The notes under the pieces: generated by a model
What the model saw: the letters and a program-made list of their open reading frames with translations, nothing else
The model's database searches: none
What the model was told of the DNA's origin: nothing
Part shown: positions 1 to 64,000 of the stretch, in pieces
Layout of the letters: each line of letters begins with the position of its first letter
How positions within the stretch are numbered: the stretch's first letter is position 1
Virus record (IMG/VR): IMGVR_UViG_3300044846_001970
Location: 20,511 to 84,510 of that record
Source of the DNA: a virus
Length of the DNA: 64,000 bases
Direction: 5' to 3' (one strand)
Program-made: the position numbers and the translations under genes

Positions 1-1204
1 CTTGACCACCTTGCATTTGCGCAGCCATCATCTGGGCCATTCTTGGGTCCATTTGTTGTTGAGGAGGCTGTTGCATTCCACCAGGTTGCCCTTGCATCAT
101 ACCTTGTTGTTGAGCAGCCATTTGTTGTTGCTGCTGTTGAGCATTTTGTTGATATTCTGAAAGAGCTGTAAGAACAAATTCCTGAGCTTGTCTATCAGGT
201 ATATTTAAATTCATTAATACTTTTTTAATATCATCTACTGAAACTTGGTTTTGAATTAGACTAATAATAATCTCAGTCATTGGTGTACCATTTTCCATTG
301 CAGATCTTACCTTATCAGTAATTTCAGATAACACTTGTTCTAATCCTTTTTTAGCTTGTGGTAAAAATCCACCACGTCTCATTCCAGGTTGTTGCATACC
401 AGGTTGTGGCATTTCTTGTGCTGTTTCTTCTGGCATAGCTACTGGAGAACCATCAGGCATTGTTGGTTGAGCACCTTGTGGTTGAGGTGCTTGTCCTTGA
501 GGAGCACCTTCCATTCCTTGTTGTGGAGCAGATTCTTCTTTTTGAGCATCTGGAAGAATGTCTGCTTCTGTTATATTATTTTCTTCCATATAGGCTTTTG
601 CAACTACAGGTATACCTTGAGGAAATCCTTTTTTACTTTCTTGTGCTAAAGCTAAAGCTCCTAATTTAGATACTGCTTTTTTAATCATTAATTGTGCAGT
701 CTGAACAGCAATCTTATCTGATGTAGAATCTTGAAGAATACCTCTATACTTATTTAGAGTTAAAAATTGTTTTGATAAATCTGCAGGAGTATAACCACCT
801 TTTTTAATAGGCTTGTTAAACATTTTAAGAATACCAGGATCTTTAATCATCATAGACTTAGTATCACTAAAAATAAAACTATCATCTGGAAGATTTAATG
901 GTACTCCATTATTTGAATGTCTTGGTCCTTTTATTTCATAAAATAAAGGATAACCAGAAGGATCAAATGTTAATACAGTCTCACCACCTTCAGCTTCTAG
1001 ATTAGCTTCTTCTCTAGGAACTTTAGTAATAGTTTTTGTTTGAACTGCATCTTTACTTGAAAGCTTTAGGTCAGCTCCACCAAATGAAGAAATATCATTA
1101 GCTAATGAACCATCAACTTGATATCCTGTTTTAGCTTTAGGAGGACTAGTAACCCTTACCTTATAAATATCAGGTTCTTGAGAAATTTTAACTCTATATT
1201 GCAT
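1..1204 (-). CDS. large virion protein, N-terminal part (cut by window edge)
   Basis: The reading frame opens with ATG at 1204 and is still open at base 1, so only about 401 N-terminal residues are visible. The first half carries a stretch I recognise from conserved virion proteins of crAss-like phages: residues such as LNLPDDSFIFSD followed by a helical region with GFPQGIP. A Gln/Pro/Met-rich low-complexity tail follows. Double-glycine motifs occur as SSFGGAD, AEGGET, KKGGY and RRGGF, the same signature as in its neighbours. It is the last visible gene of the late arm, 5 bases after the stop of the 1095-aa gene. I infer a structural or ejected cargo protein; no enzymatic motif is visible. 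Confidence 0.8.
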   Translation of the reverse strand, partial: MQYRVKISQEPDIYKVRVTSPPKAKTGYQVDGSLANDISSFGGADLKLSSKDAVQTKTITKVPREEANLEAEGGETVLTFDPSGYPLFYEIKGPRHSNNGVPLNLPDDSFIFSDTKSMMIKDPGILKMFNKPIKKGGYTPADLSKQFLTLNKYRGILQDSTSDKIAVQTAQLMIKKAVSKLGALALAQESKKGFPQGIPVVAKAYMEENNITEADILPDAQKEESAPQQGMEGAPQGQAPQPQGAQPTMPDGSPVAMPEETAQEMPQPGMQQPGMRRGGFLPQAKKGLEQVLSEITDKVRSAMENGTPMTEIIISLIQNQVSVDDIKKVLMNLNIPDRQAQEFVLTALSEYQQNAQQQQQQMAAQQQGMMQGQPGGMQQPPQQQMDPRMAQMMAAQMQGGQ

Positions 1205-1209
1205 ATTAG

Positions 1210-4200
1210 TTATTTTAAGTATTCTATTTTACCTCCGGCAGCTTCAATTTCTTTAATCTGTTTAAGAGTAAGTGTATATACTCTTCCTTTTTGATATTGT
1301 TTATTAGGTGTACCACCCATTTTAGTCACAACATTATTACCATCAAAACCAATATTCTGAATATTTTTACCATATTGATTGTACCAACCTTTATCTCCCA
1401 TTTGAGAACCAGCAATTTCTGCAGAACCAAATCCTGATTGTCCAGTATTAGGACTAGCTGCATCAGAAGATCTATTTTGTTCTCTAAATGCTTCATCCTG
1501 TTTAGCTTGACTCCAAGAATTAGCTCCCTTAGTAACTATATCAGTAAGACTTCCTTTACCAAATAAATCTGCACCCATTTGTTTAGGATCAAAGGTATAT
1601 GCATTTTGTGTAATAGTTCTACCAACAAAATTTGGATCATTAAATTCTGGTTGATCAACAGTAATACCATTTTTTGCTTCTTGTAGGTAACCACCATATT
1701 CTAAGAACTGTGCATAAGATGGAACAAAACCACCTTGTTGTCTTCTTATTACACCAAATTGATTTACAGGAGGTCCTGAAGGATTCTGTAAGCCATTGTT
1801 TTGTAAAAAAGGATTACCTAATCCTGGATTAGATAAACTAGTTCCTTGTGCATTACCTGCAGGTTGTTGTGGTTGACTAGTTCCTTGAGTAGAAGATGAT
1901 GGTTGATAAGTTGTATTTGTTGCTCCTACAACAGGAACTCCTGGATTTCCAACAGCTAAATTAGGATCAGCTGGTTTACCAGGAGCATTCATATTTACTT
2001 GAGGATTTACTGCAGGAGAACTTGGATTTAAAACATCAGGTTCATTAGCATTATCATCTGGACTACTTGGACCATCAGCATAATCTTCTGGAAATGCAGC
2101 TCTTCCTCTAGCTTCATCTGCAGCTGCTTTTTTTTCACCTTTAGCAATTTTTCTTTGAGTACTCTTTTTAAAAGAAGAATAATCTCCAGAATTTGTTCCA
2201 CTGGAGTTAGTTGCATTAGCACCAGGTGCACCATCAGTTCCATTAGTACCAGGAGTTGTTCCAGGAGCACCATCTGCACTTGCAGGATCTTTAGCAGGAT
2301 CTTTAGAAGGATCAGCATACCAATCAGTAACTCTTTTATTATCAAATGGATTCCATTTATTACCTCTATCTTTATAAGTTTCTTGTCTCATATGTTCTGT
2401 TCCTTCAGGAACATTCCAGTTAGGAGAAAAACCTTGTGTATAACTAAAGTCTTTTGAAAAACCAAAACCAAGTTTTTTTGGAGGACCAAACTGCATATTA
2501 CCTTGTTGTCCTTGTTGTGATTTTTGATATTGTAAAAATTGTTCTATTTGTTGTGGAGTAAATTGTTGTTGTCCAGGAGCAGTAGTATTGGTATTGGTAG
2601 TTGTAGTTGTTGTAGTAGGGGCTGGTTGTTTTGTATTAGAACTAGGAATATTGCTAAAAGCATTTGAGCTATTAGCACCAATTAAATTTTCATTTGGTAC
2701 TCCTTGTGTATTTCCTTTAGCAAATGGATTAGTTAATTCAGCACTTAATTCTGGTTTAAATTTTGAAGAACCATCTATATTAAATTTATTTTTAGCCCAT
2801 CTATCAAAACCTCCACCAGGACCAAAACTTTGAATACCTCCACCATAAGCATATTCATCTCCACCATATATAAACTTTAATAATTCAGGATTATTAGGAT
2901 CTATCATAGATTGATCAACATATCCTCCATCATCCATATATCTTCCAACTTGCATACCGTATGCTGCCATAGGATCTACATCCATATCATCTGTATAGGG
3001 AACTTGTGAAGGATCTATAGGATCTATGGTGCCATCATTACTAGGATCTTGAGGAATAAATTTATTTAAATTTTGTTGTTTTTGATTTTGGTAAGACCCA
3101 GGGATCATTGAGGCATAAGGATTAGCAAAAGGATTTGTTAATAAACTTTCTGCACTAGGAAGACTTACCTCTGGTACAACAGGTAAACCATCTGGACCAA
3201 TACATTGATCAGAAGAAGCATCATATACAGCTCCTGGAGGACAATTTAATCCTTTTTTATTAGAAGATAAATGACCTTGTGTTGCACTTGAACTTTTTGT
3301 ATTTCCAGCAACTTCATCTAAGGCTTTATTATTAACACTTGTAATAACTTTTTGTCTAACTTGTGATGGATAAGAAACTGATTTCCAACTTCCTCTATTC
3401 ATTCCAGACATCATTCCTGGCATCATTCCATATGCTCCAGGTAAAAGATTCACAAGATTTCCTAAAGCTTTTACATCCCAATCAGCTGTAGCTTTTCTTA
3501 TACCACCTAATGGTCCAAATTCATAACTAGTATTAACACCTGGTATTGAATGAGGTGTTCCAAATAAAGCTCTGTTAGCTCTTCTTATCCGGCCTCCACG
3601 GCCATATTCATTTTTCATAATAGTTGTATTTAATGCATTTTCATCCATTTTTGACATAGTGTGCTGTAATGCTTCTCCATAACCATGAAGTTCATCAATC
3701 CAATCATGAGGCTCTTGAGCTCCACCATTTGCTTTTGTATTCATATTTTGATAGGACTCTTCAGCTTGTTTTTTCATCATTGCCTCATTACCCATTTGTT
3801 TTACAGTACTTGCAAACATTTTATTTTGTTTTGTATTATTACCCATTGGGTCACCAATACTTCCTGCTGGAGGTAAATAAAATTCACTGTTTTCTACTTC
3901 TTCTCCTTCTGCAGCTTTTCTAAGTTTTTTTATATAATCATTAATATATTTACTTTTACTTTGTTTACTTCCTCCAAAAGCAAAAGATGCTGGTACAGCA
4001 TTAGCATCCATTCCTACAAAGTAAGGTTGTTTAGCTTCAGGAATAACATTATCATTCATATACTGTCCACCTTCTGCATACTCTGCATCTTCATAACCAT
4101 CATCTTCATTAGCAAGTTCACTTCCCAAATTATTACTTTCATAGTAACCATACGTTTCACTATCAGGTATTTCTTCTACAGCTTCTACTTCTTCTACTTT

Positions 4201-4497
4201 TTTATTATAAGGAGCTTCTTTATCATATGGAGCAGTTTGTGAAGATGAGTTATAGTTATCTAATTCTTGAAGTGTATCATACATTTCATATACAGTATCT
4301 TCAATTTTTTCTCTAGGTATTTTAAAATCTACTAATGCAGAAATAACTTCTTCTGGAGAAGTTCCATTACTTAATTCAGAATCAATGTATGCATCAATAG
4401 TATCTGATTGTCCACCCGCTTTCTTAACAAACTTATTAAGCTTGCTAATAAATCTTGGAGTTTCTCCAGGTTGTGCTTTACGTATTTTTACTTTCAT
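1210..4497 (-). CDS. low-complexity giant virion protein (1095 aa)
   Basis: The protein opens with a basic segment, then an acidic region, then long stretches rich in Gly, Asn, Pro, Gln and Thr, including a run of threonines and a Gln-rich block near the middle. Double-glycine motifs recur (AEGGQ, AFGGS, KANGGA, GRGGR, DDGGY, QQGGF, EYGGY, KMGGT). One cysteine pair forms a C-P-P-G...C hairpin motif (CPPGAVYDASSDQC). No enzymatic motif is visible. Its place after the muzzle-like and 2106-aa genes matches the position of packaged cargo proteins in crAss-like phages, and that role is an inference. A late-type promoter motif lies just upstream of the ATG. Confidence 0.85.
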   Translation of the reverse strand: MKVKIRKAQPGETPRFISKLNKFVKKAGGQSDTIDAYIDSELSNGTSPEEVISALVDFKIPREKIEDTVYEMYDTLQELDNYNSSSQTAPYDKEAPYNKKVEEVEAVEEIPDSETYGYYESNNLGSELANEDDGYEDAEYAEGGQYMNDNVIPEAKQPYFVGMDANAVPASFAFGGSKQSKSKYINDYIKKLRKAAEGEEVENSEFYLPPAGSIGDPMGNNTKQNKMFASTVKQMGNEAMMKKQAEESYQNMNTKANGGAQEPHDWIDELHGYGEALQHTMSKMDENALNTTIMKNEYGRGGRIRRANRALFGTPHSIPGVNTSYEFGPLGGIRKATADWDVKALGNLVNLLPGAYGMMPGMMSGMNRGSWKSVSYPSQVRQKVITSVNNKALDEVAGNTKSSSATQGHLSSNKKGLNCPPGAVYDASSDQCIGPDGLPVVPEVSLPSAESLLTNPFANPYASMIPGSYQNQKQQNLNKFIPQDPSNDGTIDPIDPSQVPYTDDMDVDPMAAYGMQVGRYMDDGGYVDQSMIDPNNPELLKFIYGGDEYAYGGGIQSFGPGGGFDRWAKNKFNIDGSSKFKPELSAELTNPFAKGNTQGVPNENLIGANSSNAFSNIPSSNTKQPAPTTTTTTTNTNTTAPGQQQFTPQQIEQFLQYQKSQQGQQGNMQFGPPKKLGFGFSKDFSYTQGFSPNWNVPEGTEHMRQETYKDRGNKWNPFDNKRVTDWYADPSKDPAKDPASADGAPGTTPGTNGTDGAPGANATNSSGTNSGDYSSFKKSTQRKIAKGEKKAAADEARGRAAFPEDYADGPSSPDDNANEPDVLNPSSPAVNPQVNMNAPGKPADPNLAVGNPGVPVVGATNTTYQPSSSTQGTSQPQQPAGNAQGTSLSNPGLGNPFLQNNGLQNPSGPPVNQFGVIRRQQGGFVPSYAQFLEYGGYLQEAKNGITVDQPEFNDPNFVGRTITQNAYTFDPKQMGADLFGKGSLTDIVTKGANSWSQAKQDEAFREQNRSSDAASPNTGQSGFGSAEIAGSQMGDKGWYNQYGKNIQNIGFDGNNVVTKMGGTPNKQYQKGRVYTLTLKQIKEIEAAGGKIEYLK

Positions 4498-4510
4498 AAT
4501 AATATATATA

Positions 4511-4525
4511 TTAAATATACTAAAT
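4511..4525 (-). promoter_or_regulatory. late-arm promoter motif
   Basis: Read on the minus strand this is ATTTAGTATATTTAA, about 15-25 bases before the ATG of the 1095-aa gene. It belongs to the TTTA/GTATATTA family found upstream of several minus-strand genes. Confidence 0.5.
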
Positions 4526-4557
4526 TTTAATTTAGTATTTAAACTAAATAAGTTTAC

Positions 4558-7500
4558 TTATTTAAAACCTTTTTCTTTCATATACTTTAGAATACGTTGA
4601 TATTCTTTTGCAGTAACATCAGGTTTTCTATCTGGAGAAATCATTTGATGTGATATAACATCTTTTAAAGATAAATTATATTTTGTAGCAATAGGACTAT
4701 AATATTCTATAAAAGATTTTATTTGAGCTTCTGTTAAAGGAGTATTTACTGTATTACCTTGAAACTCAACACCAATACTAAAATCATTTACATCTTTTCT
4801 TCCATTCCATTCAGACTCTCCAGCATGGAAAGTTACTTGTTCAGGTGAAGCATATACTGTTCTTTTACCATCTTCTTCAATAACAACATGAGATGAACTT
4901 TTTCCTGGTGTCATATATTGAGTTCTAACTTGACCCTCATTATTTTTAACATCTTCATAAGCAGTATGATGTAATACAATATTTTTTACTTCATTTTTTA
5001 ATTTATGACCTTTTTTATAACTTGCATCATTTTTAGTTCTAAGGTTAGGCATGTCAAGTACATACTCTTCTTCATACTCATTAACAGGAGTTTTATAATT
5101 CATTATATATAAACCATTTCCTCCAGATGAATTTTCATTGTCATATGCTTTTAATCTGTCTGCAGTAAGTTTTTTATCATCATAAGATAATCCTCTTGAA
5201 TATGTTCCATTATCTAAAGTCCAAGCTTCAAGATATTGATTAGTTCCTTTTAATTTTTTAAATTCTTTTTTTATAGTTGATAAACTTCCAGATACTAAAT
5301 ATTGTTGTTTAGTTACAGGGTTAACAAAAAGAATTCTTCCTCCTTGAATTGAACCATAATAATCATCTTTATCTTTACCTTTTGTTAAAATATTTAAAGA
5401 ACCATCTTTTATTTTACCATTCTCAAGTACTTTTACTTTAGGTTGTTTGTATCCAGGATTACCTGATTTAGAACCATCTACATATAAATCTTCAATATCT
5501 ATAATCTTATTCATATAAGTTTGACTAAACTTCCAGTCTTTGTTATTTTTAAAATCTTTAAATTGTCCAGTATGTAAATTACCATCAGCATCTAAAGCAA
5601 ATACACTTGTATTATCTGTTATATTTTTTAATTTATCAGAATTTGTGAATGGATGGAAAGTTGTAAGTTCTAAACCTTCAGATTCAATATCATTATAATC
5701 TCCTCTATTTCTATAACCTAATTTTATATTTGATATAGGTAAGACTTGTTGTTTATAATTTCTATTACTATTAGGTATAGTAAATGATTGTTGAGTACTA
5801 TTTAAATTTTTATAATACTCACTTATGCCTAATGGATTATCATTTTCTTTTAATTCAGGTACTTTAATATCATCATCATCTATAAGCCCATAAGTTTTAC
5901 TTTTACGAATTATACCTTGACTAACATATTCTATGTACTCACCTATAGATTCTTTAGTATCTTTTATAAATTCACCTGTGTCTTCAATTGTTTCTTTAAA
6001 AGGATAATTTGTTTGAAAATCAGACATCTTAGGTGTAATAGGTTTTATTTCTTTTCCATTAGCATCATAAGATTTTTTATTAAAATCTTGTTTACTAAAT
6101 TGAGCTGCCATAGAATTAGGAATAGGCTCTACTTTATTTATTGGTTCTGGTTTTAATAAAGCTTTTTGTTGGGCAATAGTAGTTAACCTATTAAATAAAT
6201 CTTTTTCAAAATTTTCATTAATATTTTCTTTTGCTTTAGTTTTACCTTGTGTAAATGCTTGATCTATATATTTTTTTATATTACTAGGAGAAACAATTTT
6301 TGGTTCTTCAAAAGTAGTTATTCCAAATTTACTTAATATATCTTTTGGTGTTTCAACCTTTACTTCTTTTTGTGCTATACCAGGTCTTTGTAAATTTTTT
6401 ATAAAAGTAGCTACATCAATTTTTGGTGCAACAATAGGATCTTTTGCTTTAGGTTTAGGAGTTAGTATTGGTTTAGCATTTTCTATTTGTTTAGGAAATA
6501 CCTTAGAAAAAGGAATTCCTTTTGGAGCTATAGTTGCTGCATACTTTTTAAGATCTTCTTTAACAACAGTTTCTATTTTCTTTTCTATTTGCTTTGGGAA
6601 TACTTTAGGTAGAGGAATTCCTTTTGGCTTACTTTGTGCAGCATACTTACTAAGGTCTTCTTTAATAGGAGTACTTAACTCTGAAAACATATTTGTTAAA
6701 CCTTCTTTAGTACCTATACGTTTAGCAACTAAGTCTTCAAGAGTAGCACCTTTACTAATCATTCTGCTTACCATATTTTTGTATGCTTCATGATTAAAAG
6801 TTTCTTTTCTATTAGGTATTTTAGCTTCTCCAAATTCTCCTTCTAATATTTTTTTTCTTAAACTCATATTAGATTCAAAACTACCATCTGTTAAACCTTG
6901 TTTTTTAGCTTCAGACCATGGTGTACCAGTATATTGTTGCCAAAGTTGAGATACTGTTCCTCCATCAGCTTCTTTAGATAATTCATTATTATGTATTTCT
7001 TCTACTACATATCCTTCAGCAATAAGTTTTTGAATTTCTGATTTAGAAATATTTGTTTCTATTGCCCCACCTTCTTTTTTAAGTTTACCAACTCTTTGTG
7101 CTAATTTAGAAAATACTATTGGAGCTCCAGTATTTATAGTTTTACTTGTTCCATCTGCTTTTCTAATTATATTAAATCCATCTCCTGATTCTACAGAATT
7201 TTCAAATGAAAATAATGATCTTGCTCCAGCTAAGAATGGATATAATGTTGGATCACTATACTTTGTAAATGGTAATATATTAGATGCACCTTTTATTAAA
7301 TTAAATGTTCCACCTCCTATATCTCCTTGAGAATAATCAACTAAAGCATTTGGTATATGTTTAGTTCCTGTATTATACACACCATAACCTCCTAATAAAT
7401 TATTAGCATTAAGTCCTGGTAAAGCTTTAATAGGTTCATACTTTAAATAAGGAGATGCTTTTTTAGATACCTTCATTATAGTTCTAGGCACCAATCCAAA

Positions 7501-10500
7501 AAAGGCATCTGCTGGACCAGCTAAAGTTTTTGCTGCTAATGCTGATCCTCTAAGTCCTGATGCTACTTCTGCTGCTGGTAATATAATATTTAAAGGATTT
7601 GCTAATGTAGCTTGATCATAACTAACATTAGATTTTAATTCTCCACTTAATATACCAGGAGATTCTTGATAATTTCCTCCAGAAGCAGTAGATAAATCTA
7701 CTACAGAATTCATAATACCCGCTCCTAAAGCATCTACACCTGATAATGTTTCAAGAGCACCTGTAGAACTATTATGTATAGCATCATATTCTTTTTTAGT
7801 AAAGTGTTTACGAAGAGCTTTTGAATCTATATAATCTTTATTATAATCACCTAATAAAGCTGGAACACCTGTTGCTTTAATTAAAAAATTACCAAGTTCT
7901 TGTGCTCCAGCAGCAGTTTTAGCCCAAAGAGATGGTTTTAATTTAGATCCATATTTTGAGTTTGCTGCCATATCATAACTTACAGCTCCTTTATCTGCTA
8001 ATTTTTCAACTAACTCAGCATGATTATTTGGATTAATTCCATTATCTTTAGCAAATTTTTCAATTACTGCACTGTTCTTGTCATATTCCCAATTTTTGTT
8101 ATAATTACTTTCTACTTTTTCTGGAAAGTTATCTTGACTAAGTCCAGCCAATCTATTTAAACCTTTATGTTTATTAAGATATTCAGCCTTTTTTTGATAT
8201 ACATAAGCATCTCTAGGATGAGCTTCTTCATAAGCAGTTGTATATGGTGAGTATTGATTAGTATTTACTTGTCGTATATCTTGTACTCTTTCTGTAAGAG
8301 CCATTGGACTTACACACTCTCCTGTTACAGGATCTCTTTGAAATCCTTGTGGACAAGGTTCTCCACCATCATCCATATGATTTAATGAAGGTACAGAAAT
8401 GTCTTCTATAACATAACCTCCTTTTCTATATTCTTCTATTTCTTCTGGAGATAAGTCAGCTATTATTCCACCATCTTCATAATCTTTTCTTCTGTGTAAA
8501 TAAGGAGTTGAAAAAGTATGTTTCTTTTTACCATTAAATAAAGGACCTAAAGGAAAATGTTTATTTAATCTTGGTGTAGTAAAAGAATGCCATTTTTTAT
8601 CCCATTCCCAATCTGATCCTTTAAGTTCTTCTGGATAGTCTTGTGTACCCATAGATTCTATTAAAGGACTTTCTTGTTTATTTATTACTGGTTCTACAGT
8701 AGGTACTATTACTTCTTCTTTAACAGGATCTATTATTTTAACAGGATCTATTACTTCTTCTTTAATGGGTTCAATTGGTATAACAGGTTCTTCTTCTTTA
8801 TTATAACCTAATAAATAATTTGATGGTTTTGCATAGACTGGATAAAAATGTCCACCACCAGGATGTCCTTTAAAACCTATTGGTTTAACTGAAGATTTAG
8901 CCATCATTTTTTTCCATTCACCAAATGAAACCATTGGTTCATTTATAAATGGAATACCATCTTGAGGTGGCATTAATTTTCCAGTACCATATGACATCCA
9001 CGGATCCCATCCAGTTCTAGGTATAGACTCAAAAGTTTTATAAAATTTATCTTTAGCTGATATAGTTCCATATTTTTTAAGTCTAGCAGCCTCATAAGTA
9101 TTATGATTGTTAACTCTAGTAATATATTGATTATATAATTTTTGTTGTTCTTTTTTTGTTATATTTGATTTTGCTAATTCTGCCTCACTATATACTATTT
9201 TTGTATTTTTAGGAATAATTTTACATTCAGTTCCTGTCCAGTATTGTCCTTCGGGACAACCACCTTCCATAGGAGAAAAAATTATTTTTTGTTCAGAAGC
9301 TCCACCTTTCTTTGCATGTATTAATCCTTGACCACCACACTTATGACAAGTAGTAATATCATCACCACCATCTGCAGCATCCCATTCCCAACCACATTTT
9401 TTACATGTTACTTTCTTGGTAAGTAAAGCACCACCTTTAGCAGCTACTTTAATTTCTTCTTCTCCTTCATTATTTTTAGAAATATTTTGAAGCATCCAAA
9501 GAATTTCCTCATCTGTAAATTGTTTTCTAAGATCTTTAATTGGTTTCATTGGTTGCCAATTATCATCACTTCTTTTTTTATTTATATAATTTTGAAATAT
9601 TTCTGGAGTAATTTGTTCTGTAAATGGATCATAAATACCTTCTTTTTTAGCAAGTTGTCTAATTTCTCCTAGTCTTGCTCTAACTTCAGTTGGTTGAGAA
9701 ATATAGTCATGACCTATAGTCTTCCATTCTTTTTGGTTAGAGTCAGAAGATATTTTATGATTTGTTTGAATTATATTTTTTAAATTTTCAAATTGTTTTT
9801 GAAAATCTTTGTCATCTTCAGTAAAACCTTGAGAATATAATATTTGTTTTATTTCTTCATCAGTTTGCATACTATAAGCTTCAGGCCATTTTTCTACTCT
9901 AGATTTATAGTCTTGATTATCTTTCCAATTAGAACCTCTATTTCTAGTAATATACAATTGATCAGATTCAGGCATTACTCTTTCACTAGATTCTTCCTTA
10001 TCATTTGGAAATCTTGGATCTTTAGAATTTATAAAATCCCAATTATATATTCCTTTTGGTCTATCAGATGTATGAAAATATTCATGTGTGTACATAGAAG
10101 GTCCATACTCAAAACCTTCAGGATACACTTTTACCTCTCCTGTTAAACTATTTGAAGTTGCTGCGGGGTTAAAACCATGAGAACTAATAGTTGACGTAGC
10201 CATAATATTTATCGGAGGTATATCAGCAATATTTTCTTTTCTAAGTTTTGTAACATAATCTGCACCTAGTTGATTACCATCAAAACTATTAAGAACCATT
10301 TGATTATACATAGGTGAGTCATGCCAACCCTTAACAAAGTCTAATCCTTCATCAGCATATTTAGGTTCATTTACTAAAGCTTTTTTATAAGCTTCATTTT
10401 TTTCTATATCCTCAAAATATTTTTTTTCTGTAATTTTTTCTTTTTTTCTAATAGCTTTTGTTTCTTCATCAGGTTCAGAAATTAATTTTTTATCAATAGT

Positions 10501-10878
10501 ACTTAATGGAATTAAACTCATGTTTACTGGATCATAACCATACTTTCCACTATATAAATAATGTTTTATTTGATCATTATATTTAAGACTTATTTTATCA
10601 GGATCAGCAGAATGCATTGCCCAATTTGCAACTCCATCTATAAGTTTTTGATCAGTAGCATATGTTATAAGTCTTGTACATTTTTCACCATCCCAATATT
10701 CCCCATCTTTACATTTATTTTTTTCTCCACCTTTATCAAATCTATATTTAGCTTTAGGATTATATACTCCAGGTGCTTTCTTTTTTCTTTTTCTAAAAAG
10801 TGGACTTTTTTTAAATAGTCTATTTGTAGCAAACAAATTGCTATTACCTTTTTCACCACCTGCTTTATAATTTTCCAT
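4558..10878 (-). CDS. giant multidomain virion protein: zincin motif, zinc ribbon, C-terminal amidase (2106 aa)
   Basis: Three enzyme-like or metal-binding modules are visible. HEYFH at residues 265-269 is an HExxH zincin motif, with TEVRARLGE at 397-405 offering a plausible third glutamate ligand. A zinc ribbon follows (CxxC pairs at 492/495 and 511/514). The last ~140 residues form an N-acetylmuramoyl-L-alanine amidase (Amidase_2) domain: LHHTA near 1970, FHAGE near 2018 and SPDRKPD near 2083. The middle is Lys/Pro/Glu-rich with double-glycine motifs and three cysteine hairpins (near 56-67, 541-552 and ~840). The start overlaps the stop of the muzzle-like gene (TAATG), implying coupled translation. 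I infer an ejected virion protein that opens the cell wall during entry and may also process proteins. Confidence 0.85.
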   Translation of the reverse strand: MENYKAGGEKGNSNLFATNRLFKKSPLFRKRKKKAPGVYNPKAKYRFDKGGEKNKCKDGEYWDGEKCTRLITYATDQKLIDGVANWAMHSADPDKISLKYNDQIKHYLYSGKYGYDPVNMSLIPLSTIDKKLISEPDEETKAIRKKEKITEKKYFEDIEKNEAYKKALVNEPKYADEGLDFVKGWHDSPMYNQMVLNSFDGNQLGADYVTKLRKENIADIPPINIMATSTISSHGFNPAATSNSLTGEVKVYPEGFEYGPSMYTHEYFHTSDRPKGIYNWDFINSKDPRFPNDKEESSERVMPESDQLYITRNRGSNWKDNQDYKSRVEKWPEAYSMQTDEEIKQILYSQGFTEDDKDFQKQFENLKNIIQTNHKISSDSNQKEWKTIGHDYISQPTEVRARLGEIRQLAKKEGIYDPFTEQITPEIFQNYINKKRSDDNWQPMKPIKDLRKQFTDEEILWMLQNISKNNEGEEEIKVAAKGGALLTKKVTCKKCGWEWDAADGGDDITTCHKCGGQGLIHAKKGGASEQKIIFSPMEGGCPEGQYWTGTECKIIPKNTKIVYSEAELAKSNITKKEQQKLYNQYITRVNNHNTYEAARLKKYGTISAKDKFYKTFESIPRTGWDPWMSYGTGKLMPPQDGIPFINEPMVSFGEWKKMMAKSSVKPIGFKGHPGGGHFYPVYAKPSNYLLGYNKEEEPVIPIEPIKEEVIDPVKIIDPVKEEVIVPTVEPVINKQESPLIESMGTQDYPEELKGSDWEWDKKWHSFTTPRLNKHFPLGPLFNGKKKHTFSTPYLHRRKDYEDGGIIADLSPEEIEEYRKGGYVIEDISVPSLNHMDDGGEPCPQGFQRDPVTGECVSPMALTERVQDIRQVNTNQYSPYTTAYEEAHPRDAYVYQKKAEYLNKHKGLNRLAGLSQDNFPEKVESNYNKNWEYDKNSAVIEKFAKDNGINPNNHAELVEKLADKGAVSYDMAANSKYGSKLKPSLWAKTAAGAQELGNFLIKATGVPALLGDYNKDYIDSKALRKHFTKKEYDAIHNSSTGALETLSGVDALGAGIMNSVVDLSTASGGNYQESPGILSGELKSNVSYDQATLANPLNIILPAAEVASGLRGSALAAKTLAGPADAFFGLVPRTIMKVSKKASPYLKYEPIKALPGLNANNLLGGYGVYNTGTKHIPNALVDYSQGDIGGGTFNLIKGASNILPFTKYSDPTLYPFLAGARSLFSFENSVESGDGFNIIRKADGTSKTINTGAPIVFSKLAQRVGKLKKEGGAIETNISKSEIQKLIAEGYVVEEIHNNELSKEADGGTVSQLWQQYTGTPWSEAKKQGLTDGSFESNMSLRKKILEGEFGEAKIPNRKETFNHEAYKNMVSRMISKGATLEDLVAKRIGTKEGLTNMFSELSTPIKEDLSKYAAQSKPKGIPLPKVFPKQIEKKIETVVKEDLKKYAATIAPKGIPFSKVFPKQIENAKPILTPKPKAKDPIVAPKIDVATFIKNLQRPGIAQKEVKVETPKDILSKFGITTFEEPKIVSPSNIKKYIDQAFTQGKTKAKENINENFEKDLFNRLTTIAQQKALLKPEPINKVEPIPNSMAAQFSKQDFNKKSYDANGKEIKPITPKMSDFQTNYPFKETIEDTGEFIKDTKESIGEYIEYVSQGIIRKSKTYGLIDDDDIKVPELKENDNPLGISEYYKNLNSTQQSFTIPNSNRNYKQQVLPISNIKLGYRNRGDYNDIESEGLELTTFHPFTNSDKLKNITDNTSVFALDADGNLHTGQFKDFKNNKDWKFSQTYMNKIIDIEDLYVDGSKSGNPGYKQPKVKVLENGKIKDGSLNILTKGKDKDDYYGSIQGGRILFVNPVTKQQYLVSGSLSTIKKEFKKLKGTNQYLEAWTLDNGTYSRGLSYDDKKLTADRLKAYDNENSSGGNGLYIMNYKTPVNEYEEEYVLDMPNLRTKNDASYKKGHKLKNEVKNIVLHHTAYEDVKNNEGQVRTQYMTPGKSSSHVVIEEDGKRTVYASPEQVTFHAGESEWNGRKDVNDFSIGVEFQGNTVNTPLTEAQIKSFIEYYSPIATKYNLSLKDVISHQMISPDRKPDVTAKEYQRILKYMKEKGFK

Positions 10879-13800
10879 TATCTAGGGGAGTATTGATTTT
10901 TAGTATTGTATAATTTTAAGATCATATTTGTATCATATGAATCTGTTTTAATTAAATACATTAGATTAACCATTTGTCTAAACTTCTTTCTTTGCATCTG
11001 AGGTTTACTATAATCTACTGCAAGAGGGTTAATAGATTTCTTATAACCATTTGATTCAGTAATCCATAATTTATCTTGAGGATAATTTCCTAATAACACT
11101 GTAGTACCTGGAATAAGTTGTCCTGTTGGAGGATAACCTGAACCTACTGGAAACTCTCCTCTATCTTTAGTTATATCCCAGAATTGGTTTATTCTATATT
11201 TACTTTCTTCTTTAGAGAATAATATATCAAAGGATTGCCCTGAAGTATTTAATTTAGGATAATCTAATGATAAAGTTATATTGTTCTTAGGAAAAATATT
11301 TAAGTTTAAATAACCAGAAATTTGCTCTGTATTATAAACAACTAGTTTATCAAAATTATAATCTAATACATTAAACTGATCTACACAATAGTTATTATCT
11401 CTTCTGTAACATTCAAGAACATATTCCATTGATCTAAGAGTTGTTACAGTTTGTCCTGTGCTTACAGGAAATTCTATTTCAAATGGATATTGTACACCAT
11501 AAAAATTACAATATGTAATACAATCAAAATTATGTTTATATAAACCATTATTATGTGTACTTACAAAACTTGCTTTTGATGGTATAGTTAAGTCAGGATG
11601 CCAGTCATGAAAGCTAATCCAAAATTTACTTTTAGGATCATAACTTACTGTAAATGAAGCATCTTCAAAAATCATTGGATCTCCTAATGGTAAGTAAAGT
11701 GGTGATGTAGGATTACCTGCTGAATCTGTTGGTGTATATTGGAAAGAACTATTTCTACCATCATTTATATAAATAACTTTGCCATCTAATAAATTACCTT
11801 GACTATCAAACTTTTTAAGTTTATAATCTTTTTTACAAAAATATAGTACTGAATTATAGTTATCATAAATTGCTTGAGTACCTACACCAGAAACAGGATT
11901 ATCTAAATAAGGATATTCAGGAAAGTCTTCTGTTAATTTACATGGTAAGAATTCATCAAACCACCATTTCATACCAGCTTGATTTATTTCTTGTAAACCT
12001 TCTCCATAAGTAAATACTTTACCTTGATCTTGTGATATATAATAAAGACCAGCAGGAGTTGATATTACAGATAATTTTCCTTGACAAGAACCATACATAT
12101 ATGGAGTATCTGCCACAACAATATTTTGTGCTTCTTTTGAAAACAAACCTCCATCACCAATAATAACTTTTGTTCCTGAGCCATCCATTTCTAATGTATC
12201 AACTCCTTGGAATACTTGAGGACTATCATTTTTAAATGTTAAAAAAGCTCCTGTTTTAGCAAATGTCTTAACTGAACTAACTTGACTAATAAACTTTTTT
12301 CTATTAAATGGTAAAAATATAAACCAGTTATCTGTAGGAGCATCATCTGAAATACCTAATGAATAAGTAATAACATTTGGTAAATAAGTATAACATAGTT
12401 GAGAAACTAATGGATCATAGTATGTACTTTGTAAAAAACCAAAAGATGTAAATCTATTTGTTAATCTAACAATGCTTAATGAAAAATCATAAATATAAAA
12501 GTTACCTTCTGTAGCTGTTAGTTTATCCATTCTAAATAATGTATTTAGATCTGTAAACATATAAGGTTGGTAACACTTTTCAAAATCAAATGTACCTACT
12601 TCTCTAAAGTCAAGTAATACATCTGATTCTACTACAAAGTCCCTTACTCCTGATGCAGAAAGATAAAAATAAGAATCTTTAGCAAATGTAAATCCTGGAT
12701 AAGGACTTGGATCATCATTAGTTCTATTATAATTTTTACTATCTAAATTAAAATAATCATTTGGAAAAAATCCATAACCTGTTGTGTTACCTTGAATTAG
12801 GTTAGACCATGCAGTAAAATTTGTAACTTGTAATTCTGCTACACTATACTTTTCACTGTTTGCCCAATATCTTGGCTCAGGAATCATTTGATTATTAAAA
12901 TAATTATAAGGATATCCATTAGGATCTCCATATAACCAATCATAAAAAAAGAACATTGGATTCTTTTCTGTAAATCTAGTTACATAAGTATCTCCATTAA
13001 ATAACTCTATAGTATTTTGAATTACTCTTTTATTATATGCTATTGTAACTACTGTACCATTTGGTTGTGTAACAGTAACATTAAAATCTTGAGATGGTAA
13101 AACAGGTATGTTTTGTTCACAAGGAGTAATAGGTAATTGTATAATTGAATTTAATTGTCCATACTGATCATCTAAGTCTACTTTGATTGCAGCATAGTGA
13201 CTTGCTATTGGAACACTAAATTCAATACTCTTTTCCCTTTCATTAATTTTTGGACCAAAATTATTACCTATATTAGGTAGCTCATCATCAAACATTCCAA
13301 GACTTCCTAATGATAAATCTTGTCCAGTTAAAAATTTAGGACCATCTGTTTGATTATTGTTTGCAGTTTCTGTTCTTAATACAAGTAACTTAGGTCTCTT
13401 ATAATTATTAATTGTATAACTATCAATATTACCTGTTACAGTATTTGTATAATTTTTAATTTCTTGAGATGTATTTGTAAACATATAAATACCATCAGCA
13501 ACTTTAAATCTTTTTGTGTCAGTATTAGAAGGTGTAGTATATACATCATATAGACCATGTCCTAAAAGTTGTAAAGCTTGTTGTCTATATGTACCTACAG
13601 CATACATTAAATCTACTGCAGCTTGAGCACCTTCTTGAAAATAATATGCTAATTGTGATAAGTCACCCCCAAAATTAATTAAAACATTAACCCATGATGG
13701 TAACATTTGCATACCTGTTAATTCTGCAGTATAACTTTGTGGAGTTAAATTACCACCAGCATTTAATATACTAGTATTATTAGTTTGATAAATATTACCT

Positions 13801-16289
13801 AATAACTCTGTTCCAGCAAATGCATCTAATAAAGATCCACCACCACTTCCATAACCTGCTATAGCTGACTCAAAAGCACTTTCAATACCACTAACTACAC
13901 CTGCAGCAATAGAATTTGTTTGTATACCTACTGTTGAATTACCTGCAGCTGCTGCAAATGTCCATTGTAAACCATATTGTGATGTAAAACCTCCAGAAGG
14001 ATAATTAATTTGTTTTTTACCACCAGACTTTAATAACACATCTATTAAACCAGCTACTAGTATTAAAAATAAAGCATCACTAGTCATTAACTTAAACTTA
14101 GGATGACCTTGTGGTTCAATAAATTGTTGTCTTGCTTGACCAGATAAATGGCCATACATCTTTAATTCATTTGTAGCAAGATAAGGATTTCTAAAACTTA
14201 CATCAGGTGAATGAAAACTAATAATGTTTTTTGGCATACTAACATTAACAACATCATTATTCTGCTTGGTTGATTTTATAAAAGGATCATTATATTGATA
14301 GTTATGGTGAGCAGGATTTGTACTATTTCCTAATGGGATAATAGTATTATAAGGATAGTTAGCATATAATCCTTTTCTAGTATTTGCAGGTACACCTTGT
14401 CTTCTGTAATCTCTAAAGTTATTTATCATACCTTTAGCAATAACAGTTTTATTTCCTTCTCTAGATCCTCTTAAAATTTCATAACCTACAAGTCCAGGAA
14501 TATCAATACCATTATTATCTTTTGGGATCATAATGTTATTAAACTTTACTCCCATTATTCTTATAAATAAAGCTCCTGTAGTAACATCTTTTCTAAAATG
14601 ATTAGAACCAGTAGCTGTACTTACTAAACCAGAAACATTATCATAAATTAAATTTTCAGGAAACTTATGATGTCTAATTGGTGTGCCACATAAATCATAA
14701 TTAAGACTTGGCACATTATATACACCACTCCATTGATGATAACTTGCATTATAAATATCTGGTCTATTATCTGGATATATTTCACTAGACTGCCAGTAAC
14801 CCATATCTCCAGTACCAATAACTACACCTCCATCAGATAATACTGTATTAGGTGAAGGAAAGTTTTGAGTAGCTGTATTTATAGTTTCAAATAAAAGAAT
14901 ATCTCCTGGAAAACTATTTGCATCAGAATAACTTCCATTTTCAAATTGATTTGGATTTGGTCCCCATTGTCTTGGTCCTCTTCCTGGTATATGATAAGAT
15001 GCTGTTTTATCTCCTGTATTATAGACCCATCTAATAAAGAAAGAATAAACTTCATCTCTCATGTAGTTTGTTTTACTACCTCCTTTAAAATAATAATCAG
15101 ATGGATATTCAACAGCAACCCATTCTGATGTAATTAAATTTGCTAATGGTTGATAATTAAAATCAAACTTAGATGTTGGTCCTATTCTTAATAAAAAATT
15201 ATTAAGTTGTGTCATTTGATCTGACTTTTCAAATATAGGTTGTATTATTCCTATAAGAGATACAGGAACACTTTCAAGACTAGGAGCATAAGCATCTATT
15301 GCAATTCTACTTGTTCTAGTTGAATAGTATCCAATTTCTCTTCCTATGGTATTCTCATTAATATTTGCTACTAAAACAAAAACAAATTCATCAAAGTTAT
15401 CTGAATCTGCAGTAACATTAAGAACTAAAGATCCCTGTGCTCCATTAACAGTATATACAGGTTGAACATTACTTGGTGCAAAATAATCAGTTACCTTTTC
15501 TCCTTTTATAGTATATGCTATTACTGCATAGTAACTACCATTTTCTAATGCTCCTGATCCATTTCCAATTTCTAAATTAAGACATGGTGTTTGCATTAAT
15601 CTTGCTAATCTTGTTGCATCACAATCTAAAGTATTAAGATCAACACAAATATTACAAGAACTAACTACACTACAGAATTGATCCCATTGAACTCCAGGCC
15701 ATAAAATTTTTGTAGCTGGGTCTAATATGTTAATATAATAATTTACATTAGCTCCTGGTCCAGCCCAAATATATTCAGAAAGTGAAGGCCATAGTTGTGA
15801 ATCTCCAATATTTAAATATCTATCTGGATTAAGTCCATCAGCCCAATATGCTTGCCATGAACAATCTTGTAATTGTCTTGTTGCTCCAGAGATAAGATTA
15901 GTTTTACTAAAACCTAAACACTTATCTTGAACAATTGGTCTATAGATACAACTCTCTTCATCAAATATACCAATCTCTGACATAGCAGACATAATAGATA
16001 TATCTGTAATATGTGCTGCTGTAAAGATGAGCCACTTATCACTAAACAAATGTATGGTGCCTATTATATATTTATAAGGAGCTACTATTGTTGCTCCTGC
16101 TGTTGCACATAATACATTTGCTGATTCATTAGATATAGTTCCAACATCTCCTTCAGAAGTATTGTTTACTGCATTTCTAGCATGAGTCCACATTCCTTCT
16201 CCAAGAAAACCTTGATCAGAATCTTTATTAAGACCTTTAATAAAAGTAGATAACTTATCTAATCCGCTACTTGCTTCTTCTTTTGCCAT
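10878..16289 (-). CDS. large tail protein, muzzle/stabilization-like (1803 aa)
   Basis: This very large, mostly beta-rich protein has few charged runs and many Tyr, Asn, Ser and Thr residues. The N-terminus (LSTFIKGLNKDSDQGFLGEG, then WTHARNAVNN) resembles the conserved start of the big tail protein of crAss-like phages, which forms the distal tail 'muzzle' or stabilization assembly. It follows two short connector-type genes, with 1-base stop/start overlaps on both sides (TAATG), so the block 18003-4558 is probably one coupled operon. No lytic motif is visible. The family assignment rests on N-terminal resemblance, size and position, and the precise structural role is inferred. Confidence 0.75.
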   Translation of the reverse strand: MAKEEASSGLDKLSTFIKGLNKDSDQGFLGEGMWTHARNAVNNTSEGDVGTISNESANVLCATAGATIVAPYKYIIGTIHLFSDKWLIFTAAHITDISIMSAMSEIGIFDEESCIYRPIVQDKCLGFSKTNLISGATRQLQDCSWQAYWADGLNPDRYLNIGDSQLWPSLSEYIWAGPGANVNYYINILDPATKILWPGVQWDQFCSVVSSCNICVDLNTLDCDATRLARLMQTPCLNLEIGNGSGALENGSYYAVIAYTIKGEKVTDYFAPSNVQPVYTVNGAQGSLVLNVTADSDNFDEFVFVLVANINENTIGREIGYYSTRTSRIAIDAYAPSLESVPVSLIGIIQPIFEKSDQMTQLNNFLLRIGPTSKFDFNYQPLANLITSEWVAVEYPSDYYFKGGSKTNYMRDEVYSFFIRWVYNTGDKTASYHIPGRGPRQWGPNPNQFENGSYSDANSFPGDILLFETINTATQNFPSPNTVLSDGGVVIGTGDMGYWQSSEIYPDNRPDIYNASYHQWSGVYNVPSLNYDLCGTPIRHHKFPENLIYDNVSGLVSTATGSNHFRKDVTTGALFIRIMGVKFNNIMIPKDNNGIDIPGLVGYEILRGSREGNKTVIAKGMINNFRDYRRQGVPANTRKGLYANYPYNTIIPLGNSTNPAHHNYQYNDPFIKSTKQNNDVVNVSMPKNIISFHSPDVSFRNPYLATNELKMYGHLSGQARQQFIEPQGHPKFKLMTSDALFLILVAGLIDVLLKSGGKKQINYPSGGFTSQYGLQWTFAAAAGNSTVGIQTNSIAAGVVSGIESAFESAIAGYGSGGGSLLDAFAGTELLGNIYQTNNTSILNAGGNLTPQSYTAELTGMQMLPSWVNVLINFGGDLSQLAYYFQEGAQAAVDLMYAVGTYRQQALQLLGHGLYDVYTTPSNTDTKRFKVADGIYMFTNTSQEIKNYTNTVTGNIDSYTINNYKRPKLLVLRTETANNNQTDGPKFLTGQDLSLGSLGMFDDELPNIGNNFGPKINEREKSIEFSVPIASHYAAIKVDLDDQYGQLNSIIQLPITPCEQNIPVLPSQDFNVTVTQPNGTVVTIAYNKRVIQNTIELFNGDTYVTRFTEKNPMFFFYDWLYGDPNGYPYNYFNNQMIPEPRYWANSEKYSVAELQVTNFTAWSNLIQGNTTGYGFFPNDYFNLDSKNYNRTNDDPSPYPGFTFAKDSYFYLSASGVRDFVVESDVLLDFREVGTFDFEKCYQPYMFTDLNTLFRMDKLTATEGNFYIYDFSLSIVRLTNRFTSFGFLQSTYYDPLVSQLCYTYLPNVITYSLGISDDAPTDNWFIFLPFNRKKFISQVSSVKTFAKTGAFLTFKNDSPQVFQGVDTLEMDGSGTKVIIGDGGLFSKEAQNIVVADTPYMYGSCQGKLSVISTPAGLYYISQDQGKVFTYGEGLQEINQAGMKWWFDEFLPCKLTEDFPEYPYLDNPVSGVGTQAIYDNYNSVLYFCKKDYKLKKFDSQGNLLDGKVIYINDGRNSSFQYTPTDSAGNPTSPLYLPLGDPMIFEDASFTVSYDPKSKFWISFHDWHPDLTIPSKASFVSTHNNGLYKHNFDCITYCNFYGVQYPFEIEFPVSTGQTVTTLRSMEYVLECYRRDNNYCVDQFNVLDYNFDKLVVYNTEQISGYLNLNIFPKNNITLSLDYPKLNTSGQSFDILFSKEESKYRINQFWDITKDRGEFPVGSGYPPTGQLIPGTTVLLGNYPQDKLWITESNGYKKSINPLAVDYSKPQMQRKKFRQMVNLMYLIKTDSYDTNMILKLYNTKNQYSPR

Positions 16290-17344
16290 TATATAACTCT
16301 TGTTGCATTAGGATTTGGTCTGTATGTATTTGCTGGTCTATTAGAATTAAACATATCATAATACTTAGAATACTGTGCTCTTCTATTAGTCCACCATAAT
16401 TTTTCCATTTCTTTAAAGTTAGGAGTATTTACTAAACTTAAAGCATTATTTCTAGCAGACTTAACTCTTTGTTCTACTAACTGCATTCTTTGTGATACAT
16501 CTTCTCCATTTAAATAAAGATTTTCAAGTATTCTTTGTTTAAATGAATACTCATAATATTCATTAAGAAGATCATGATCTGGAACTAATAACTGTCCATC
16601 ATCTGTCTCCATTTGACCTTGATAATTTAAATAAACTTTTCCTGTTTCAAAAGTAGTAAATAAAAAACCACCTTGTATCCAACCTTCATTATTAGTATTC
16701 TGATATAAGTTAGGGCAATTACAATCAATACCTTGACTTTGTCTCATCCTTAAAGGTAAAAGACTTTTGTATGTTCTTGTTTGAGATGAATTGACTACTT
16801 GAATAAGTTCCCATTTTTCTCCTTTACAGTTCATAAAAACTCTTGGTCTAATACAAGTATCCCCATAAGGACTTAAAGGGTCATAGGATGTAGGTATAGT
16901 AGGTGTAGGGCAAGTAGTATCACAACTGTTATTCATGCAAGCTGCTGTATGATTACATGGATTTGCATTACATACTGCACAGTTTACAGTTATAGGAGCA
17001 CACACATCTACATTAGCAGGTACTTCTACATAAGGAACTTCTTGCATATTAGTACCACCAGTCATTCCACCATAACCAACACTTACTGTATAGTCATTAC
17101 AAATGAAGGCATAATTAAAAGTATAAAAATCATCAGGTAATTTTACTCTACCATGAGTTACATCTAGTATAACTTCTTTAGTTTGATTAATTCTTAAACC
17201 TAAATCATAGTTTATTTTTTTAGCTAATTTGATAAGTTGTTGAGGCTCTATCATATTCTCTAAAGCAAATGTGTTTAGATCAATAGTAACATCTTCCAGC
17301 AACTGGTCAAATGTTCTATATTTAAGTGTATAATTAAAATCCAT
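16289..17344 (-). CDS. tail tube / ring-type connector protein (351 aa)
   Basis: The N-terminus (FDQLLEDVTIDLNTFALENM, then a helix with PQQLIKLAKKINYDLGLRI) and the following VKLPDDFY segment resemble the conserved connector or tail-tubular protein of crAss-like phages. A Cys-rich loop near residues 125-165 (CAPITVNCAVCNANPC and nearby) may bind metal. The C-terminal third is helical and basic. It is coupled by a 1-base overlap to the muzzle-like gene after it and the 219-aa gene before it. I infer a ring protein between portal and distal tail; the exact ring is not determinable here. Confidence 0.7.
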   Translation of the reverse strand: MDFNYTLKYRTFDQLLEDVTIDLNTFALENMIEPQQLIKLAKKINYDLGLRINQTKEVILDVTHGRVKLPDDFYTFNYAFICNDYTVSVGYGGMTGGTNMQEVPYVEVPANVDVCAPITVNCAVCNANPCNHTAACMNNSCDTTCPTPTIPTSYDPLSPYGDTCIRPRVFMNCKGEKWELIQVVNSSQTRTYKSLLPLRMRQSQGIDCNCPNLYQNTNNEGWIQGGFLFTTFETGKVYLNYQGQMETDDGQLLVPDHDLLNEYYEYSFKQRILENLYLNGEDVSQRMQLVEQRVKSARNNALSLVNTPNFKEMEKLWWTNRRAQYSKYYDMFNSNRPANTYRPNPNATRVI

Positions 17345-18003
17345 TATCTAAGAGTATTTTGACTATCATCAGCACCATCTGTTGGTATTGACATAGACAT
17401 AGTTAATTCTTTAATTACCATTTGTTCTACTTCAGAAAATAAATACTCTGGAATATTATAACTTTCATTTTGTCTAGTCATACAATCTTCTTCACAAATT
17501 TCTACTTTGTTTTCAAAAATAGCTTCCATCCTTATTGCTTCCCAATCTATATTAGGACAATAGATATATCCATTTAAATACCAAAAGTATCTTCTTGTAT
17601 TGTATTTGAAAGTTGTTGATTTTGTAATAGACACCCAAGTCCCTGGTTCTGTTCTAAACATTTCTATAGAACCATCTATAGAAGATGTAGTACGTATAAT
17701 AGGACCAAACATACCATCTAGTATACTTGGTAATTTATCTTTTGATCTTTTAAAATAACATTCAGAATAAACTCCAACACATCCAGCTTCTACTTTATCT
17801 ACATCTATTAGTTCTATATAAGGTAGAACTTGAAAGATCTGACTCATCTTCATTAACCTGAATTGATTGTCTTCTCTTTTAATTAAAGTCTTTGCATATT
17901 TTTGTATTGCAAAATAAATAGTTCTATCTGTTAAGAAAGGATCTTCCTTAACTGCCTTTAGAACATTTCTAACTCTTGATATGGCTTCTCCAATTGTTGT
18001 CAT
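17344..18003 (-). CDS. tail connector/ring protein (219 aa)
   Basis: An N-terminal helix (TIGEAISRVRNVLKAVKEDP) is followed by a DRTIYFAIQKYAKTLIKRED segment, then a beta-rich middle and a helical C-terminus. I recall this arrangement from short structural proteins in the conserved tail module of crAss-like phages. It begins 4 bases inside the end of the preceding 193-aa gene (ATGA-type overlap) and ends at the ATG of the 351-aa gene, so its dosage is tied to both. The role as a ring or stopper protein is inferred from context. Confidence 0.65.
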   Translation of the reverse strand: MTTIGEAISRVRNVLKAVKEDPFLTDRTIYFAIQKYAKTLIKREDNQFRLMKMSQIFQVLPYIELIDVDKVEAGCVGVYSECYFKRSKDKLPSILDGMFGPIIRTTSSIDGSIEMFRTEPGTWVSITKSTTFKYNTRRYFWYLNGYIYCPNIDWEAIRMEAIFENKVEICEEDCMTRQNESYNIPEYLFSEVEQMVIKELTMSMSIPTDGADDSQNTLR

Positions 18004-18581
18004 AGGTCAAACTCATTATAATTTTCTAAAGCAATTTTTTGTTTCTTTAATATTATATCTTTTAAAATAGCTTTTTGATATGTAAGTCTAAGTTTTGTGG
18101 TCGCATCTACTACAACATACATATTCCAATTTTCTGGATAACTTTTAGCAACAGCTCTTTTAAATTCTCTACATGCTACAAAACTCCAAAATTCTCTATT
18201 TTTCATTTTATGTTTTGGGGCATGACTTGTAAAAAAAATCTTTGCTAGTTTACCATCTGATTCCCAATTCCTATTTGTTACAGTAACTCCATATTTGTTA
18301 GATTTAGCAAAGTCAATATTTTGTTTCTTACTTTCTTGACATGTACCAATAAATAACCAACCTATTGTTTCTGGAAGTTGAACTCCATCTCTTTTATCTA
18401 TAACAGTTTTATAAACAGCATTATTAAAATTCTTTACTATATTTTTTAATAACCCATCATCTATATTTTTATACTTAGTATGTTTTTCTTTAAACTTTTT
18501 AAAAAACTCTTTATTTAGAACATTATAACTGTCCGGTCTAAATCTTGGAGCTTTAACATCTGGCTTTTTAAATTCTTTCAT
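18000..18581 (-). CDS. conserved tail-module protein (193 aa)
   Basis: This is a basic protein with an N-terminal Lys-rich segment (FKKPDVKAPRFRPDSYNVLN), a helical centre and a compact C-terminal half containing SHAPKHKMKNREFWSFV. It is the first gene of the coupled tail operon and lies after a terminator hairpin and behind a late promoter motif. The TGA stop overlaps the start of the next gene. I do not recognise an enzymatic motif. By position it is a tail-assembly or virion protein of the crAss-like structural module. Confidence 0.6.
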   Translation of the reverse strand: MKEFKKPDVKAPRFRPDSYNVLNKEFFKKFKEKHTKYKNIDDGLLKNIVKNFNNAVYKTVIDKRDGVQLPETIGWLFIGTCQESKKQNIDFAKSNKYGVTVTNRNWESDGKLAKIFFTSHAPKHKMKNREFWSFVACREFKRAVAKSYPENWNMYVVVDATTKLRLTYQKAILKDIILKKQKIALENYNEFDL

Positions 18582-18590
18582 ACTATACTA

Positions 18591-18604
18591 TTTAATATAC
18601 TAAA
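18591..18604 (-). promoter_or_regulatory. late-arm promoter motif
   Basis: The minus strand reads TTTAGTATATTAAA here, 10-23 bases before the ATG of the 193-aa gene. A transcription unit starting here would follow the terminator at 18642-18663. Confidence 0.55.
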
Positions 18605-18641
18605 AATAAATGACTTTAGCAAATATAGGTATAAAAACAAA

Positions 18642-18663
18642 ACCTCCCACAAGTGTGAGAGGT
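18642..18663 (-). terminator. rho-independent terminator after fibre genes
   Basis: On the minus strand ACCTCTCAC, a 4-base loop and GTGGGAGGT form a stem with one mismatch, followed by TTTTGTTTTT. It closes the unit ending with the 78-aa fibre-like gene. Confidence 0.8.
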
Positions 18664-18705
18664 CTGTCTGTTGTTACAGAAACCAACAACTGCAACTTTA
18701 TTTTT

Positions 18706-18942
18706 TTATGCACAGAAATGTGCTACTATTAAAGCTAATGCATCTGCCATAGATGTATTAGTAGGAACTACTTCTACTAAACCACACATAATTGGATCAC
18801 CAGTATATATAGTACACTGAGCATCTGTTACTGTGTAACATGGTTCTGGATCAGGACATCCTCCTGGGGTTGGGCATGGAGCTGGACTAACTAAAAAGCT
18901 ATCTTTACATCCACATTCTTTACAAGTATATTTTGTTGCCAT
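18706..18942 (-). CDS. mini tail-fibre anchor-like protein, Cys-rich (78 aa)
   Basis: Ten cysteines in 78 residues. The N-terminus carries a CxxCGC ribbon, then a Pro/Cys linker. The C-terminal half (IYTGDPIMCG, then SMADALALIVAHFC) parallels the conserved start of the adjacent 561-aa fibre, where a 'GP..PCI' turn precedes DTISDVVEALALELC. I infer a stand-alone copy of the virion-attachment module, either a short accessory fibre or a remnant of fibre duplication. It sits between the 561-aa fibre and a terminator. Confidence 0.65.
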   Translation of the reverse strand: MATKYTCKECGCKDSFLVSPAPCPTPGGCPDPEPCYTVTDAQCTIYTGDPIMCGLVEVVPTNTSMADALALIVAHFCA

Positions 18943-18953
18943 AATTTAAATTA

Positions 18954-20639
18954 TTAAGTACAAGGTACAGGAGTTGGTATTAAAGTTTCACAAGGTCCTA
19001 TGTAAGACATAAGTCCTGATAATTGAATTATAAATCCACCAAGTTGATCAGCATGACCAGCATTTTGAGTAAAGGCCCAAGTATCAGCATCACCTGTAAG
19101 ACTAGGTGAATATGCACCTGCTGCTGTAGCATTATAACTTGAGGGTGCAGTTGGTGTAAAAGTTGGTATATTTTCACCAGATATAATATTACTTATCACA
19201 CTTCTACTTATAGCACTATATTCAATACCAGATCCTGCACTTGCATATGATTCATCATATAAAGGCCCAGATATTTGTAATACACCAGAACTTGAAATAG
19301 AAACACCTACTAAAGAATTTAAACCAGCATTTATATTACCTGTAGTTCTTACTGTTCTTTGAATAATCTGTCTTGTACCTAAAACATAACTTCCATCTAA
19401 TGTATTACCTACTGGTATAACTGATGTAGGAATTACTGAATTACCTTTATTAAACCTAAGACCAATTGCAGTACCTGCCGCCCATACACCACCATTATAT
19501 CCTATTAATAAACATGAGTCAGCTGCATTAACAGAAGTAATAGTATTAAATGTATTTCCGTATGCTAATGGAACATAATCATCTGCATCATTTGATGTAT
19601 TAATAACACCTCCCGCACCAAAACTTGCATTTCCCATAGGAACAACAGCATATCCTCTAAAATGAATTACATTACCAATTCTTCTACATTGTGGTCTACC
19701 TGGATTAGCAGACATAAAAGCAAATCCTGATAAATTAACCCATCCTGTATCTTGAACATTTGCGGTTAATACCCCAGTTGTAAAATCTAAATTAACAGAG
19801 TTTGTATCTTGTACACTTAAAGGTGTACTAGTTATTTGACAAAGAGCAATCCATATATTAGTTATACTTTCTGCTAAAGTTGTTGGAGTTGCTGTCCAAT
19901 TTGGATTAGATGTAATGTCTGTACTAAAACTACAATCAGGAACTAATGAAGTTCCAATTTGAGATATAGTTCCTAATACACCCATTAAACTACAATAACC
20001 ATTAGTAGTGTTATTAATTAATTGATCAAGAACAATATCTAATGAGTATGAATTACCAGAAAGTAAAGTTCCAATATTACAATTAATAACAATACTTGGA
20101 ATTGGAATAGCTGGTGGAGGTGTATCTTCTAATGCAGTTACTCTTATTAATAAATTACTTATCTGTAAATTAATATTAGATATGTCTGTAATGATTGAAC
20201 AAATTCTTAATCCTATTGCATTAACATAATCTACTAATTGCATAGTAGTTTGTGTTCCTATTACAAAACATGGAGCTACACTTACTACACAATCAGGACA
20301 TCCTGTTAAATCTGCTGAACTACTTCTAGTTGAAAATGCATCACTTCTAGCTAAAGTTGTATCAATATTTTCTAAAGCACAAATTCTATCAATTAAAAAT
20401 TGTATTAATGTAACAAAATCTTTTGGTCCACAAGCAGTAATATCAAAGCATGTAAGATCATAATTTTTTATATCTAATATATCTAATATACCACATAGTT
20501 CTAAAGCAAGTGCTTCTACTACATCTGATATAGTGTCTCCTTTACATAACTTAATACATGGAAGATCTGGACCTTGCCAAATGACACAGTTTGATGAAAT
20601 TGGGCTACAAGGAGAGTTATCGTAATTTAAAGGTTTCAT
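18954..20639 (-). CDS. tail fibre protein (561 aa)
   Basis: The N-terminus (NSPCSPISSNCVIWQGPDLP, then CIKLCKGDTISDVV) is the conserved Cys-rich anchor that I recognise in crAss-like tail fibres. Short helical, trimer-like segments with spaced cysteines follow (residues ~60-240), then a Ser/Thr/Gly-rich beta region ending near residue 561 with VPCT. The C-terminal half is the likely distal, receptor-facing part. It has its own late promoter motif and is followed by a mini-fibre gene and a terminator, so it may be expressed apart from the 982-aa gene upstream. Confidence 0.8.
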   Translation of the reverse strand: MKPLNYDNSPCSPISSNCVIWQGPDLPCIKLCKGDTISDVVEALALELCGILDILDIKNYDLTCFDITACGPKDFVTLIQFLIDRICALENIDTTLARSDAFSTRSSSADLTGCPDCVVSVAPCFVIGTQTTMQLVDYVNAIGLRICSIITDISNINLQISNLLIRVTALEDTPPPAIPIPSIVINCNIGTLLSGNSYSLDIVLDQLINNTTNGYCSLMGVLGTISQIGTSLVPDCSFSTDITSNPNWTATPTTLAESITNIWIALCQITSTPLSVQDTNSVNLDFTTGVLTANVQDTGWVNLSGFAFMSANPGRPQCRRIGNVIHFRGYAVVPMGNASFGAGGVINTSNDADDYVPLAYGNTFNTITSVNAADSCLLIGYNGGVWAAGTAIGLRFNKGNSVIPTSVIPVGNTLDGSYVLGTRQIIQRTVRTTGNINAGLNSLVGVSISSSGVLQISGPLYDESYASAGSGIEYSAISRSVISNIISGENIPTFTPTAPSSYNATAAGAYSPSLTGDADTWAFTQNAGHADQLGGFIIQLSGLMSYIGPCETLIPTPVPCT

Positions 20640-20654
20640 ATCTTTTCTATTAAT

Positions 20655-20666
20655 ATAATATACAAA
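20655..20666 (-). promoter_or_regulatory. late-arm promoter motif
   Basis: The minus strand reads TTTGTATATTAT in the short gap between the stop of the 982-aa gene and the ATG of the 561-aa fibre. Confidence 0.55.
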
Positions 20667-23615
20667 TTAATTTCCACAATTGCAAGAACTTGCTGGTCTG
20701 TTACAACAACTAGATAATGGTTTACATATATAATTTGGATTTCTTAAAGAATCTAAATCAATAAGTTGTTTTTTAATTAACAAGTCATCTAGTTCTTCTG
20801 GACAACAGTTTGAAATACCATATCTTAATTCTAGTACTGATTTATAAAGTAATTCAGCTGACCTACATGTTATTTCTTCATACTTCCAAATAGAACAAAA
20901 TGGTGTGTTATATCCTGGTGTTAAAGATTTTAATGGGTATACTTTTGGTGGGCATACTCCATTGTCACAATTACCAAAGTATGTTGCATAATATACAAAA
21001 GCAATACTACTAATAGTTCTAGGATTTAATACTGGGATACTTGATATAATTTGCCAATCTCCTTGAGGACAATCTAAATTATTTACTAAACCTAAATTAT
21101 AAAGCGGATTCCCACTTGCATCATATATTTCCCAAGTAGTTCCATTATAGGCTACTGTTTTATTTGTTCCATAATTATATATTTTTTTACCATTTGCTAA
21201 TACACCTGTAGCTATTGCTAATACTATTGTATCAACAGAACTTACTGTTTCAGTAAATATTAAAATATCACAGTCTTCTTCTGGAAGTAACCACTTTATT
21301 AAACAAATTCTATCACTAGTTTCTCCTGGTTGTAAAGTAAGAGTTTGTGTATCACCATAGCAATCAACATAATCATAAGTATATTCTACTAAGTTTTGAT
21401 TTTTAATAGTTGTACATATACAAGGAGCACTTGTTATACATGTAATACAATCTATATAATCACTAATAACTATAACAGATCCTGGATTTATTGGTACTAT
21501 TGCTAAAGCTACAGTCCAACACTCATCACAATTATTAAGTTTAACAGTAAGACCTACATATAAGCTAAGATCTGTATATGTATAAATTATATTTTGAGGA
21601 TCATTACAATCAGTTAATCTATAGTATGGTCTTTCACATTCAAAGCAATTAATAAAAGAAGTAATAATTACAATGACTTGTGTTGAAGGAGGAACAAAAT
21701 TAATAAGTTCAACTATAAAGCATCCACAATCAGTTAAAAGAGTTTGTCCTACATATGCTGATAAATCTTGATAAGTATATTGAATATCATAAATTCCTGT
21801 ACAACTAGTAAGTTTATATGCAACAACAGTTTTACAACTATCACAACCGTCAGTAGTAATTAAAATTATAACTTCTATTGGACAATCACATTCATCTAAG
21901 GGTGATTCTTCTACTATCCAACATGTATCATATCCTGCAATTCTAATTATAGAACCATTTATTGCAGGTACTATGAGACCTGCAGTATTACTATAAATAA
22001 TATTTGTAGGATCTTCACAATCTGTAAGTTTAAAACATTTTTCTGGACAAACATTATCTATACAATCTCCTAATGCAGTTATAGTATAATCATCACTTGT
22101 GTTTCCTGTAATAGGTAAAATCTGAGAACATAGTGTTATCCAAGGTGGTGTTGATGCTGGATCAATATTTATTAGCACACCATCTTGTATATATGTAATA
22201 CCTTGAGCACCTTCTATATAATAACATATTGTATCACAATCACATACAGTTTCTGGATTAATTGTTACAACTATTGCACCTTCACAATTAGGATCTTCTA
22301 GTTCAACAACAAAAACACAACCAGTAAAAACATCTGAATTAGAAACAGATACAAAAGTATTTACATAATCTATTAATCCATTTGTATTACTTATAAAAGG
22401 TGGAGTTACTCCATCACAAGGTATTAGTAAAAAACATGGACAAATAAGTTCAAACTTAGTTTCAATAGTACATAATGGAACTCCTTGACATTCATCTAAA
22501 ACAGATCCTTCTGGACATTCCCAAATACCTGGATCATTTGGATCAGGTACTTGTAATCCAAGCATATTAGCTGTTGAAAATAAAGTAAATGGAACTAAAT
22601 CTGCTGGGACATTACCACAGTTACCTGGACCAAGAGCTGGATTTAATAAAGTAGATTGAAAAGTTGCAAGATCTATATCATATATTTCTGCACCAAAAGC
22701 TTCTTTGTTATTAATTCCTCCAGGTAAATTTATACCACATAAAGTTATTGTATGTGTTCCTGCTGTTAATGTAATTGGAAAAACATGCCATGAAGTAAAT
22801 GGAACACTAACATTATCATTAGGTACATTAAGATATACTGTAAGTACATTATCTATATAAAGTTTTACTTTATTATCTCCTGCAATACCAATTAGATATT
22901 GTTTTGTTTCTGTTGGTATTACACAAAAATCAAAACAAAGTTCTACATTTACAGGAAATCCTGGTGCCCAAATACCAACAGTATTTAATCTACCTCCTAT
23001 AGTTCCTGTTGGACAAGGACCCCATGAACCCCACAAAGTACTCATTACTTGATTAGTAACAGGAATAACCGCTCCTAAACCATTATTATCTTTTACAGAA
23101 TATAAAGCATTACTAGCTCCCATTCCAAGTACTGGAAGTATTGCTGTACTAATATCACTATAAAGTCTAATACCAGCAGCTGAATAACTAGTAACCTTGT
23201 CACCTGCTCCTACAGTTAATAATCCACCAGTATAAGTTGCTTCTACTTCAACAACCTGAATACATTCTCCATCTATTTCAGTAAATCCTGGAGGACATTC
23301 ACATACTACAGGAGTTGTACAAGGAGTACATATTGGATCATCACAATCAAGTGCTTTATTTGTTTCTACAAGAAATATAATATTTGGAACAATAGGATAT
23401 GATATTGGTAGTTGAGTTGTTAGTTGTACAACAGTATAACAGTACCCTGGTTCTAATGATCCTCCTGTTCCTGGAAAAGGTGTAGTACCAACATATTTAT
23501 ATGTTGTACCACTTACAATAGCTATTAGTCCAGAAAAAAATATATCTTCACCACCACAACATGGTGTAAATTTATAATATATACTTACAGTAATTGCATT
23601 TAATGGACCTGACAT
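20667..23615 (-). CDS. Cys-repeat tail fibre/adhesin with lectin-like domain (982 aa)
   Basis: An N-terminal beta domain ends in a cysteine hairpin (ECPPGFTEIDGEC). Residues ~125-330 look like a PA14- or lectin-type beta-sandwich (IGIAGDNKVKLYIDN, then LTAGTHTITLCG). From about residue 380 there are roughly four ~60-residue repeats, each starting near 'Y-x-L-T-x-C' and ending in a CxxC pair (GCDSC, NCFEC, DCITC), with a conserved CW or CF in the middle. The 630-aa protein at 44.0-45.9 kb has the same architecture. I infer a host-recognition fibre that binds surface carbohydrate; the sugar specificity is unknown. Confidence 0.75.
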   Translation of the reverse strand: MSGPLNAITVSIYYKFTPCCGGEDIFFSGLIAIVSGTTYKYVGTTPFPGTGGSLEPGYCYTVVQLTTQLPISYPIVPNIIFLVETNKALDCDDPICTPCTTPVVCECPPGFTEIDGECIQVVEVEATYTGGLLTVGAGDKVTSYSAAGIRLYSDISTAILPVLGMGASNALYSVKDNNGLGAVIPVTNQVMSTLWGSWGPCPTGTIGGRLNTVGIWAPGFPVNVELCFDFCVIPTETKQYLIGIAGDNKVKLYIDNVLTVYLNVPNDNVSVPFTSWHVFPITLTAGTHTITLCGINLPGGINNKEAFGAEIYDIDLATFQSTLLNPALGPGNCGNVPADLVPFTLFSTANMLGLQVPDPNDPGIWECPEGSVLDECQGVPLCTIETKFELICPCFLLIPCDGVTPPFISNTNGLIDYVNTFVSVSNSDVFTGCVFVVELEDPNCEGAIVVTINPETVCDCDTICYYIEGAQGITYIQDGVLINIDPASTPPWITLCSQILPITGNTSDDYTITALGDCIDNVCPEKCFKLTDCEDPTNIIYSNTAGLIVPAINGSIIRIAGYDTCWIVEESPLDECDCPIEVIILITTDGCDSCKTVVAYKLTSCTGIYDIQYTYQDLSAYVGQTLLTDCGCFIVELINFVPPSTQVIVIITSFINCFECERPYYRLTDCNDPQNIIYTYTDLSLYVGLTVKLNNCDECWTVALAIVPINPGSVIVISDYIDCITCITSAPCICTTIKNQNLVEYTYDYVDCYGDTQTLTLQPGETSDRICLIKWLLPEEDCDILIFTETVSSVDTIVLAIATGVLANGKKIYNYGTNKTVAYNGTTWEIYDASGNPLYNLGLVNNLDCPQGDWQIISSIPVLNPRTISSIAFVYYATYFGNCDNGVCPPKVYPLKSLTPGYNTPFCSIWKYEEITCRSAELLYKSVLELRYGISNCCPEELDDLLIKKQLIDLDSLRNPNYICKPLSSCCNRPASSCNCGN

Positions 23616-23626
23616 ATTTGGTATTA

Positions 23627-23812
23627 TTATCTAGTAAATTTTCTTAAATTCTGATTTTGTATTTGTAATTTGGTTAAACCATCCCTTACAATAGGTTGAG
23701 TTTTTTTATCTACAGTTGTAATACAACTAGTACATCCTACTAAGCCTGTTGATGAAGTTCTTTTCTGACATCCACAAGACATATTTTTTTTACAGTTTGG
23801 ACATTGAGCCAT
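23627..23812 (-). CDS. small Cys-rich zinc-ribbon-like protein (61 aa)
   Basis: Seven cysteines are arranged as CPNC, CGC and CTSC, consistent with metal binding, followed by a basic C-terminus. It lies between the 180-aa tail-module gene and the 982-aa fibre on the same strand, with short gaps. Similar tiny Cys-rich proteins precede fibre genes in crAss-like genomes. I infer a virion-associated adaptor or assembly factor; the function is unknown. Confidence 0.6.
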   Translation of the reverse strand: MAQCPNCKKNMSCGCQKRTSSTGLVGCTSCITTVDKKTQPIVRDGLTKLQIQNQNLRKFTR

Positions 23813-23833
23813 AAATTATTGGTTTTTAAATAT

Positions 23834-24376
23834 TTAACAATTAACACAATCCATTTTATTTAGAAGTTTCCAAGCATAATTGTAAAGTGACATTCCTTTT
23901 TGAGGTTCATGACAAAATTCTACTTTACCTTTTGCTGCTTCTAAATACATTTTAATAAGTCCTAATTCTTGTAATTTTTGTTTAACTTTAAATGGAGGAT
24001 CACAATCTGCTACATCCACTCTACAAAGAATATTATAATATCTATTTAAAGCTTGAGTAATTCTTAAATGATTATACTCTACATATACTAGATCATTAGG
24101 AGAAACACTATACTTAATTATGTAAATACCATCTGGTATGTCTACAAGTTGAGTTCCACAATTTGATGTTTGTAAGTTTAAATCACAGGCTGTTATATGA
24201 TCAAGAAATCCTTGAGTAACATCTAGTTGTACTGAATAAGTAAATCCAGGAACAGTTATGTTTAAAGTTTCACAAACAACAGGTATAAGATCAGTATAGA
24301 TACTAGTATCCATTATAGTTAAGATACAAGTATTCATAACTGTAGGTACTTCTAAACTTAAGATATGATTAGACAT
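23834..24376 (-). CDS. conserved tail-module protein (180 aa)
   Basis: A beta-rich N-terminal two-thirds (LEVPTVMNTCILTIMDTSIY near the start) is followed by a helical C-terminus with KVKQKLQELGLIKMYLEAAK and a final CVNC. I recognise this as a protein conserved between the tail and fibre genes of crAss-like phages, probably a tail-hub or fibre-attachment component. It starts just after a strong terminator for the 549-aa gene, so it needs its own promoter or read-through. Confidence 0.6.
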   Translation of the reverse strand: MSNHILSLEVPTVMNTCILTIMDTSIYTDLIPVVCETLNITVPGFTYSVQLDVTQGFLDHITACDLNLQTSNCGTQLVDIPDGIYIIKYSVSPNDLVYVEYNHLRITQALNRYYNILCRVDVADCDPPFKVKQKLQELGLIKMYLEAAKGKVEFCHEPQKGMSLYNYAWKLLNKMDCVNC

Positions 24377-24390
24377 AGTGATATAAATAA

Positions 24391-24429
24391 AAAATGGGGA
24401 AAGGAGTATGAAACTCTTCTCCCCATTTT
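24391..24429 (-). terminator. strong terminator after 549-aa structural gene
   Basis: AAAATGGGGA and TCCCCATTTT are complementary ends of a long hairpin (loop within 24401-24419), with T/A tracts on both sides. It separates the abundant-type 549-aa gene from the fibre genes. Confidence 0.85.
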
Positions 24430-24451
24430 AGTTAGTAATTAATCTATATTC

Positions 24452-26101
24452 TTAGTAACAAGCTACTACATTGTACGGGTTATAAACTGGTACAGCAGGG
24501 AAGTTAATTGGAACATTACAAACTGTAGAACAGCTATAAGTATCAATTTCACAAACTCCACAGTTAGATAACCAATCAGAAGTATCAGTTACAAAAGTAG
24601 TAAGTGGTACTAAAGAGAATACCTCTAACAAATACTGATCAGAATCAAATGTACCAGAAGGATTATAATTCCTTGGAACATTATGTTGTAACATATATCT
24701 GTAGTATAATGCAGAACGGTCAATTGAACTAATAATTTGGTTTCCTTGAGTAATCTCACGGATCCTTAAATCAGTTGCTAAGAAGTTTTGTCTGTAAGAT
24801 TCTGACATAGTCAAATCTCTTACTACAGTTTCTCCTAAACCTTGAACTTGAAGACCTTGACATTCTGTTACTACACAAAGAGTAGTAAATGCACATGGGT
24901 CACCATTATAATCTACTTCAGAAGCATATAATCTAACTGCCTCTTTTTCATAGAAATCAGAAAGTTGGAAAGTACAATCTCCAAATTTAGTATCTACATA
25001 AGCACCATTTATAATTAAACCTGCACAATCACCAGCAGTATGTCCTGGAGATACATAGTTATCCCAAGTATCAGCACCATTTGCAGCTAAGAAAGCAGCA
25101 GATGTTCCTGGAGCATACCAAAGTGATCCATCTTCAGCTTGTACAACAATCTGTACAAAAGGACCTACAATTGGATTAGTTGTTAAACCATTTGCCCATA
25201 AAATCATTACTTCAGTTGAGTCAACTGCAGTAGGAGCAATAGTACCAGCTGGACAACATCCAGTATAAGCATCTTGTGTTGTATATGCATTGTGATCTAA
25301 GAATCTTAATGCAGGAGAACCTTTTACATCTAAACGTAAAGAGTAAGTCTCACCACATAAATATTCTTTACAACAGTCTGGAGAAATTCCACATCCTGTT
25401 TGAGCATGAGGTTGAGTTGTTATAAATGCAGATATTACAGCATCATTACCACCACCTACTAAAGTTAATAAATCACCAAAAGTATATCCTTTTCCTGGAT
25501 TTTCAACAGTAACTGTTAAAACATTACCAGCACCATCAGCAGTAAAAGAAACAACTAATCCAGTACCTGTACCACCAGTTACAGTAGTAACACCTGAAAG
25601 AGCATAACCTGAACCATTAACTGAAATAATAACAGCTGTTACACCACCACCTGCAGTCCAATATGTAGAACCTACATGGATTACATTGTTTTGTGGAGCA
25701 CATGGAGCAACTGAATAAAAACGAGATACATACTTAGGGTTAACCATTTTAGACTTGTTAGTCTCTTGGTAACCACCAGCTAAAGGTCCAATCTTGTCAT
25801 TAGAATAAATTGCAGAACCTGCAAGATATGCATTACAACAAACTGGAGTTGAAGGAGCAATATCAATAGATAAATTGCTTTTTGGATCAAACCATCCAAT
25901 ATATCCATCAGTAGTAGCAGTTGTAGTACCTTGAGCAGATAATTGATTAAGTCCATAAGTTGGAATACCAACTGATGTTAAGTATCCTTCAGATGTTGTC
26001 GCAGCAACAGTAGTTCCATCAGGAAGTGTAATAAGAGTACCAGCTTGGGTTGCCCCAGTAGCTAGAAAGCTTTTCTTGAAAGCATGATTAAAATAAGCCA
26101 T
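24452..26101 (-). CDS. structural protein with inserted GSGY-type repeat domain (549 aa)
   Basis: This is probably a major tail or head-tail structural protein, because it has its own promoter motif and a strong terminator, as the MCP does. Residues ~155-235 hold a Gly/Val/Thr-rich insertion with NGSGYALSG and NPGKGYTFGD, the 'gGsGYt.gd' repeat seen inside many phage structural proteins. Scattered cysteine pairs (CCPAG, CGVCE, CSTVC) surround it. The N-terminus (AYFNHAFKKSFLA) is typical of crAss-like structural proteins. No catalytic motif is visible. Tail-tube or hub roles are both possible. Confidence 0.7.
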   Translation of the reverse strand: MAYFNHAFKKSFLATGATQAGTLITLPDGTTVAATTSEGYLTSVGIPTYGLNQLSAQGTTTATTDGYIGWFDPKSNLSIDIAPSTPVCCNAYLAGSAIYSNDKIGPLAGGYQETNKSKMVNPKYVSRFYSVAPCAPQNNVIHVGSTYWTAGGGVTAVIISVNGSGYALSGVTTVTGGTGTGLVVSFTADGAGNVLTVTVENPGKGYTFGDLLTLVGGGNDAVISAFITTQPHAQTGCGISPDCCKEYLCGETYSLRLDVKGSPALRFLDHNAYTTQDAYTGCCPAGTIAPTAVDSTEVMILWANGLTTNPIVGPFVQIVVQAEDGSLWYAPGTSAAFLAANGADTWDNYVSPGHTAGDCAGLIINGAYVDTKFGDCTFQLSDFYEKEAVRLYASEVDYNGDPCAFTTLCVVTECQGLQVQGLGETVVRDLTMSESYRQNFLATDLRIREITQGNQIISSIDRSALYYRYMLQHNVPRNYNPSGTFDSDQYLLEVFSLVPLTTFVTDTSDWLSNCGVCEIDTYSCSTVCNVPINFPAVPVYNPYNVVACY

Positions 26102-26127
26102 TTTGTTTTTTGTTTTTAGTTAATAAT

Positions 26128-26140
26128 ATAATATACTATA
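26128..26140 (-). promoter_or_regulatory. late-arm promoter motif
   Basis: The minus strand reads TATAGTATATTAT, 27-39 bases before the ATG of the 549-aa gene; a second, mirror-like TATA element overlaps it up to 26150. Confidence 0.5.
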
Positions 26141-26169
26141 ATATAGTAAAAGTTTTTGATATAACAAAA

Positions 26170-26622
26170 TTATTTCAAGAACTTTAATTTATATTTAGCT
26201 GAGTTTAAAGTATCCTTAACTGTATCAAGACTATTTACAAGTTCTGTATAAGGCATTTTTGCTTGAAGTGCATTTACCATGTTAGTTAAATCTCTAAGGT
26301 ATACTAATGCATCTTCTACAGTATCTAAGGTTCTTGCACCTACTTCAGAATATGTAAGTAACTTTTCAGAGGCACCTTGATATCCTTCTGCAAGGTCATC
26401 AGCATGTCCTGGCATTGCATCATACAATTCATTCAATGCTTTGTGTGCAGCATAAGATCCCATACCTGTTATCTTAAGATGTAATTTATGAAAGCTTGTT
26501 CCAGCATTCATTAACTCTGATATACATGCTGCAGTCATTGTATCACAATTGCCACCTGCAGGTGCGCTTGAGTATGAAGCAGTAGCTGCAGCATCTCTTT
26601 TTAACATTCTAGGTTTGTCCAT
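26170..26622 (-). CDS. Dps/ferritin-like helical protein (150 aa)
   Basis: A His/Asp/Glu pattern matches the Dps-type ferritin fold: H-K-L-H, ten residues, then H (in SYAAHKALNELYDAM), then HADDLAE. These align with the H..H, H and D..AE metal ligands of Dps proteins. The rest is helical, with a Lys-rich C-terminus (KYKLKFLK). The N-terminal ~25 residues are Ala/Ser-rich and probably flexible. It lies between the 232-aa connector gene and the 549-aa structural gene, so it may be a virion component. Metal binding or DNA condensation is inferred from the motif only. Confidence 0.55.
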   Translation of the reverse strand: MDKPRMLKRDAAATASYSSAPAGGNCDTMTAACISELMNAGTSFHKLHLKITGMGSYAAHKALNELYDAMPGHADDLAEGYQGASEKLLTYSEVGARTLDTVEDALVYLRDLTNMVNALQAKMPYTELVNSLDTVKDTLNSAKYKLKFLK

Positions 26623-26636
26623 TATTTTTTTATTTT

Positions 26637-27335
26637 TTAGTTATTTCTTTCAGCTCCTTCTGTACCTCTACCAAACTGACTAGTGGATTCAATATCTCCT
26701 GCTAAAATACTAACAGTTTCATCTATTAATAATTCTATTATATCATCTTTAAATTCACATTCTATATTTACAGGAGATTGTAAAGTTGTATAAGGATCAA
26801 CACATCCTTGTATTTGTATTTTTCTTGGTTGTCTGTAATATATTAAATCTGAAGATTCTATATTAAATTCTCCATTAGTGTATATATTAACTTGATTATC
26901 TATTAAAGTAGCAAAGGTTTCAGCCCATTCAAAACTTGGTTTTTTTGAATCATCTCTTAAAAGTAAATTTAAGTTTGCTTCTTCAACAAAATATACAACC
27001 ATTCTTCTTTTATTACAACAATCTTTTTGAGCAAATACATCTACTCTTTTCCATTGTAAATATTCTTCTGGTAATGGGGAACCATAAAATATATCATCTT
27101 CATTTAATGTAAGTGGTATAGTTTTAAGAAGAACTTGTAAATCATCTTTTCTTCTAGTAGATTGTTCATCACCTTCTTTAACTACATTAATACCATGTAA
27201 CTGTCTTCTAGACCATTCTACTTGAGCTTTATTAAATGCTTCAACAATTTGCCAGCACTCTATATTATCAAAGTCTTGAGAATCAAGCTTATTGATCCTT
27301 TGTTTTATCTTTATAGTAATGGTGCTATTTAACAT
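26637..27335 (-). CDS. head-completion / connector protein (232 aa)
   Basis: An N-terminal helical part (IKIKQRINKLDSQDFDNIEC, then QIVEAFNKAQVEWSRRQLHG) is followed by a beta-rich middle with PLPEEYLQWKRVDVFA. This pattern is typical of the connector proteins that dock beneath the portal in crAss-like phages. It is the first gene after the basic KGG cluster. I infer a ring or head-completion protein, based on resemblance and position. Confidence 0.65.
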   Translation of the reverse strand: MLNSTITIKIKQRINKLDSQDFDNIECWQIVEAFNKAQVEWSRRQLHGINVVKEGDEQSTRRKDDLQVLLKTIPLTLNEDDIFYGSPLPEEYLQWKRVDVFAQKDCCNKRRMVVYFVEEANLNLLLRDDSKKPSFEWAETFATLIDNQVNIYTNGEFNIESSDLIYYRQPRKIQIQGCVDPYTTLQSPVNIECEFKDDIIELLIDETVSILAGDIESTSQFGRGTEGAERNN

Positions 27336-27338
27336 TTG

Positions 27339-28118
27339 TTATTTTTTTTTACTTGCATTTTTTTTAACTCCACTAATTCTATTAACAACAGTAGTTTTAG
27401 TTATCCCACCCATTTTTTGATAAGTTCCAGGTTGGTTTTCAATTTTTTTTGCTAATCTATTTGCTTGTCTTGTAGCTGCATTACCTGAAATAGTTTTTGT
27501 TTTTTTAATTTCATCATCTCCCCAACGTTTTTCTGGACTTGCATTTTGTGCTCTATTAGCACTAACTTTTTTATATGTTGTTTTAGTATAAGTTTTACCT
27601 GCATTAGATGTATCAAATTTAATTGATTTATCTCCTATTTTTGAAACAGTACTAGTAGGATCTCCTTTAAATTTATTATATTTTTTATTTCTTGGATCTG
27701 TTTCACCACCCTCATCATATTTCTTTTTTACAGAACCACCCTTTTTCTGATAAGCAGCACTTCTAGCTTGCATAGTTCCAGAAGAATTATATTGACCTTT
27801 GTCCATATTATTCATTCTTTGTGTATCATCTCCCATAGCATCAATAGGATTAATCCCTGTAGGTCTAGAGCTATTCATTACAGGTGTTGGATTAGCATAT
27901 GGGATAGGAGGAATTGCAGGATCATTTTGAGGAGAAGCAAATGCAGCGTTTGCAGCTTGCTCTTGAGTCATAGGACCAACTTGACTACCTGTTACATCTC
28001 CTTGAAATCTTTTCAATGATTTCTTATACTTAGACATTTCTCCACCAGCTTTTTTATAAGCCATATCTTTATTATCATTAAAAAATTTAAGTGGATTTGA
28101 AGTATTAGTCTTTTTCAT
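27339..28118 (-). CDS. basic KGG-motif protein (259 aa)
   Basis: This Lys/Asn/Thr-rich protein is probably disordered. Double-glycine motifs occur as KKAGGE, QKKGGS, DEGGE and QKMGGI, each in a basic context. The centre is rich in Pro, Asn and Met. The gene starts 3 bases after the stop of the 112-aa KGG gene, within a run of short basic genes after the MCP. I know no function. A DNA-associated internal head protein is one possibility and a packaged, ejected protein is another. Confidence 0.6.
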   Translation of the reverse strand: MKKTNTSNPLKFFNDNKDMAYKKAGGEMSKYKKSLKRFQGDVTGSQVGPMTQEQAANAAFASPQNDPAIPPIPYANPTPVMNSSRPTGINPIDAMGDDTQRMNNMDKGQYNSSGTMQARSAAYQKKGGSVKKKYDEGGETDPRNKKYNKFKGDPTSTVSKIGDKSIKFDTSNAGKTYTKTTYKKVSANRAQNASPEKRWGDDEIKKTKTISGNAATRQANRLAKKIENQPGTYQKMGGITKTTVVNRISGVKKNASKKK

Positions 28119-28120
28119 AG

Positions 28121-28459
28121 TTATTTCTTTTTTGCTATTTTTTTTATAGAACCACCTTTTTTCATTTTAGAATTAAATTGCATCCCTTTATAATTAGGAC
28201 TTTTAGGATCATGTGCATCAATCCATTCTTTTACACCTGAAGATCTTGGATTTATTTTTGTATCTTTTGATGACCTAGAAATTACATTACCATTTTTATT
28301 AGTTCTAGTTTTTTCAACATGTTTACCACCTCCAGGCATTTTAAAAACCTCTTTAGTTACTTGACTACCAAACAAACCAGATCTTTCAATAAGTTTTCCT
28401 TGAACTTCTTTTCCATCAAACTCTTTAGATATTGATGAAACTTTTCTACTTTTTGCCAT
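28121..28459 (-). CDS. basic KGG-motif protein (112 aa)
   Basis: The protein is strongly basic and ends in MKKGGSIKKIAKKK, nearly the same C-terminus as several neighbours. A beta-like middle contains MPGGGKHVEKT. It sits 2-3 bases from the genes on either side, so it is translated as part of a tight cluster. No enzymatic motif is visible. Confidence 0.6.
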   Translation of the reverse strand: MAKSRKVSSISKEFDGKEVQGKLIERSGLFGSQVTKEVFKMPGGGKHVEKTRTNKNGNVISRSSKDTKINPRSSGVKEWIDAHDPKSPNYKGMQFNSKMKKGGSIKKIAKKK

Positions 28460-28461
28460 AG

Positions 28462-28818
28462 TTATTTATTTTTTGCCATTGCTTTAAATGTCCGAGCTAA
28501 AGCTTTTCTCTTTGGTGTGCATGTAGGTTTAGACATGGGAGTACAGAAACCTTTGTGTTTAGGGTTAACTGCTTTCTGTATCCATTTCTTATCAGTAGCT
28601 CCACCTTTTTTTACCTGATATAATTTAGGTTCTGCTTTAGGTTCTTCTTTTATAATAGATGGTTTGTTAACTCCCCGAAAAACTCCTTTTAAAGTTCTTG
28701 TTTCTTTAACTTTTTCATCTTCACCATACTTTTTAGTAATTTTAGTTTTATAATTACCATCTGGAGAATAATACTTTAACTTGGCTTCTTTTGGATTTTT
28801 AGGTTTCTTAGTAGCCAC
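28462..28818 (-). CDS. basic protein with conserved WIQKAVNPKHKG tail (118 aa)
   Basis: The C-terminal ~45 residues (KKWIQKAVNPKHKGFCTPMS and then TCTPKRKALARTFKAM) form a module I recognise from small basic proteins of Bacteroidota phages and environmental viruses. Its function is unknown. A KKGGA motif precedes this module. The N-terminal half is Lys-rich. The two cysteines in FCTP and TCTP could pair or bind metal. It is part of the post-MCP cluster. Confidence 0.65.
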   Translation of the reverse strand: MATKKPKNPKEAKLKYYSPDGNYKTKITKKYGEDEKVKETRTLKGVFRGVNKPSIIKEEPKAEPKLYQVKKGGATDKKWIQKAVNPKHKGFCTPMSKPTCTPKRKALARTFKAMAKNK

Positions 28819-28820
28819 TA

Positions 28821-29054
28821 TTATTTCTTTTTAGCTTTTTTCTTAATAGCAGTAATAATATCAGCTCTTGTAATTTTGTTCTTAGGTGCGGCCATTCCAG
28901 CTAATTTTGCTTTTGCAGCACCACCTAATTTCATCATACCAGTCTTACCATCTGTAGCACCAGCTCCAATAGCATAAGGAATACCAGCAGCAAAACTACC
29001 ACCATTAGCCATTTTAACTTTACCACCACATTTTGCACACATTAACTTTGCCAT
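28821..29054 (-). CDS. small basic Gly/Ala-rich protein with CxxCGG (77 aa)
   Basis: The protein begins with CAKCGGKV, a single zinc-knuckle-like CxxC, followed by NGGS, a Gly/Ala-rich hydrophobic stretch, LGGAAKAK and a Lys-rich end (ITAIKKKAKKK). Two further GG motifs fit the cluster signature. I recognise no family. It is probably a small virion or DNA-associated protein. Confidence 0.55.
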   Translation of the reverse strand: MAKLMCAKCGGKVKMANGGSFAAGIPYAIGAGATDGKTGMMKLGGAAKAKLAGMAAPKNKITRADIITAIKKKAKKK

Positions 29055-29066
29055 AATTTCTATATT

Positions 29067-29300
29067 TTAATTACCTTTAGTAAAATTGTTTAATACATTA
29101 ACTTGTTCTTGAGCTAATTTTTTAACATCAGCCATCATCTTAGTGTTCTTTCTAATCTCATCAGCTCTTTTTAAAGTGCTTAATGCAGATTCAACTTCCC
29201 ACTTTTTCATGTCAGCTTTATTACCACCCATAATAGAAAGTCCTATTGAAGATTTCTTAGCAGGTGTTTTCTTAACAGTAGTTGTTTTTCTAATTGCCAT
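29067..29300 (-). CDS. small basic helical protein (77 aa)
   Basis: A basic, Thr/Lys-rich N-terminus is followed by an amphipathic helix from about residue 30 to the end (ALSTLKRADEIRKNTKMMAD, then VKKLAQEQVNVLNNF). It has a single MGGN motif. It may oligomerise through this helix. It lies 2 bases from the 234-aa KGG gene. Function unknown. Confidence 0.55.
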   Translation of the reverse strand: MAIRKTTTVKKTPAKKSSIGLSIMGGNKADMKKWEVESALSTLKRADEIRKNTKMMADVKKLAQEQVNVLNNFTKGN

Positions 29301-29302
29301 GA

Positions 29303-30007
29303 TTATTTCTTTTTAGTTGCTCCACCCATTTTTCTAACAGGTCGTGCTTTACCTGCACCTTTAAGACTTTTAAATCCAATAGGACTAGATGCTTGATCTT
29401 TACCAAATTTAACATAACTACCTTTATTATCACCAGTACCTGGTGCATCTGTACTTGGATATTTATAATCCATCATTCCTTTACCTTTAGCTACTTTTCT
29501 AGCAGCAGCTCTTGCTGTAATAGGAATACCTCCACCTGTATTAGCTTTTTTAAGTGTACTACCACCCATTTTCATTTTAGTTTTCATAGTTCCTCCAGTT
29601 TTCATTTTAGTTTTTATAGCTCCACCTTTCTTTTTTTCTTCTTTTTTAACAAGATTTTTTATTCCTTCTGCAACACCAACAGCACTACTAAGACCTGTAA
29701 GAATTGCAGTTGCAACTTTTGCACCTTTACCTTCTTTACCTGCTTTTAAATCTGCAACTTTTATATTTCTTTTAATACCTTTTTTTTCTTTTTTAAATTC
29801 TCTATTAGAAAGACCAGCTACTCTTTTTTGTTCAGCTGCAGCAGCTGCTTCTTTTTCTTTTGCAATTCTTTCAGCTTTTTCTTCAGCTGTTTCAGTAACT
29901 TTTGTTGTAGTAGTAGTATTTGGTTTAGCAGGAAGTAATTGTTTACAACCACCTTTACCATCAGAAACTTGTCCTTGAGGACATCCTTTTGTTGTTTTTG
30001 TTGCCAT
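29303..30007 (-). CDS. KGG-repeat basic protein with cysteine hairpin (234 aa)
   Basis: The N-terminus carries a cysteine hairpin (GCPQGQVSDGKGGC) like those in the giant virion proteins. A charged helix rich in Ala/Glu/Lys follows (residues ~40-85). From about residue 125 there are near-tandem copies of K-M/T-K-M-K-x-GG (KKGGAIKT, MKTGGTMKT, KMGGSTLK) and a final RKMGGATKKK. This is the densest array of the double-glycine motif in the window, which makes it the best place to test what the motif does. The function is unknown. Confidence 0.65.
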   Translation of the reverse strand: MATKTTKGCPQGQVSDGKGGCKQLLPAKPNTTTTTKVTETAEEKAERIAKEKEAAAAAEQKRVAGLSNREFKKEKKGIKRNIKVADLKAGKEGKGAKVATAILTGLSSAVGVAEGIKNLVKKEEKKKGGAIKTKMKTGGTMKTKMKMGGSTLKKANTGGGIPITARAAARKVAKGKGMMDYKYPSTDAPGTGDNKGSYVKFGKDQASSPIGFKSLKGAGKARPVRKMGGATKKK

Positions 30008-30034
30008 CTTATTTAATTTTTTATAATTTATACT

Positions 30035-31051
30035 TTATGAATTCCAATATTTTTCAACAGCTGCATTAAGATCTTTTAAAATATCCTCATTTAAAGGATT
30101 TTTTAAATGCTCTACAACATCTGATACATTCCTACCAAGCAAAGAATTTGATTTTGCATGATAAATATAACCATCAGCCTTTGGTATAATATACTTAAAA
30201 AAACTGGAATCTCTAACAATTGATTTAAGTTTTAATGTTTCCATATCCATTGTTGCAGTTTCCATAAAGGATTTAGCTGCTCTTTCTTTATTATTTTCTC
30301 CACCATCACCATTAATATATCTATCCATATTTTCATAGATAACATCATTAGGTGTTGATTTTCTATATTGTGTACTATCTATATCTACAACTTTTGCAAT
30401 GTAGAATAACTTAGTACTGTTTTTATCAAATAATTTCTGAAGTTCAGATAATGCTTTATTTCTCATTTTCTTATATTCAGTTCTTGCCATTACAGTTTCT
30501 TCTGTTTTATCTAAATAAAACTTAGGAGCTGTAGGTCTTGATCTTGCATCTTCAAAGCTTTTTGCAACAATTGCAAAACCACCTGCTTCAATTGCATGCA
30601 ATTTAATCCTATCATAAGGATCTTGTGGATCTAAGTATACTGGTTGATTACCACAAGCAATACTAATTCTATTCCAGAATTCAGCATTATCAGGTCTAAG
30701 CAACTTTACTTTATTCCAAAAATCTTTATCTTCAACATCAATAACATTTGCTATAAGTTCTTTTTCTAACTCACATACTGCAGATCTTATTTCTTTAATT
30801 CTTGCATCTCTATCTTCAGTATTCATTAATCTAATGTCTGGAGCAAATTCATTAAGTCCTGTTAAGTACCTAGTTACACCATTATTTTCTAAGCATGCCA
30901 ATTGTTCATGATGAGTTACTCCATCAAATAAAGACATACCATATTCTTCTAATCCCATATTAGAAGCATTACTGTCAAAGAACGGGCGGACTGCAATTGC
31001 TGTTTTTTTAACAGAGTCTTTGCGGGTCTCAATCATTGTGAAATTTTCCAT
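30035..31051 (-). CDS. conserved head-module protein after the MCP (338 aa)
   Basis: A mostly helical, acidic/basic mixed protein without a recognisable catalytic motif. It lies directly downstream of the MCP, but behind the MCP's strong terminator. A similar-sized gene is conserved at this place in crAss-like genomes. It contains AIAVRPFFDSNASNMG near the start and a helical region around KALSELQKLFDKNSTKLFYI. I infer a capsid-associated or internal head protein. Confidence in it being a gene is high, and in its role low. Confidence 0.65.
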   Translation of the reverse strand: MENFTMIETRKDSVKKTAIAVRPFFDSNASNMGLEEYGMSLFDGVTHHEQLACLENNGVTRYLTGLNEFAPDIRLMNTEDRDARIKEIRSAVCELEKELIANVIDVEDKDFWNKVKLLRPDNAEFWNRISIACGNQPVYLDPQDPYDRIKLHAIEAGGFAIVAKSFEDARSRPTAPKFYLDKTEETVMARTEYKKMRNKALSELQKLFDKNSTKLFYIAKVVDIDSTQYRKSTPNDVIYENMDRYINGDGGENNKERAAKSFMETATMDMETLKLKSIVRDSSFFKYIIPKADGYIYHAKSNSLLGRNVSDVVEHLKNPLNEDILKDLNAAVEKYWNS

Positions 31052-31095
31052 TTTGTTTGGTTTTTTTTGTTGGTTAAGTAAAAGTTAAATAAAAA

Positions 31096-31120
31096 AAAGG
31101 AGGAGTGTATCTCCTCCTTT
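31096..31120 (-). terminator. strong terminator after the major capsid gene
   Basis: A perfect 10-bp stem (AAAGGAGGAG / CTCCTCCTTT) with a 5-base loop is followed by a T-run on the minus strand. It lies just past the MCP stop and fits tight control of a highly expressed gene. Confidence 0.9.
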
Positions 31121-31137
31121 TAGTTTGTAATTATATG

Positions 31138-32754
31138 TTAGAAAGATCCACCAGTGATTGGATTTCTCATAACTATTTTCAACACTTTAGTTGGGTCTTT
31201 TACCCATATAGCTGGCATAGTTTGAGACATCATTACACGGTAACCATTGAATTGTCCAGAGGATTGGAAGCCTTGGCTACGTCCCATGTAATCCATTGTA
31301 CCATTTTGGTACCACCACTTTAATTGGTTATCCCAAGATAATTTCAATAAGAAAATATTATCATTTGTATTATCTGTGATATCAAAGATAATGAATGAAT
31401 AAGAACTTAAAGGGAAACCATCAATGATTGGGTTCTCAATATCATTTGTATGAACATTGTCAAAAGCAGGATTCAACACAAACTTTACATTAGCCAAGAA
31501 TGGGATAACATAAGAAGTGTAAGCAAATCCAAAGTTCAAGTCCATGCCTTTTCCAGTGATAGCACCAATGTCAGCAGCTTGAATTAAAAGACCAGAAGCA
31601 ACAGCTTCAGTTCTAATAGCTTCATTTACCATACGCATTCCACCCATACCTGTCTGAACTACTAGAGAACGCTTAGGATCTGGACCTTGGAATTCAACCT
31701 TACCATTAAAGAAGTTATAAATTTCTGAACGGAATAAGTCTAATGTAAAGTTATTTTTGTTATAAATCCTTTTGAAAGAGTTATCCAACTGTTTCCAAAG
31801 ACCTACTGATAACCTTAGATCATCTGGACCATCTTGACGTACTCTACCACCTTGACCCCACATTAAGTAAGTTTCAATGTCAGTAGCAATTTTAGACAAG
31901 TGAGCAGATTCCATAGCAGTAAGGAAAGTTCTAGATAAGTCACCATTATCAAATGCTTTCTTAACTTTATCTTTACCCATTACTTTAACCATATCTTCTA
32001 AAGAAGAAACAGAAGGATCCATTTGCTTATCAAATGTTCTCCAGATTTCAGTTACAGGAACTGTACCATCTGCATTCATTCCACCTTTGATCATTAAGTC
32101 TGCTCTTGAAGAGATAGAATAATGTACGTGAGCTTCTGCACCACCAACAAAGTTATAGAATTCACGGAATCCTGTTCTTGTTGTAATGTCAGAGAATCTT
32201 TCACCATACTCACCTCTTGCAGAACCTTTGCGGAATAACTTAGTTCCATTAGCCAAATACTTATTGTCAATGTACTTAAAGTTATCATTGTTAACAAGTT
32301 GTACTGTGTAAATAAAACCATCACCTAAAGGAAGAATATCCTCTGCAGTGATGTACATCTCTACACCATTGTATTTGTCATAAGTGATGATATCACCATG
32401 TCCAAACTCACGTCTGCTTAATTTGATACGGAAGGTTGTTCCATCTATACCTTTAAAGTCATTAGATGCTTCAATGTCTTCTATAATGTAAGGAAGATCT
32501 ATAGAGACAGGAGTCTGCCACTTGTACTCTCCACGAGCATTATCTACATTGATAACATTTTTCCCACCAAAACTTGACATTTGGTAAAGAGGCATTTGTA
32601 CCTTTTGAGCCATAGCCCACAAATCCACTGGACCTAAATCCATTGGCTCTGCATCTTTTAGCATATTCACCAGGTGGTAAGAATCCACATGGGAACTTGC
32701 ATTGTAAGCGGTATCCCGGAGGAAAATACCATTGTTCATTACTGGAGTTGCCAT
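31138..32754 (-). CDS. major capsid protein (538 aa)
   Basis: This has the sequence character of the crAss-like HK97-fold major capsid protein: an N-terminus with YHLVNMLKDAEPMDLGPVDL, a central region with GGAEAHVHYSISSRADLMIK, and a C-terminus with AIWVKDPTKVLKIVMRN. Length and place (after portal and scaffold, before a strong terminator) agree. Its codon and base choice is less AT-extreme than its neighbours, consistent with strong expression. The start lies 26 bases after the scaffold stop in an A-rich leader without a Shine-Dalgarno sequence. It forms the capsid shell. Confidence 0.92.
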   Translation of the reverse strand: MATPVMNNGIFLRDTAYNASSHVDSYHLVNMLKDAEPMDLGPVDLWAMAQKVQMPLYQMSSFGGKNVINVDNARGEYKWQTPVSIDLPYIIEDIEASNDFKGIDGTTFRIKLSRREFGHGDIITYDKYNGVEMYITAEDILPLGDGFIYTVQLVNNDNFKYIDNKYLANGTKLFRKGSARGEYGERFSDITTRTGFREFYNFVGGAEAHVHYSISSRADLMIKGGMNADGTVPVTEIWRTFDKQMDPSVSSLEDMVKVMGKDKVKKAFDNGDLSRTFLTAMESAHLSKIATDIETYLMWGQGGRVRQDGPDDLRLSVGLWKQLDNSFKRIYNKNNFTLDLFRSEIYNFFNGKVEFQGPDPKRSLVVQTGMGGMRMVNEAIRTEAVASGLLIQAADIGAITGKGMDLNFGFAYTSYVIPFLANVKFVLNPAFDNVHTNDIENPIIDGFPLSSYSFIIFDITDNTNDNIFLLKLSWDNQLKWWYQNGTMDYMGRSQGFQSSGQFNGYRVMMSQTMPAIWVKDPTKVLKIVMRNPITGGSF

Positions 32755-32780
32755 TTTTATATTTATTTAATTGTTACTAC

Positions 32781-34046
32781 TTAAAATCTCTTGAACAAAT
32801 TATTTTGTCTAGAGAGTGTCTTTTGAGGTTGTCTACTTGGAGAAGCTGTTCTTCTTTCTTCTTCTTGCTCATAATTACTTGAACCTAGTTTCCTAGACTC
32901 CTCAGTTTTTAATTTCCTTACTGTATCTTCTACAGTTTTTTTACTTCCTTGTTCTCTTACTTTACCTTTATATCCATCTGGATCTGCAAGTAACCAAAGT
33001 GCTTCTGCAATTAAGTCATGTCTTGGTTCTACAAACTGATACTTCTCTAAAAGGTGGCCTAACATATTTGTAGGTTTCCCAGATATTGAAGGATAGTTTG
33101 GTTGAACTAAACCAGAAAAAAGTAAACCTTGTGTTTTCTTATCTAGTCTAAGACCTCCTAACTCACCAGCTTGTAATGTATTAAAGACATTATCTTGATA
33201 AGCTTTTGCAGCATTTGATTGTTGTTGTCTTCTAGATTCTTGATCTGCTAGTTGTCTTTGAACAATCTCATTTTGCATTCTATCTAACTTTGGTTTAAAC
33301 TGAACAGCTTTTTGTTCTAATCTATCTAAGTCTAACCAATCTTGTATTTCTTCTTCAATTTCTTCTGGAGTTCCAAAACCAGTAGCATATAGATACTGTC
33401 TTGCAATCTCTGCTTGATCACCTTCTTCAGAAGGATCAAGTTGTCTCATTTCTTCTACTTGAGCTAATGTTCTAAATAGACCTTTAAGATCTTGTCCTCC
33501 ATCAGCTACATACTTAGCAGCATATTGAAGTTCTTCTGGTAAAGATTGATAAAATTCTTTAGGAACATCATTCCTTACTTTATCTTCTCTCTCTTGAAAG
33601 TTAGCTTCAAATAATTCTCTAAAGTCTTTAGTGGTATATTCATCTAATGATTTATCATCATCAAAAGCCATTAAAGATCCTTCTTCAATCATTTTAGTTG
33701 CTAACTCATAAAGACCAGACTTATCTACTTTTGGTCTTCCTTTATTACCAGTCTCTTCTTCTTGACTGATTAAACTATCTAATTCAGCAATAGTTTCATC
33801 AACTTCTTCTTTCTTTTCTCTTGCCTCCTCTCTTTCTTTAGGAGTGGTTTTACTCATGTCAAGGAACGCAGTGTCTACATTTTCTTTTGAAAACATAGTC
33901 TTTGGTTTATCATCTTCTTCCTTAGAGGGAAGCATTACACTTTCTGCTCCAGGGTTTCCAAATATCTCATCAATATTTACATCTACTTGACCTACCGTTG
34001 TAGTGTCTAAAAACTGAGTTTCCCCAGTATTTGTTACATTATCCAT
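32781..34046 (-). CDS. putative scaffolding / head assembly protein (421 aa)
   Basis: A highly acidic, helical protein lying between portal and MCP, where scaffolding proteins are usually encoded. Residues ~60-110 are Glu/Asp-rich coiled-coil-like, residues ~225-290 form Gln/Glu-rich helices, and the C-terminus turns basic (KTLSRQNNLFKRF), typical of a scaffold's capsid-binding end. No protease motif is visible. The scaffold role is inferred from composition and position; a capsid-lining protein is the alternative. Confidence 0.65.
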   Translation of the reverse strand: MDNVTNTGETQFLDTTTVGQVDVNIDEIFGNPGAESVMLPSKEEDDKPKTMFSKENVDTAFLDMSKTTPKEREEAREKKEEVDETIAELDSLISQEEETGNKGRPKVDKSGLYELATKMIEEGSLMAFDDDKSLDEYTTKDFRELFEANFQEREDKVRNDVPKEFYQSLPEELQYAAKYVADGGQDLKGLFRTLAQVEEMRQLDPSEEGDQAEIARQYLYATGFGTPEEIEEEIQDWLDLDRLEQKAVQFKPKLDRMQNEIVQRQLADQESRRQQQSNAAKAYQDNVFNTLQAGELGGLRLDKKTQGLLFSGLVQPNYPSISGKPTNMLGHLLEKYQFVEPRHDLIAEALWLLADPDGYKGKVREQGSKKTVEDTVRKLKTEESRKLGSSNYEQEEERRTASPSRQPQKTLSRQNNLFKRF

Positions 34047-34070
34047 AATTGTTGGTTTTTTATGTTATAC

Positions 34071-34083
34071 TTTAATATACAAA
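34071..34083 (-). promoter_or_regulatory. late-arm promoter motif
   Basis: The minus strand reads TTTGTATATTAAA in the 95-bp gap between portal and scaffold genes, 25-37 bases before the scaffold ATG. It would drive scaffold and MCP. Confidence 0.55.
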
Positions 34084-34141
34084 TTAAACTTGAAAAATTT
34101 AAAAGTAAAAAATAATTATTTAGCACTATATAGCTAACCCC

Positions 34142-36889
34142 TTATTTCTTTTTCACTTCTCCTCCTTTATCAAATTTATTTTTATTTACTCTTGCTATTT
34201 CAAGTTGCTTATTTGCTATATCTCTTTGAACATTAAGCTTCTCTCTTTCTAAATCTATTTTGTTTCTATCAATAATCATTCTATTAGTATCCTTATCTCT
34301 TTGTAAAGATGTTTGAGCTTCATACTGTTCAGTCTGTCTAATATCTTTCATAGCATCTTGATAGTCAGATATTTCATTTTTATTAACATCTTGCATTGCT
34401 CCAAAACCTGCTGATCTAATTTCAGCAACAAGCACTTCATTTTGTCTATCTTTTTCTTTCTGAGTTTCCTCATAAGTTCTTCTAAGTTGTGCTTCCTCTG
34501 CATCTGCTTTAATTTTTTGTTCTTGCATTTGTTGTTGAGACTGCATCTCTTGTTCTTTCTGCTGTTTTAGTTTATTCTCAGAATCTTTAAGTACTGTATT
34601 AAGTTCAGCAATGGAATCAGATTGTACAATTTTACCAAGATCATATACTGATGCTCCTGTAGTATTGTTATTCATAGCCATTTGTTTTAATTGTTCTAAG
34701 ATGGCTCTATGGTTTGCAGTTGTACTACAGAAGATATTAAGATCTCTCATTAATAAATCAGTACCATTTATTTCAAAATTAACCTTTTCATCAGCTGATG
34801 TAACATAAGTTAATCTTGCTGAAGGATTTGTTGAATTATAATACTGAGCTAAGTCAGTTCTCATTTGATGTACTCTTGGCATTAAGTAATCACAGTGTTG
34901 TATAAAGAATACTTCTGTTTGTGCATAAGAAGCACTTTGTGCTTGTTCTACTCCAGTAGCAGTCATCTGAGATAACTGTTGTCCCATTCTTTGTGCATTA
35001 ACACCAATCACTTCATATGCTTGTTGTTTAAAATGGTTTGCTAAGTTTACTCTTGACATTAATCTTTCTGTCTGAGATAGATCTAGTTTTTGGAAATGAT
35101 TAAAGTTAAGAGCATTCTCTGTATTAGTAATAGATGTATCTAAAGGAAGCATTCCAAAATTCTTCATTGCTACATATGCTTTAGATAAATTACCTTTTCC
35201 CCAGTCTTCTCCTAAAGAGTGTCTAGGAAGAGTGTTCTGGTCTAACATGATAATAGTACCTAACTCATCTACTAATATGTCAGCAATCTGGTTATTTACT
35301 ATGTTATATCCAATCTGGAATGGCTTCATTAAATCAATGAGTGCAGTTGACTTAGTATTTCTATCAGAGAATACTGCACCTTCTACAGGAAGTTTACAAC
35401 CATATAAAGTACTATCACCTTTAAATTGAAACTTAAGTGGTCCAATTTTTTTCTTTTCTACACCAATATACATAGGTGTAAATCCTCCTGGATTATTCAT
35501 ACCCCAGAAAGAAGGAATATTTGGTCCTATCTTTACACCACCCCATACTTCATTAATCCAGATCCAATCTATGTGTTCACCAAATATTAAATTATCTTTA
35601 GTTTTATTTTTATTTAATCTAGTATCATAAATAGGTTTAATAGTTGTCTTGTAATTTTCATCTACAATTTCCATTTGAACTTCACCTTCATCAGTAACAA
35701 GTATTAAATGGCCAACTTTTCTTTGAGACTTCCAATATACTGTTGTGCAACGTAATAAATAAGCAGTACCTTGATTATAGTAATCTTCACTTTCAGCTAA
35801 TATCTCAGTAATAATATCTCCTCCGCTAACTACAGCTCCTCCCATTGCAGTTGTATATTGTCTCATTGCAAGAGATGGCATGTTAGTATTCCAATCATGA
35901 GTCTTAGTACCATCATAGAAAGTACCATCATTTTGATAACCACCAATATTATAACCAGCAGATCTAATAGGATAAATAGCTTCTAATGCAACCATTTGTT
36001 CTTCATCCATTAAATATCCATATTTATCTAGAGCATCAGAAGGAGTTAACATATCTGTTTTACCTACCCAGTTAGCTTGAGATATGTATCTTGCATCTGG
36101 AGATTTATGATAAAAAGTTACAGCAGGATTCCATAGCTCTACTTCATAGTCATCTTCCATCATTCTCATATGCCAGAATTCTCTGTCAGTAATAAGCATA
36201 TCTCTGAATGCTCTTTCCTCAAGTTCATTCATACCAAATCTTTCAACATCTACTTTATGTTGGTGAGTAGCCCACTCTTCTACCATAGATCTATAATCTT
36301 TTCTAAAGAACATTTCTATTTCTGGAAGAGATTTTAATTTATCATCTGCTGTTTCTTGTTGAAATTCTTCTGATGCAGGATCCATTCCTTGATCCATAAG
36401 AGCAGATGCTATTTTTAATTTAGCATCAGATAAAAGAACTTCTTCTACCATGGCTCTTTTTTGCTCAAGCATTTCATTATAAGATGTATCATCTACTGCC
36501 CGGTATGTAAGTTTAGTAGATCTCTTTGCAAATTCAGCTACTAAAACATTAATAACATTTGGAATAATAGGATAAAACTTTAACTCTAATGCAGATTCAT
36601 CTTCTTTAGTAAGTACTTCTACAATATCTCTGTACTCATTATTATCTTCAACTATATAATCAGACTTATCTATAATACCTTTTGCAAGCTTATAATTCTT
36701 CATTAGCCTACGGGCATTTCTGCGGAGTTGTTTAAGACCTTGCCATTCAACCCAATCTAAATTCCATGCAGCCCATCTATCATCTTTTTCTTCTTTGGAT
36801 AAAAATTGAAGTGGTTGGGTAATACTACCCATTCTATTAGTTTCAACTTTGGCTCCTGCTTTAGCCTGAAGTGCATTAATTATTTTCAT
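34142..36889 (-). CDS. portal protein (915 aa)
   Basis: Its length, its place between TerL and the capsid genes, and segments such as EWATHQHKVDVERFGMNELE and EVIGVNAQRMGQQLSQMTAT fit the crAss-like portal family, the dodecameric ring through which DNA is packaged. The last ~150 residues form a long Gln/Glu/Lys-rich coiled coil ending in KFDKGGEVKKK, so the portal shares the double-glycine tail motif of the basic cluster proteins. That tail is likely to face the capsid interior or DNA, which is an inference. It lies 5 bases after the TerL stop. Confidence 0.88.
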   Translation of the reverse strand: MKIINALQAKAGAKVETNRMGSITQPLQFLSKEEKDDRWAAWNLDWVEWQGLKQLRRNARRLMKNYKLAKGIIDKSDYIVEDNNEYRDIVEVLTKEDESALELKFYPIIPNVINVLVAEFAKRSTKLTYRAVDDTSYNEMLEQKRAMVEEVLLSDAKLKIASALMDQGMDPASEEFQQETADDKLKSLPEIEMFFRKDYRSMVEEWATHQHKVDVERFGMNELEERAFRDMLITDREFWHMRMMEDDYEVELWNPAVTFYHKSPDARYISQANWVGKTDMLTPSDALDKYGYLMDEEQMVALEAIYPIRSAGYNIGGYQNDGTFYDGTKTHDWNTNMPSLAMRQYTTAMGGAVVSGGDIITEILAESEDYYNQGTAYLLRCTTVYWKSQRKVGHLILVTDEGEVQMEIVDENYKTTIKPIYDTRLNKNKTKDNLIFGEHIDWIWINEVWGGVKIGPNIPSFWGMNNPGGFTPMYIGVEKKKIGPLKFQFKGDSTLYGCKLPVEGAVFSDRNTKSTALIDLMKPFQIGYNIVNNQIADILVDELGTIIMLDQNTLPRHSLGEDWGKGNLSKAYVAMKNFGMLPLDTSITNTENALNFNHFQKLDLSQTERLMSRVNLANHFKQQAYEVIGVNAQRMGQQLSQMTATGVEQAQSASYAQTEVFFIQHCDYLMPRVHQMRTDLAQYYNSTNPSARLTYVTSADEKVNFEINGTDLLMRDLNIFCSTTANHRAILEQLKQMAMNNNTTGASVYDLGKIVQSDSIAELNTVLKDSENKLKQQKEQEMQSQQQMQEQKIKADAEEAQLRRTYEETQKEKDRQNEVLVAEIRSAGFGAMQDVNKNEISDYQDAMKDIRQTEQYEAQTSLQRDKDTNRMIIDRNKIDLEREKLNVQRDIANKQLEIARVNKNKFDKGGEVKKK

Positions 36890-36894
36890 AATAT

Positions 36895-39078
36895 TTATTT
36901 AAAGTTCTTAAATGCGGATCTTTTTAAATTGGATCCTACATTACGAAAAGGATTCCTATTTAATTTAAACAAATTTTCTGACTTTTGCAAGTTTTTAGCT
37001 GCATCATCCATAATAACTCTTTTAGAATATCCCTTATTTGCTTGTTGTATTCTCATAAATGCAACCATTGCAGAAAATGCAACTAGTCTATCCACATTGA
37101 GTCCATCTGTGTAGGCATGCATTTCTTTTAGTAACATTATATCTGGTATTCTTTCTACACCATATGTAGTTCTTACTATAGTCCCATCAGGTTTAGTTAC
37201 TGTATCTAATTCTTCTTTACAGTATTCTATGACATAACTTAATAAGTGATGTTTAAATAGTACTCCTGTATTTCTCCAACCATACTCCTGGAAGACGTTA
37301 GCATTTGCACCTAAGTCTTTTAAGAACATAATCTGATTTTTGGGAACAAGATACTTCTGTCTTTTCCTAGATATCATATATAAGATAAACAAAGAAATGT
37401 TATTCTCAATTACAGTCTGAGCATTATACCACTCTATGATCATCTCTAATCTTTCATGTGTTTGTTTGATATCATCAAATCTTCCACACCATGCAGCTAC
37501 TATTTTATCTTGTTCTATGTAAGTTTCTGAATCCCCTGCTGTATGTTTAGTTACTTCTATAGGAGCTTTCATAACATAGATAGAACATAATGAATCTGAA
37601 GTAGTTGTCTTTCCCTCAGCTACAGGGTCAATAGATGCATAGTACTGACCATATTCAGGATCTTTAATAGGTCTTTCCCATACAACTAAACATCCAGTTT
37701 TATCTTCAGTCTTTTTACTTATTGGAAATTCAGATATTGGTAACTTATTACTTGTCTTAACTTTAATCTTTCCTATTTCATCTCTAGATATATCTAGATA
37801 TTCATATGGATATTCTTTATCTTCTATTCTTCTTATTTGTGCAGTAACAAGATGTGATGGAAACTTAGATACTTTTCTATGTTTAAATGCTTCTGCTATA
37901 TTTCTAGGGTGCTGAGATATTTCTAACTGATAATCTTCAGGGTCCATAGATTTCTTTATCTTCTCAAAATAATCATCTAATGCTTGTAATGCTTCTTCTA
38001 CAAGTGAATTACCATAATCATCTATGTAAGGAGGCATTGACCATTGTTCTGGAATAAATAAACCTGACTTGCCTAAAGTACCTTGCTCATCTAGTAAGTC
38101 TGTATCTACAGAAAATATATCATTAGCTTCTGGATCTAGAATCATTTTCTTTAAAGGTTCACATTGATCTAAGTCACCCACTGATCCTGCTGCAATAAAT
38201 AAACCTGTAGTAATCATACCTGATTTAAGAGCAGGTTTAATGTATCCATATGTTGTATTCATCTTTGGAGCAATACCGGCCTCTTCATGGAAGAAGTATT
38301 TAACTGGTCCACCTACTCCATTTGTTGGATCTTTATCAAAAGACATTCCTTGTAAAGTTCCTTTTAATCCTACTTCAGCTTTTCTATCTCCTTTTCTTAC
38401 TTCAATCTTTTGTTGCCACATCATTACTTTATCTGGTGACATTGGTCTATACCAAGCAGTGTGCTCATTTAAGAATGCAGCATATTCATTTAGAAATTTC
38501 CAAGTACCTTTCTCATTAATGTAATCTTTAAGACTTGCCCCCATCTTTAAGGTAACCCCTGCTTCAAACCATAACTGATTAATTAGTTTTCCTGCATGAA
38601 AATAACTAGATGCAATCTGTCTTTTCTTTAGTATAGCAGCATGTAAATAGAATAGTTCTGCAAGCACTTCATATAATGCCATATGATATTGTGCATCCCT
38701 TATTTGAGCAAAGTCAAATTTCTGTTGTTCCTTATCAAAGATTGGTAAGAAGTTTAACCACATATAATAATCTCTGGTAAGATACCATGTTTTATTATCT
38801 GATTTAATTAATACTCCTAGTCTGCATTTATTTTTTTGATCATCCCAGTAATTAACAAAGTCTCTGGATTTAAATGGTGCAGTACAGTATACTTTAGTTT
38901 CTCTAAACTTTCTAGACTCAGCAATAAATATTTCATTGGTTACTTCATTAAATTCATATTTTCCAGGTTCTCTAAATATAGAAAATAAAAAGTCTCTCCA
39001 CTCATCTCTTGATTCAAAAGTTGTTGTTGTCCATGTACCATTATCCCATGTGGGAATATCTTTATAAATATCATCCAT
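36895..39078 (-). CDS. terminase large subunit TerL (727 aa)
   Basis: The ATPase half contains a degenerate Walker-A region (KKRQIASSYFHAGKL) and a Walker-B-like KYFFHEEAG near residue 262. The nuclease half begins near residue 480 with YYASIDPVAEGKTTTSDSL, where the first Asp matches the RNase-H-fold catalytic position, and continues through a VIENNIS segment. The protein packages DNA into proheads and cuts it at the portal. It is a conserved hallmark of crAss-like phages and lies directly before the portal, after a 171-aa gene that may encode the small subunit. Confidence 0.93.
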   Translation of the reverse strand: MDDIYKDIPTWDNGTWTTTTFESRDEWRDFLFSIFREPGKYEFNEVTNEIFIAESRKFRETKVYCTAPFKSRDFVNYWDDQKNKCRLGVLIKSDNKTWYLTRDYYMWLNFLPIFDKEQQKFDFAQIRDAQYHMALYEVLAELFYLHAAILKKRQIASSYFHAGKLINQLWFEAGVTLKMGASLKDYINEKGTWKFLNEYAAFLNEHTAWYRPMSPDKVMMWQQKIEVRKGDRKAEVGLKGTLQGMSFDKDPTNGVGGPVKYFFHEEAGIAPKMNTTYGYIKPALKSGMITTGLFIAAGSVGDLDQCEPLKKMILDPEANDIFSVDTDLLDEQGTLGKSGLFIPEQWSMPPYIDDYGNSLVEEALQALDDYFEKIKKSMDPEDYQLEISQHPRNIAEAFKHRKVSKFPSHLVTAQIRRIEDKEYPYEYLDISRDEIGKIKVKTSNKLPISEFPISKKTEDKTGCLVVWERPIKDPEYGQYYASIDPVAEGKTTTSDSLCSIYVMKAPIEVTKHTAGDSETYIEQDKIVAAWCGRFDDIKQTHERLEMIIEWYNAQTVIENNISLFILYMISRKRQKYLVPKNQIMFLKDLGANANVFQEYGWRNTGVLFKHHLLSYVIEYCKEELDTVTKPDGTIVRTTYGVERIPDIMLLKEMHAYTDGLNVDRLVAFSAMVAFMRIQQANKGYSKRVIMDDAAKNLQKSENLFKLNRNPFRNVGSNLKRSAFKNFK

Positions 39079-39080
39079 AA

Positions 39081-39596
39081 TTAACTGTCATATGCTAGAC
39101 CTTGACCACCTCTTACTTTACTAGATTGTTCTTCTTGTAAATCTTTATATACTCCTTTAAATGAAGCTCTAATCTGATCAAAGTTTTTAGCTGCAGCAAC
39201 TATAGAATTTATATTACCATCTCTTCCATCTGTAATAGGAGTATTCTCCATATATCTACCTAATCTATCTAACATAGATGCAATACCTTTATATGCTCTA
39301 GATGTTGGTGTCTCATACATTCTTTTACAAAATTCTAAAGCAACATGTATGTCATCATCTTCTAATGAAAAATCTCCATTTATTTCTTTCATAACTAAAT
39401 ACTCTTTGTCTATATCAGGTGCATAGAAAAAAGGATTCATATCTGGATTAGGACATGTCATATAAAACAAATACAAGTAAATCTTAAGATGTTCTTCTGG
39501 ATAGTTATCCATTATATCTTTTAAAGCTTTTAGTGTATAGCAATGTTCTGTTGGTACTACAATACCATTTTGTACATCAAATAGTCTTACTAACAT
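39081..39596 (-). CDS. conserved protein upstream of TerL, possible small terminase (171 aa)
   Basis: A mainly helical acidic protein with LKALKDIMDNYPEEHLKIYL near the start and ASMLDRLGRYMENTPITDGR near the middle. It sits 2 bases upstream of TerL and immediately after the PD-(D/E)XK gene. Position suggests a packaging role, such as the small terminase subunit, but no HTH or central-domain signature is clear. I recall a similar conserved gene preceding TerL in crAss-like phages. Confidence 0.65.
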   Translation of the reverse strand: MLVRLFDVQNGIVVPTEHCYTLKALKDIMDNYPEEHLKIYLYLFYMTCPNPDMNPFFYAPDIDKEYLVMKEINGDFSLEDDDIHVALEFCKRMYETPTSRAYKGIASMLDRLGRYMENTPITDGRDGNINSIVAAAKNFDQIRASFKGVYKDLQEEQSSKVRGGQGLAYDS

Positions 39597-39597
39597 A

Positions 39598-40428
39598 TTA
39601 TTTCTTTTTAATTGGATTATCTTTCATATAATTTATAATAGCAAGAACTTCATCATAAAGATAAGGTACTGACATTAAAGTAAGATCTTTAACTATAGGA
39701 TCTCCATTATCTAAATACTTAGTTATTGGATATCCAAACTCATCTTTACCTTCTTCTTCAAAAGATATATGTTGTATAAATATTCTACCAGGAATTAACT
39801 TAGGATTATGTTTTATTATAATGTACATATAAATACTTAATTGTAAAGCATAATGATTAAAATTACAGTCATCAAGATGTGTTAATGGAAAAGATAATTT
39901 TTCAGATACACCTTCCCAATTTTTAAAAGATTCTGTTTTAATTTCTTTATTAGTTTTATAATCTATAATATTTACTTTATTATTAATTACTTCAACAAAA
40001 TCTGATTGCCCACATATACCTGCTGATTTAAGATATACCATATGTTCAGGATATACTCCTGGATCTAATTTTTGTGAAGGTGCAATTCTAATACCATTAG
40101 TTTCTCCAGAAGGAGGGAATACAGGAATTACTATACCTTCTCTTTCCATAGATGATAATCCACATATATCAGATTCTCTTTGATTATGATAGAAAGTACC
40201 TAGGGTCATAGCTCTATCTGATTCACTATTCCATATAGCTTCAATAGCAATAGGATCAATTCCAAACCATTTAGATTTTTTACTTTTAGTTACCTTAGCA
40301 GCTACTGCTTTAGCATCAAAAGGTTTTTTAAAATGAGATACTAGTGTAGTAACACTTATCCAATTAATTTTATCAGAATCATGTATACTCTTGTAACTAT
40401 GATCTGAGGCTTGAAATACTATACTCAT
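39598..40428 (-). CDS. PD-(D/E)XK nuclease, RecB/Cas4-like (276 aa)
   Basis: A catalytic core is visible: GICGQSDFVEV (first Asp), then VNIIDYKTNKEI, the D-x-K pair of the PD-(D/E)XK fold, followed by a Gln/Tyr helix (NHYALQLSIYMYII) of the RecB/Cas4 type. The N-terminal region binds the fold together around ISVTTLVSHFKKPF. A PD-(D/E)XK nuclease gene near TerL is conserved in crAss-like phages, and the enzyme probably acts on DNA ends or recombination intermediates. It overlaps the end of the zinc-ribbon gene by 4 bases. Confidence 0.85.
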   Translation of the reverse strand: MSIVFQASDHSYKSIHDSDKINWISVTTLVSHFKKPFDAKAVAAKVTKSKKSKWFGIDPIAIEAIWNSESDRAMTLGTFYHNQRESDICGLSSMEREGIVIPVFPPSGETNGIRIAPSQKLDPGVYPEHMVYLKSAGICGQSDFVEVINNKVNIIDYKTNKEIKTESFKNWEGVSEKLSFPLTHLDDCNFNHYALQLSIYMYIIIKHNPKLIPGRIFIQHISFEEEGKDEFGYPITKYLDNGDPIVKDLTLMSVPYLYDEVLAIINYMKDNPIKKK

Positions 40429-40715
40429 AACTCATCTAGTTTATCTTCTTGTTTTTCTGTAATAACTTTTGTCCATTTATTTAGTGGACAATTAGAAGAC
40501 AATGATCTTGTTTTAAATGCTAATGAACAACCACATTCATTACAACAAGGTCCTGTTCCTTTTACAGCACACTTTTTACCTTTACTTGGACACTCTGCAC
40601 ATATATCATTTCTTAGTGAAGCTACATGTTCTACAAAATCATCTCTAACAATACTATTGGTTATGCCTTCAATTATCTTTTTGCGGTCCTTCCAAATTTC
40701 TTTTAATGTATTCAT
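40425..40715 (-). CDS. zinc-ribbon protein (96 aa)
   Basis: A cysteine array CAEC, GKKC, GPCCNECGC and NCPLNKW forms one or two zinc-binding sites. This 'CC..CGCxLxxK...CPxxxW' pattern is known from small phage proteins, with unassigned function. A helical N-terminus and acidic C-terminus flank it. It overlaps the IHF-like gene before it and the nuclease gene after it, so the three are translationally linked and probably work in DNA processing. Confidence 0.75.
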   Translation of the reverse strand: MNTLKEIWKDRKKIIEGITNSIVRDDFVEHVASLRNDICAECPSKGKKCAVKGTGPCCNECGCSLAFKTRSLSSNCPLNKWTKVITEKQEDKLDEL

Positions 40716-41070
40716 CTTTTAAGTTTTGAATTTTTTCTTTCTTTAATTCTAGTAAAACTATTTTTTTTTCAATTTCAGTTAAAGCAACAATTTTTTCCTC
40801 TAACATTTTTTTATTATAGTATGCACTAAATGTAGATGTATCATGAGTTTCTAAGATTTTTTTATATCTTGGAATTGCTTTTCTAACTGAATAAGTTCTT
40901 ATAGCAAATTGTCCTAAACCATCAATATTAATTCTAGGATGTTTAAGTTCTGTTAAATTTGATCTTACTTCTTTATAATAAAACTCTACAAAGTCTTGTA
41001 TTAAATCTTCAGAAAGATTTAGATCTTCAGAAATTTCTTTATATAAAGTTCTAGATTTTTTTGGAATCAT
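40669..41070 (-). CDS. IHF/HU-like DNA-bending protein (133 aa)
   Basis: Residues ~8-60 match the IHF/HU fold: LYKEISEDLNLSEDLIQDFV as the helical arm-rest, then PRINIDGLGQFAIRTY, equivalent to the 'gfGtFxvr' beta segment. The second half is a Lys/Glu-rich helix, longer than in bacterial IHF. An IHF-like gene beside the structural module is a known feature of crAss-like phages. It probably bends DNA in packaging or gene control. It overlaps both neighbouring genes. Confidence 0.8.
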   Translation of the reverse strand: MIPKKSRTLYKEISEDLNLSEDLIQDFVEFYYKEVRSNLTELKHPRINIDGLGQFAIRTYSVRKAIPRYKKILETHDTSTFSAYYNKKMLEEKIVALTEIEKKIVLLELKKEKIQNLKDEYIKRNLEGPQKDN

Positions 41071-41426
41071 TTGCCTAAAAACTTATAATCTAATAATACA
41101 TCACCTTCAGCTTGAATTTGCATATTAGGATTAATTAAAATTATTTTTTTATTTTCTGTATCTTTTATTACAAGTTTATTTTTTTCACACTTATTAATAC
41201 AATTTCTTACAGTCTGTTCTGACTTAAAAATTTTATATTCTTCAGAGGCATCATAACAAAAAGCAGTAAGTTCTATAGGGCCAATACTACATAATAAAGT
41301 AAGGCACTCTAGATCAGATTCACTCACTGTTATTCTATTAATATAACAGTGAGTCAATATCTGAAATTTAACAACATCTGGTTTAGACATTATTACTTTT
41401 TTCTGTACCTGATTAACTAAAGCCAT
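41067..41426 (-). CDS. winged-helix-like protein (119 aa)
   Basis: A helical N-terminal two-thirds contains FKSEQTVRNCINKCEKNKLV, which looks like a recognition helix, followed by IKDTENKKIILINPNMQIQ, which could be the wing. This suggests a winged-helix DNA-binding protein. It overlaps the IHF-like gene by 4 bases (ATGA). A role as late-gene regulator or packaging factor is possible, but the assignment is tentative. Confidence 0.55.
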   Translation of the reverse strand: MALVNQVQKKVIMSKPDVVKFQILTHCYINRITVSESDLECLTLLCSIGPIELTAFCYDASEEYKIFKSEQTVRNCINKCEKNKLVIKDTENKKIILINPNMQIQAEGDVLLDYKFLGK

Positions 41427-41428
41427 TA

Positions 41429-41704
41429 TTACTTAGTCTTAAGTTTTCTAACAGGTTCTGAATCAATCTCTGTATCATCTGCATCTGAAGTTTCAGGAGT
41501 TTCTGAATTTTGTGTCATCATTGCAAATTGGTAAGCAATACTAGATCTTTTAAATCTTGCTTCATCAATTTTTAAAAGCATGTCTTCATAGTTTAGTTGT
41601 GCTTCTAAATAAGGTACTGAATCCTTATAAAAATTTAGCATATCTGCTTTCCTTTGTGCTAACTGTTCTGCACTCATGTTCTCTTGATCTTGTTGATTTT
41701 CCAT
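41429..41704 (-). CDS. small acidic helical protein (91 aa)
   Basis: A helical core (residues ~10-60, with LEAQLNYEDMLLKIDEARFK) is followed by an acidic Ser/Asp/Glu tail ending in KLKTK. It is the first gene of the IHF/nuclease/TerL operon, after a terminator. A short helical protein at this place is common in crAss-like phages. Its function is unknown. Confidence 0.6.
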   Translation of the reverse strand: MENQQDQENMSAEQLAQRKADMLNFYKDSVPYLEAQLNYEDMLLKIDEARFKRSSIAYQFAMMTQNSETPETSDADDTEIDSEPVRKLKTK

Positions 41705-41771
41705 TATATATATTTTTAAAGTTTAAACAAAAATACATATAAAGTTTAAATAAAAAACATTTAAACAAAAA

Positions 41772-41801
41772 AAATCCAGATAATTTAACTTACCTGGATT
41801 T
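41772..41801 (-). terminator. terminator between lysis-side and DNA-processing operons
   Basis: An 8-bp stem AAATCCAG / CTGGATTT encloses 14 bases and is followed on the minus strand by a T-run. It ends the transcript from the lysis side. Confidence 0.85.
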
Positions 41802-41828
41802 CTATACTTAGAGAAGCATAATTAAAAA

Positions 41829-42188
41829 TTACCCTTTAGTTCTTGGTTTTACCATTTTTTTTACATTGCTTATTACTGTTTTTGCATTAGTAACTTTAGC
41901 TGCAATTTTAGGATGGTTCTTTAAAAATTTACCACCACCTATTGGTCCACCATTTTTTTCTTGTTTTAACATTTTTTTAAGACCAAGTCCTGCAGCTGTA
42001 GCAGCACCAATACCTAATAAGGCACCTAATGCGCGACCACCACCTCCTCCACCTCCAGAAGATGTTCTGTATCTAGTTACTTTTCCACAACCACTTTTCT
42101 TTTTTCTTTTTCTTTTTTTACCAGAAGCATCCATATATTCTTCCATACAAGAATCATCCATTGATCCTCCTGTTTCATACTTTTTCAT
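41829..42188 (-). CDS. Gly-rich basic GG-motif protein (119 aa)
   Basis: The protein begins MKKYETGGS, has a Lys/Arg cluster (GKKRKRKKKSGCGK), a run of seven glycines, then a hydrophobic Gly/Ala segment (ALGALLGIGAATAAGLGL) that could insert in a membrane, and KNGGPIGGGKF. The C-terminus is basic. Two double-glycine motifs link it to the late-arm virion proteins. It follows the lysis genes and ends at a terminator. Function unknown. Confidence 0.6.
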   Translation of the reverse strand: MKKYETGGSMDDSCMEEYMDASGKKRKRKKKSGCGKVTRYRTSSGGGGGGGRALGALLGIGAATAAGLGLKKMLKQEKNGGPIGGGKFLKNHPKIAAKVTNAKTVISNVKKMVKPRTKG

Positions 42189-42190
42189 AA

Positions 42191-42349
42191 TTACCTGTTT
42201 TTAAATGTAAAGTTTAATATTGTTAGCATATAAAAGTCTCTAGAGATATCTATTTCTAATGTAAAGAAATCTATAATACCTACTCTAAATCTTATAGCAA
42301 ATTTATCCCATTGTTTTCTTGATGTGTTCCAGTTGTTTCTAAATTTCAT
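42191..42349 (-). CDS. small protein downstream of endolysin (52 aa)
   Basis: I chose the ATG at 42349 (MKFRNNWNTS), because the frame extends upstream only through a TTG into the endolysin. The protein is basic at the start and hydrophobic/aromatic in the second half (RVGIIDFFTLEIDI). It lies 2 bases after the endolysin stop and 3 bases before the next gene. The function is unknown; an accessory lysis factor is possible. Confidence 0.5.
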   Translation of the reverse strand: MKFRNNWNTSRKQWDKFAIRFRVGIIDFFTLEIDISRDFYMLTILNFTFKNR

Positions 42350-42351
42350 AA

Positions 42352-42999
42352 TTATAATTTTTTTAACATTTCTATTACTCTTGGACAAGGGTACATATCT
42401 GACTTATCCTTTCTTACTGAGTTGTGTGTAAAGATACCTTTATTTCCTTTTAATGCATCTATATCTATATCCCATATAGATTCATTATAATCTTTAGGTA
42501 TATCATAAGTTTCACAAAGATATACTACTAATTGTCTTAGTGATTCTATCTGAGCATCTGTATAAGTAAACCAATGTTTGTGATTTTTATAAGGCTTTTC
42601 TAAGGTAGTTACATTAGAAGCATTAACTTCTCCTCCTACATAATTATAGTACTTACCATTTTTAAAAGATATTGGTCCCCAGTTACATACTTCAATACCT
42701 ATACTTATAGGATCTAAAGATAAGTAAGGAACTTTACTAGCTTTAAAAATACTTTCTTTTAAACCTAAATGATATGCCCAGTCTCTAGAACTAAAACATT
42801 GTACAATTGTACCGTTTGCTCCAATTATGAAGGCAGTGGCAACTCTCTCAGGTTTAGTATCAAAATACTTAGCTACTGATAGTGCATCTGGTCCACCTGC
42901 AGTATGGTGTAGATATATCTGTTTCTTTTCATGTTTAACTTCCATGAACTGACCAGGTCTTAACCTATGTTGAACTATTTTACTTATATCTAATTTCAT
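42352..42999 (-). CDS. endolysin, N-acetylmuramoyl-L-alanine amidase (215 aa)
   Basis: Amidase_2 signatures are visible: YLHHTAGG (zinc His at 31/32), DWAYHLG (His 77), ISIGIEVCNWG, and a C-terminal THNSVRKDKSDMYPCP with the remaining ligand region. It cleaves the bond between muramic acid and the peptide stem. It has no signal peptide, so export depends on the holin encoded directly upstream (4-base ATGA overlap). The 2106-aa virion protein has a second, divergent amidase domain; this free enzyme is the lysis one. Confidence 0.9.
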   Translation of the reverse strand: MKLDISKIVQHRLRPGQFMEVKHEKKQIYLHHTAGGPDALSVAKYFDTKPERVATAFIIGANGTIVQCFSSRDWAYHLGLKESIFKASKVPYLSLDPISIGIEVCNWGPISFKNGKYYNYVGGEVNASNVTTLEKPYKNHKHWFTYTDAQIESLRQLVVYLCETYDIPKDYNESIWDIDIDALKGNKGIFTHNSVRKDKSDMYPCPRVIEMLKKL

Positions 43000-43502
43000 A
43001 ATACATCATCTTTTGTATCCTTGTAAGCACTTGTAACGGTTTTAACAGTTTTTCTAATTCTATTGAAAGAGTTTGAAACACTTTTTAAAATGTTATTCTT
43101 TGATATGTCAAACCAATTTTCATTTATTGAGGATACTTCCATAAGACAAAGTATTGCCAATAAAACATTAGTACATATTGCAGGTGTTACAATTAAAACT
43201 TGTAAATTAAAAACCTTTAACATTGCTGATATAAATGGTGTTAATGCATAATAATCAATTGGAAATATAACTGCTGCCATTACTAAATAACCGGCTGTCT
43301 TGTGTAAATAACCTAATCTTAATATTTTAGATTTAAATACATCTTTATATTTTCTATTTGTTTCTTCAGCTATTTTTTTAAGTGATATTAATTTAACAAC
43401 AGTATCTACAAAAATTGTAAACATTAAAATTAATACAAGCATTTGTATAGGAGCAAAGAAAGAGAACATAGCACTAAAAAAGAAAATTAAATTTGTTTTC
43501 AT
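42996..43502 (-). CDS. holin (168 aa)
   Basis: About four hydrophobic segments are visible: residues 3-35 (two close segments), 72-95 and 100-118, with a basic cytoplasmic C-terminus (RIRKTVKTVTSAYK). This fits the phage holin family 4 / toxin-secretion holin type. The position between spanin and amidase, with ATGA overlaps on both sides, supports a role in inner-membrane permeabilisation and lysis timing. Confidence 0.75.
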   Translation of the reverse strand: MKTNLIFFFSAMFSFFAPIQMLVLILMFTIFVDTVVKLISLKKIAEETNRKYKDVFKSKILRLGYLHKTAGYLVMAAVIFPIDYYALTPFISAMLKVFNLQVLIVTPAICTNVLLAILCLMEVSSINENWFDISKNNILKSVSNSFNRIRKTVKTVTSAYKDTKDDVL

Positions 43503-43987
43503 ATCACTGGAATTTGTGCTTTTATTATTCTATACACTATATATAAGATTACTAAAATTAACCATATACCACCAAACCAAGCTAAGAAATTTATCCACCC
43601 GGGAATATACTTAATTTTTTCTGGTTTAAGTGTTTTGGTTATAGTATTGGTATGATATATATCATTACCCTTAATTGTTTTATAGATTGTTTCAACTTTG
43701 GCTTTTGTGTAATACACATTGTTTTGAAGTTTAGTTTGCAAACTTACTAACTTACCATCCTTGTCTCTAAGGTCACCATTTAGTTTAGATATAACATTAC
43801 CAAGAGAGTCACAATAAAGTGTATCTAATAGCGTTATTGTTTCTCCAGGAATAGTTATTGTAGTGTCCTTAACTTGTATTACTGTTATAGTGCTATCTTT
43901 CTGAACACATAATGGACAGTATTTAGCAAGTCTCTTTTCAAGAGAACAAGAAGATAATAATAAAAGTAATATAATTAAGTATTTCAT
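43499..43987 (-). CDS. unimolecular spanin-like lipoprotein (162 aa)
   Basis: A short signal peptide ends in the lipobox LLSSC, with the lipidated Cys at residue 14. A periplasmic region with a coiled-coil-like stretch follows (SLQTKLQNNVYYTKAKVETI), then a C-terminal transmembrane segment (~130-155, LAWFGGIWLILVILYIVYRI). An outer-membrane lipid anchor plus an inner-membrane helix in one chain is the architecture of u-spanins, which fuse the two membranes at lysis. It is the first gene of the spanin-holin-endolysin cassette. Confidence 0.75.
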   Translation of the reverse strand: MKYLIILLLLLSSCSLEKRLAKYCPLCVQKDSTITVIQVKDTTITIPGETITLLDTLYCDSLGNVISKLNGDLRDKDGKLVSLQTKLQNNVYYTKAKVETIYKTIKGNDIYHTNTITKTLKPEKIKYIPGWINFLAWFGGIWLILVILYIVYRIIKAQIPVI

Positions 43988-43999
43988 ATTTATTTTTTA

Positions 44000-45892
44000 T
44001 TAAGGTATGCAAGTTCCACAAGCTGAAGTATAAACACCACTAGCAAAAATTGTAGCAGGTCCTAATGTTGGAGTAGTTATAGTATAACAATTACCATTAT
44101 TACCTCCTGTAACTAATCCTACTTGAGTATCAGCTACAAATATAACTTCATTTGGTGATACACCATCACAAGCTACAGCAGTATAAAAACCTTTCAATAA
44201 ACAATCTCCACAATTTTTGGTTGGTGCTCCTATTGTAATAGTTGCAGGTCCTGAAGTTATTTCACCATTACTATACCAACAATTACCATCATTAGTTACA
44301 AATGAATAACCTCCAATAGGTAGTATTTCAGGAATAACATCATAGAAAACTGCAGGAAAATCAGTAAGGCAATCATATGCTATATAAAAATTAGGACAGC
44401 TTCCACAATCTTCACAATTTTCATATATACCATTAAAAGTATCAATAGTAATAGTTGGAGTACTTGTATCATCCCATTCAAGAACTGTATAACATGTTAA
44501 TTCAGTTGGTGTTACTATAGTTGAAATACTAATAACAGCATCTACATCAAGTCCAAAGGTATAACTAACATATTCTATTATTCCAGAACAACAATTTTGT
44601 ACTTTGTAAATTACGGGACCTTTACAGCTATCTAAATCAGCAAGGCATGTTTGACATGCAGCCACACCAGCACCATAATTAGTTACTGCTTGAATAAAGG
44701 CTGCATTAACAGTGAAACCTGGCTGAGGTGTAGGTGATATGGTCCAACAATATCCATATTGATCCATAAATGTATCTCCACCAATTACACCAGAACCAAG
44801 AAGATCAAGTGTTGTAAATAAATTTACTCTTACTCCACAACAACTCTTTAGGTTATAAACATCAGGACATGCTCCTGGTGTAGTAATACAAGTTGGACAA
44901 TCTGTAGTAATTGAATCAACTATTACTAGTCCAGTTATTGGACCAGATGTTTCTGCTGTTACATTCCAACAGAAACCATAAGTATCTATAAATGTATCAC
45001 CTAAACTAATTCCTGGTAATGATCCTGTAAATGATTCAGATTGACCACTGCAACAAGATTCTACAACTAAGTTCATCGGACATGGATTAACTATAAGACA
45101 TGCAGCACAATCATTATATGAAGTATCAACAAATCTTACAGTATCTATTGGATCTGATGTTGTTTCTATAATTGTCCAACAGTTACCTTCTGTATCTGAG
45201 AATGTTCCTGATGCTGGTAAGTTTTGAGTACCTAAACTTATAACCTCAAACACTGCTTGTTCACAACAGTTTTGAATTCTTACATTTGTAATTACTGGTA
45301 TTGGTGCACAAGATTTAGTAATATCAAGTGTATATGAAAAATTACAATCAGCAGGAGGATTATAAAAAGTAGGACAAGTTACTCCAACATATAATAATGT
45401 ACCTGCAGATAATGTTACATCAGTTGTTTCTAAAGAAAAACAAACATTAAATTCTGGTTTTGGTATTTCAGGAAATAGTTGTGCAGGTATTAATGTAAAT
45501 ACATTAACTTGCTCATCTACAGCATTAGTAAATTCTAGACAACTTACATATGATACACCTATTAAGAATTGACAATTAGCACCTCCTGCTGCAGTTCCAC
45601 GAGCTATTCCTTGTAAAGTTATAACATCATTTACATCTACATCTACAGGCAGTATAATTGCCATAGCTGGCAAAGCTTTTGGAACATTTAGTATATTACC
45701 ACCTAAAGCTGCAGTATAATAAGTTGTAGGATTAGACATCCAACTATAAGTTCCACCTATAAAAGCCCAGGTATCATCATTATCAGGAGCGACACTAGTA
45801 TTAAAACTACTAGCTAATGTTGCTACTTTAGTATGATCAACTTTGCAATTATCTTCTGGTATAATTGGTGTTATATATATTTGTGTACTCAT
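44000..45892 (-). CDS. Cys-repeat fibre/adhesin (630 aa)
   Basis: The N-terminal ~200 residues form a beta-rich domain. From about residue 205 there are six repeats of ~65-75 residues, each with an opening CC or C, a central GNCW / GFCW / GYCW-type motif and a closing CxxC (CAAC, CPTC, CQTC, CEDC, CGDC, CGTC). The 982-aa tail fibre has the same repeat plan, so the two genes probably share a common repeat ancestor. It likely sits on the virion surface and binds the host or gut glycans, but no binding site is identifiable. It ends 13 bases before the lysis cassette. Confidence 0.7.
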   Translation of the reverse strand: MSTQIYITPIIPEDNCKVDHTKVATLASSFNTSVAPDNDDTWAFIGGTYSWMSNPTTYYTAALGGNILNVPKALPAMAIILPVDVDVNDVITLQGIARGTAAGGANCQFLIGVSYVSCLEFTNAVDEQVNVFTLIPAQLFPEIPKPEFNVCFSLETTDVTLSAGTLLYVGVTCPTFYNPPADCNFSYTLDITKSCAPIPVITNVRIQNCCEQAVFEVISLGTQNLPASGTFSDTEGNCWTIIETTSDPIDTVRFVDTSYNDCAACLIVNPCPMNLVVESCCSGQSESFTGSLPGISLGDTFIDTYGFCWNVTAETSGPITGLVIVDSITTDCPTCITTPGACPDVYNLKSCCGVRVNLFTTLDLLGSGVIGGDTFMDQYGYCWTISPTPQPGFTVNAAFIQAVTNYGAGVAACQTCLADLDSCKGPVIYKVQNCCSGIIEYVSYTFGLDVDAVISISTIVTPTELTCYTVLEWDDTSTPTITIDTFNGIYENCEDCGSCPNFYIAYDCLTDFPAVFYDVIPEILPIGGYSFVTNDGNCWYSNGEITSGPATITIGAPTKNCGDCLLKGFYTAVACDGVSPNEVIFVADTQVGLVTGGNNGNCYTITTPTLGPATIFASGVYTSACGTCIP

Positions 45893-45893
45893 C

Positions 45894-46241
45894 TTACAAT
45901 ATAAAAGTAATTAAAAATGTAGTTCCTGTTGCATCAAAAAATATACCTTGTATAGTATTATTTAATCCTGGATCATAATTAATTGTTACTCCTGCTGGTA
46001 CTGATACTCCATCAACTGTTCCTGCTGCAGCTCCTACATTTGCTATAGAAAAACTATATGTATTAGCAGGTACAGTACCTACTCCTGTAACAGAAACAAT
46101 TTTAGGAATTCTTATTTCAGGTGGACAACAAGTTCCGGCTGTTAAGGCATTAATAATACCTTGAAGACCTTGCAACATTTTTAATTGCCACGGGAAATTA
46201 TTTCCTTTTAAACCATCTGTTTTTAAATCTCCTACTGACAT
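45894..46241 (-). CDS. small fibre/decoration protein (115 aa)
   Basis: A helical N-terminus (FPWQLKMLQGLQGIINAL) is followed by a CC pair and a beta-rich Val/Thr/Gly domain with TIQGIFFDATGTTFLITF at the end. The layout resembles short trimeric head fibres or decoration proteins. It is directly upstream of the 630-aa adhesin (2-base gap) and may form its base or a separate surface protein. Confidence 0.55.
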   Translation of the reverse strand: MSVGDLKTDGLKGNNFPWQLKMLQGLQGIINALTAGTCCPPEIRIPKIVSVTGVGTVPANTYSFSIANVGAAAGTVDGVSVPAGVTINYDPGLNNTIQGIFFDATGTTFLITFIL

Positions 46242-46280
46242 AGTTGTTAAAGTTTAATTATTAAAATAAATAGTTATACT

Positions 46281-46751
46281 TTAATCAAGTATAAGATAAG
46301 AAATTTTTAATGCAGCATTTAAGGTTGTTGTACCTGATGCATTTTTAAATTTAATTGCAAAACTTCCATTTGCTATACCATTTGTAGTTACTAATGGCAT
46401 TCCAGTAGTACCAGTATAATCAACAGTTAATAATATTTTAGATGCTGTAGTTACTTTACTATTATTTACTGTAAATGTAGTTGAAGCAGTACCTGTTAAA
46501 GTACTTGGAAGAGTTGTTATTGTTCCATTATGTGCATTAACTGTAACAGCAGTAGTTATTGAAGTTATCTGAGTTACATTAGCAGTATCATATAATGCTT
46601 GCAAAGGAGCTGCATTTACTGCAAGTGGTAACCAACGATCATCTCTACTTGGATCTTTAGCTCCAATTGCTAATAGATTTTGTGTATCAGTTGGTAAAGT
46701 TGTTCTGTAGTTTCCGGCTTTAATCCAAGAAATAAAATTTAAAATATCCAT
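46281..46751 (-). CDS. putative head-fibre / decoration protein (156 aa)
   Basis: An N-terminal helical/coil segment (LNFISWIKAGNYRTTLPTDT) leads into PSRDDRWLPLAVNAAPLQ, then a Thr/Val/Ser-rich beta domain. I recognise this N-terminal pattern from small virion proteins of crAss-like phages. It has its own late promoter motif and starts the fibre and lysis operon after a terminator. The virion-surface role is inferred. Confidence 0.6.
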   Translation of the reverse strand: MDILNFISWIKAGNYRTTLPTDTQNLLAIGAKDPSRDDRWLPLAVNAAPLQALYDTANVTQITSITTAVTVNAHNGTITTLPSTLTGTASTTFTVNNSKVTTASKILLTVDYTGTTGMPLVTTNGIANGSFAIKFKNASGTTTLNAALKISYLILD

Positions 46752-46777
46752 GATTTATTTTTTATAAGTTTATATGT

Positions 46778-46790
46778 ATAATATACTAAA
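46778..46790 (-). promoter_or_regulatory. late-arm promoter motif
   Basis: The minus strand reads TTTAGTATATTAT, 27-39 bases before the ATG of the 156-aa gene. It lies just after the terminator at 46825-46846, as expected for a new transcription unit. Confidence 0.6.
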
Positions 46791-46824
46791 TATTATTCAA
46801 ATAACAAAATAATTAAATAAAAAA

Positions 46825-46846
46825 AGCCCTGCTGTTACCTAGGGCT
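46825..46846 (-). terminator. terminator
   Basis: AGCCCT / AGGGCT stem with a 10-base loop, followed on the minus strand by TTTTTTT. It closes the accessory operon that ends with the 63-aa membrane gene. Confidence 0.85.
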
Positions 46847-46888
46847 TCTCATTAACTTAAAAGGAAACTAACCAAAGAAACTTTTAAG

Positions 46889-47080
46889 TCAAATCCATAG
46901 TCCTATAAGGAAGGACATTATAATTATTATAAATATGCAATAGTTTGCAATTGTATTTCCTATACTATCAAATTCAAAGTTTTTACTCATCTTATTAAAA
47001 ACTGGTTTTGACATAGCATTAGCTATTAACCATAGTAATAATATAACTGCACAAAATGATATAATAACAATTGTTTTCAT
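46889..47080 (-). CDS. small membrane protein, two TM segments (63 aa)
   Basis: Hydrophobic stretches at residues ~3-22 and ~46-63 flank a polar loop with NKMSKNFEFDS. Its start overlaps the end of the DUF3310 gene by 4 bases. The function is unknown. A role at the host inner membrane during infection is possible. Confidence 0.6.
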   Translation of the reverse strand: MKTIVIISFCAVILLLWLIANAMSKPVFNKMSKNFEFDSIGNTIANYCIFIIIIMSFLIGLWI

Positions 47081-47454
47081 AGTGTATCTATTCTTCTCTG
47101 TAAATATACTAAAGCTTTTTCTAAATCTTCTTTTTTGTTAAAACTTTTTTTACCAGCTCTTGCTAAATACTTTAGAACATTACCTAAATAAAAATCTTTA
47201 TCTAGCTTCCATGCTTCTAATACACTGAATACTTCATAGGTTGTATCTTTTCCTCCATAGTATTCCGGACGGGAATTAAATGGAGGTTTATCTTTTCTAA
47301 AGTCATGTACATCTTCTGCAAGAGTATTATACTTTAGATCCTTTACATTATAAGGAGTATAAGTTTTTATTCTCTCTTCAATATCTTTTGGAGACAGTTC
47401 TTTAGAATTAATTGTACTAGATGAAAAGTAATCATCATGTGAGATATTTACCAT
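47077..47454 (-). CDS. DUF3310 / SaV-like protein (125 aa)
   Basis: The C-terminal half matches the DUF3310 family: YYGG, EVFSVLEAWKLDKDFYLGNV, then LKYLARAGKK and a helix with EDLEKALVYLQRRI. Family members are widespread in phages and have been linked to nucleotide kinase-like proteins, but no catalytic residues can be assigned here. The N-terminal half is poorly conserved. It overlaps both the GroES-like gene and the membrane gene. Confidence 0.8.
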   Translation of the reverse strand: MVNISHDDYFSSSTINSKELSPKDIEERIKTYTPYNVKDLKYNTLAEDVHDFRKDKPPFNSRPEYYGGKDTTYEVFSVLEAWKLDKDFYLGNVLKYLARAGKKSFNKKEDLEKALVYLQRRIDTL

Positions 47455-47735
47455 ATGATTGCTATATCCATTTCATTCAACATTAACTTGACACTTCCTT
47501 CAATGTCAACTTTTTCTGCATGTTCTAATTGACTAACTGCAATATACACTACATCTCCTGCAACAACATCTTCTACTTTATCTCCTACAGCATAAATAGT
47601 AAGTCTATTCCATTGCTTCATTGCTTCATACATTAATGCATCATCATCTTTAGCAGATAACTTAATTGCTGACTCTTTCTTTACAGGTACTTCTATTAAG
47701 ATTCTTCTTCCTCTTAATGTTTTAAATTTGTTCAT
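47448..47735 (-). CDS. GroES-like co-chaperonin fold protein (95 aa)
   Basis: The chain parallels the GroES beta-barrel: GRRILIEVP corresponds to the 'DRVIVK' strand, YAVGDKV to 'vlaVG', VVAGDVVYI to 'VKVGDIVIF', and LNEMDIAIIW to the closing 'eSDILAIV'. The mobile-loop region between the first and second strands is replaced by a helix-like Lys/Asp/Met segment. Phage co-chaperonins such as T4 gp31 help GroEL fold the capsid protein, so a capsid-folding role is plausible. The identification is from a by-eye alignment only. Confidence 0.6.
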   Translation of the reverse strand: MNKFKTLRGRRILIEVPVKKESAIKLSAKDDDALMYEAMKQWNRLTIYAVGDKVEDVVAGDVVYIAVSQLEHAEKVDIEGSVKLMLNEMDIAIIW

Positions 47736-47739
47736 ACTT

Positions 47740-48069
47740 TTATTTTAGGGTTATTACTTTGTTTATAGACATTTGAGCATTAACTATTTGTCCTAGAGCA
47801 TGCTCAAATAAAATGCTTCTAACTGGATTACCTCCGGCTAATACATATTCTTCTCTTAATACATTGGTTGCTTCTGCCATAAGTTTTTTAACTTTATAGT
47901 CTGAAGAATCTTCTGATAAATCAAAATCTATTTCCATTAAAGTTTCTCCAAAAGATACTATTTTAGTTTCTTTAAAGGCTAATTGTTCTTCATTATTTTT
48001 ATGAGATCCATCACAAAAGCCATTAGCATCTTGAGATTTTCCACATCCACATTTAGGTTTATCTGACAT
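47740..48069 (-). CDS. CDGSH-like iron-sulfur motif protein (109 aa)
   Basis: I chose the ATG at 48069, since the longer frame begins with TTG. Residues 7-23 read CGCGKSQDANGFCDGSH, close to the CDGSH 2Fe-2S motif (C-x-C-x2-S-x3-P-x-C-D-G-S-H) but with one extra residue and Asn in place of Pro. All four ligand residues, three Cys and one His, are present. The C-terminal part is a helical domain I do not recognise (AEATNVLREEYVLAGG). It may be a redox or Fe-S protein. It sits in the accessory operon beside the GroES-like gene. Confidence 0.6.
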   Translation of the reverse strand: MSDKPKCGCGKSQDANGFCDGSHKNNEEQLAFKETKIVSFGETLMEIDFDLSEDSSDYKVKKLMAEATNVLREEYVLAGGNPVRSILFEHALGQIVNAQMSINKVITLK

Positions 48070-48101
48070 AATATATTTGTTTGGTTTATGCAAATATATA
48101 A

Positions 48102-48242
48102 TTATTTTCCTTGACCTCTATATAATTTTTTATATTTTTTTGAAGACTTCAATTGAGAGCTTCCGCTCTTAGCATGTATGCCTGGTCTAGAGATATTCTT
48201 TTTTACTTTTGTGGTCAAGCCACTGTCTTTAATTTTTGCCAT
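48102..48242 (-). CDS. very small basic protein (46 aa)
   Basis: ATG at 48242, stop at 48102-48104. The sequence contains NISRPGIHAKS and ends in KSSKKYKKLYRGQGK, a short conserved basic pattern I recall from tiny phage proteins of Bacteroidota phages. About a third of residues are Lys or Arg. It lies between two other basic genes with short gaps on the same strand. It may bind nucleic acid. Confidence 0.65.
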   Translation of the reverse strand: MAKIKDSGLTTKVKKNISRPGIHAKSGSSQLKSSKKYKKLYRGQGK

Positions 48243-48254
48243 GATTATAATATA

Positions 48255-48527
48255 TTAACAGTTCCATTTTCTTAATGCAAGAGTCTTTCTTGTAGGTTCT
48301 CCGTTTGGTTTTTTAGCAGGGCCTGGCATACCAGACATTCTAGCGCAAAAACTCTTTCTTCTTTTAGCATCTTTACTTCCAGCTTTTAATTTAGATGGTT
48401 TAGTTGTTACTGCTGTCTGAAGTTTACTACCAGGATTAGCTGCTCTATAAGAAGCTACTCCTTTAGCATTCAATCCTCCTTTAGGATCTTTACCTTCTTT
48501 TCTGGTCCAAGCTGCTGTCTTTGCCAT
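48255..48527 (-). CDS. DUF6321-like basic protein (90 aa)
   Basis: The sequence AWTRKEGKDPKGGLNAKG, followed by RRKSFCARMSGMPGP and a C-terminal LRKWNC, matches the DUF6321-type family, which I know from phages and large DNA viruses and which has no assigned function. The protein is very basic. It starts 2 bases after the DUF5872-like gene, and the two families also tend to occur as small basic proteins in other viruses. Confidence 0.75.
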   Translation of the reverse strand: MAKTAAWTRKEGKDPKGGLNAKGVASYRAANPGSKLQTAVTTKPSKLKAGSKDAKRRKSFCARMSGMPGPAKKPNGEPTRKTLALRKWNC

Positions 48528-48529
48528 GA

Positions 48530-48868
48530 TTATACTTTTTTAACTTTATTACCCATACCTACTCTAGATTTTTCTGCTTTTTTAGCAGTTAACTTAGAGG
48601 GTGTTATTTCACTTTTAGTTTTAGGTGTAGCTTTAGATACTCTTTTGGTAGGTCTACAGTATTCATTCTTTCCTCCTGCACCACAAGCTTTTCCTGATTT
48701 AGTATCTTGCCATTTTTCTGCTTGCCATCTTTTAAGATCTGATCCAGCTTTAGTTTTTCTAACAGTGCCAGAACCTTTCCTACATTTAGCAATAGCTTGA
48801 GAAGCCCTTGCTGAAGGGAACACAGCGTACTGTGCTTTTACTTTTTTATAACAAGCATCTTTTGGCAT
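48530..48868 (-). CDS. DUF5872-like basic protein (112 aa)
   Basis: The N-terminus (MPKDACYKKVKAQYAVFPSA, then RASQAIAKCRK) and a downstream LKRWQAEKWQDTKSGKACG with NEYCRPTKRVS match DUF5872, a small family known from marine phages and giant viruses, with unknown function. Conserved Cys, Trp and basic residues suggest a folded nucleic-acid-binding or zinc-binding protein. The Lys-rich C-terminus is probably disordered. It shares its ATG with the preceding gene's stop (TAATG). Confidence 0.75.
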   Translation of the reverse strand: MPKDACYKKVKAQYAVFPSARASQAIAKCRKGSGTVRKTKAGSDLKRWQAEKWQDTKSGKACGAGGKNEYCRPTKRVSKATPKTKSEITPSKLTAKKAEKSRVGMGNKVKKV

Positions 48869-49176
48869 TACTTTTTCTTTTTAATTACTCCACCTTTTTT
48901 ATAAGTTTCATATTGTACATCTGATCTAACTTTTTTACCACCTTTAAATAACTTTTTAGTTTCTTTTTGTGATGTCCAATCTCCCTCTTTATTTCTTTTT
49001 ACAACTTGTTTTTCTATATATTTACTTCTAGGTTCATCTTTAGTTTTATATGTAATATCTTTTTCTTTACTAATACCTTTTTTTGTAAGTCTATTAAAAG
49101 AAGAAATTTGTATGTTTTTTCCACCATCTGTTTTTATAACTTCTCTAGTTCTTTTAAGAATTTTAGGTATGTTCAT
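48868..49176 (-). CDS. basic KGG-motif protein (102 aa)
   Basis: A Lys-rich protein with FKGGKK and a C-terminus YKKGGVIKKKK, the same double-glycine tail as the post-MCP cluster proteins 20 kb away and the portal. The middle has alternating basic and Thr-rich segments. No family recognised. It lies between the zincin-like and DUF5872-like genes. Confidence 0.6.
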   Translation of the reverse strand: MNIPKILKRTREVIKTDGGKNIQISSFNRLTKKGISKEKDITYKTKDEPRSKYIEKQVVKRNKEGDWTSQKETKKLFKGGKKVRSDVQYETYKKGGVIKKKK

Positions 49177-49180
49177 AGTT

Positions 49181-49627
49181 TTATTTTCTAGAGAAGAACC
49201 CTTTCTTAGGTGCTTCTATTTTAGTACTCTTTAGTTTTTCAATTATCTTGTTTGCCTCATCTTCAGCAAATGTTATAACCTCTTCTTCTTTATCTTTTAT
49301 ATTCCAGTTGTTTAGTAAGATACTCATGTGCATAGTTTCATGCATGACAGCTGTGGCTTTCTCTGTAACATTATACTTTTTAAAAGTACCTAAGTTTAAA
49401 AACAAGAATGGTTTGTGTGGGGATTTAGCAGTTAACTTTTTATCTGCCGGATCATAGTTAGTTAATCCATATATGTAAACTCCATTGCCAACAGTCATAT
49501 CTACTTCTTCAGCTTGAGCATCTGCTCTATTCAACCCGTGCATCTCATCTACTTTATAGTAGTCAAAGATTTCAGTAGCATCATTACCTATAAGTAAGAT
49601 GTACTTACCCATATCAACTTTCTTCAT
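49181..49627 (-). CDS. small zincin-like metalloprotein (148 aa)
   Basis: Residues 95-99 read HETMH, an HExxH zinc motif, and a downstream EEEVITFAEDEANKI helix can give the third acidic ligand. The N-terminal part looks like a compact beta domain. This fits a small metallopeptidase-like fold; whether it cleaves protein cannot be told. A late promoter motif lies immediately upstream. It could be a maturation protease for the double-glycine motif proteins, but there is no direct evidence for that. Confidence 0.65.
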   Translation of the reverse strand: MKKVDMGKYILLIGNDATEIFDYYKVDEMHGLNRADAQAEEVDMTVGNGVYIYGLTNYDPADKKLTAKSPHKPFLFLNLGTFKKYNVTEKATAVMHETMHMSILLNNWNIKDKEEEVITFAEDEANKIIEKLKSTKIEAPKKGFFSRK

Positions 49628-49630
49628 ATT

Positions 49631-49643
49631 ATAATATACTAAA
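49631..49643 (-). promoter_or_regulatory. late-arm promoter motif
   Basis: The minus strand reads TTTAGTATATTAT only 4-16 bases before the zincin-like ATG. The closeness means that, if it is a promoter, the start site would lie near or within the start codon; alternatively the ATG at codon 6 is used. Confidence 0.45.
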
Positions 49644-49714
49644 TATTATTTACTTATACAAATCTAAGGATATAACCTGATGACGGGGGGCCTTGAGTAA
49701 GGCTATAACCTTAA

Positions 49715-50347
49715 TTATTCGTTATCATAAAACATTCTTTCTGAATCTTCTGTTTGCCACTTTTCATATCCTTCACAGTTATACCATTCATTACATACTA
49801 AGTAATCTGGTTTTTCTGGGAAAGCTTTAGTTACAAAGCTAGGCTCAGACCATTTAATCCTGTTGTTAGGTTGTAAAGCTATTTGACCATTCTCAAGTAA
49901 AATGATATGATGAGACTTATGTTCCTTTGGATCTTCAGCTAATGTAAGATCTGTGTTCATGTCATTTGACCCCCAGTTGATAGTACCATGGTAATTACCT
50001 TTATAAAATTTATGGTCTTTCATATATACTTCTACAGGAGTATCATATAGGTAAGACAAACTTATAACAGTAAAGTTGTAAGAGAAACAATTCCATAACT
50101 GTAAAAAATGAAACGGTAGATCTGGATCTGGTGTTTCTGGTTCAGTCAATAAAGCATGACTTGGTAATTTATCTCTAAGGGCACCATTCTCTAATAGTAC
50201 CTGGAACAATGCTGCCTGACCCGGCATACATCTTACTGATATTATTATACCAGGAGTAAACTCTCCTTGACCTTTAGTATGTTGGTACATGTATTCATTT
50301 CTTACAAATACTTTAAGAGGAAAGAAGTTATGTTCTATATGTGCCAT
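49715..50347 (-). CDS. conserved phage protein (210 aa)
   Basis: This looks like a folded protein with many aromatic residues (FPLKVFVRNEYMYQHTKGQG near the start, and LQLWNCFSYNFTVISL near residue 90). I recall similar proteins in other crAss-like and environmental phages, with no known function. It is the first gene of the minus-strand arm and its upstream region holds the TGTCACA inverted repeat, so it may be directly regulated there. No catalytic motif is evident. Confidence 0.65.
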   Translation of the reverse strand: MAHIEHNFFPLKVFVRNEYMYQHTKGQGEFTPGIIISVRCMPGQAALFQVLLENGALRDKLPSHALLTEPETPDPDLPFHFLQLWNCFSYNFTVISLSYLYDTPVEVYMKDHKFYKGNYHGTINWGSNDMNTDLTLAEDPKEHKSHHIILLENGQIALQPNNRIKWSEPSFVTKAFPEKPDYLVCNEWYNCEGYEKWQTEDSERMFYDNE

Positions 50348-50360
50348 AATAAATAGTTTA

Positions 50361-50388
50361 TGTCACAAAAATACAAATAATTGTGACA
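50361..50388. promoter_or_regulatory. inverted repeat, candidate operator
   Basis: TGTCACAA and TTGTGACA arms are separated by 12 bases, directly upstream of the first minus-strand gene. The same TGTCACA/TGTGACA arms recur at 62259-62287. Confidence 0.5.
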
Positions 50389-50548
50389 CCATAATGTGTA
50401 ATATAGTTTACAAAACTATATGTTTTTGTAACTTATATGTTACATTATAGTGGAAAATTTCCATCACTAAACTGGTTATATTCCGGTTATGGTGGAAAAT
50501 TCTTACAAGAACACCTATATATAAAACTAAAGGTAGGTGCTTTTCCCC

Positions 50549-50578
50549 GGGGGTATATTTAACCAAAGCTGTACCCCC
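50549..50578. repeat. G/C-rich hairpin
   Basis: GGGGGTA and TACCCCC arms, separated by 16 bases, extend into longer C-runs. No T-run follows, so a terminator is unlikely. Confidence 0.5.
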
Positions 50579-50621
50579 CCCTTATGTCAAGTTTATTGCA
50601 CCAAAAACTGGACAAAGTTAT

Positions 50622-50674
50622 ATGGTTTTTTAGTATGTGATAGAAGGATGGTAAAATGGTTTTTTAGTATATGA
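50622..50674 (+). repeat. 19-bp direct repeat pair
   Basis: ATGGTTTTTTAGTATGTGA at 50622-50640 recurs with one change at 50656-50674, 34 bases apart. The core TTTAGTAT resembles the late-arm promoter motif but faces right. Confidence 0.6.
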
Positions 50675-50941
50675 GATCATGTAGTTGGTCTTACTACAGC
50701 AGCCCCCACCCCACGCCAGCCAGGGGTGTACCCCCCATAGATATAATACAACTCTTTACTAATGATAAAGTATTTTATAAAATATATTCTACTAGAAAGA
50801 ATAATGTATGTTATGTATAGATATGATATGATATGTATGATGTATGTATATATATAGTATATATAATAGAAGATGAATGCTAGGTGTTGTGCTGGGTGTG
50901 ATGTATGATGACACACACACAACAACAACAACAAGATATAT

Positions 50942-50961
50942 TAATACAACTTTATACTATT
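50942..50961 (+). promoter_or_regulatory. early promoter motif, copy 1
   Basis: TAATACAACTTTATACTATT, about 40-46 bases before the ATG of the first rightward gene. Eight copies of this element (consensus TWATACARCTTTNNACTAWT) lie between here and 52753. Confidence 0.75.
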
Positions 50962-50987
50962 AATAATAAATATAAAACTAAATGATT

Positions 50988-51140
50988 ATGAAAGAATTAA
51001 TTAAGATTGCTATGACTATGTCTAGTATACTATGTGTGTATGTATTAGCTAGTGATGCTAATGATACCATAATGATTGCTACAGGATTTGCACTCATCAT
51101 GAGTCTTGGTATATATGTATTAGCACTTACTGATAAGTAG
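50988..51140 (+). CDS. small membrane protein (50 aa)
   Basis: ATG at 50988 (an in-frame ATG at 50982 would add two residues), stop TAG at 51138. The protein has two hydrophobic stretches (IAMTMSSILCVYVLA and TGFALIMSLGIYVLAL) and little else. It directly follows copy 1 of the early motif, so it is likely among the first genes expressed. I infer an inner-membrane host-modifying peptide; the function is unknown. Confidence 0.6.
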   Translation: MKELIKIAMTMSSILCVYVLASDANDTIMIATGFALIMSLGIYVLALTDK

Positions 51141-51156
51141 GTGTTAATGCTATATA

Positions 51157-51176
51157 TAATACAGCTTTATACTATT
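51157..51176 (+). promoter_or_regulatory. early promoter motif, copy 2
   Basis: TAATACAGCTTTATACTATT, 47 bases before the ATG at 51204. It lies inside the upstream extension of the next frame, which argues for the downstream start. Confidence 0.75.
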
Positions 51177-51203
51177 ATTAATATATATATAAAACAATTT
51201 ACT

Positions 51204-51398
51204 ATGAAACAAATTAGAATACTACACTACATTACATCAGGAATTATATTGCTTATGATTTTTGAAGGATTATTTACTATGGGCCAAGCATTTAAGTTTG
51301 ATACTTATAATTGGTTTGGATGGTTTACTCAAATAATATTCATACTGTTTACTGTATTAACAGCTATGAGAATTGCTAATGACGCAGAAGGGAAGTGA
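51204..51398 (+). CDS. small membrane protein (64 aa)
   Basis: The open frame reaches back to a GTG at 51141, but that would overlap the early motif and begin right at the previous stop; the ATG at 51204 (MKQIRILHYI) is preferred. Two transmembrane segments are visible (ITSGIILLMIFEGLFTMG and WFTQIIFILFTVLTAM). The stop codon lies in the loop of a terminator hairpin. Function unknown; an early membrane-acting protein by context. Confidence 0.65.
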   Translation: MKQIRILHYITSGIILLMIFEGLFTMGQAFKFDTYNWFGWFTQIIFILFTVLTAMRIANDAEGK

Positions 51399-51405
51399 TT
51401 CCCTT
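51388..51405 (+). terminator. terminator overlapping a stop codon
   Basis: AAGGGAA - GTGA - TTCCCTT is a 7-bp stem with a 4-base loop that includes the TGA stop of the 64-aa gene. The next early motif starts six bases later. Confidence 0.65.
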
Positions 51406-51410
51406 TATAT

Positions 51411-51430
51411 TAATACAGCTTTTAACTAAT
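51411..51430 (+). promoter_or_regulatory. early promoter motif, copy 3
   Basis: TAATACAGCTTTTAACTAAT, 42 bases before the lipoprotein ATG at 51453. Confidence 0.75.
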
Positions 51431-51452
51431 AATAATATATAAACTAAAACAA

Positions 51453-51698
51453 ATGAAAAGAAATGTAAAATTAATTATTGCCGCATACTTTGTAGCAATA
51501 ACATGTGTTGCTATGCTTGCAACATCTTGTAGTACATCAAGTCATGCATGTGATGCTTATGGCAAAGTTAAGTGGGAGAACAGCATTGATAACCCTGAGA
51601 ATGAGGAGTTTGTTGTAGAAGTTGCCTTCAATGAAGGATGTACTATAGAACAAGTGACTCAAGAACAGTTTGATGCAAGATACTCTGAAGGGTATTAA
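51453..51698 (+). CDS. small lipoprotein, paralog 1 (81 aa)
   Basis: A signal peptide with a lipobox (ATSC) is followed by SSHACDAYGKVKWENSI and a conserved acidic domain (NPENEEFVVEVAFNEG, EQVTQEQFDARY). The 81-aa gene at 54509 encodes a close paralog. The CDAYGKV segment after a Ser-rich linker resembles small Bacteroidota lipoproteins, so a host origin is possible. As an early outer-membrane lipoprotein it could block superinfection, which is an inference. It is served by copy 3 of the early motif and a terminator. Confidence 0.7.
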   Translation: MKRNVKLIIAAYFVAITCVAMLATSCSTSSHACDAYGKVKWENSIDNPENEEFVVEVAFNEGCTIEQVTQEQFDARYSEGY

Positions 51699-51702
51699 TA
51701 TA

Positions 51703-51722
51703 AGTAGAGCTTAGGCTCTACT
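51703..51722 (+). terminator. terminator after lipoprotein paralog 1
   Basis: A perfect 8-bp stem AGTAGAGC / GCTCTACT with a TTAG loop is followed by TTATTTTATT. Confidence 0.8.
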
Positions 51723-51731
51723 TTATTTTAT

Positions 51732-51751
51732 TAATACAGCTTTTGACTAAT
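51732..51751 (+). promoter_or_regulatory. early promoter motif, copy 4
   Basis: TAATACAGCTTTTGACTAAT. No ORF longer than a few codons follows before the next terminator-like hairpin. Confidence 0.75.
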
Positions 51752-51857
51752 TTTGATGAATACTATATGAGTTAACTCCAATAATAGAGATCATCTGAGC
51801 CAAGTAAGTTGATTGGCAATATAAAAATAAAAGGGTATTCAACAAACCTTTTTTTTA
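51752..51857 (+). ncRNA. candidate small RNA 1 (no ORF between promoter motif and terminator)
   Basis: The ~105 bases between copy 4 of the early motif and copy 5 have no coding capacity; the only ATG frame stops after four codons. The interval ends with an AAAGG / CCTTT hairpin and a run of eight Ts (51830-51857). It is therefore a promoter-terminator unit without a protein, which suggests a short regulatory RNA. A spacer left by gene loss is the alternative. Confidence 0.4.
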
Positions 51858-51858
51858 T

Positions 51859-51878
51859 TAATACAGCTTTTAACTATT
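51859..51878 (+). promoter_or_regulatory. early promoter motif, copy 5
   Basis: TAATACAGCTTTTAACTATT, directly after the T-run of the preceding unit. Confidence 0.75.
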
Positions 51879-52010
51879 ATTGACTAGTAAGTAGACCAAT
51901 TGAAACTTACATATGTACACCAAAAGGTTGGTTCCTTATTTGCTTTGGACCGTAATACCACAAGAGAGTTAGCACTCACCATTAGAGAGGATTCATGTCC
52001 TCTCTTTTTA
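51879..52010 (+). ncRNA. candidate small RNA 2 (or tiny-peptide transcript)
   Basis: About 130 bases between copy 5 of the early motif and a strong terminator (51984-52010). The only start frame is an 19-residue peptide from ATG at 51913 (MYTKRLVPYLLWTVIPQES). The rest shows self-complementary pieces, such as GGTTCC with GGACC around 51940-51953. A structured small RNA seems more likely than a peptide, but both are possible. Confidence 0.4.
51984..52010 (+). terminator. strong terminator
   Basis: AGAGAGGA / TCCTCTCT 8-bp stem, 6-base loop, then TTTTTA. It ends the ORF-less unit that starts at copy 5. Confidence 0.9.
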
Positions 52011-52017
52011 TTATATC

Positions 52018-52037
52018 TAATACAACTTTATACTAAT
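52018..52037 (+). promoter_or_regulatory. early promoter motif, copy 6
   Basis: TAATACAACTTTATACTAAT, 35 bases before the ATG at 52053. Confidence 0.75.
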
Positions 52038-52052
52038 CTTAAAACTTAAACT

Positions 52053-52244
52053 ATGATTGCAAAAATTATCTTTGTATGGTACTTGTTTACAGGTACTATA
52101 ATTCCCACAGAAAAAGTGGATGACAGACAATGCTATTCCGTTTTCTTTGAAGATGGAAAATGTGTAGACTTAGCCTATAAGGGTGAAGTATTAGAATGGA
52201 TTGAGACAGATTCATTTGAGTATGATGAAGACAGAGAGGATTAA
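52053..52244 (+). CDS. small early protein with N-terminal hydrophobic segment (63 aa)
   Basis: The first ~18 residues (MIAKIIFVWYLFTGTIIP) form a signal-like or membrane segment. The remainder is acidic, with YSVFFEDGKCVDLAYKGEVL and an Asp/Glu-rich end. It probably sits at or beyond the inner membrane. Preceded by copy 6 of the early motif and followed by a terminator overlapping its stop. Function unknown. Confidence 0.65.
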   Translation: MIAKIIFVWYLFTGTIIPTEKVDDRQCYSVFFEDGKCVDLAYKGEVLEWIETDSFEYDEDRED

Positions 52245-52260
52245 TTTCCTCTTTGTTTTT
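52235..52260 (+). terminator. terminator overlapping a stop codon
   Basis: AGAGGA / TCCTCT stem around the TAA stop of the 63-aa gene, followed by TTGTTTTTTTTG. Confidence 0.7.
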
Positions 52261-52336
52261 TTTGTCTCCAGCCTGTGTAACAAGTAGACTTTGGTACTGA
52301 TAATCAGATAGTTAAAAAATTGCTTACGCGTCTTTT

Positions 52337-52356
52337 TTATACAGCTTTTAACTAAT
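52337..52356 (+). promoter_or_regulatory. early promoter motif, copy 7
   Basis: TTATACAGCTTTTAACTAAT, 51 bases before the ATG at 52388. The preceding GCTTACGCGTCTTTTTT is nearly repeated before copy 8. Confidence 0.75.
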
Positions 52357-52387
52357 TTTGATTATTAACCTTTAAAATTTATTTATT

Positions 52388-52675
52388 ATGTTTACAAAAA
52401 CACAAACTTTACAAGCATTTGCTAATGCTAACGGAATTACTAAGTTGGACCTTGTTAAGAACCCCAACACAGGTAAAAGATTTGCTACAACCAATACAGG
52501 GCTTACTATGCGCATCTCTGAGAAAGTCTCTTCAGACTTAGACGGAGAATATAGCATCTCTTGGTTTGCACCTGAAGATGGAGAAGCATCTTGGATGTTA
52601 CACCCAACAGGAGTTAGTAATGTACTTGGTACACTTAGCTTTGCACCTGTTGCTAACTTTGAGACAGCAATCTAA
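52388..52675 (+). CDS. early soluble protein (95 aa)
   Basis: A folded-looking alpha/beta protein: FTKTQTLQAFANANGITKLD forms an N-terminal helix, then VKNPNTGKRFATTNTGLTMR and a beta-rich rest. Similar small proteins occur in other phages, without function. It has its own early motif copy and terminator and is less AT-rich than neighbours, which suggests strong expression. Confidence 0.65.
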   Translation: MFTKTQTLQAFANANGITKLDLVKNPNTGKRFATTNTGLTMRISEKVSSDLDGEYSISWFAPEDGEASWMLHPTGVSNVLGTLSFAPVANFETAI

Positions 52676-52684
52676 GCACTATAG

Positions 52685-52704
52685 CCCACACTTAACTGTG
52701 TGGG
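52685..52704 (+). terminator. terminator after 95-aa early gene
   Basis: CCCACAC / GTGTGGG 7-bp stem with a 6-base loop, followed by TTATTTTTTATT. Confidence 0.9.
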
Positions 52705-52733
52705 TTATTTTTTATTAAAGCTTCGCGTCTTTT

Positions 52734-52753
52734 TTATACAGCTTTCTACTAAT
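52734..52753 (+). promoter_or_regulatory. early promoter motif, copy 8
   Basis: TTATACAGCTTTCTACTAAT. It is followed by a structured, ORF-free stretch rather than a gene. Confidence 0.7.
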
Positions 52754-52755
52754 AT

Positions 52756-52807
52756 TGTGCTGTTAATGTAGTGTTATATAGTACCAATAATTGGTATTAC
52801 CAGCACA
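52756..52807 (+). ncRNA. candidate structured RNA after early motif copy 8
   Basis: TGTGCTGTTAAT (52756-52767) pairs with ATTACCAGCACA (52796-52807) with one mismatch, and an inner hairpin ACCAA-TAA-TTGGT lies at 52783-52795. The element begins three bases after the promoter motif. Together they suggest a short transcript with a stable fold; a protein-binding DNA site is the alternative. Confidence 0.4.
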
Positions 52808-53137
52808 TATTAGTATGCTCAAAAGTATCTTTACAGATATCCTGAAAGCTATAGTGGTAAAGGGTTTGAGAATTAAATAATGTGAGAGAAAGAGTGAGAA
52901 ATTGACTAATAATCTCTCTATGTTTTTATTATAACAAACTTTATAGTTAATTGGGTTAACAGCCTTTACATTAATTTATATAGCTAAATAGCTTAAATAA
53001 CTTTACTATTATCTTTGTTATCTCTCTCTATAGTTAGAATAGCATAATTAGTATTTCCCGAATATTTCAGTTTTTTATATATAGCCAATTACAGGGCTTG
53101 GTACTGTTATTATGATTACAATCTTAAATTACAAGTT
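52808..53137 (+). other. gene-free AT-rich stretch
   Basis: I see no convincing gene here. A weak GAGAGA / TCTCTC pair with a T-run (about 52880-52930) could terminate the copy-8 transcript. A degenerate early-motif-like sequence follows at about 52933-52953 (TAACAAACTTTATAGTTAAT). The rest is AT-rich leader up to the 52-aa gene. Confidence 0.4.
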
Positions 53138-53296
53138 ATGATTTTTAAACTAATTGCAGAAATTATTAAAGATGCTTCTAATGCATCTAACAAAAGATTA
53201 GACAAGAATGCTTATGCTGATTTCTTAAACACTTTATCCCTTGATGACTTAATAGTCCTTAGAGATAGTTATAAGGCAGAAAAGATATTGTCATAG
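53138..53296 (+). CDS. small helical protein (52 aa)
   Basis: ATG at 53138, TAG at 53294. The protein is amphipathic: MIFKLIAEIIKDASNASNKR, then LNTLSLDDLIVLRDSYKAEK. The pattern resembles short phage-encoded helical pair proteins. A terminator follows eight bases after the stop. Function unknown. Confidence 0.6.
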   Translation: MIFKLIAEIIKDASNASNKRLDKNAYADFLNTLSLDDLIVLRDSYKAEKILS

Positions 53297-53304
53297 TACT
53301 TATT

Positions 53305-53328
53305 CCCGCAGGATTGATTTCTTGCGGG
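53305..53328 (+). terminator. terminator after 52-aa gene
   Basis: CCCGCA / TGCGGG 6-bp GC stem with a 12-base loop, then GAGTATTTTT. Confidence 0.75.
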
Positions 53329-53359
53329 AGTATTTTTAACTTAAACTAAACTTAAACTT

Positions 53360-53590
53360 ATGAAATTAATACAGACATTCTTTATGGGATTAGCTGCTGG
53401 TACACTATTATGTGTTCTTGTAGCTTATATACTAGAATCTAGAAAAGAGCCAGTTCCCAGACTTGCCATTAAATGTGAATATTACTTAGAAGTTTCTGAA
53501 GACTCAATTTGGGTTGAATCTCAGGAAGGTCTAGTATATTCAGGAAAATACACAGATTTAGATAGTCTAATTTGTGAAGATAACAGATAA
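53360..53590 (+). CDS. single-span membrane protein (76 aa)
   Basis: An N-terminal transmembrane segment (TFFMGLAAGTLLCVLVAYIL) is followed by a basic turn and an acidic soluble domain with EYYLEVSEDSIWVESQEGLV. By charge the C-terminal domain could face either side. It starts a run of about eight short membrane and exported proteins. Function unknown. Confidence 0.6.
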   Translation: MKLIQTFFMGLAAGTLLCVLVAYILESRKEPVPRLAIKCEYYLEVSEDSIWVESQEGLVYSGKYTDLDSLICEDNR

Positions 53591-53600
53591 ACTTACACTT

Positions 53601-53894
53601 ATGATTTTAGCCACACTTACACTCAATGATTACACTAACAACATCTCTCAACTAAAAGAATCCCATAAACCTGAAAGAAAGGACTTTTATGGTAAACCAC
53701 ATGAAAAATTTAATTATACAAGAAGAGCTACTAGACCATGGGATAACTGTTGGTTTAGTAATAAACTTGATGTTATTTCTCTTACAGTAGAACAAGCTTG
53801 TATTGCTCACCCTAGTTATATGAAATGGATCTATAAGAACCTTACATATATTAATTGGTCAGTATACAGTATCCGGATTCTTGAAAAACTTTAA
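53601..53894 (+). CDS. small hypothetical protein (97 aa)
   Basis: The frame opens at a GTG at 53574 overlapping the preceding gene, but ATG at 53601 (MILATLTLNDYTNN) gives a 10-base gap and is preferred. The centre is basic and aromatic (KDFYGKPHEKFNYTRRATRP), and the C-terminus is hydrophobic (YMKWIYKNLTYINWSVYSI). No family recognised. A structured intergenic element follows. Confidence 0.55.
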   Translation: MILATLTLNDYTNNISQLKESHKPERKDFYGKPHEKFNYTRRATRPWDNCWFSNKLDVISLTVEQACIAHPSYMKWIYKNLTYINWSVYSIRILEKL

Positions 53895-53900
53895 CAAACT

Positions 53901-53950
53901 CAGCCATAGTATGGGTATTCCCTACTAACACATCTAGCGGACTATAGCTG
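53901..53950 (+). promoter_or_regulatory. structured intergenic element
   Basis: CAGCCATAGT (53901-53910) pairs with ACTATAGCTG (53941-53950) with one mismatch, enclosing a small GGG-TATT-CCC hairpin (53913-53922). It lies between two short genes. The plan, a long outer stem plus an inner hairpin, matches the element at 52756-52807. Confidence 0.4.
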
Positions 53951-53974
53951 TTTATTAACACTTAAAAATAACTT

Positions 53975-54259
53975 ATGAAAGAATTTAAAGACTTAGAGTT
54001 TGCAAAAACCAATATTGGTAACATAGCAGCTTCATTAATGTTTGAGAATAATTATGGCATCTCTGTTGTTATGGGACCGTATACTAAAGGAGGTTTGTTA
54101 GGCAAATATGAAATTGCTATACTTAAAATGCCTCCAGGAAAAGAATTTAGTGTCATAACATATGATACACCATTAGCTAATGATGTAATTGGTCACCTTT
54201 CTAAAGATGAAGTTGACGAGTATATAGCTAAAATACAAGAATTACCAACAATAGAATAA
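53975..54259 (+). CDS. small soluble protein (94 aa)
   Basis: A compact alpha/beta pattern: FKDLEFAKTNIGNIAASLMF, then a beta pair around YGISVVMGPYTKGGLLGKYE, and a C-terminal helix (LSKDEVDEYIAKIQEL). No catalytic motif visible. Similar small proteins occur in phage early regions. A terminator-like hairpin follows. Confidence 0.6.
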   Translation: MKEFKDLEFAKTNIGNIAASLMFENNYGISVVMGPYTKGGLLGKYEIAILKMPPGKEFSVITYDTPLANDVIGHLSKDEVDEYIAKIQELPTIE

Positions 54260-54264
54260 ACCTT

Positions 54265-54287
54265 AACAGTTGGACGGTGAAACTGTT
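54265..54287 (+). terminator. terminator-like hairpin
   Basis: AACAGTT / AACTGTT 7-bp stem with a 9-base loop, followed by a TTATTTATTTA tract. Confidence 0.55.
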
Positions 54288-54309
54288 TATTTATTTATGA
54301 TTTAAAAAT

Positions 54310-54507
54310 ATGATTATGAGAAACAAAAACATTAGCTTATTTATTGGTTGTATAGCACTGATAATGATGATTACCTGTATTTGTGGATTATTCACAGCAG
54401 AAATACAAAATGATAGTATGCTAGCCTTAACAGGTTTTGGCTTATCTACATTACTTGCCGGATTGGCAATATGGGATTATGATAACTTAACTAAAAAACA
54501 AAAGTAA
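54310..54507 (+). CDS. small membrane protein, two TM segments (65 aa)
   Basis: Two hydrophobic segments (ISLFIGCIALIMMITCICGL and MLALTGFGLSTLLAGLAI) are joined by a short polar loop, with a Lys-rich cytoplasmic end. It is one base from the lipoprotein paralog 2 gene, so both are likely co-translated. Function unknown. Confidence 0.6.
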   Translation: MIMRNKNISLFIGCIALIMMITCICGLFTAEIQNDSMLALTGFGLSTLLAGLAIWDYDNLTKKQK

Positions 54508-54508
54508 A

Positions 54509-54754
54509 ATGAAAACAAGAAATGTAAAAGTAACAGTAGGAGTATATTTTCTACTAATAGTAACAGTAGCCCTTATATTAGGAAGTTGTAAGTCTTCAAG
54601 ACATGCAGGTTGTGATGCATATGGTAAAGTTAAATGGGAAGATAATATAAAGAATCCTGAAAATGGAGAGTTTGTTTGTGAAGTAGCTTTTAATGAAGGC
54701 ATTACTGCTGAAGAAGTTACACAAGCACAATTTAATGCAAGATATTTACAATAA
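54509..54754 (+). CDS. small lipoprotein, paralog 2 (81 aa)
   Basis: This is a close relative of the 81-aa protein at 51453: lipobox GSC, then SSRHAGCDAYGKVKWED, NPENGEFVCEVAFNEG, and a C-terminal EEVTQAQFNARY. The two differ mainly in the signal peptide and loop residues. Retention of two copies in different transcription units suggests that dosage or timing matters. Outer-membrane location is predicted from the lipobox. Receptor blocking is an inference. Confidence 0.7.
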   Translation: MKTRNVKVTVGVYFLLIVTVALILGSCKSSRHAGCDAYGKVKWEDNIKNPENGEFVCEVAFNEGITAEEVTQAQFNARYLQ

Positions 54755-55002
54755 TGTTGTTTAGAAAATTAGACAAGTTATACCTACATAAATTAGGTAT
54801 TCTTGAAAAACTAACTCAAACATATCAAGCTGATGCAGATCCAGAAGTAATAGCAATTAGAGCTTCTGATCTGCAAATGGAATTAGCTGAAATAGAAGAA
54901 CAAATTAAGTTTGAAGAAACTATGAAGCCTTTTACCTATATGCTAATATTTTTTGTAATAACTAGCTTATTTATTTTAACAATATCAATCTTAACAAACT
55001 AA
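54754..55002 (+). CDS. coiled-coil membrane protein (82 aa)
   Basis: The N-terminal two-thirds form helices (KLGILEKLTQTYQADADPEV and LQMELAEIEEQIKFEETM), and the C-terminus is a transmembrane segment (MLIFFVITSLFILTISIL). This is tail-anchor topology. The start overlaps the lipoprotein stop (TAATG). Function unknown. Confidence 0.6.
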   Translation: MLFRKLDKLYLHKLGILEKLTQTYQADADPEVIAIRASDLQMELAEIEEQIKFEETMKPFTYMLIFFVITSLFILTISILTN

Positions 55003-55005
55003 CCT

Positions 55006-55290
55006 ATGAAAACTTTACTATTAACCCTAATACTATTTGTAAGTGTAAATGTAATTGCATCTGATGATGACATATACAAAGGACTTACAAAACAAGAAAC
55101 AAAATATATTAAACATATTGTAATGATACAAAATGAAAATATTTTGTCTATTACAAGAAATGAAACTAATACATTTTTAGTTGTTTTCCCAACAGCTAAA
55201 TATTTAATGGACTCCGAAGGATATATTACTAATGTATGGATACTAGGTGATGATGATCTTACCTGGGAAGATATGGGACAAGAATTTTAA
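55006..55290 (+). CDS. small exported protein (94 aa)
   Basis: A clean signal peptide (KTLLLTLILFVSVNVIASDD) suggests secretion into the periplasm. The mature part has a helix with KGLTKQETKYIKHIV and a beta-rich end with an acidic DDDLTWED. It belongs to the run of envelope-directed small genes. Function unknown. Confidence 0.6.
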   Translation: MKTLLLTLILFVSVNVIASDDDIYKGLTKQETKYIKHIVMIQNENILSITRNETNTFLVVFPTAKYLMDSEGYITNVWILGDDDLTWEDMGQEF

Positions 55291-55305
55291 CTTAAACAAA
55301 TATTT

Positions 55306-55590
55306 ATGGAAGACACTAAATTTGAACTTAAGCTTATCAAAAATGCAAACTTTATGCATGAAATTCTTGATATAACAGATGACAGATGTGGAGAATTAAT
55401 GGAAATTGCTGAAAATGCACATAATTCCAATGAATTATTCACAAATGCATACAAAGAAATAATTGAAAGCTGTAGAAACATTAATGAAGTTGTATTAATA
55501 ATTAACATATTTAACCAAATCCATAAAATCAAAGAAAATGATGATTTAATGGGTTTTTTATCTAATATTATTGGAAATGACAGATACTGA
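55306..55590 (+). CDS. small helical soluble protein (94 aa)
   Basis: Nearly all helical and acidic (FELKLIKNANFMHEILDITD and NEVVLIINIFNQIHKIKEND). It has no signal peptide, unlike the preceding gene. Its 3' end overlaps the ATG of the next gene by about 14 bases. Function unknown. Confidence 0.55.
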   Translation: MEDTKFELKLIKNANFMHEILDITDDRCGELMEIAENAHNSNELFTNAYKEIIESCRNINEVVLIINIFNQIHKIKENDDLMGFLSNIIGNDRY

Positions 55591-55795
55591 TGTAATAAAG
55601 TCTGTCTTAGGGTTTGACCTTAAGGCAGAAATACTAGATAAGGATAATAATCCTATTCTAACAGGTGCTAAAAGTATAATACCTGAAGATTTTGTAGAAC
55701 AAATACAAAATAAAACTGTAGACAGAAAATGGTTTACTAATTATAATCAAGGCTTACTAGATAAAATAGCTGATTATAGAAAATATAACCTATAA
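55577..55795 (+). CDS. small soluble protein (72 aa)
   Basis: The frame can open at a TTG (55571), but ATG at 55577 (MTDTDVIKSVLGFD) is the likely start. It has a helical N-terminus and an acidic centre (AEILDKDNNPILTGAKSIIP). It is the last gene before a terminator at 55841. Function unknown. Confidence 0.55.
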   Translation: MTDTDVIKSVLGFDLKAEILDKDNNPILTGAKSIIPEDFVEQIQNKTVDRKWFTNYNQGLLDKIADYRKYNL

Positions 55796-55840
55796 ATTTA
55801 AGACAGTGTATTCTTAGAGTATGCTTTTCCAAAAATAACA

Positions 55841-55866
55841 GGGGAATATAATGTTCCCCTTTTATT
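55841..55866 (+). terminator. terminator closing the small-gene run
   Basis: GGGGAA / TTCCCC 6-bp stem with a 7-base loop, then TTTTATTGTTTT. Confidence 0.85.
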
Positions 55867-55951
55867 GTTTTAGCTATATACTGCAATAATTTATTTTATA
55901 CAAGCAATCATACATGAAATTATCACGTATTTTTACTATAGATATAAAAAC

Positions 55952-56218
55952 ATGCAGTATCAGTTACCAAATGGAAAAGTTATTTATCTCTCTATAGAGC
56001 AATTTCTAGAGATGACTGATCAAGATATCCAGTTTTTAATGTCTATTGACCATGGTGTACATATTGTTGATCCATTTACAGGTTCAGCAGTAGAAAATAC
56101 TTACCAAAAAGAGTTTGATTTCTCATATTTACCTAATGATGAGAATGAAGAGAATGATGCATTTGATGATATTTCATTAGATGACATTATTAATTTAGAG
56201 GATCCCACAGATATATAA
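55952..56218 (+). CDS. conserved small acidic protein (88 aa)
   Basis: The N-terminus (MQYQLPNGKVIYLSIEQFLE, then MTDQDIQFL) is a pattern I recall from many phage small proteins, including crAss-like ones, where it lies before the SSB-like gene. The C-terminus is strongly acidic (DENEENDAFDDISLDD). It may interact with the replication machinery by mimicking DNA. No direct evidence for function. Confidence 0.6.
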   Translation: MQYQLPNGKVIYLSIEQFLEMTDQDIQFLMSIDHGVHIVDPFTGSAVENTYQKEFDFSYLPNDENEENDAFDDISLDDIINLEDPTDI

Positions 56219-56219
56219 T

Positions 56220-56243
56220 ATATTCTTATTGCAATAAGAATAT
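56220..56243. repeat. perfect 24-bp palindrome
   Basis: ATATTCTTATTG followed by its exact reverse complement begins two bases after the stop of the 88-aa gene. There is no clear T-run, so it may be a terminator with weak tail or a dimer-binding site controlling the SSB-like gene. Confidence 0.5.
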
Positions 56244-56336
56244 TTACAACTTATTACTAGTTTGAGTGACTAATAATATAGTATTCTACTCACAAATCAA
56301 TTTATTTATTTATTTATTTATTAAAAAACCAAAATT

Positions 56337-56813
56337 ATGAACGCAAAAGTAAAAGTTGTAGCTAATGCTACAGGAGCAATTGTTACCATTTCAGCAAATA
56401 ATCCAGAATTTGGATTTGTAAGGTTTGAACAAGTACGGTCAGTTATTGATGATAATGGCTTCTTACGTAGAAAGCCTGTTAGTACTTTAGTACATGGAAC
56501 AGTTGAAGAGTTATCTGCAATGGATTTCTTTAATGGACAAGAGTTACCAGGATCTATTATAATCCAAGAATCTCTTGCACCATTTAATGCAAAGACACCA
56601 CAGAGAGATCTTAAAATTGCAGGTGATACAGGAATTGTATGTACTATTGATGGTTCTGCAATTTACCGTAGAACAATATACTCTGCTTCTTCTAGTGCAG
56701 AAGATACATTAGTTAAGCATAATAATATTGAGCAATTGCGTAATGCATATGCTGCTCAAGGTGCAAAAACTAATGCAATTCAACCAAATGCAGATTTCTC
56801 TATTGAGAGCTAA
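56337..56813 (+). CDS. putative single-stranded DNA-binding protein (158 aa)
   Basis: A beta-rich N-terminal domain (KVKVVANATGAIVTISANNP, then FGFVRFEQV) fits an OB-fold, and the C-terminus is polar and probably flexible. I recognise the family from crAss-like phages, where it is placed among replication genes as a likely SSB. It has a dedicated A/T-rich leader (TTTATTTATT tracts), is less AT-rich than neighbours and ends in a very strong terminator, so it is probably abundant. No ssDNA-binding residues can be assigned by eye. Confidence 0.6.
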   Translation: MNAKVKVVANATGAIVTISANNPEFGFVRFEQVRSVIDDNGFLRRKPVSTLVHGTVEELSAMDFFNGQELPGSIIIQESLAPFNAKTPQRDLKIAGDTGIVCTIDGSAIYRRTIYSASSSAEDTLVKHNNIEQLRNAYAAQGAKTNAIQPNADFSIES

Positions 56814-56833
56814 GAAAGAATAGGTTTATTACA

Positions 56834-56869
56834 AAGGGGGTACAAGAAATTGTTACCCCCTTTTTTTTT
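56834..56869 (+). terminator. very strong terminator after SSB-like gene
   Basis: GGGGGTA / TACCCCC stem with flanking AA/TT pairs and an 11-base loop, followed by nine Ts. Confidence 0.92.
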
Positions 56870-56878
56870 AATTTTAAA

Positions 56879-57367
56879 ATGTATATAATGGAAAAGCTAA
56901 GACAAGAATTTAAAAATTATCAGTTTAATAATGAAAAGACCCATATACAATATGAGCAAGATAATTATTCAAACTATCAGAATTATCTTTATAAAAGAGC
57001 TCTTTATGGGCTATCTTCTATTAACCAAGAAGAACTTGATACTATGTGTGGAAAGAAAAAACAAAGAATAATAAATGTATACAAGAGAGCTCAAGTTGTA
57101 TTAAATACTTTTAAGCAAACAGCTACTATAAGCTATACTAATTTTCTATTTAAAACTTTGTTTCCAAATAGTCCAATAACACAATTCTTATTATCTGAGA
57201 CTGAGACTGATGAAAAGTTTAAAAATACTTTAACTTTTAAAGATTTAAACATCTCTAAAGAACAGATTATTAGTATCTTTATGTTAGAAGGTATACTTCC
57301 TAAAAACTTTTTAAGTTTAGAAGTACAACAGAATCAGTTACCAAGACTAAGAAATGATAAAGCTTAA
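56879..57367 (+). CDS. hypothetical helical protein (162 aa)
   Basis: A basic, helical, Asn/Gln-rich protein (FKNYQFNNEKTHIQYEQDNY, then ALYGLSSINQEELDTMCGKK). A second ATG at 56888 is an alternative start. It overlaps the HNH-type gene by 14 bases, so the two may be co-translated. No motif recognised; a replication or recombination helper by context. Confidence 0.6.
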   Translation: MYIMEKLRQEFKNYQFNNEKTHIQYEQDNYSNYQNYLYKRALYGLSSINQEELDTMCGKKKQRIINVYKRAQVVLNTFKQTATISYTNFLFKTLFPNSPITQFLLSETETDEKFKNTLTFKDLNISKEQIISIFMLEGILPKNFLSLEVQQNQLPRLRNDKA

Positions 57368-57761
57368 AGAATGTGATGGTTGTCAAAAGATGACTGTTAT
57401 ATGGAAGAACCATGAGGGATTTAAGTATTGTAAATATTGTTGGAGTTGCCAAAATCCCAAGAATAAAGATAATATACAGAAACCAACTGATTATAAAATC
57501 CCTCAGGTTTCTTCTAAAAGAAAAAAGAAAGATGCAGAGTATCTTAAATTAAGAACAAAGTTTCTTTCTGATCACTCTATGTGTGAGCTTAATTATCCTT
57601 GCTGTAGTAATGGTGCATCAGATGTGCACCACACTTTTGCAGGAGCTAACAGAGATGCATTCTATTTAGTACAAAGTACATGGAAAGCAGCTTGTAGAGC
57701 TTGTCACAAACATTTACATGAACATCCTGCAGAGGCTAGAATACTAGGACACTTAAAATAA
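57354..57761 (+). CDS. HNH / NinG-like nuclease (135 aa)
   Basis: An N-terminal zinc ribbon (CDGCQK and CKYCWSC) leads to a basic linker (SSKRKKKDAEYLKLRTKF). The C-terminal part has CELNYPCC, DVHHTFAG, then a CRACHKHLHEHP segment: the paired cysteines and His-His give an HNH/treble-clef nuclease-like core, similar to NinG proteins that process recombination intermediates. It lies in the replication block. A Holliday-junction or single-strand nuclease role is plausible. Confidence 0.7.
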   Translation: MIKLKECDGCQKMTVIWKNHEGFKYCKYCWSCQNPKNKDNIQKPTDYKIPQVSSKRKKKDAEYLKLRTKFLSDHSMCELNYPCCSNGASDVHHTFAGANRDAFYLVQSTWKAACRACHKHLHEHPAEARILGHLK

Positions 57762-57775
57762 TATGATTTAAACTT

Positions 57776-58528
57776 ATGATTATGAAAGAAAACAAAAATG
57801 ATTTTATTAAAATTGCTGTTACAACAAATTATACCCTGTTTAACAGATTACCAATGCAAAGACCAACAGGATCTAAACATACACAAGATTTAGTAGAAAG
57901 TGTCCGTAAAAAAGGTAACACTAGACAAGTTATTTGTTGTAAAGTAGATTTCTTTACTGGATCAAAATTAACATATGTAATAGATGGTGACCATTTATTA
58001 GATGCTTGTAGAAGAGAAAATATTCCAGTAAGATATGAATATATTGAAATAATTAGCAAAGAAGATCTTGTTGAAACAATGGCTTGTTATAATAATTCAT
58101 CTAAAGCATGGTTGTTAAAAGATTATATTCATGCATTTTCATATTGTAATCCTGATTATGCTATTTTGCAAGAATACATGGGTAGATATAATTTAGAAGC
58201 TCTTATGATTGCATCAATTTGTAATAATACAAACACATATAATGCTATTGCAACTTCAAGTGCTAAAATTAAAAATGGAGAGTTTAAAATTAACAATCCA
58301 AAAGCTGCAGAAATGTGTAAAGCATTTAGTGATTTATTTATTAAAATTGGTGTTGCTGATAGATGGGTCAAGAAACAATTCTTAAATGTATTTATTCAAG
58401 CATATGCTACATATGATCATAAAAAGACTTTAGGCAATATTGAAAAGCATATTAAAACAATTAAAGTTATGTCAGATCCTTCTTATGCTAATGAATTTAT
58501 TCAGAAAAATGTATTTAATTTAATTTAA
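57776..58528 (+). CDS. ParB-like domain protein (250 aa)
   Basis: Residues ~10-100 match the ParB/sulfiredoxin-like fold: RKKGNTRQVICCKVDFFTG, then YVIDGDHLLDACRRENIPVR, where DGDH...R corresponds to the nucleotide-binding DGxHRxxA motif. The helical C-terminal half is unlike partition ParBs. In phages such proteins often act as nucleases or regulators rather than in partition. It lies 4 bases upstream of the helicase gene, suggesting a shared process. The H-to-L change in the motif (DHLL) may alter activity. Confidence 0.65.
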   Translation: MIMKENKNDFIKIAVTTNYTLFNRLPMQRPTGSKHTQDLVESVRKKGNTRQVICCKVDFFTGSKLTYVIDGDHLLDACRRENIPVRYEYIEIISKEDLVETMACYNNSSKAWLLKDYIHAFSYCNPDYAILQEYMGRYNLEALMIASICNNTNTYNAIATSSAKIKNGEFKINNPKAAEMCKAFSDLFIKIGVADRWVKKQFLNVFIQAYATYDHKKTLGNIEKHIKTIKVMSDPSYANEFIQKNVFNLI

Positions 58529-58532
58529 CAAA

Positions 58533-59624
58533 ATGAACAGAGAAGAAATACAAGCAGAAGCATTAAAAGCTACTGTAGGTAAACAAAAAGCAAGTGTGGT
58601 TTTAGGAACTGGGGTCGGCAAGACCCTGGTTGGCCTAAAACATATGGAACTTAATACTACATCTCTTATGAGAACATTAGTAGTTGCACCTAAAAAATCT
58701 ATCTTTCAATCTTGGAAAGATGATGCAGAAACTTTTAACATGCAAAAACAGTTAAACAGGATTACATTTACAACTTATCTAAGTTTAAATAAACATAACC
58801 CTGGTGACTTTGATGCTGTGTATTTAGATGAAGCTCATTCATTACTTGATAGTCATAGAGGATTTTTACAGTTCTTTAAAGGAAAGATACTAGGTCTTAC
58901 CGGTACTCCACCAAAATATAAAGATTCTGAGAAAGGTAAATTAGTACAGGAGTTTTGTCCTGTAGTATATACTTTTAAAGCAGATGAAGCTATAGAGAAT
59001 GGAATACTAAATGATTACCAGATCATAGTACATGAATTAGAACTTGGTACTGCAAAGAATTATGCTGTAGATATGAAAACTAAATCTTTTATTACCTCTG
59101 AACAATTGAATTATAATTATTGGAGTAATAGAATTGATACAGGTTCCGGTCCTGCACATATTATTAGAGTAATGAGAATGAAAGCTATGATGGAATATCC
59201 AAGCAAAGAAAAGTACACTAAAATACTAATGAACAGTATTAATACTAAATGTATTGTATTTGCTAATACTCAAGATCAAGCTGACAGATTATGTGCTCAT
59301 AGTTATCATAGTAATAATCCTAAATCTGAAAAAAACTTGGAAGATTTTAAAACTGGTAATATTACAAAACTTTCTACTGTTATGCAGTTAAATGAGGGTG
59401 TTAATATTGCTAATCTTAAACAAGGTATCATTATGCATGCATATGGTAATGAAAGAAAAGCTAGTCAGAGAATAGGTAGATTACTTAGGTTAAATCCTGA
59501 TGACAAAGCTATTGTACATATACTATGTTACATAGGGACAGTTGATGAGAAGTGGTGTAAAGAAGCATTAGAAGGTTTTGACCAAAGTAAAATACTTTGG
59601 AAAAACTATAATATTAGCTTATAA
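58533..59624 (+). CDS. SF2 helicase, crAss-like replication gene (363 aa)
   Basis: Superfamily 2 motifs are clear: GTGVGKT at 25-31 (Walker A), VVAPKKS (Ia), DEAH at 99-102 (Walker B), LTGTPP near 117-122 (III) and QRIGRLLR at 312-319 (VI). The chain is short for a SNF2 enzyme, close to a minimal two-RecA-domain helicase. Helicases of this kind are conserved in crAss-like replication modules, and this one probably unwinds or remodels DNA at forks. Confidence 0.92.
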   Translation: MNREEIQAEALKATVGKQKASVVLGTGVGKTLVGLKHMELNTTSLMRTLVVAPKKSIFQSWKDDAETFNMQKQLNRITFTTYLSLNKHNPGDFDAVYLDEAHSLLDSHRGFLQFFKGKILGLTGTPPKYKDSEKGKLVQEFCPVVYTFKADEAIENGILNDYQIIVHELELGTAKNYAVDMKTKSFITSEQLNYNYWSNRIDTGSGPAHIIRVMRMKAMMEYPSKEKYTKILMNSINTKCIVFANTQDQADRLCAHSYHSNNPKSEKNLEDFKTGNITKLSTVMQLNEGVNIANLKQGIIMHAYGNERKASQRIGRLLRLNPDDKAIVHILCYIGTVDEKWCKEALEGFDQSKILWKNYNISL

Positions 59625-59640
59625 TTGATTATATTATATT

Positions 59641-59895
59641 ATGGAAATACCAGGACAATATAAAGTAGTTATGTATAATGATGATGTGCATGATTTTCCG
59701 TACATTATGGCTTGCTTAATGAGGTTTTGTACTTATGAACCTATACAAGCAGAACAGTGTGCATTAATTGCACATACCAATGGTCAATGCAGTATTAAGA
59801 ATGGAAATTGGGATGAAATGTTTGAATTAACACAAACTTTAATATCTTTGGACATTAAAGTAATGATAGAATCCTATGAGAGCCATTTGTATTGA
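59641..59895 (+). CDS. ClpS-like N-degron adaptor (84 aa)
   Basis: The chain aligns with ClpS over its full length: YKVVMYNDDVHDF (the NDD motif, N13-D14-D15), IMACLMRFCTYEPIQAEQCA for the first helices, IAHTNGQC with His 45, and the final strand DIKVMIE. The spacing between D14 and H45 equals that between E. coli Asp35 and His66, which hold the N-terminal residue of substrates. ClpS hands N-end-rule substrates to ClpAP, or in other bacteria to ClpCP. A phage copy could redirect host proteolysis or block it as a competitor. It overlaps the next gene by 20 bases. Confidence 0.8.
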   Translation: MEIPGQYKVVMYNDDVHDFPYIMACLMRFCTYEPIQAEQCALIAHTNGQCSIKNGNWDEMFELTQTLISLDIKVMIESYESHLY

Positions 59896-60151
59896 TAGTT
59901 CAGATAAACCAAAAAAAATACCAGATTCAGAATGGATAACTGAAGGTACTACTTATACTATTACCAGAATAGTTAGAATGGGACTTGAAAAAAACAAGTA
60001 TGGAGTTCTTCTTAAAGAAGTACAACTCTCATCTCAATCCTTTCCTTATGAATTATATGATGCTGCAAGATTCTTACCTTTAGATATCTTAGCTAATATG
60101 AAAGAAGAGGAAGAAGTCACCATTAAAGAAGCTGACTTAGAATTAGTTTAA
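59876..60151 (+). CDS. conserved small protein, SH3-like pattern (91 aa)
   Basis: A beta-rich protein with IPDSEWITEGTTYTITRIVR and GVLLKEVQLSSQSFPYELYD, resembling short phage proteins with an SH3-like barrel. The C-terminus is acidic. The coding overlap with the ClpS-like gene suggests co-expression, and the protein could be its partner. No function known. Confidence 0.6.
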   Translation: MRAICIDSSDKPKKIPDSEWITEGTTYTITRIVRMGLEKNKYGVLLKEVQLSSQSFPYELYDAARFLPLDILANMKEEEEVTIKEADLELV

Positions 60152-60188
60152 AAATTACTTCTTTTTACCATTTATTTAAAAATATACA

Positions 60189-60626
60189 ATGTATACATCA
60201 AAAGATATTGAGGATGAGTTAAAAAGCATGCTCAAACCTCACAGAAAAAGAGATTATTTAGATAAAAGAAATTATCTAATTGGTATATTATCACACAAGT
60301 ATAATATGACTGAAGACCATATTGCATCTATTACTAATATAAATAGATGTACAATACATGCTGCTAAAGATCAAGCATCCCATTTAATTAAAATAAATAA
60401 TAATGGCTTTTTAACTGCAGCAGCAGATTATATAGAAAAGTTTCCCTATACATTTATTGAGAAAACTAAAAGTGATAGACACAAAAGATTACACACAGTT
60501 GTAGTAACATTAAGTGATCAAACATATAAAAAGCTCAGAAACTATACAAATGTAAAGGAAACAAGTACTATTAATATAGCTGGGAGAAATATAATTGAAA
60601 AATATTTAAAACTATGGGAAGAGTAA
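60189..60626 (+). CDS. HTH protein with DnaA domain IV-like motif (145 aa)
   Basis: Residues ~30-72 form a helix-turn-helix with HKYNMTEDHIASITNINRCT, then IHAAKDQASHLIKI. The 'R-C-T-I-H-A-A' helix is reminiscent of the DnaA C-terminal 'TTVxHA' recognition helix. The C-terminal part has a second basic segment (RHKRLHTVVVTLSDQTYKKL) that looks like a ribbon-helix-helix or a Lys-rich arm. It is a plausible origin- or promoter-binding protein. Confidence 0.6.
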   Translation: MYTSKDIEDELKSMLKPHRKRDYLDKRNYLIGILSHKYNMTEDHIASITNINRCTIHAAKDQASHLIKINNNGFLTAAADYIEKFPYTFIEKTKSDRHKRLHTVVVTLSDQTYKKLRNYTNVKETSTINIAGRNIIEKYLKLWEE

Positions 60627-60769
60627 AAGAAATGTATATGGAAATGTTAGAAAGAGATTTAGAATTTCTAACATTAGAACAATACATGCAACTTAAAGAT
60701 CTAGCAGATCAACATGCAGAAGAACAATATTTAAAAGAATTAAAAGAAAAAGGTGATTCAGAAGAATAG
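60614..60769 (+). CDS. small acidic helical protein (51 aa)
   Basis: ATG at 60614 overlaps the end of the HTH gene (60626); in-frame ATGs at 60632 and 60638 are alternative starts. The chain is a single long acidic helix (EMLERDLEFLTLEQYMQLKD, then LADQHAEEQYLKELKEKG). The stop is TAG at 60767. It may dimerise or bind the HTH protein. Function unknown. Confidence 0.5.
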   Translation: MGRVKEMYMEMLERDLEFLTLEQYMQLKDLADQHAEEQYLKELKEKGDSEE

Positions 60770-60800
60770 GCCTAATTATAAACCAATTAAAACCAAATAA

Positions 60801-61799
60801 ATGTTTAGTTTACCAAATCCAAAGAAAACAATAACAATTGATTTTTCAGTTGACCAAATAATGAAAGGCATACCAAAGATTACTGCAGTATCAGATAGTA
60901 AATATAATGTGACTGAAGTAAATGCTATTTTTAACCAAATAACTCTAGAGTGTTCAGAGTTTTTATCTCTTGGTGTATATATTGATTTTAATCTGGCAAA
61001 GAAATCAGATACTTCAACAGAAGTAACAATAGAAATAAGAAGAAAGATAGGTTCTTTTGATAATGCTGTAGAATTACAGAATGCTAACCATCATTTTATG
61101 GATCTAGTAAATTATTTATCTTCAGTTATTGTAATGTCTGATGAAGAATTTAACAAAAAGTACAGTGCTGTATTAGAAGCTATTGCTAATAAAAGTAATG
61201 AAGAAGCTAAACCATGGTTTGCTAAGAAAAACCTTGCTACACTTTATATAATTTTAGGCATTGCTACATTACCATTTTTGATTGGATTTATTATCCTACC
61301 TATTGGACTATATGCTAGAAAGAAAAATAAAGAATATTTAAATTCAAATTGGGGAGTTTTATTATTAATAATAAGTCTAGGACTAGGTTATACAGCAAGT
61401 GCACAATGGACATATGAAACTGTTAATAATGGATTTGATACTCCATATAAAATTGCTTATACAGCAGACAATAATGGATCTTGGCTTAAACTTGAAAATG
61501 TAGATGGTGCTATTTCTTTTTATATAGCAGGAGGATATACTTGTGAAGATTATGTAACAGTAGATGTGTCTTTTTTAGTTGGTGGAGTATATAAGAAATA
61601 TACATTTAGTGCAGTAACTTCTGGAGATGGAGATGTTGTATTTTTTATGGATAACTTATTAACTGCAGATTGTCTTGCTGATTTTAAAGCATGTAATATT
61701 CTTAAATTAAGAATAAATGATGTAACATGTGGTATAGATACATTTGAATTTAAAATGTTTGGAAGCACAGCTGCATTAAACTATGTTATTAATAAGTGA
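60801..61799 (+). CDS. membrane protein with internal signal-peptide-like segment (332 aa)
   Basis: The N-terminal ~150 residues form a soluble alpha/beta domain, then a transmembrane segment (ATLYIILGIATLPFLIGFII), a Lys/Arg-rich loop (ARKKNKEY), a second hydrophobic segment (WGVLLLIISLGLGYTASAQW) and a beta-rich Thr/Asn/Asp exported domain with three cysteines. The second segment ends like a signal peptidase site (TASAQ), common in Bacteroidota exported proteins. Cleavage there would free the C-terminal domain in the periplasm. It could also be a fusion of two genes. Function unknown. Confidence 0.65.
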   Translation: MFSLPNPKKTITIDFSVDQIMKGIPKITAVSDSKYNVTEVNAIFNQITLECSEFLSLGVYIDFNLAKKSDTSTEVTIEIRRKIGSFDNAVELQNANHHFMDLVNYLSSVIVMSDEEFNKKYSAVLEAIANKSNEEAKPWFAKKNLATLYIILGIATLPFLIGFIILPIGLYARKKNKEYLNSNWGVLLLIISLGLGYTASAQWTYETVNNGFDTPYKIAYTADNNGSWLKLENVDGAISFYIAGGYTCEDYVTVDVSFLVGGVYKKYTFSAVTSGDGDVVFFMDNLLTADCLADFKACNILKLRINDVTCGIDTFEFKMFGSTAALNYVINK

Positions 61800-61987
61800 A
61801 ACACTTTGTAAAATATCTATTGGTATGGGTAAGCCAAAACTTATCCATACCTTTTTGGATGGTTGGTCATATACATCTATCAATGAATGTATATGCTGAT
61901 ATCCATGAGATATTAATGTCCTTTGGTATGAATATCATTGTGGCAATAGGATTTATTATTGACTATAAAGAAACAAGAAAGAAATGA
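61796..61987 (+). CDS. small membrane protein (63 aa)
   Basis: Hydrophobic segments around FVKYLLVWVSQNLSIPFWMV and ILMSFGMNIIVAIGFIIDY are separated by a His/Asp-rich loop (HIHLSMNVYADIHE). ATGA overlaps tie it to both neighbours. Its loop could bind metal. Function unknown. Confidence 0.6.
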   Translation: MKHFVKYLLVWVSQNLSIPFWMVGHIHLSMNVYADIHEILMSFGMNIIVAIGFIIDYKETRKK

Positions 61988-62235
61988 AACAAACATCAAT
62001 AGAATGGTTGCAAGAACAATTAGAATGTTTTGGAAATAAACATGAATTACAAATGTCTTGGGCTACAGTAGATGAGTTACTTAAACAAGCCAAAGAAATT
62101 GAAAAGCAACAAATAGTAGATTTTGCTTATGTAATAGCAGATGACTTAGCTTGTGGTGTCTTTAGAGAAAAGGAACATATGGAAAAAAGATATGAAGAAT
62201 TTTTAACCTTTAGATCAGAAGAAGATAATGACTAA
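61984..62235 (+). CDS. small phage protein, EWL-type family (83 aa)
   Basis: The N-terminus (TSIEWLQEQLECFGNKHELQ) and a helix with LLKQAKEIEKQQIVDFAYVI form a short-protein pattern that recurs in phages of Bacteroidota. The 74-aa gene at 62420 has the same plan, so they are probably paralogs. It ends in a terminator hairpin that includes its stop. Function unknown. Confidence 0.6.
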   Translation: MKQTSIEWLQEQLECFGNKHELQMSWATVDELLKQAKEIEKQQIVDFAYVIADDLACGVFREKEHMEKRYEEFLTFRSEEDND

Positions 62236-62248
62236 TATATTAGTCATT
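62227..62248 (+). terminator. palindromic terminator overlapping a stop codon
   Basis: AATGACTAATA followed by its reverse complement (22-bp palindrome), then TTATACCTTTTTG. Confidence 0.55.
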
Positions 62249-62258
62249 TATACCTTTT

Positions 62259-62287
62259 TGTCACAATTCTAGCTAATATATGTGACA
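62259..62287. promoter_or_regulatory. inverted repeat, candidate operator (second copy)
   Basis: TGTCACA and TGTGACA arms, 15 bases apart, in the gap between the two EWL-type genes. The arms match the repeat at 50361-50388. The downstream gap (62290-62410) also holds GAGTGCAAA and GAGCGCAAA. Confidence 0.5.
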
Positions 62288-62419
62288 TTTTGATAAAGAA
62301 TAAGTGGTAAAAATTACCCCATATCTTAAATAGAAATGATAAAACTGAGTGCAAATTAAGTAAAATGAGCGCAAAGTATGAAAATTAAGTATTAATCACC
62401 ACAATTAACTAAAAATGAT

Positions 62420-62644
62420 ATGAAAGAAACAGCAGTAGAATGGCTTGAAAAAATACGTCAAGGTCAGAAAGGACAACCATTTGATGATTATGAGTGGGAA
62501 ATAGCATTTAATCATGCCAAAGAAATAGAGAAGGAGCAAATGGAAGAGATTAGAGAAATGCTTGTACAAGGTGCGTTAACTAATATGAGTTGTGCTTCTG
62601 CTGTTGTGGAATTTGATAGATTAACTAAACAACAAGAACAATGA
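62420..62644 (+). CDS. small phage protein, EWL-type family, paralog (74 aa)
   Basis: Begins KETAVEWLEKIRQGQ and continues with a helix AFNHAKEIEKEQMEEIREML, the same plan as the 83-aa protein at 61984 (EWL..., AKEIEK). The duplicates are separated by the second operator-like repeat. Its stop overlaps the ATG of the next gene. Function unknown. Confidence 0.6.
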   Translation: MKETAVEWLEKIRQGQKGQPFDDYEWEIAFNHAKEIEKEQMEEIREMLVQGALTNMSCASAVVEFDRLTKQQEQ

Positions 62645-62865
62645 GTGATATAACAGTATGTCCAGGAACAGATTGTCCTGTAAAAGAAAAGTGCTATAGA
62701 TTTACAGCACCTAAGAATGAATTATGGCAAAGTTACTTTATGGAAATACCTGGTAAAATAGAAGATGACAAGTTTACTTGTGATATGTATTGGGGTGAAA
62801 AAGCAGAAGGTATATGGAATCAACTAAAAGATATAACAAATGGGGAAGATAATACTGGAGTTTAA
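62641..62865 (+). CDS. small Cys-motif phage protein (74 aa)
   Basis: SDITVCPGTDCPVKEKCYRF and a later FTCDMYWGEK give four cysteines that could bind a metal or Fe-S cluster. I recognise this short family from other phages, without function. It overlaps both neighbours (ATGA-type upstream, 26 bases downstream). Confidence 0.65.
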   Translation: MSDITVCPGTDCPVKEKCYRFTAPKNELWQSYFMEIPGKIEDDKFTCDMYWGEKAEGIWNQLKDITNGEDNTGV

Positions 62866-63079
62866 CTCTGAAGAAGAAGGTAATGATGCTAGATTAGCAT
62901 TAGATGGATACAAATGGAAAATAGCTATGTGGGATCTTGACCAAAAGTTAAGAGGTGTTGCAAAATATGGTGCTATTGATAATAGAGAAGCTACACCTGA
63001 AGAACGGGATATGGCTGATAAGGTTCGGGAATTTATAAGAGATATTTTAAATGATTACAATTTAAACTTAGAAGAATGA
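62840..63079 (+). CDS. small phage protein (79 aa)
   Basis: The sequence (MGKIILEFNSEEEGNDARLA, then LDGYKWKIAMWDLDQKLRGV and ERDMADKVREFIRDIL) matches a short phage family that I recall from many tailed phages, function unknown. It has a mainly helical acidic composition and is coupled to both neighbours by overlaps. Confidence 0.65.
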   Translation: MGKIILEFNSEEEGNDARLALDGYKWKIAMWDLDQKLRGVAKYGAIDNREATPEERDMADKVREFIRDILNDYNLNLEE

Positions 63080-63486
63080 CAAAAGAAATGAAAACTCTTA
63101 CAAAAGAAATTGTAGAAGAACATTATACTATTACTGAAGGAATAGATGGTAACTTAAGTAACTTAAACTATCTCTGGTATATGTATCATAAAGGTACAAA
63201 AGAGGGATACTGGAAACCATTTATATATATGGCTGAATTACAGTTGCTTAAAAGATTTGATTATATTAATGATTCTGAAATTCAAAACTTAATTAGTATG
63301 ATGGAATCTGAAGATGAAAGTAACATGAGTATAGTAACTTTAGCTATCATGAGTCTTAGACAATTAAGAGTAAAAGAGCATGGTATATATAATAAAGCTA
63401 AGAAAGAGTATTCAAAAATAGCTGAAGTATATCCTAATGAAATACTAAATCATGAAGTATTTACACAAACTATGAAAGCTAGATGA
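63076..63486 (+). CDS. helical hypothetical protein (136 aa)
   Basis: A helical, charged protein (EEHYTITEGIDGNLSNLNYL and KRFDYINDSEIQNLISMMES). Two in-frame ATGs at the start (codons 1 and 5) are possible. No motif recognised. It overlaps the preceding gene by 4 bases and lies one base before the next. Confidence 0.55.
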   Translation: MTKEMKTLTKEIVEEHYTITEGIDGNLSNLNYLWYMYHKGTKEGYWKPFIYMAELQLLKRFDYINDSEIQNLISMMESEDESNMSIVTLAIMSLRQLRVKEHGIYNKAKKEYSKIAEVYPNEILNHEVFTQTMKAR

Positions 63487-63487
63487 T

Positions 63488-63679
63488 ATGAGTAAACTTC
63501 AAAAAATCTTTATTATTGAAATGATGGGACCTGAAATGGAAAAGTATATTAAACTATTTCCAGAAGATAATTTTTCTAAATTATTAACTCAGTATATACA
63601 AACAAGATTTAAATGTACAAAGCATATTGCAAAAGAAATAACTAAAACTTTAATTGATGACAGAGCAAGAATTAATTGA
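63488..63679 (+). CDS. small helical protein (63 aa)
   Basis: A single-domain helical protein with FIIEMMGPEMEKYIKLFPED and a basic C-terminus (FKCTKHIAKEITKTLI). Its end overlaps the start of the final plus-strand gene by 23 bases. Function unknown. Confidence 0.55.
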   Translation: MSKLQKIFIIEMMGPEMEKYIKLFPEDNFSKLLTQYIQTRFKCTKHIAKEITKTLIDDRARIN

Positions 63680-63917
63680 CCTTGGTTTTAATAAAATTAC
63701 AGTCACAGATGAAGAAAGTAATAATGGATATGATTATTATTATTATTCTTTACATTTAATGGAAGGATTAGAACTAAATTCTACTGACAGTGATCATAGT
63801 ACTACTCATGGTTGGGAAGTTAATAACTATGACTGGCCAACAGTAAAAAGTATAAGTAAAGAAAGTATTATTTTGTTGAAGCAGATGACTCAAGATCTTC
63901 AAGATCTAAATCCTTAG
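63657..63917 (+). CDS. small hypothetical protein (86 aa)
   Basis: ATG at 63657 is preferred to the TTG at 63654. The sequence (TEQELIDLGFNKITVTDEES, then a Tyr run YDYYYYS and LHLMEGLELN) resembles short proteins often found near the end of phage early arms. It is the last complete plus-strand gene and its final ~50 bases overlap a convergent frame on the minus strand. Confidence 0.55.
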   Translation: MTEQELIDLGFNKITVTDEESNNGYDYYYYSLHLMEGLELNSTDSDHSTTHGWEVNNYDWPTVKSISKESIILLKQMTQDLQDLNP

Positions 63918-64000
63918 TAGATAAGATTTTAGCTTTTTCTGCTAAAATAGTAAACATAATCATAGAAGCAGCTGATTTCCAGCATTCATCAATAGCAGTA
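63868..64000 (-). CDS. C-terminal end of a convergent gene (cut by window edge)
   Basis: The minus-strand frame is open from the right edge to a TAA at 63868-63870. It reads AIDECWKSAASMIMFTILAE, then KAKILSTKDLDLEDLESS, a natural-looking composition with a helical, acidic tail. It would meet the plus-strand arm tail-to-tail, with an overlap of about 50 bases. Only 44 residues are visible, so the function is unknown. Confidence 0.55.
   Translation of the reverse strand, partial: TAIDECWKSAASMIMFTILAEKAKILSTKDLDLEDLESSASTK

Follow-up and report, generated by a model that had tools for sequence, protein, structure and literature searches.

At the start of the rightward arm of a crAss-like phage genome, a 20-base sequence is repeated in front of a series of small genes, and the question that this locus raises is whether these elements are start signals for transcription and, if so, which polymerase reads them. 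The earlier note, made from sequence alone, listed eight near-identical promoter-like elements, and suggested by inference that they are promoters of the virion RNA polymerase of crAss-like phages. The region analysed here (the window) is a stretch of 64,000 bases, positions 20,511 to 84,510 of the 84,510-base record IMGVR_UViG_3300044846_001970. The pattern TWATACARCTTTNNACTAWT occurs in it exactly eight times, always on the + strand, at 50942, 51157, 51411, 51732, 51859, 52018, 52337 and 52734, and the observation of the note is thus confirmed at every position it gave. It missed a ninth copy with one mismatch (TAATACAACTCTTTACTAAT), which is located at 50744. When up to three mismatches were allowed, 15 matches were found in the window against 3.2 +/- 2.0 in shuffled sequences, and the other six have two to three mismatches and are scattered at chance level. 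The note had named a scan of the full genome as a check on its reading, and in the whole record that scan found no further exact or one-mismatch copy. The motif score of this region is 101, against at most 54 in eight order-2 Markov resamples. For the five elements with a gene behind them, the distances from motif start to ATG are 40, 47, 42, 35 and 51 bases, so the range of 35-51 given in the note is right, whereas the elements at 50744, 51732, 51859 and 52734 have no ORF directly behind them. The features of the region are as follows (window coordinates).

50744..50763 (+), element 1, with one mismatch (TAATACAACTCTTTACTAAT), the first of the array, followed by a non-coding leader
50942..50961 (+), element 2, upstream of ORF 50982-51140, with no strong hairpin before it
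50982..51140 (+), small ORF of 52 aa, hydrophobic, with a weak hit to phrog_1130 membrane protein
51157..51176 (+), element 3, upstream of ORF 51204-51398
51204..51398 (+), small ORF of 64 aa, hydrophobic by sequence
51389..51410 (+), hairpin AGGGAAGTGATTCCCT plus T-rich tract before element 4, terminator-like
51411..51430 (+), element 4, upstream of ORF 51453-51698
51453..51698 (+), small ORF of 81 aa, with a lipoprotein-like N-terminus by inspection (...MLATSC)
51704..51731 (+), hairpin GTAGAGCTTAGGCTCTAC plus T-rich tract before element 5, terminator-like
51732..51751 (+), element 5, with no ORF behind it, followed by candidate small RNA A
51752..51858 (+), candidate small RNA A, conserved behind the element in two relatives (86% and 80%)
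51859..51878 (+), element 6, with no ORF behind it, followed by candidate small RNA B
51879..52017 (+), candidate small RNA B, conserved at 78-82% in relatives, ending in a hairpin/T-run
51984..52010 (+), hairpin AGAGAGGATTCATGTCCTCTCT plus T-run before element 7, terminator-like
52018..52037 (+), element 7, upstream of ORF 52053-52244
52053..52244 (+), small ORF of 63 aa, with homologues at 43-60% in several relatives
52337..52356 (+), element 8, upstream of ORF 52388-52675
52388..52675 (+), small ORF of 95 aa, with homologues at about 48-56%
52734..52753 (+), element 9, followed by about 384 nt without a called ORF

A search of Rfam gave no match. The array opens the rightward arm just past a divergent ferredoxin-like gene (49715-50347, phrog_3704), which is the first gene of the leftward late arm with capsid and portal genes. 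That the rightward arm is early is inferred from the same layout in crAss001 and phi14:2. The phage is crAss-like by its portal and capsid PHROGs and by a giant polymerase gene outside the window (record positions 2-8104, - strand, 2701 aa, running off the end of the contig), for which tblastn finds crAss-like phages. This protein carries IPPTEIVAKSGADFDVDK where phi14:2 RNAP has VAYTEIPTKTGSDFDIDK, and the D[FY]DxD motif is kept in every relative examined. Family profiles hit the phi14:2 RNAP structure, PDB 6VR4, at E 2e-14 and 1e-14. The genome therefore encodes a homologue of the polymerase invoked in the note. The phage belongs to an uncultured branch, in that hundreds of IMG/VR contigs encode relatives of its capsid protein, the best 80 at 91-96% identity, while the nearest annotated phage capsid is only 28% identical. 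Nucleotide searches of annotated phages found nothing.

To examine whether the array is private to this phage, as the note had proposed to do by a scan of related genomes, we collected relatives starting from the ferredoxin-like gene and from the polymerase, and ran de novo motif discovery on their early side. A first EM motif finder collapsed onto low-complexity sequence, and a site-capped, leave-one-out search with Markov background was used instead. Most of the informative relatives have an array; in 26 genomes, counting this one, an array of ~20-nt elements was found at the same place and on the same strand, namely at the start of the early arm, divergent from the late genes. Most share an '...nACT...' frame, but at least a dozen different recognition cores occur. 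With individual genomes of the comparison denoted by G numbers, the sequences immediately before ACT are, for example, TAATACAgCTTTtt (this phage), TTaTACCTCTTcTg (G009), TAACTGTGTttT (G035), TtaCTAACCCTaa (G016), atAAACCTCtCAta (G034), tTAAACAGCTCA.a (G040), AACATCTTt.T (G041), tTATCCAACTCAtA (G017) and ACCATTTTatA (G018, G060), and there are also forms with ATT or ACA in place of ACT. The G021-type and G035-type cores are ACAGCTT and AACTGTGT, respectively. In the 14 genomes scanned at full length, every hit at or above the strength of the weakest array site lay in the array on the early strand, except one weak hit in G006. No array was found in G004 or G082. The same search on the early regions of crAss001 and phi14:2 gave scores at the level of Markov controls, while G000, G021, G034 and G017 are far above theirs. 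Such an array is thus a feature of this uncultured branch and not of all crAss-like phages, which qualifies the link that the note drew from phi14:2.

The elements show a regular unit structure. Of 182 elements in 25 genomes, 127 are followed by an ORF of at least 35 aa starting 5-61 nt after the ACT, with a median of 28 nt, compared with 284 of 1000 random positions; about 30% of the elements have no such ORF behind them. The 45 nt upstream fold more stably than random positions (-10.9 against -5.3 kcal/mol, p 1e-29), and the last 14 nt are T-rich. The layout reads as promoter, short leader, small gene, terminator and next promoter. In the window, however, the hairpin is weak or absent before elements 2, 8 and 9, so that it is not a promoter requirement.

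In order to ask what reads the elements, we compared motif distance with protein distance in 14 genomes for all 50 protein families present in at least nine of them. The giant polymerase ranks first (Spearman 0.61, Mantel p 0.003); the next best p is 0.035, which is unremarkable in 50 tests, and the genes beside the polymerase, of 2362, 1221 and 926 aa, give rho 0.22, -0.01 and -0.05. With full-length alignment and shift-optimised motif comparison, the discovery genomes (n=12) give rho 0.72 (p 6e-4), and eleven further genomes fetched afterwards give 0.79 (p 2e-4), although motif seeds in this second set were picked by eye from the discovery output and several of its genomes share a motif class with the first set. 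Removal of near-duplicates leaves 0.75 (n=19, p 2e-4), and pairs under 50% polymerase identity still give 0.69. Thirteen control proteins from the late arm near the array correlate at -0.02 to 0.36, and the polymerase effect stays at 0.66-0.81 when each is held constant. Polymerase and backbone distances are nearly unrelated (0.14), which separates the two: partial Mantel rho is 0.735 (p 2e-4) for the polymerase given the backbone, but 0.058 (p 0.30) for the backbone given the polymerase. Mantel tests on related genomes are not counts of independent events, and parsimony of motif class barely separates the two trees, with 11 changes on the polymerase tree and 12 on the backbone tree. Of 14 genomes whose nearest polymerase and nearest backbone differ, 12 have the closer motif with the polymerase neighbour. 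G000 and G031 share a 98% identical array-adjacent ferredoxin-like protein, yet the 3' half of the motif differs and each sides with its polymerase relative. In contrast, G041 and G064 share a core (AACATCTT) with only 40% polymerase identity. The correlation is spread over the whole polymerase, and a localised specificity domain was sought in it but not found. Finally, the motif of G056 was read before its polymerase was compared, and has the form ATACARCTTnnnACT...GGAT of the G002/G005/G031/G058 group; its polymerase then proved to be 60-64% identical to that clade and at most 47% to the rest.

Based on these results, the interpretation of the note is supported, and we consider it highly likely that the elements are the early promoters of the phage's own virion-packaged, single-chain RNA polymerase (crAss-type D[FY]DxD vRNAP). 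In this view, the polymerase, after injection, would bind each element on the entering DNA through the lineage-specific core (here ATACAGCTTT), start near the constant ACTAnT block, make a short, mostly single-gene transcript whose ATG lies about 28 nt after the ACT, and stop at the hairpin/T-tract just before the next element. Our analysis establishes the array with its strand, place, unit layout and restriction to the early arm, the presence of the polymerase gene, and the specific co-variation of the motif with that protein, whereas initiation and termination of transcription, packaging and direct recognition are inferred, as transcript 5' ends, binding and the protein content of the virion were not measured here. 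In phi14:2, the early genes are read by the injected polymerase and the early transcription by this homologue is rifampicin-resistant (PMC10136315), and that protein is annotated as structural by MS/MS; however, phi14:2 and crAss001, in which the homologous polymerase is thought to read early genes, are the phages without a comparable array at this sensitivity. The polymerases also differ in size, being mostly about 3,300-4,740 aa here against 2,180 aa.

ALTERNATIVES. The alternative that survives best, though unlikely, is that the elements are sites for a phage-encoded DNA-binding regulator or sigma-like specificity factor, injected or made very early, that recruits the host or phage polymerase. 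A co-inherited factor of this kind could also diverge with the polymerase, and several neighbouring giant virion proteins have no known function. It remains possible, but among the 50 families only the polymerase stands out, the early genes are patchy across relatives, and none of those present in at least nine genomes matches as well. Ordinary host promoters, differing because hosts differ, are very unlikely. Early phage genes are commonly read by host polymerase, and the relatives may infect different hosts, which are unknown (a search of a genome collection gave one contaminant-like hit only). However, the Bacteroidota TAnnTTTG is found near four of the 182 elements, none with TTTG at the right spacing, against 15 of 1321 random windows, in agreement with the note that the element does not look like this promoter; furthermore, the motif does not follow the backbone, and G000 and G031 differ in it in step with the polymerase. 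Equally unlikely are RNA-level leader elements or recombination sites, for although early genes are highly exchangeable between relatives and repeats between cassettes would help that, possibly as a by-product of being promoters, the elements lie only about 10 nt after terminator-like hairpins, leaving little room for another promoter, and neither idea predicts co-variation with a polymerase about 60 kb away.

A phage-borne polymerase with its own repeated early promoter is already known from T7, N4 and P23-45. The closest analogue is Thermus phage P23-45, whose two-barrel virion RNAP reads a repeated AT-rich motif upstream of the pre-early genes, present in relatives that have the RNAP and absent in relatives without it (PMC10770324). 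There the start sites were mapped, as they are not here, and the terminators carry a conserved 26-nt motif, whereas here the hairpins vary in sequence and at least a dozen cores co-diverge with the polymerase. The T7/T3/SP6-type promoters are likewise compact ~20-bp elements with a recognition core and a constant initiation-side block, of which orthogonal variants track the polymerase. The first element even resembles the T7 promoter (TAATACAACTC... against TAATACGACTC...), but the other cores do not, so the likeness looks coincidental. A T7-type RNAP (PF00940) was absent from the genomes searched, G000 with its incomplete contig among them, while T7 itself was detected as a positive control; an initial search without such a control was not relied on alone. 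N4 also has a packaged polymerase, early genes and hairpins near the start signals, but N4 promoters are DNA hairpins, whereas here the conserved element shows no inverted repeat by inspection and the hairpins before it vary and are weak or absent before several elements.

A more speculative reading, which we regard as possible but slightly less likely than not, is that the array and the virion polymerase form an exchangeable identity module. Promoter core and polymerase would switch together to many mutually distinct 'alleles', about as decoupled from the rest of the genome as if swapped by recombination, perhaps so that an injected polymerase reads only its own genome and not that of a co-infecting rival.

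What DNA signal the giant crAss-type polymerases recognise appears not to have been described in the papers that we could search, among which the primary report on the phi14:2 polymerase was not included, so this is not proof of novelty. New here are the assignment of a repeated early element to a crAss-type polymerase and the many co-diverging cores in phages whose capsid protein is nearly unchanged. The elements are candidate promoters in a directly testable form, with natural pairs (for example G000/G035 at 60% polymerase identity, or G017/G018 at 59%) that in this view recognise different cores and so can help locate the specificity residues. They would also give a diverse set of promoter/polymerase pairs from a two-barrel, RNAi-like polymerase family, and a case of fast promoter turnover in phages whose capsid protein is 88-94% identical to that of this phage.

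The features within the array region that bear on what follows are:
50744-50763, the first element of the array
50982-51698, the stretch holding the first three ORFs of the array
51752-51858, candidate small RNA A, behind element 5
51879-52017, candidate small RNA B, directly behind element 6
52754-53137, about 384 nt without a called ORF, after the last element

The first element resembles the T7 promoter (TAATACAACTC against TAATACGACTC). However, no T7-type polymerase was found in the genomes searched, and the other motif classes do not resemble the T7 promoter. The first three ORFs of the array encode small hydrophobic or lipoprotein-like products, and it is inferred only that these could act early at the envelope, for example in superinfection exclusion. 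Some of the relatives recognized by their ferredoxin locus, L154, L168, L174 and L191 among them, gave no clear array in up to 6 kbp of sequence; in these relatives the arrays may be weaker, moved or of another form.

Candidate small RNA B is conserved at 78–82% in three relatives (G021, G030 and L196) and ends in a hairpin plus a T-run. A frame-breaking indel argues against a peptide, and a search of Rfam returned no match. Candidate small RNA A is 86% and 80% identical in the relatives L118 and L190, respectively, where it likewise lies behind their elements. Parts of the region after the last element are conserved in three further relatives (L141, L180 and L147), and this region is possibly regulatory or a replication feature.

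In one relative, G016, the polymerase gene is split into two ORFs that lie 146 nt apart (contig C1, 16964-23509 and 23656-27336). The virion polymerase of the present phage (G000, contig C1, 2-8104, outside the window) is 27–67% identical (most 35–67%) to that of phages whose capsid protein is 88–94% identical to its own, and the distances between the polymerases hardly follow those of the backbone, indicating fast divergence plus recombination.

Follow-up and report, generated by a model that had tools for sequence, protein, structure and literature searches.

A phage early region in which promoter-like motifs are followed by terminators with no gene between them raises the question of whether such intervals specify functional RNAs. 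Two intervals of this kind, here called units A and B, were proposed as early small RNAs in a sequence-only reading of the window, the 64,000-nucleotide stretch analysed here, which forms the final 64 kb of an 84.5-kb IMG/VR virus record (G000). The crAss-like phages rank among the most abundant, and because the window terminase matches phrog_6681 and is 22-25% identical to the terminases of annotated crAss-like and Flavobacterium phages, the source phage is, on terminase comparison, a member of an environmental crAss-like lineage that has no near representative among the annotated phages.

Layout of the early cassette

The motif ATACARCTTTNNACTA is present as eight exact copies within 1.8 kb (50944-52751), all on the plus strand and starting at 50944, 51159, 51413, 51734, 51861, 52020, 52339 and 52736, against a chance expectation of 0.0005 exact copies per 3 kb; a ninth copy, at 50746, carries one mismatch. 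The eight copies and the bracketing of both units by copies 4, 5 and 6 are as originally described. Five of the eight copies have the ATG of a small gene 17-33 bases downstream, and copies 4 (51734-51749) and 5 (51861-51876), the putative promoters of units A and B, are followed by ORF-less sequence. Copy 6 (52020-52035) serves as promoter for the protein gene that follows (52053-52244), and therefore unit B ends upstream of that gene's promoter. Among the surrounding genes, the small early protein encoded at 52388-52675 has tandem paralogues at loci L106 and L105, and the early protein gene at 53975-54259 matches phrog_4074, a family of unknown function.

The interval sizes first estimated, approximately 105 and 130 bases, correspond to a unit A of about 103-107 nt (51750-51856, plus strand) and a unit B of about 130 nt (51880-52009, plus strand). 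A terminator scan returned 11 strong intrinsic sites in 6 kb where 1.6 were expected, including the end of unit B (51984-52009, a hairpin at 51984-52005 plus a T-run). Unit A also ends in a hairpin and T-run, but a weaker one (51829-51856, AAAAGG and CCTTTT around a 12-nt loop, seen in the sequence and its fold), which was left unflagged because its loop exceeds the loop limit of the scan. The absence of any ORF longer than 19 codons holds for ATG frames, the longest being 4 codons in unit A and 19 in unit B; a TTG-started frame of 49 codons (51900-52049) reads through the unit B terminator. The description of two gene-less units likewise stands for A and B, with the qualification that motif copy 8 also precedes only a 21-codon ATG frame, in a third such stretch (52752-52935) whose 3' part resembles conserved non-coding DNA of related phages.

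In related phages the cassette is laid out alike and the motif appears in another 'dialect', for instance ACCATTTTATAACT at L100 and L106; this supports the reading of the motif as an early promoter, and transcription of units A and B is predicted from motif and terminator together. Individual dialects before small early genes were seen in the window, L099, L100, L105, L106, L133 and L151, with ATACAGCTTTTAACTA, ACCATTTTATAACT and AAACTTCTTTATACTT as examples among the cassettes. The arrangement resembles the N4-like early program of phi14:2, which is driven by a virion RNA polymerase (review PMC10136315), in that a motif-repeat early cassette is accompanied by a giant ORF with a DFDVD motif. 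This ORF lies outside the window in record G000 (L231, 2-8107), spans at least 2702 codons, and is a candidate virion RNA polymerase, as its motif, SGADFDVDK, would fit. It differs from the N4-like case in that no sequence match to solved RNA polymerases was found, and its use of the early motif is presumed.

Conservation and structure of unit B

The first clue to relatives of unit B, noticed by eye, was an ORF-less unit at L100 that shares CCTTATT-GCTTTGG and TTAGCA with it. A pattern scan of viral contigs then found units in other crAss-like contigs, and a second pattern gave 13 distinct sequences in 17 contigs, the window's included. The covariance search across related phages suggested by the sequence-only reading added L129 (E=1.4e-9), a locus retrieved for a separate purpose, in which the stem of the second hairpin is wholly replaced (ACUC/GAGU) and its loop kept. 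ORF-less relatives are thus present in 17 IMG/VR contigs besides the window's, from diverged crAss-like phages. CCTTATT, GCTTTGGA and GTAA were fixed in the search pattern, among them parts of loop b and its inner stem, so that most members are bound to share these segments unchanged, L129 being the main exception. The TTAGCA hairpin was absent from the scan pattern and nevertheless follows every true match; two viral pattern matches without it were rejected as chance.

Rfam 15 gave no match in the window at the gathering threshold, and a relaxed search at E<=5 touched neither unit apart from a chance miRNA model (E=2.2); no annotated phage matched the region by blastn. The unit B model found nothing convincing in phi14:2, PhiCrAssBcn17, cr130_1, cr127_1, ProJPt-Bp1 or FpV21, and, as a measure of specificity, no match in 886 kb around the terminase genes of relatives. 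Bacterial genomes yielded nine pattern matches, 0/9 of which were followed by TTAGCA, and a Dysgonomonas genome match of 24.7 bits, which lacks TTATTGCTTT, was taken as chance.

In the nearest relative, L151, identity reaches 94.6% over 129 nt, exactly the extent of the predicted unit B transcript. The conserved block begins at TTGACTAG, just past the promoter, and stops in the terminator T-run, and the promoter dialect and both flanking genes differ between the two phages. Identity that stops at the transcript ends, with promoter and neighbours changed, indicates that the conserved object is the transcript. This bears on the reading of unit B as a conserved DNA site for recombination or packaging. 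A nearby non-coding element at 52264-52320 is even more conserved, and in another phage it lies between terS and terL, which would suit such a reading; however, unit B's conservation ends with the transcript, its stems covary around single-stranded loops, and its place within the cassette varies among phages, so that a DNA site is highly improbable.

Three hairpins were identified within unit B, in each of which a constant loop sits on a variable stem. Hairpin a (51887-51910) has the window stem GTAAGT/ACTTAC around AGACCAATTGAA, hairpin b (51930-51951) GGTTCC/GGACC around TTATTTGCTTT, and hairpin c (51966-51977) GAGT/ACTC around TAGC. Across members, the stem of a appears as GUAAGU/ACUUAC (window), CUGAU/AUCAG (L139), AGAG/CUCU (L132) and UCCU/AGGA (L129); that of b as UCUCC/GGAGA, UUUCC/GGAAA, GUCC/GGAC and ACUC/GAGU; and that of c as GAGU/ACUC, GGAU/AUCC and GCUU/AGGC. 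The corresponding invariant loops are UGAAC-AAUGAU in a, which takes the form UGAAC(A/U)AAUGAU or the window form and is unrecognizable in four members (L152, L156, L157 and L158), UUAUUGCUUU in b and U-UAGC-A in c.

Swapping 3' strands among distinct stems abolished pairing, with permutation p values of 0.00025 (a), 0.021 (b) and 0.0033 (c). Tree structure among the related members inflates these tests, and the stems underwent a modest number of independent changes; taken singly, the support for hairpin b is weak. Covariation in the core alignment was 0.352, compared with 0.121 +/- 0.033 in shuffled alignments (0/500 reaching the observed value) and at most 0.162 with slid partners, and RNAalifold recovered hairpins b and c unaided. 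The window copy folded alone is unremarkable (z -1.7), and the structural case therefore depends on comparison. Across these comparisons, it is close to certain that unit B represents a genuine family of structured non-coding RNA.

A very small conserved peptide could account for conservation in an early unit, and the 19-codon ATG frame MYTKRLVPYLLWTVIPQES, starting at 51913, would be its candidate coding sequence. Relative to other members, however, an extra T in the window's loop b shifts this frame, which excludes a conserved peptide as far as the alignment can do so; the start codon is not common to members, those of the L132 type run into a stop codon immediately past the loop, and the stem changes are compensatory pairs that do not follow codon position. 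The conserved short peptide that would have spoken against a functional RNA was accordingly not found, and there is scarcely any likelihood of one.

Position also suggests a cis-acting leader or attenuator, as unit B precedes a gene and is closed by a terminator. Such a role is unlikely because the downstream gene has its own early motif past the unit B terminator and, by reading of the window, L151, L133, L139, L132, L157 and L158, is different in every relative. Among the cassettes examined, the phage's own early motif follows unit B in the window, L132, L135, L139, L151, L153 and L161. An independent trans-acting RNA is, by comparison with a cis element, the strongly favoured interpretation.

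The proposal of functional RNA consequently stood for unit B, through its homologues, compensatory stems, invariant loops, conservation to the transcript ends and lack of a conserved peptide, and was reduced to plausibility for unit A.

Unit A and other non-coding elements of the cassette

No relatives of unit A were found among 183 loci by blastn or nhmmer, and its fold is no better than that of shuffled sequences (z -1.3). The two units are thus unequally supported, with unit A, defined by its motif, hairpin and ORF list, a plausible short transcript and probably a second, lineage-specific early transcript in the cassette of unit B; the odds that it is a functional RNA are about even.

A different conserved ORF-less RNA of about 90 nt, A-prime, occupies the place of unit A in L151 (reverse strand, about 307-400) and L133 (4556-4644), directly upstream of unit B in both, and is also present in L117 (reverse strand, about 6040-6150). 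Its core is TGATAAGTGG...GTAGTAACTG.GGG, and the stem closing its 5' and 3' ends varies between GAGAAAA/UUUUCUC (L151, L117) and AGAAAGC/GCUUUCU (L133). In L133 there is no clear promoter between A-prime and unit B. Alignment of unit A with the A-prime family gave no convincing homology.

Further ORF-less promoter-terminator units were observed in related cassettes, at L100 (12291-12390), L106 (6599-6742), L099 (6701-6815), L117, L153 (reverse strand) and L111 (5566-5715). Some of these other ORF-less units have strong folds (L008 copy, z -2.6), and most are limited to one or a few contigs.

The element at 52264-52320, GTCTCCA(C/G)C.GTGTAACAAGTAGACT.....A(C/T)TGATAATCA, was found in 25 viral contigs by pattern scan, including L099, L106, L105, L109 and L111, and is 80-89% conserved where early proteins are only about 50% identical. 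The conserved non-coding DNA that follows this element in relatives is that resembled by the 3' part of the window's third ORF-less stretch. As the L109 copy sits between the genes for the small and large terminase subunits, the element may mark a packaging site or a genome end.

Distribution and possible action of unit B

Besides the window phage, unit B occurs in G031, whose terminase is 95% identical to the window's; it was not found in the records G001 and G043, whose terminases are 94-95% identical. It is also present in G035/G038, with a terminase identity of 29%, and in G037, whose terminase matches the PHROG family of the window's. Sporadic occurrence among close relatives combined with conservation across distant ones is the pattern that an accessory early element moving between phages would give.

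This distribution also separates unit B from a familiar type of phage RNA. The phi29-type pRNA is a phage-encoded structured non-coding RNA of a size similar to that of unit B. Unit B differs from it in having no Rfam match and in being unmatched in the close relatives G001 and G043, and such sporadic presence is unlike an essential packaging part. A second likeness, to the TROVE (Ro60)/Y RNA system, is offered by the early crAss-like context, as phi-crAss001 carries an early TROVE gene (PMC8375218). A Y RNA/TROVE partnership was not supported, given that PF05731 is absent from the 84.5-kb record G000, which is possibly incomplete, and that there was no Rfam Y-RNA match.

The most specific proposal considered was that unit B is an RNA anti-CRISPR, in which loop b (AUUGCUUU) would imitate the repeat found in Flavobacteriaceae Cas9 arrays and sequester tracrRNA. 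Loop b shares ATTGCTTT with Flavobacteriaceae Cas9 repeats, one type of which, GTTGTGAATTGCTTTCAGAATTGTATTTTTACTTAGCATTCACAGT, also carries GTA and TTAGCA in the order seen in unit B, and CCUUAUUGCUUU would be able to pair with the tracrRNA segment AAAGCAAU-UCAC-AAUAAGG. However, five tracrRNAs were predicted to pair with it no better than background windows do (loop b, fractions 0.09-0.24; whole unit B, 0.31-0.59), and the full pattern was not enriched in the CRISPR arrays of 248 Bacteroidota genomes. TTAGCA is missing from other repeat types and its complement from tracrRNA, and the idea is post hoc, comparing repeats from Flavobacteriaceae that may not be those of the host. Nor did unit B qualify as a solitary near-copy of a CRISPR repeat, local alignment to four repeats giving p values from 0.002 to 0.75. 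Like a Racr, unit B would be a short phage-encoded non-coding RNA downstream of its own promoter, with a weak echo of a CRISPR repeat (PMC10651486); unlike a Racr, it has no near-identity to a repeat, possesses three conserved hairpins of its own and is predicted to pair with tracrRNA at no more than background level. In the Racr paper, tracrRNA goes unmentioned in the main text (PMC10651486). Taken together, the anti-CRISPR reading is very unlikely.

The trans-acting small RNA is accordingly retained as the preferred reading, with the following proposed course. Unit B would encode an early small RNA of roughly 130 nt. Transcription would be driven by the unit's own early motif, and the RNA would fold into the three hairpins indicated by covariation plus the terminator hairpin and would be released before the promoter of the next gene. 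As the three constant loops sit on variable stems, they may form the working surface, contacting RNA or protein in trans. Complements of unit B near start codons of its own phage were not consistent, leaving self-regulation through loop b with no target. The location in an early cassette, the coming and going among close relatives and the conservation across diverged phages point to host takeover, or counter-defence against something widespread in Bacteroidota, as the most likely function of the RNA; this host-directed or counter-defence role, as a claim of its own, falls slightly short of an even chance. The whole account, comprising an early, terminator-released, trans-acting small RNA with a proposed part in host takeover or counter-defence and unit A as a second transcript, is given a probability of about 0.7. 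A bolder and rather improbable extension is that unit B founds an early-RNA class in diverged crAss-like phages, its three loops docking on one conserved host RNA or ribonucleoprotein, for which a defence complex such as Cas9-tracrRNA is one candidate, and disarming the cell in the first minutes of infection.

A literature search on non-coding RNA of crAss-like phages returned nothing relevant, and the original statement that no counterpart has been described holds for Rfam and the searchable literature, phage-encoded small RNAs being already known as a kind. Within that kind, unit B is, as judged from sequence comparison, a new family of structured RNA. Promoter-terminator units that lack an ORF merit annotation in the early regions of phages, as related cassettes contain several more, and a conserved early RNA with fixed loops provides a concrete handle on the takeover of Bacteroidota cells by crAss-like phages.
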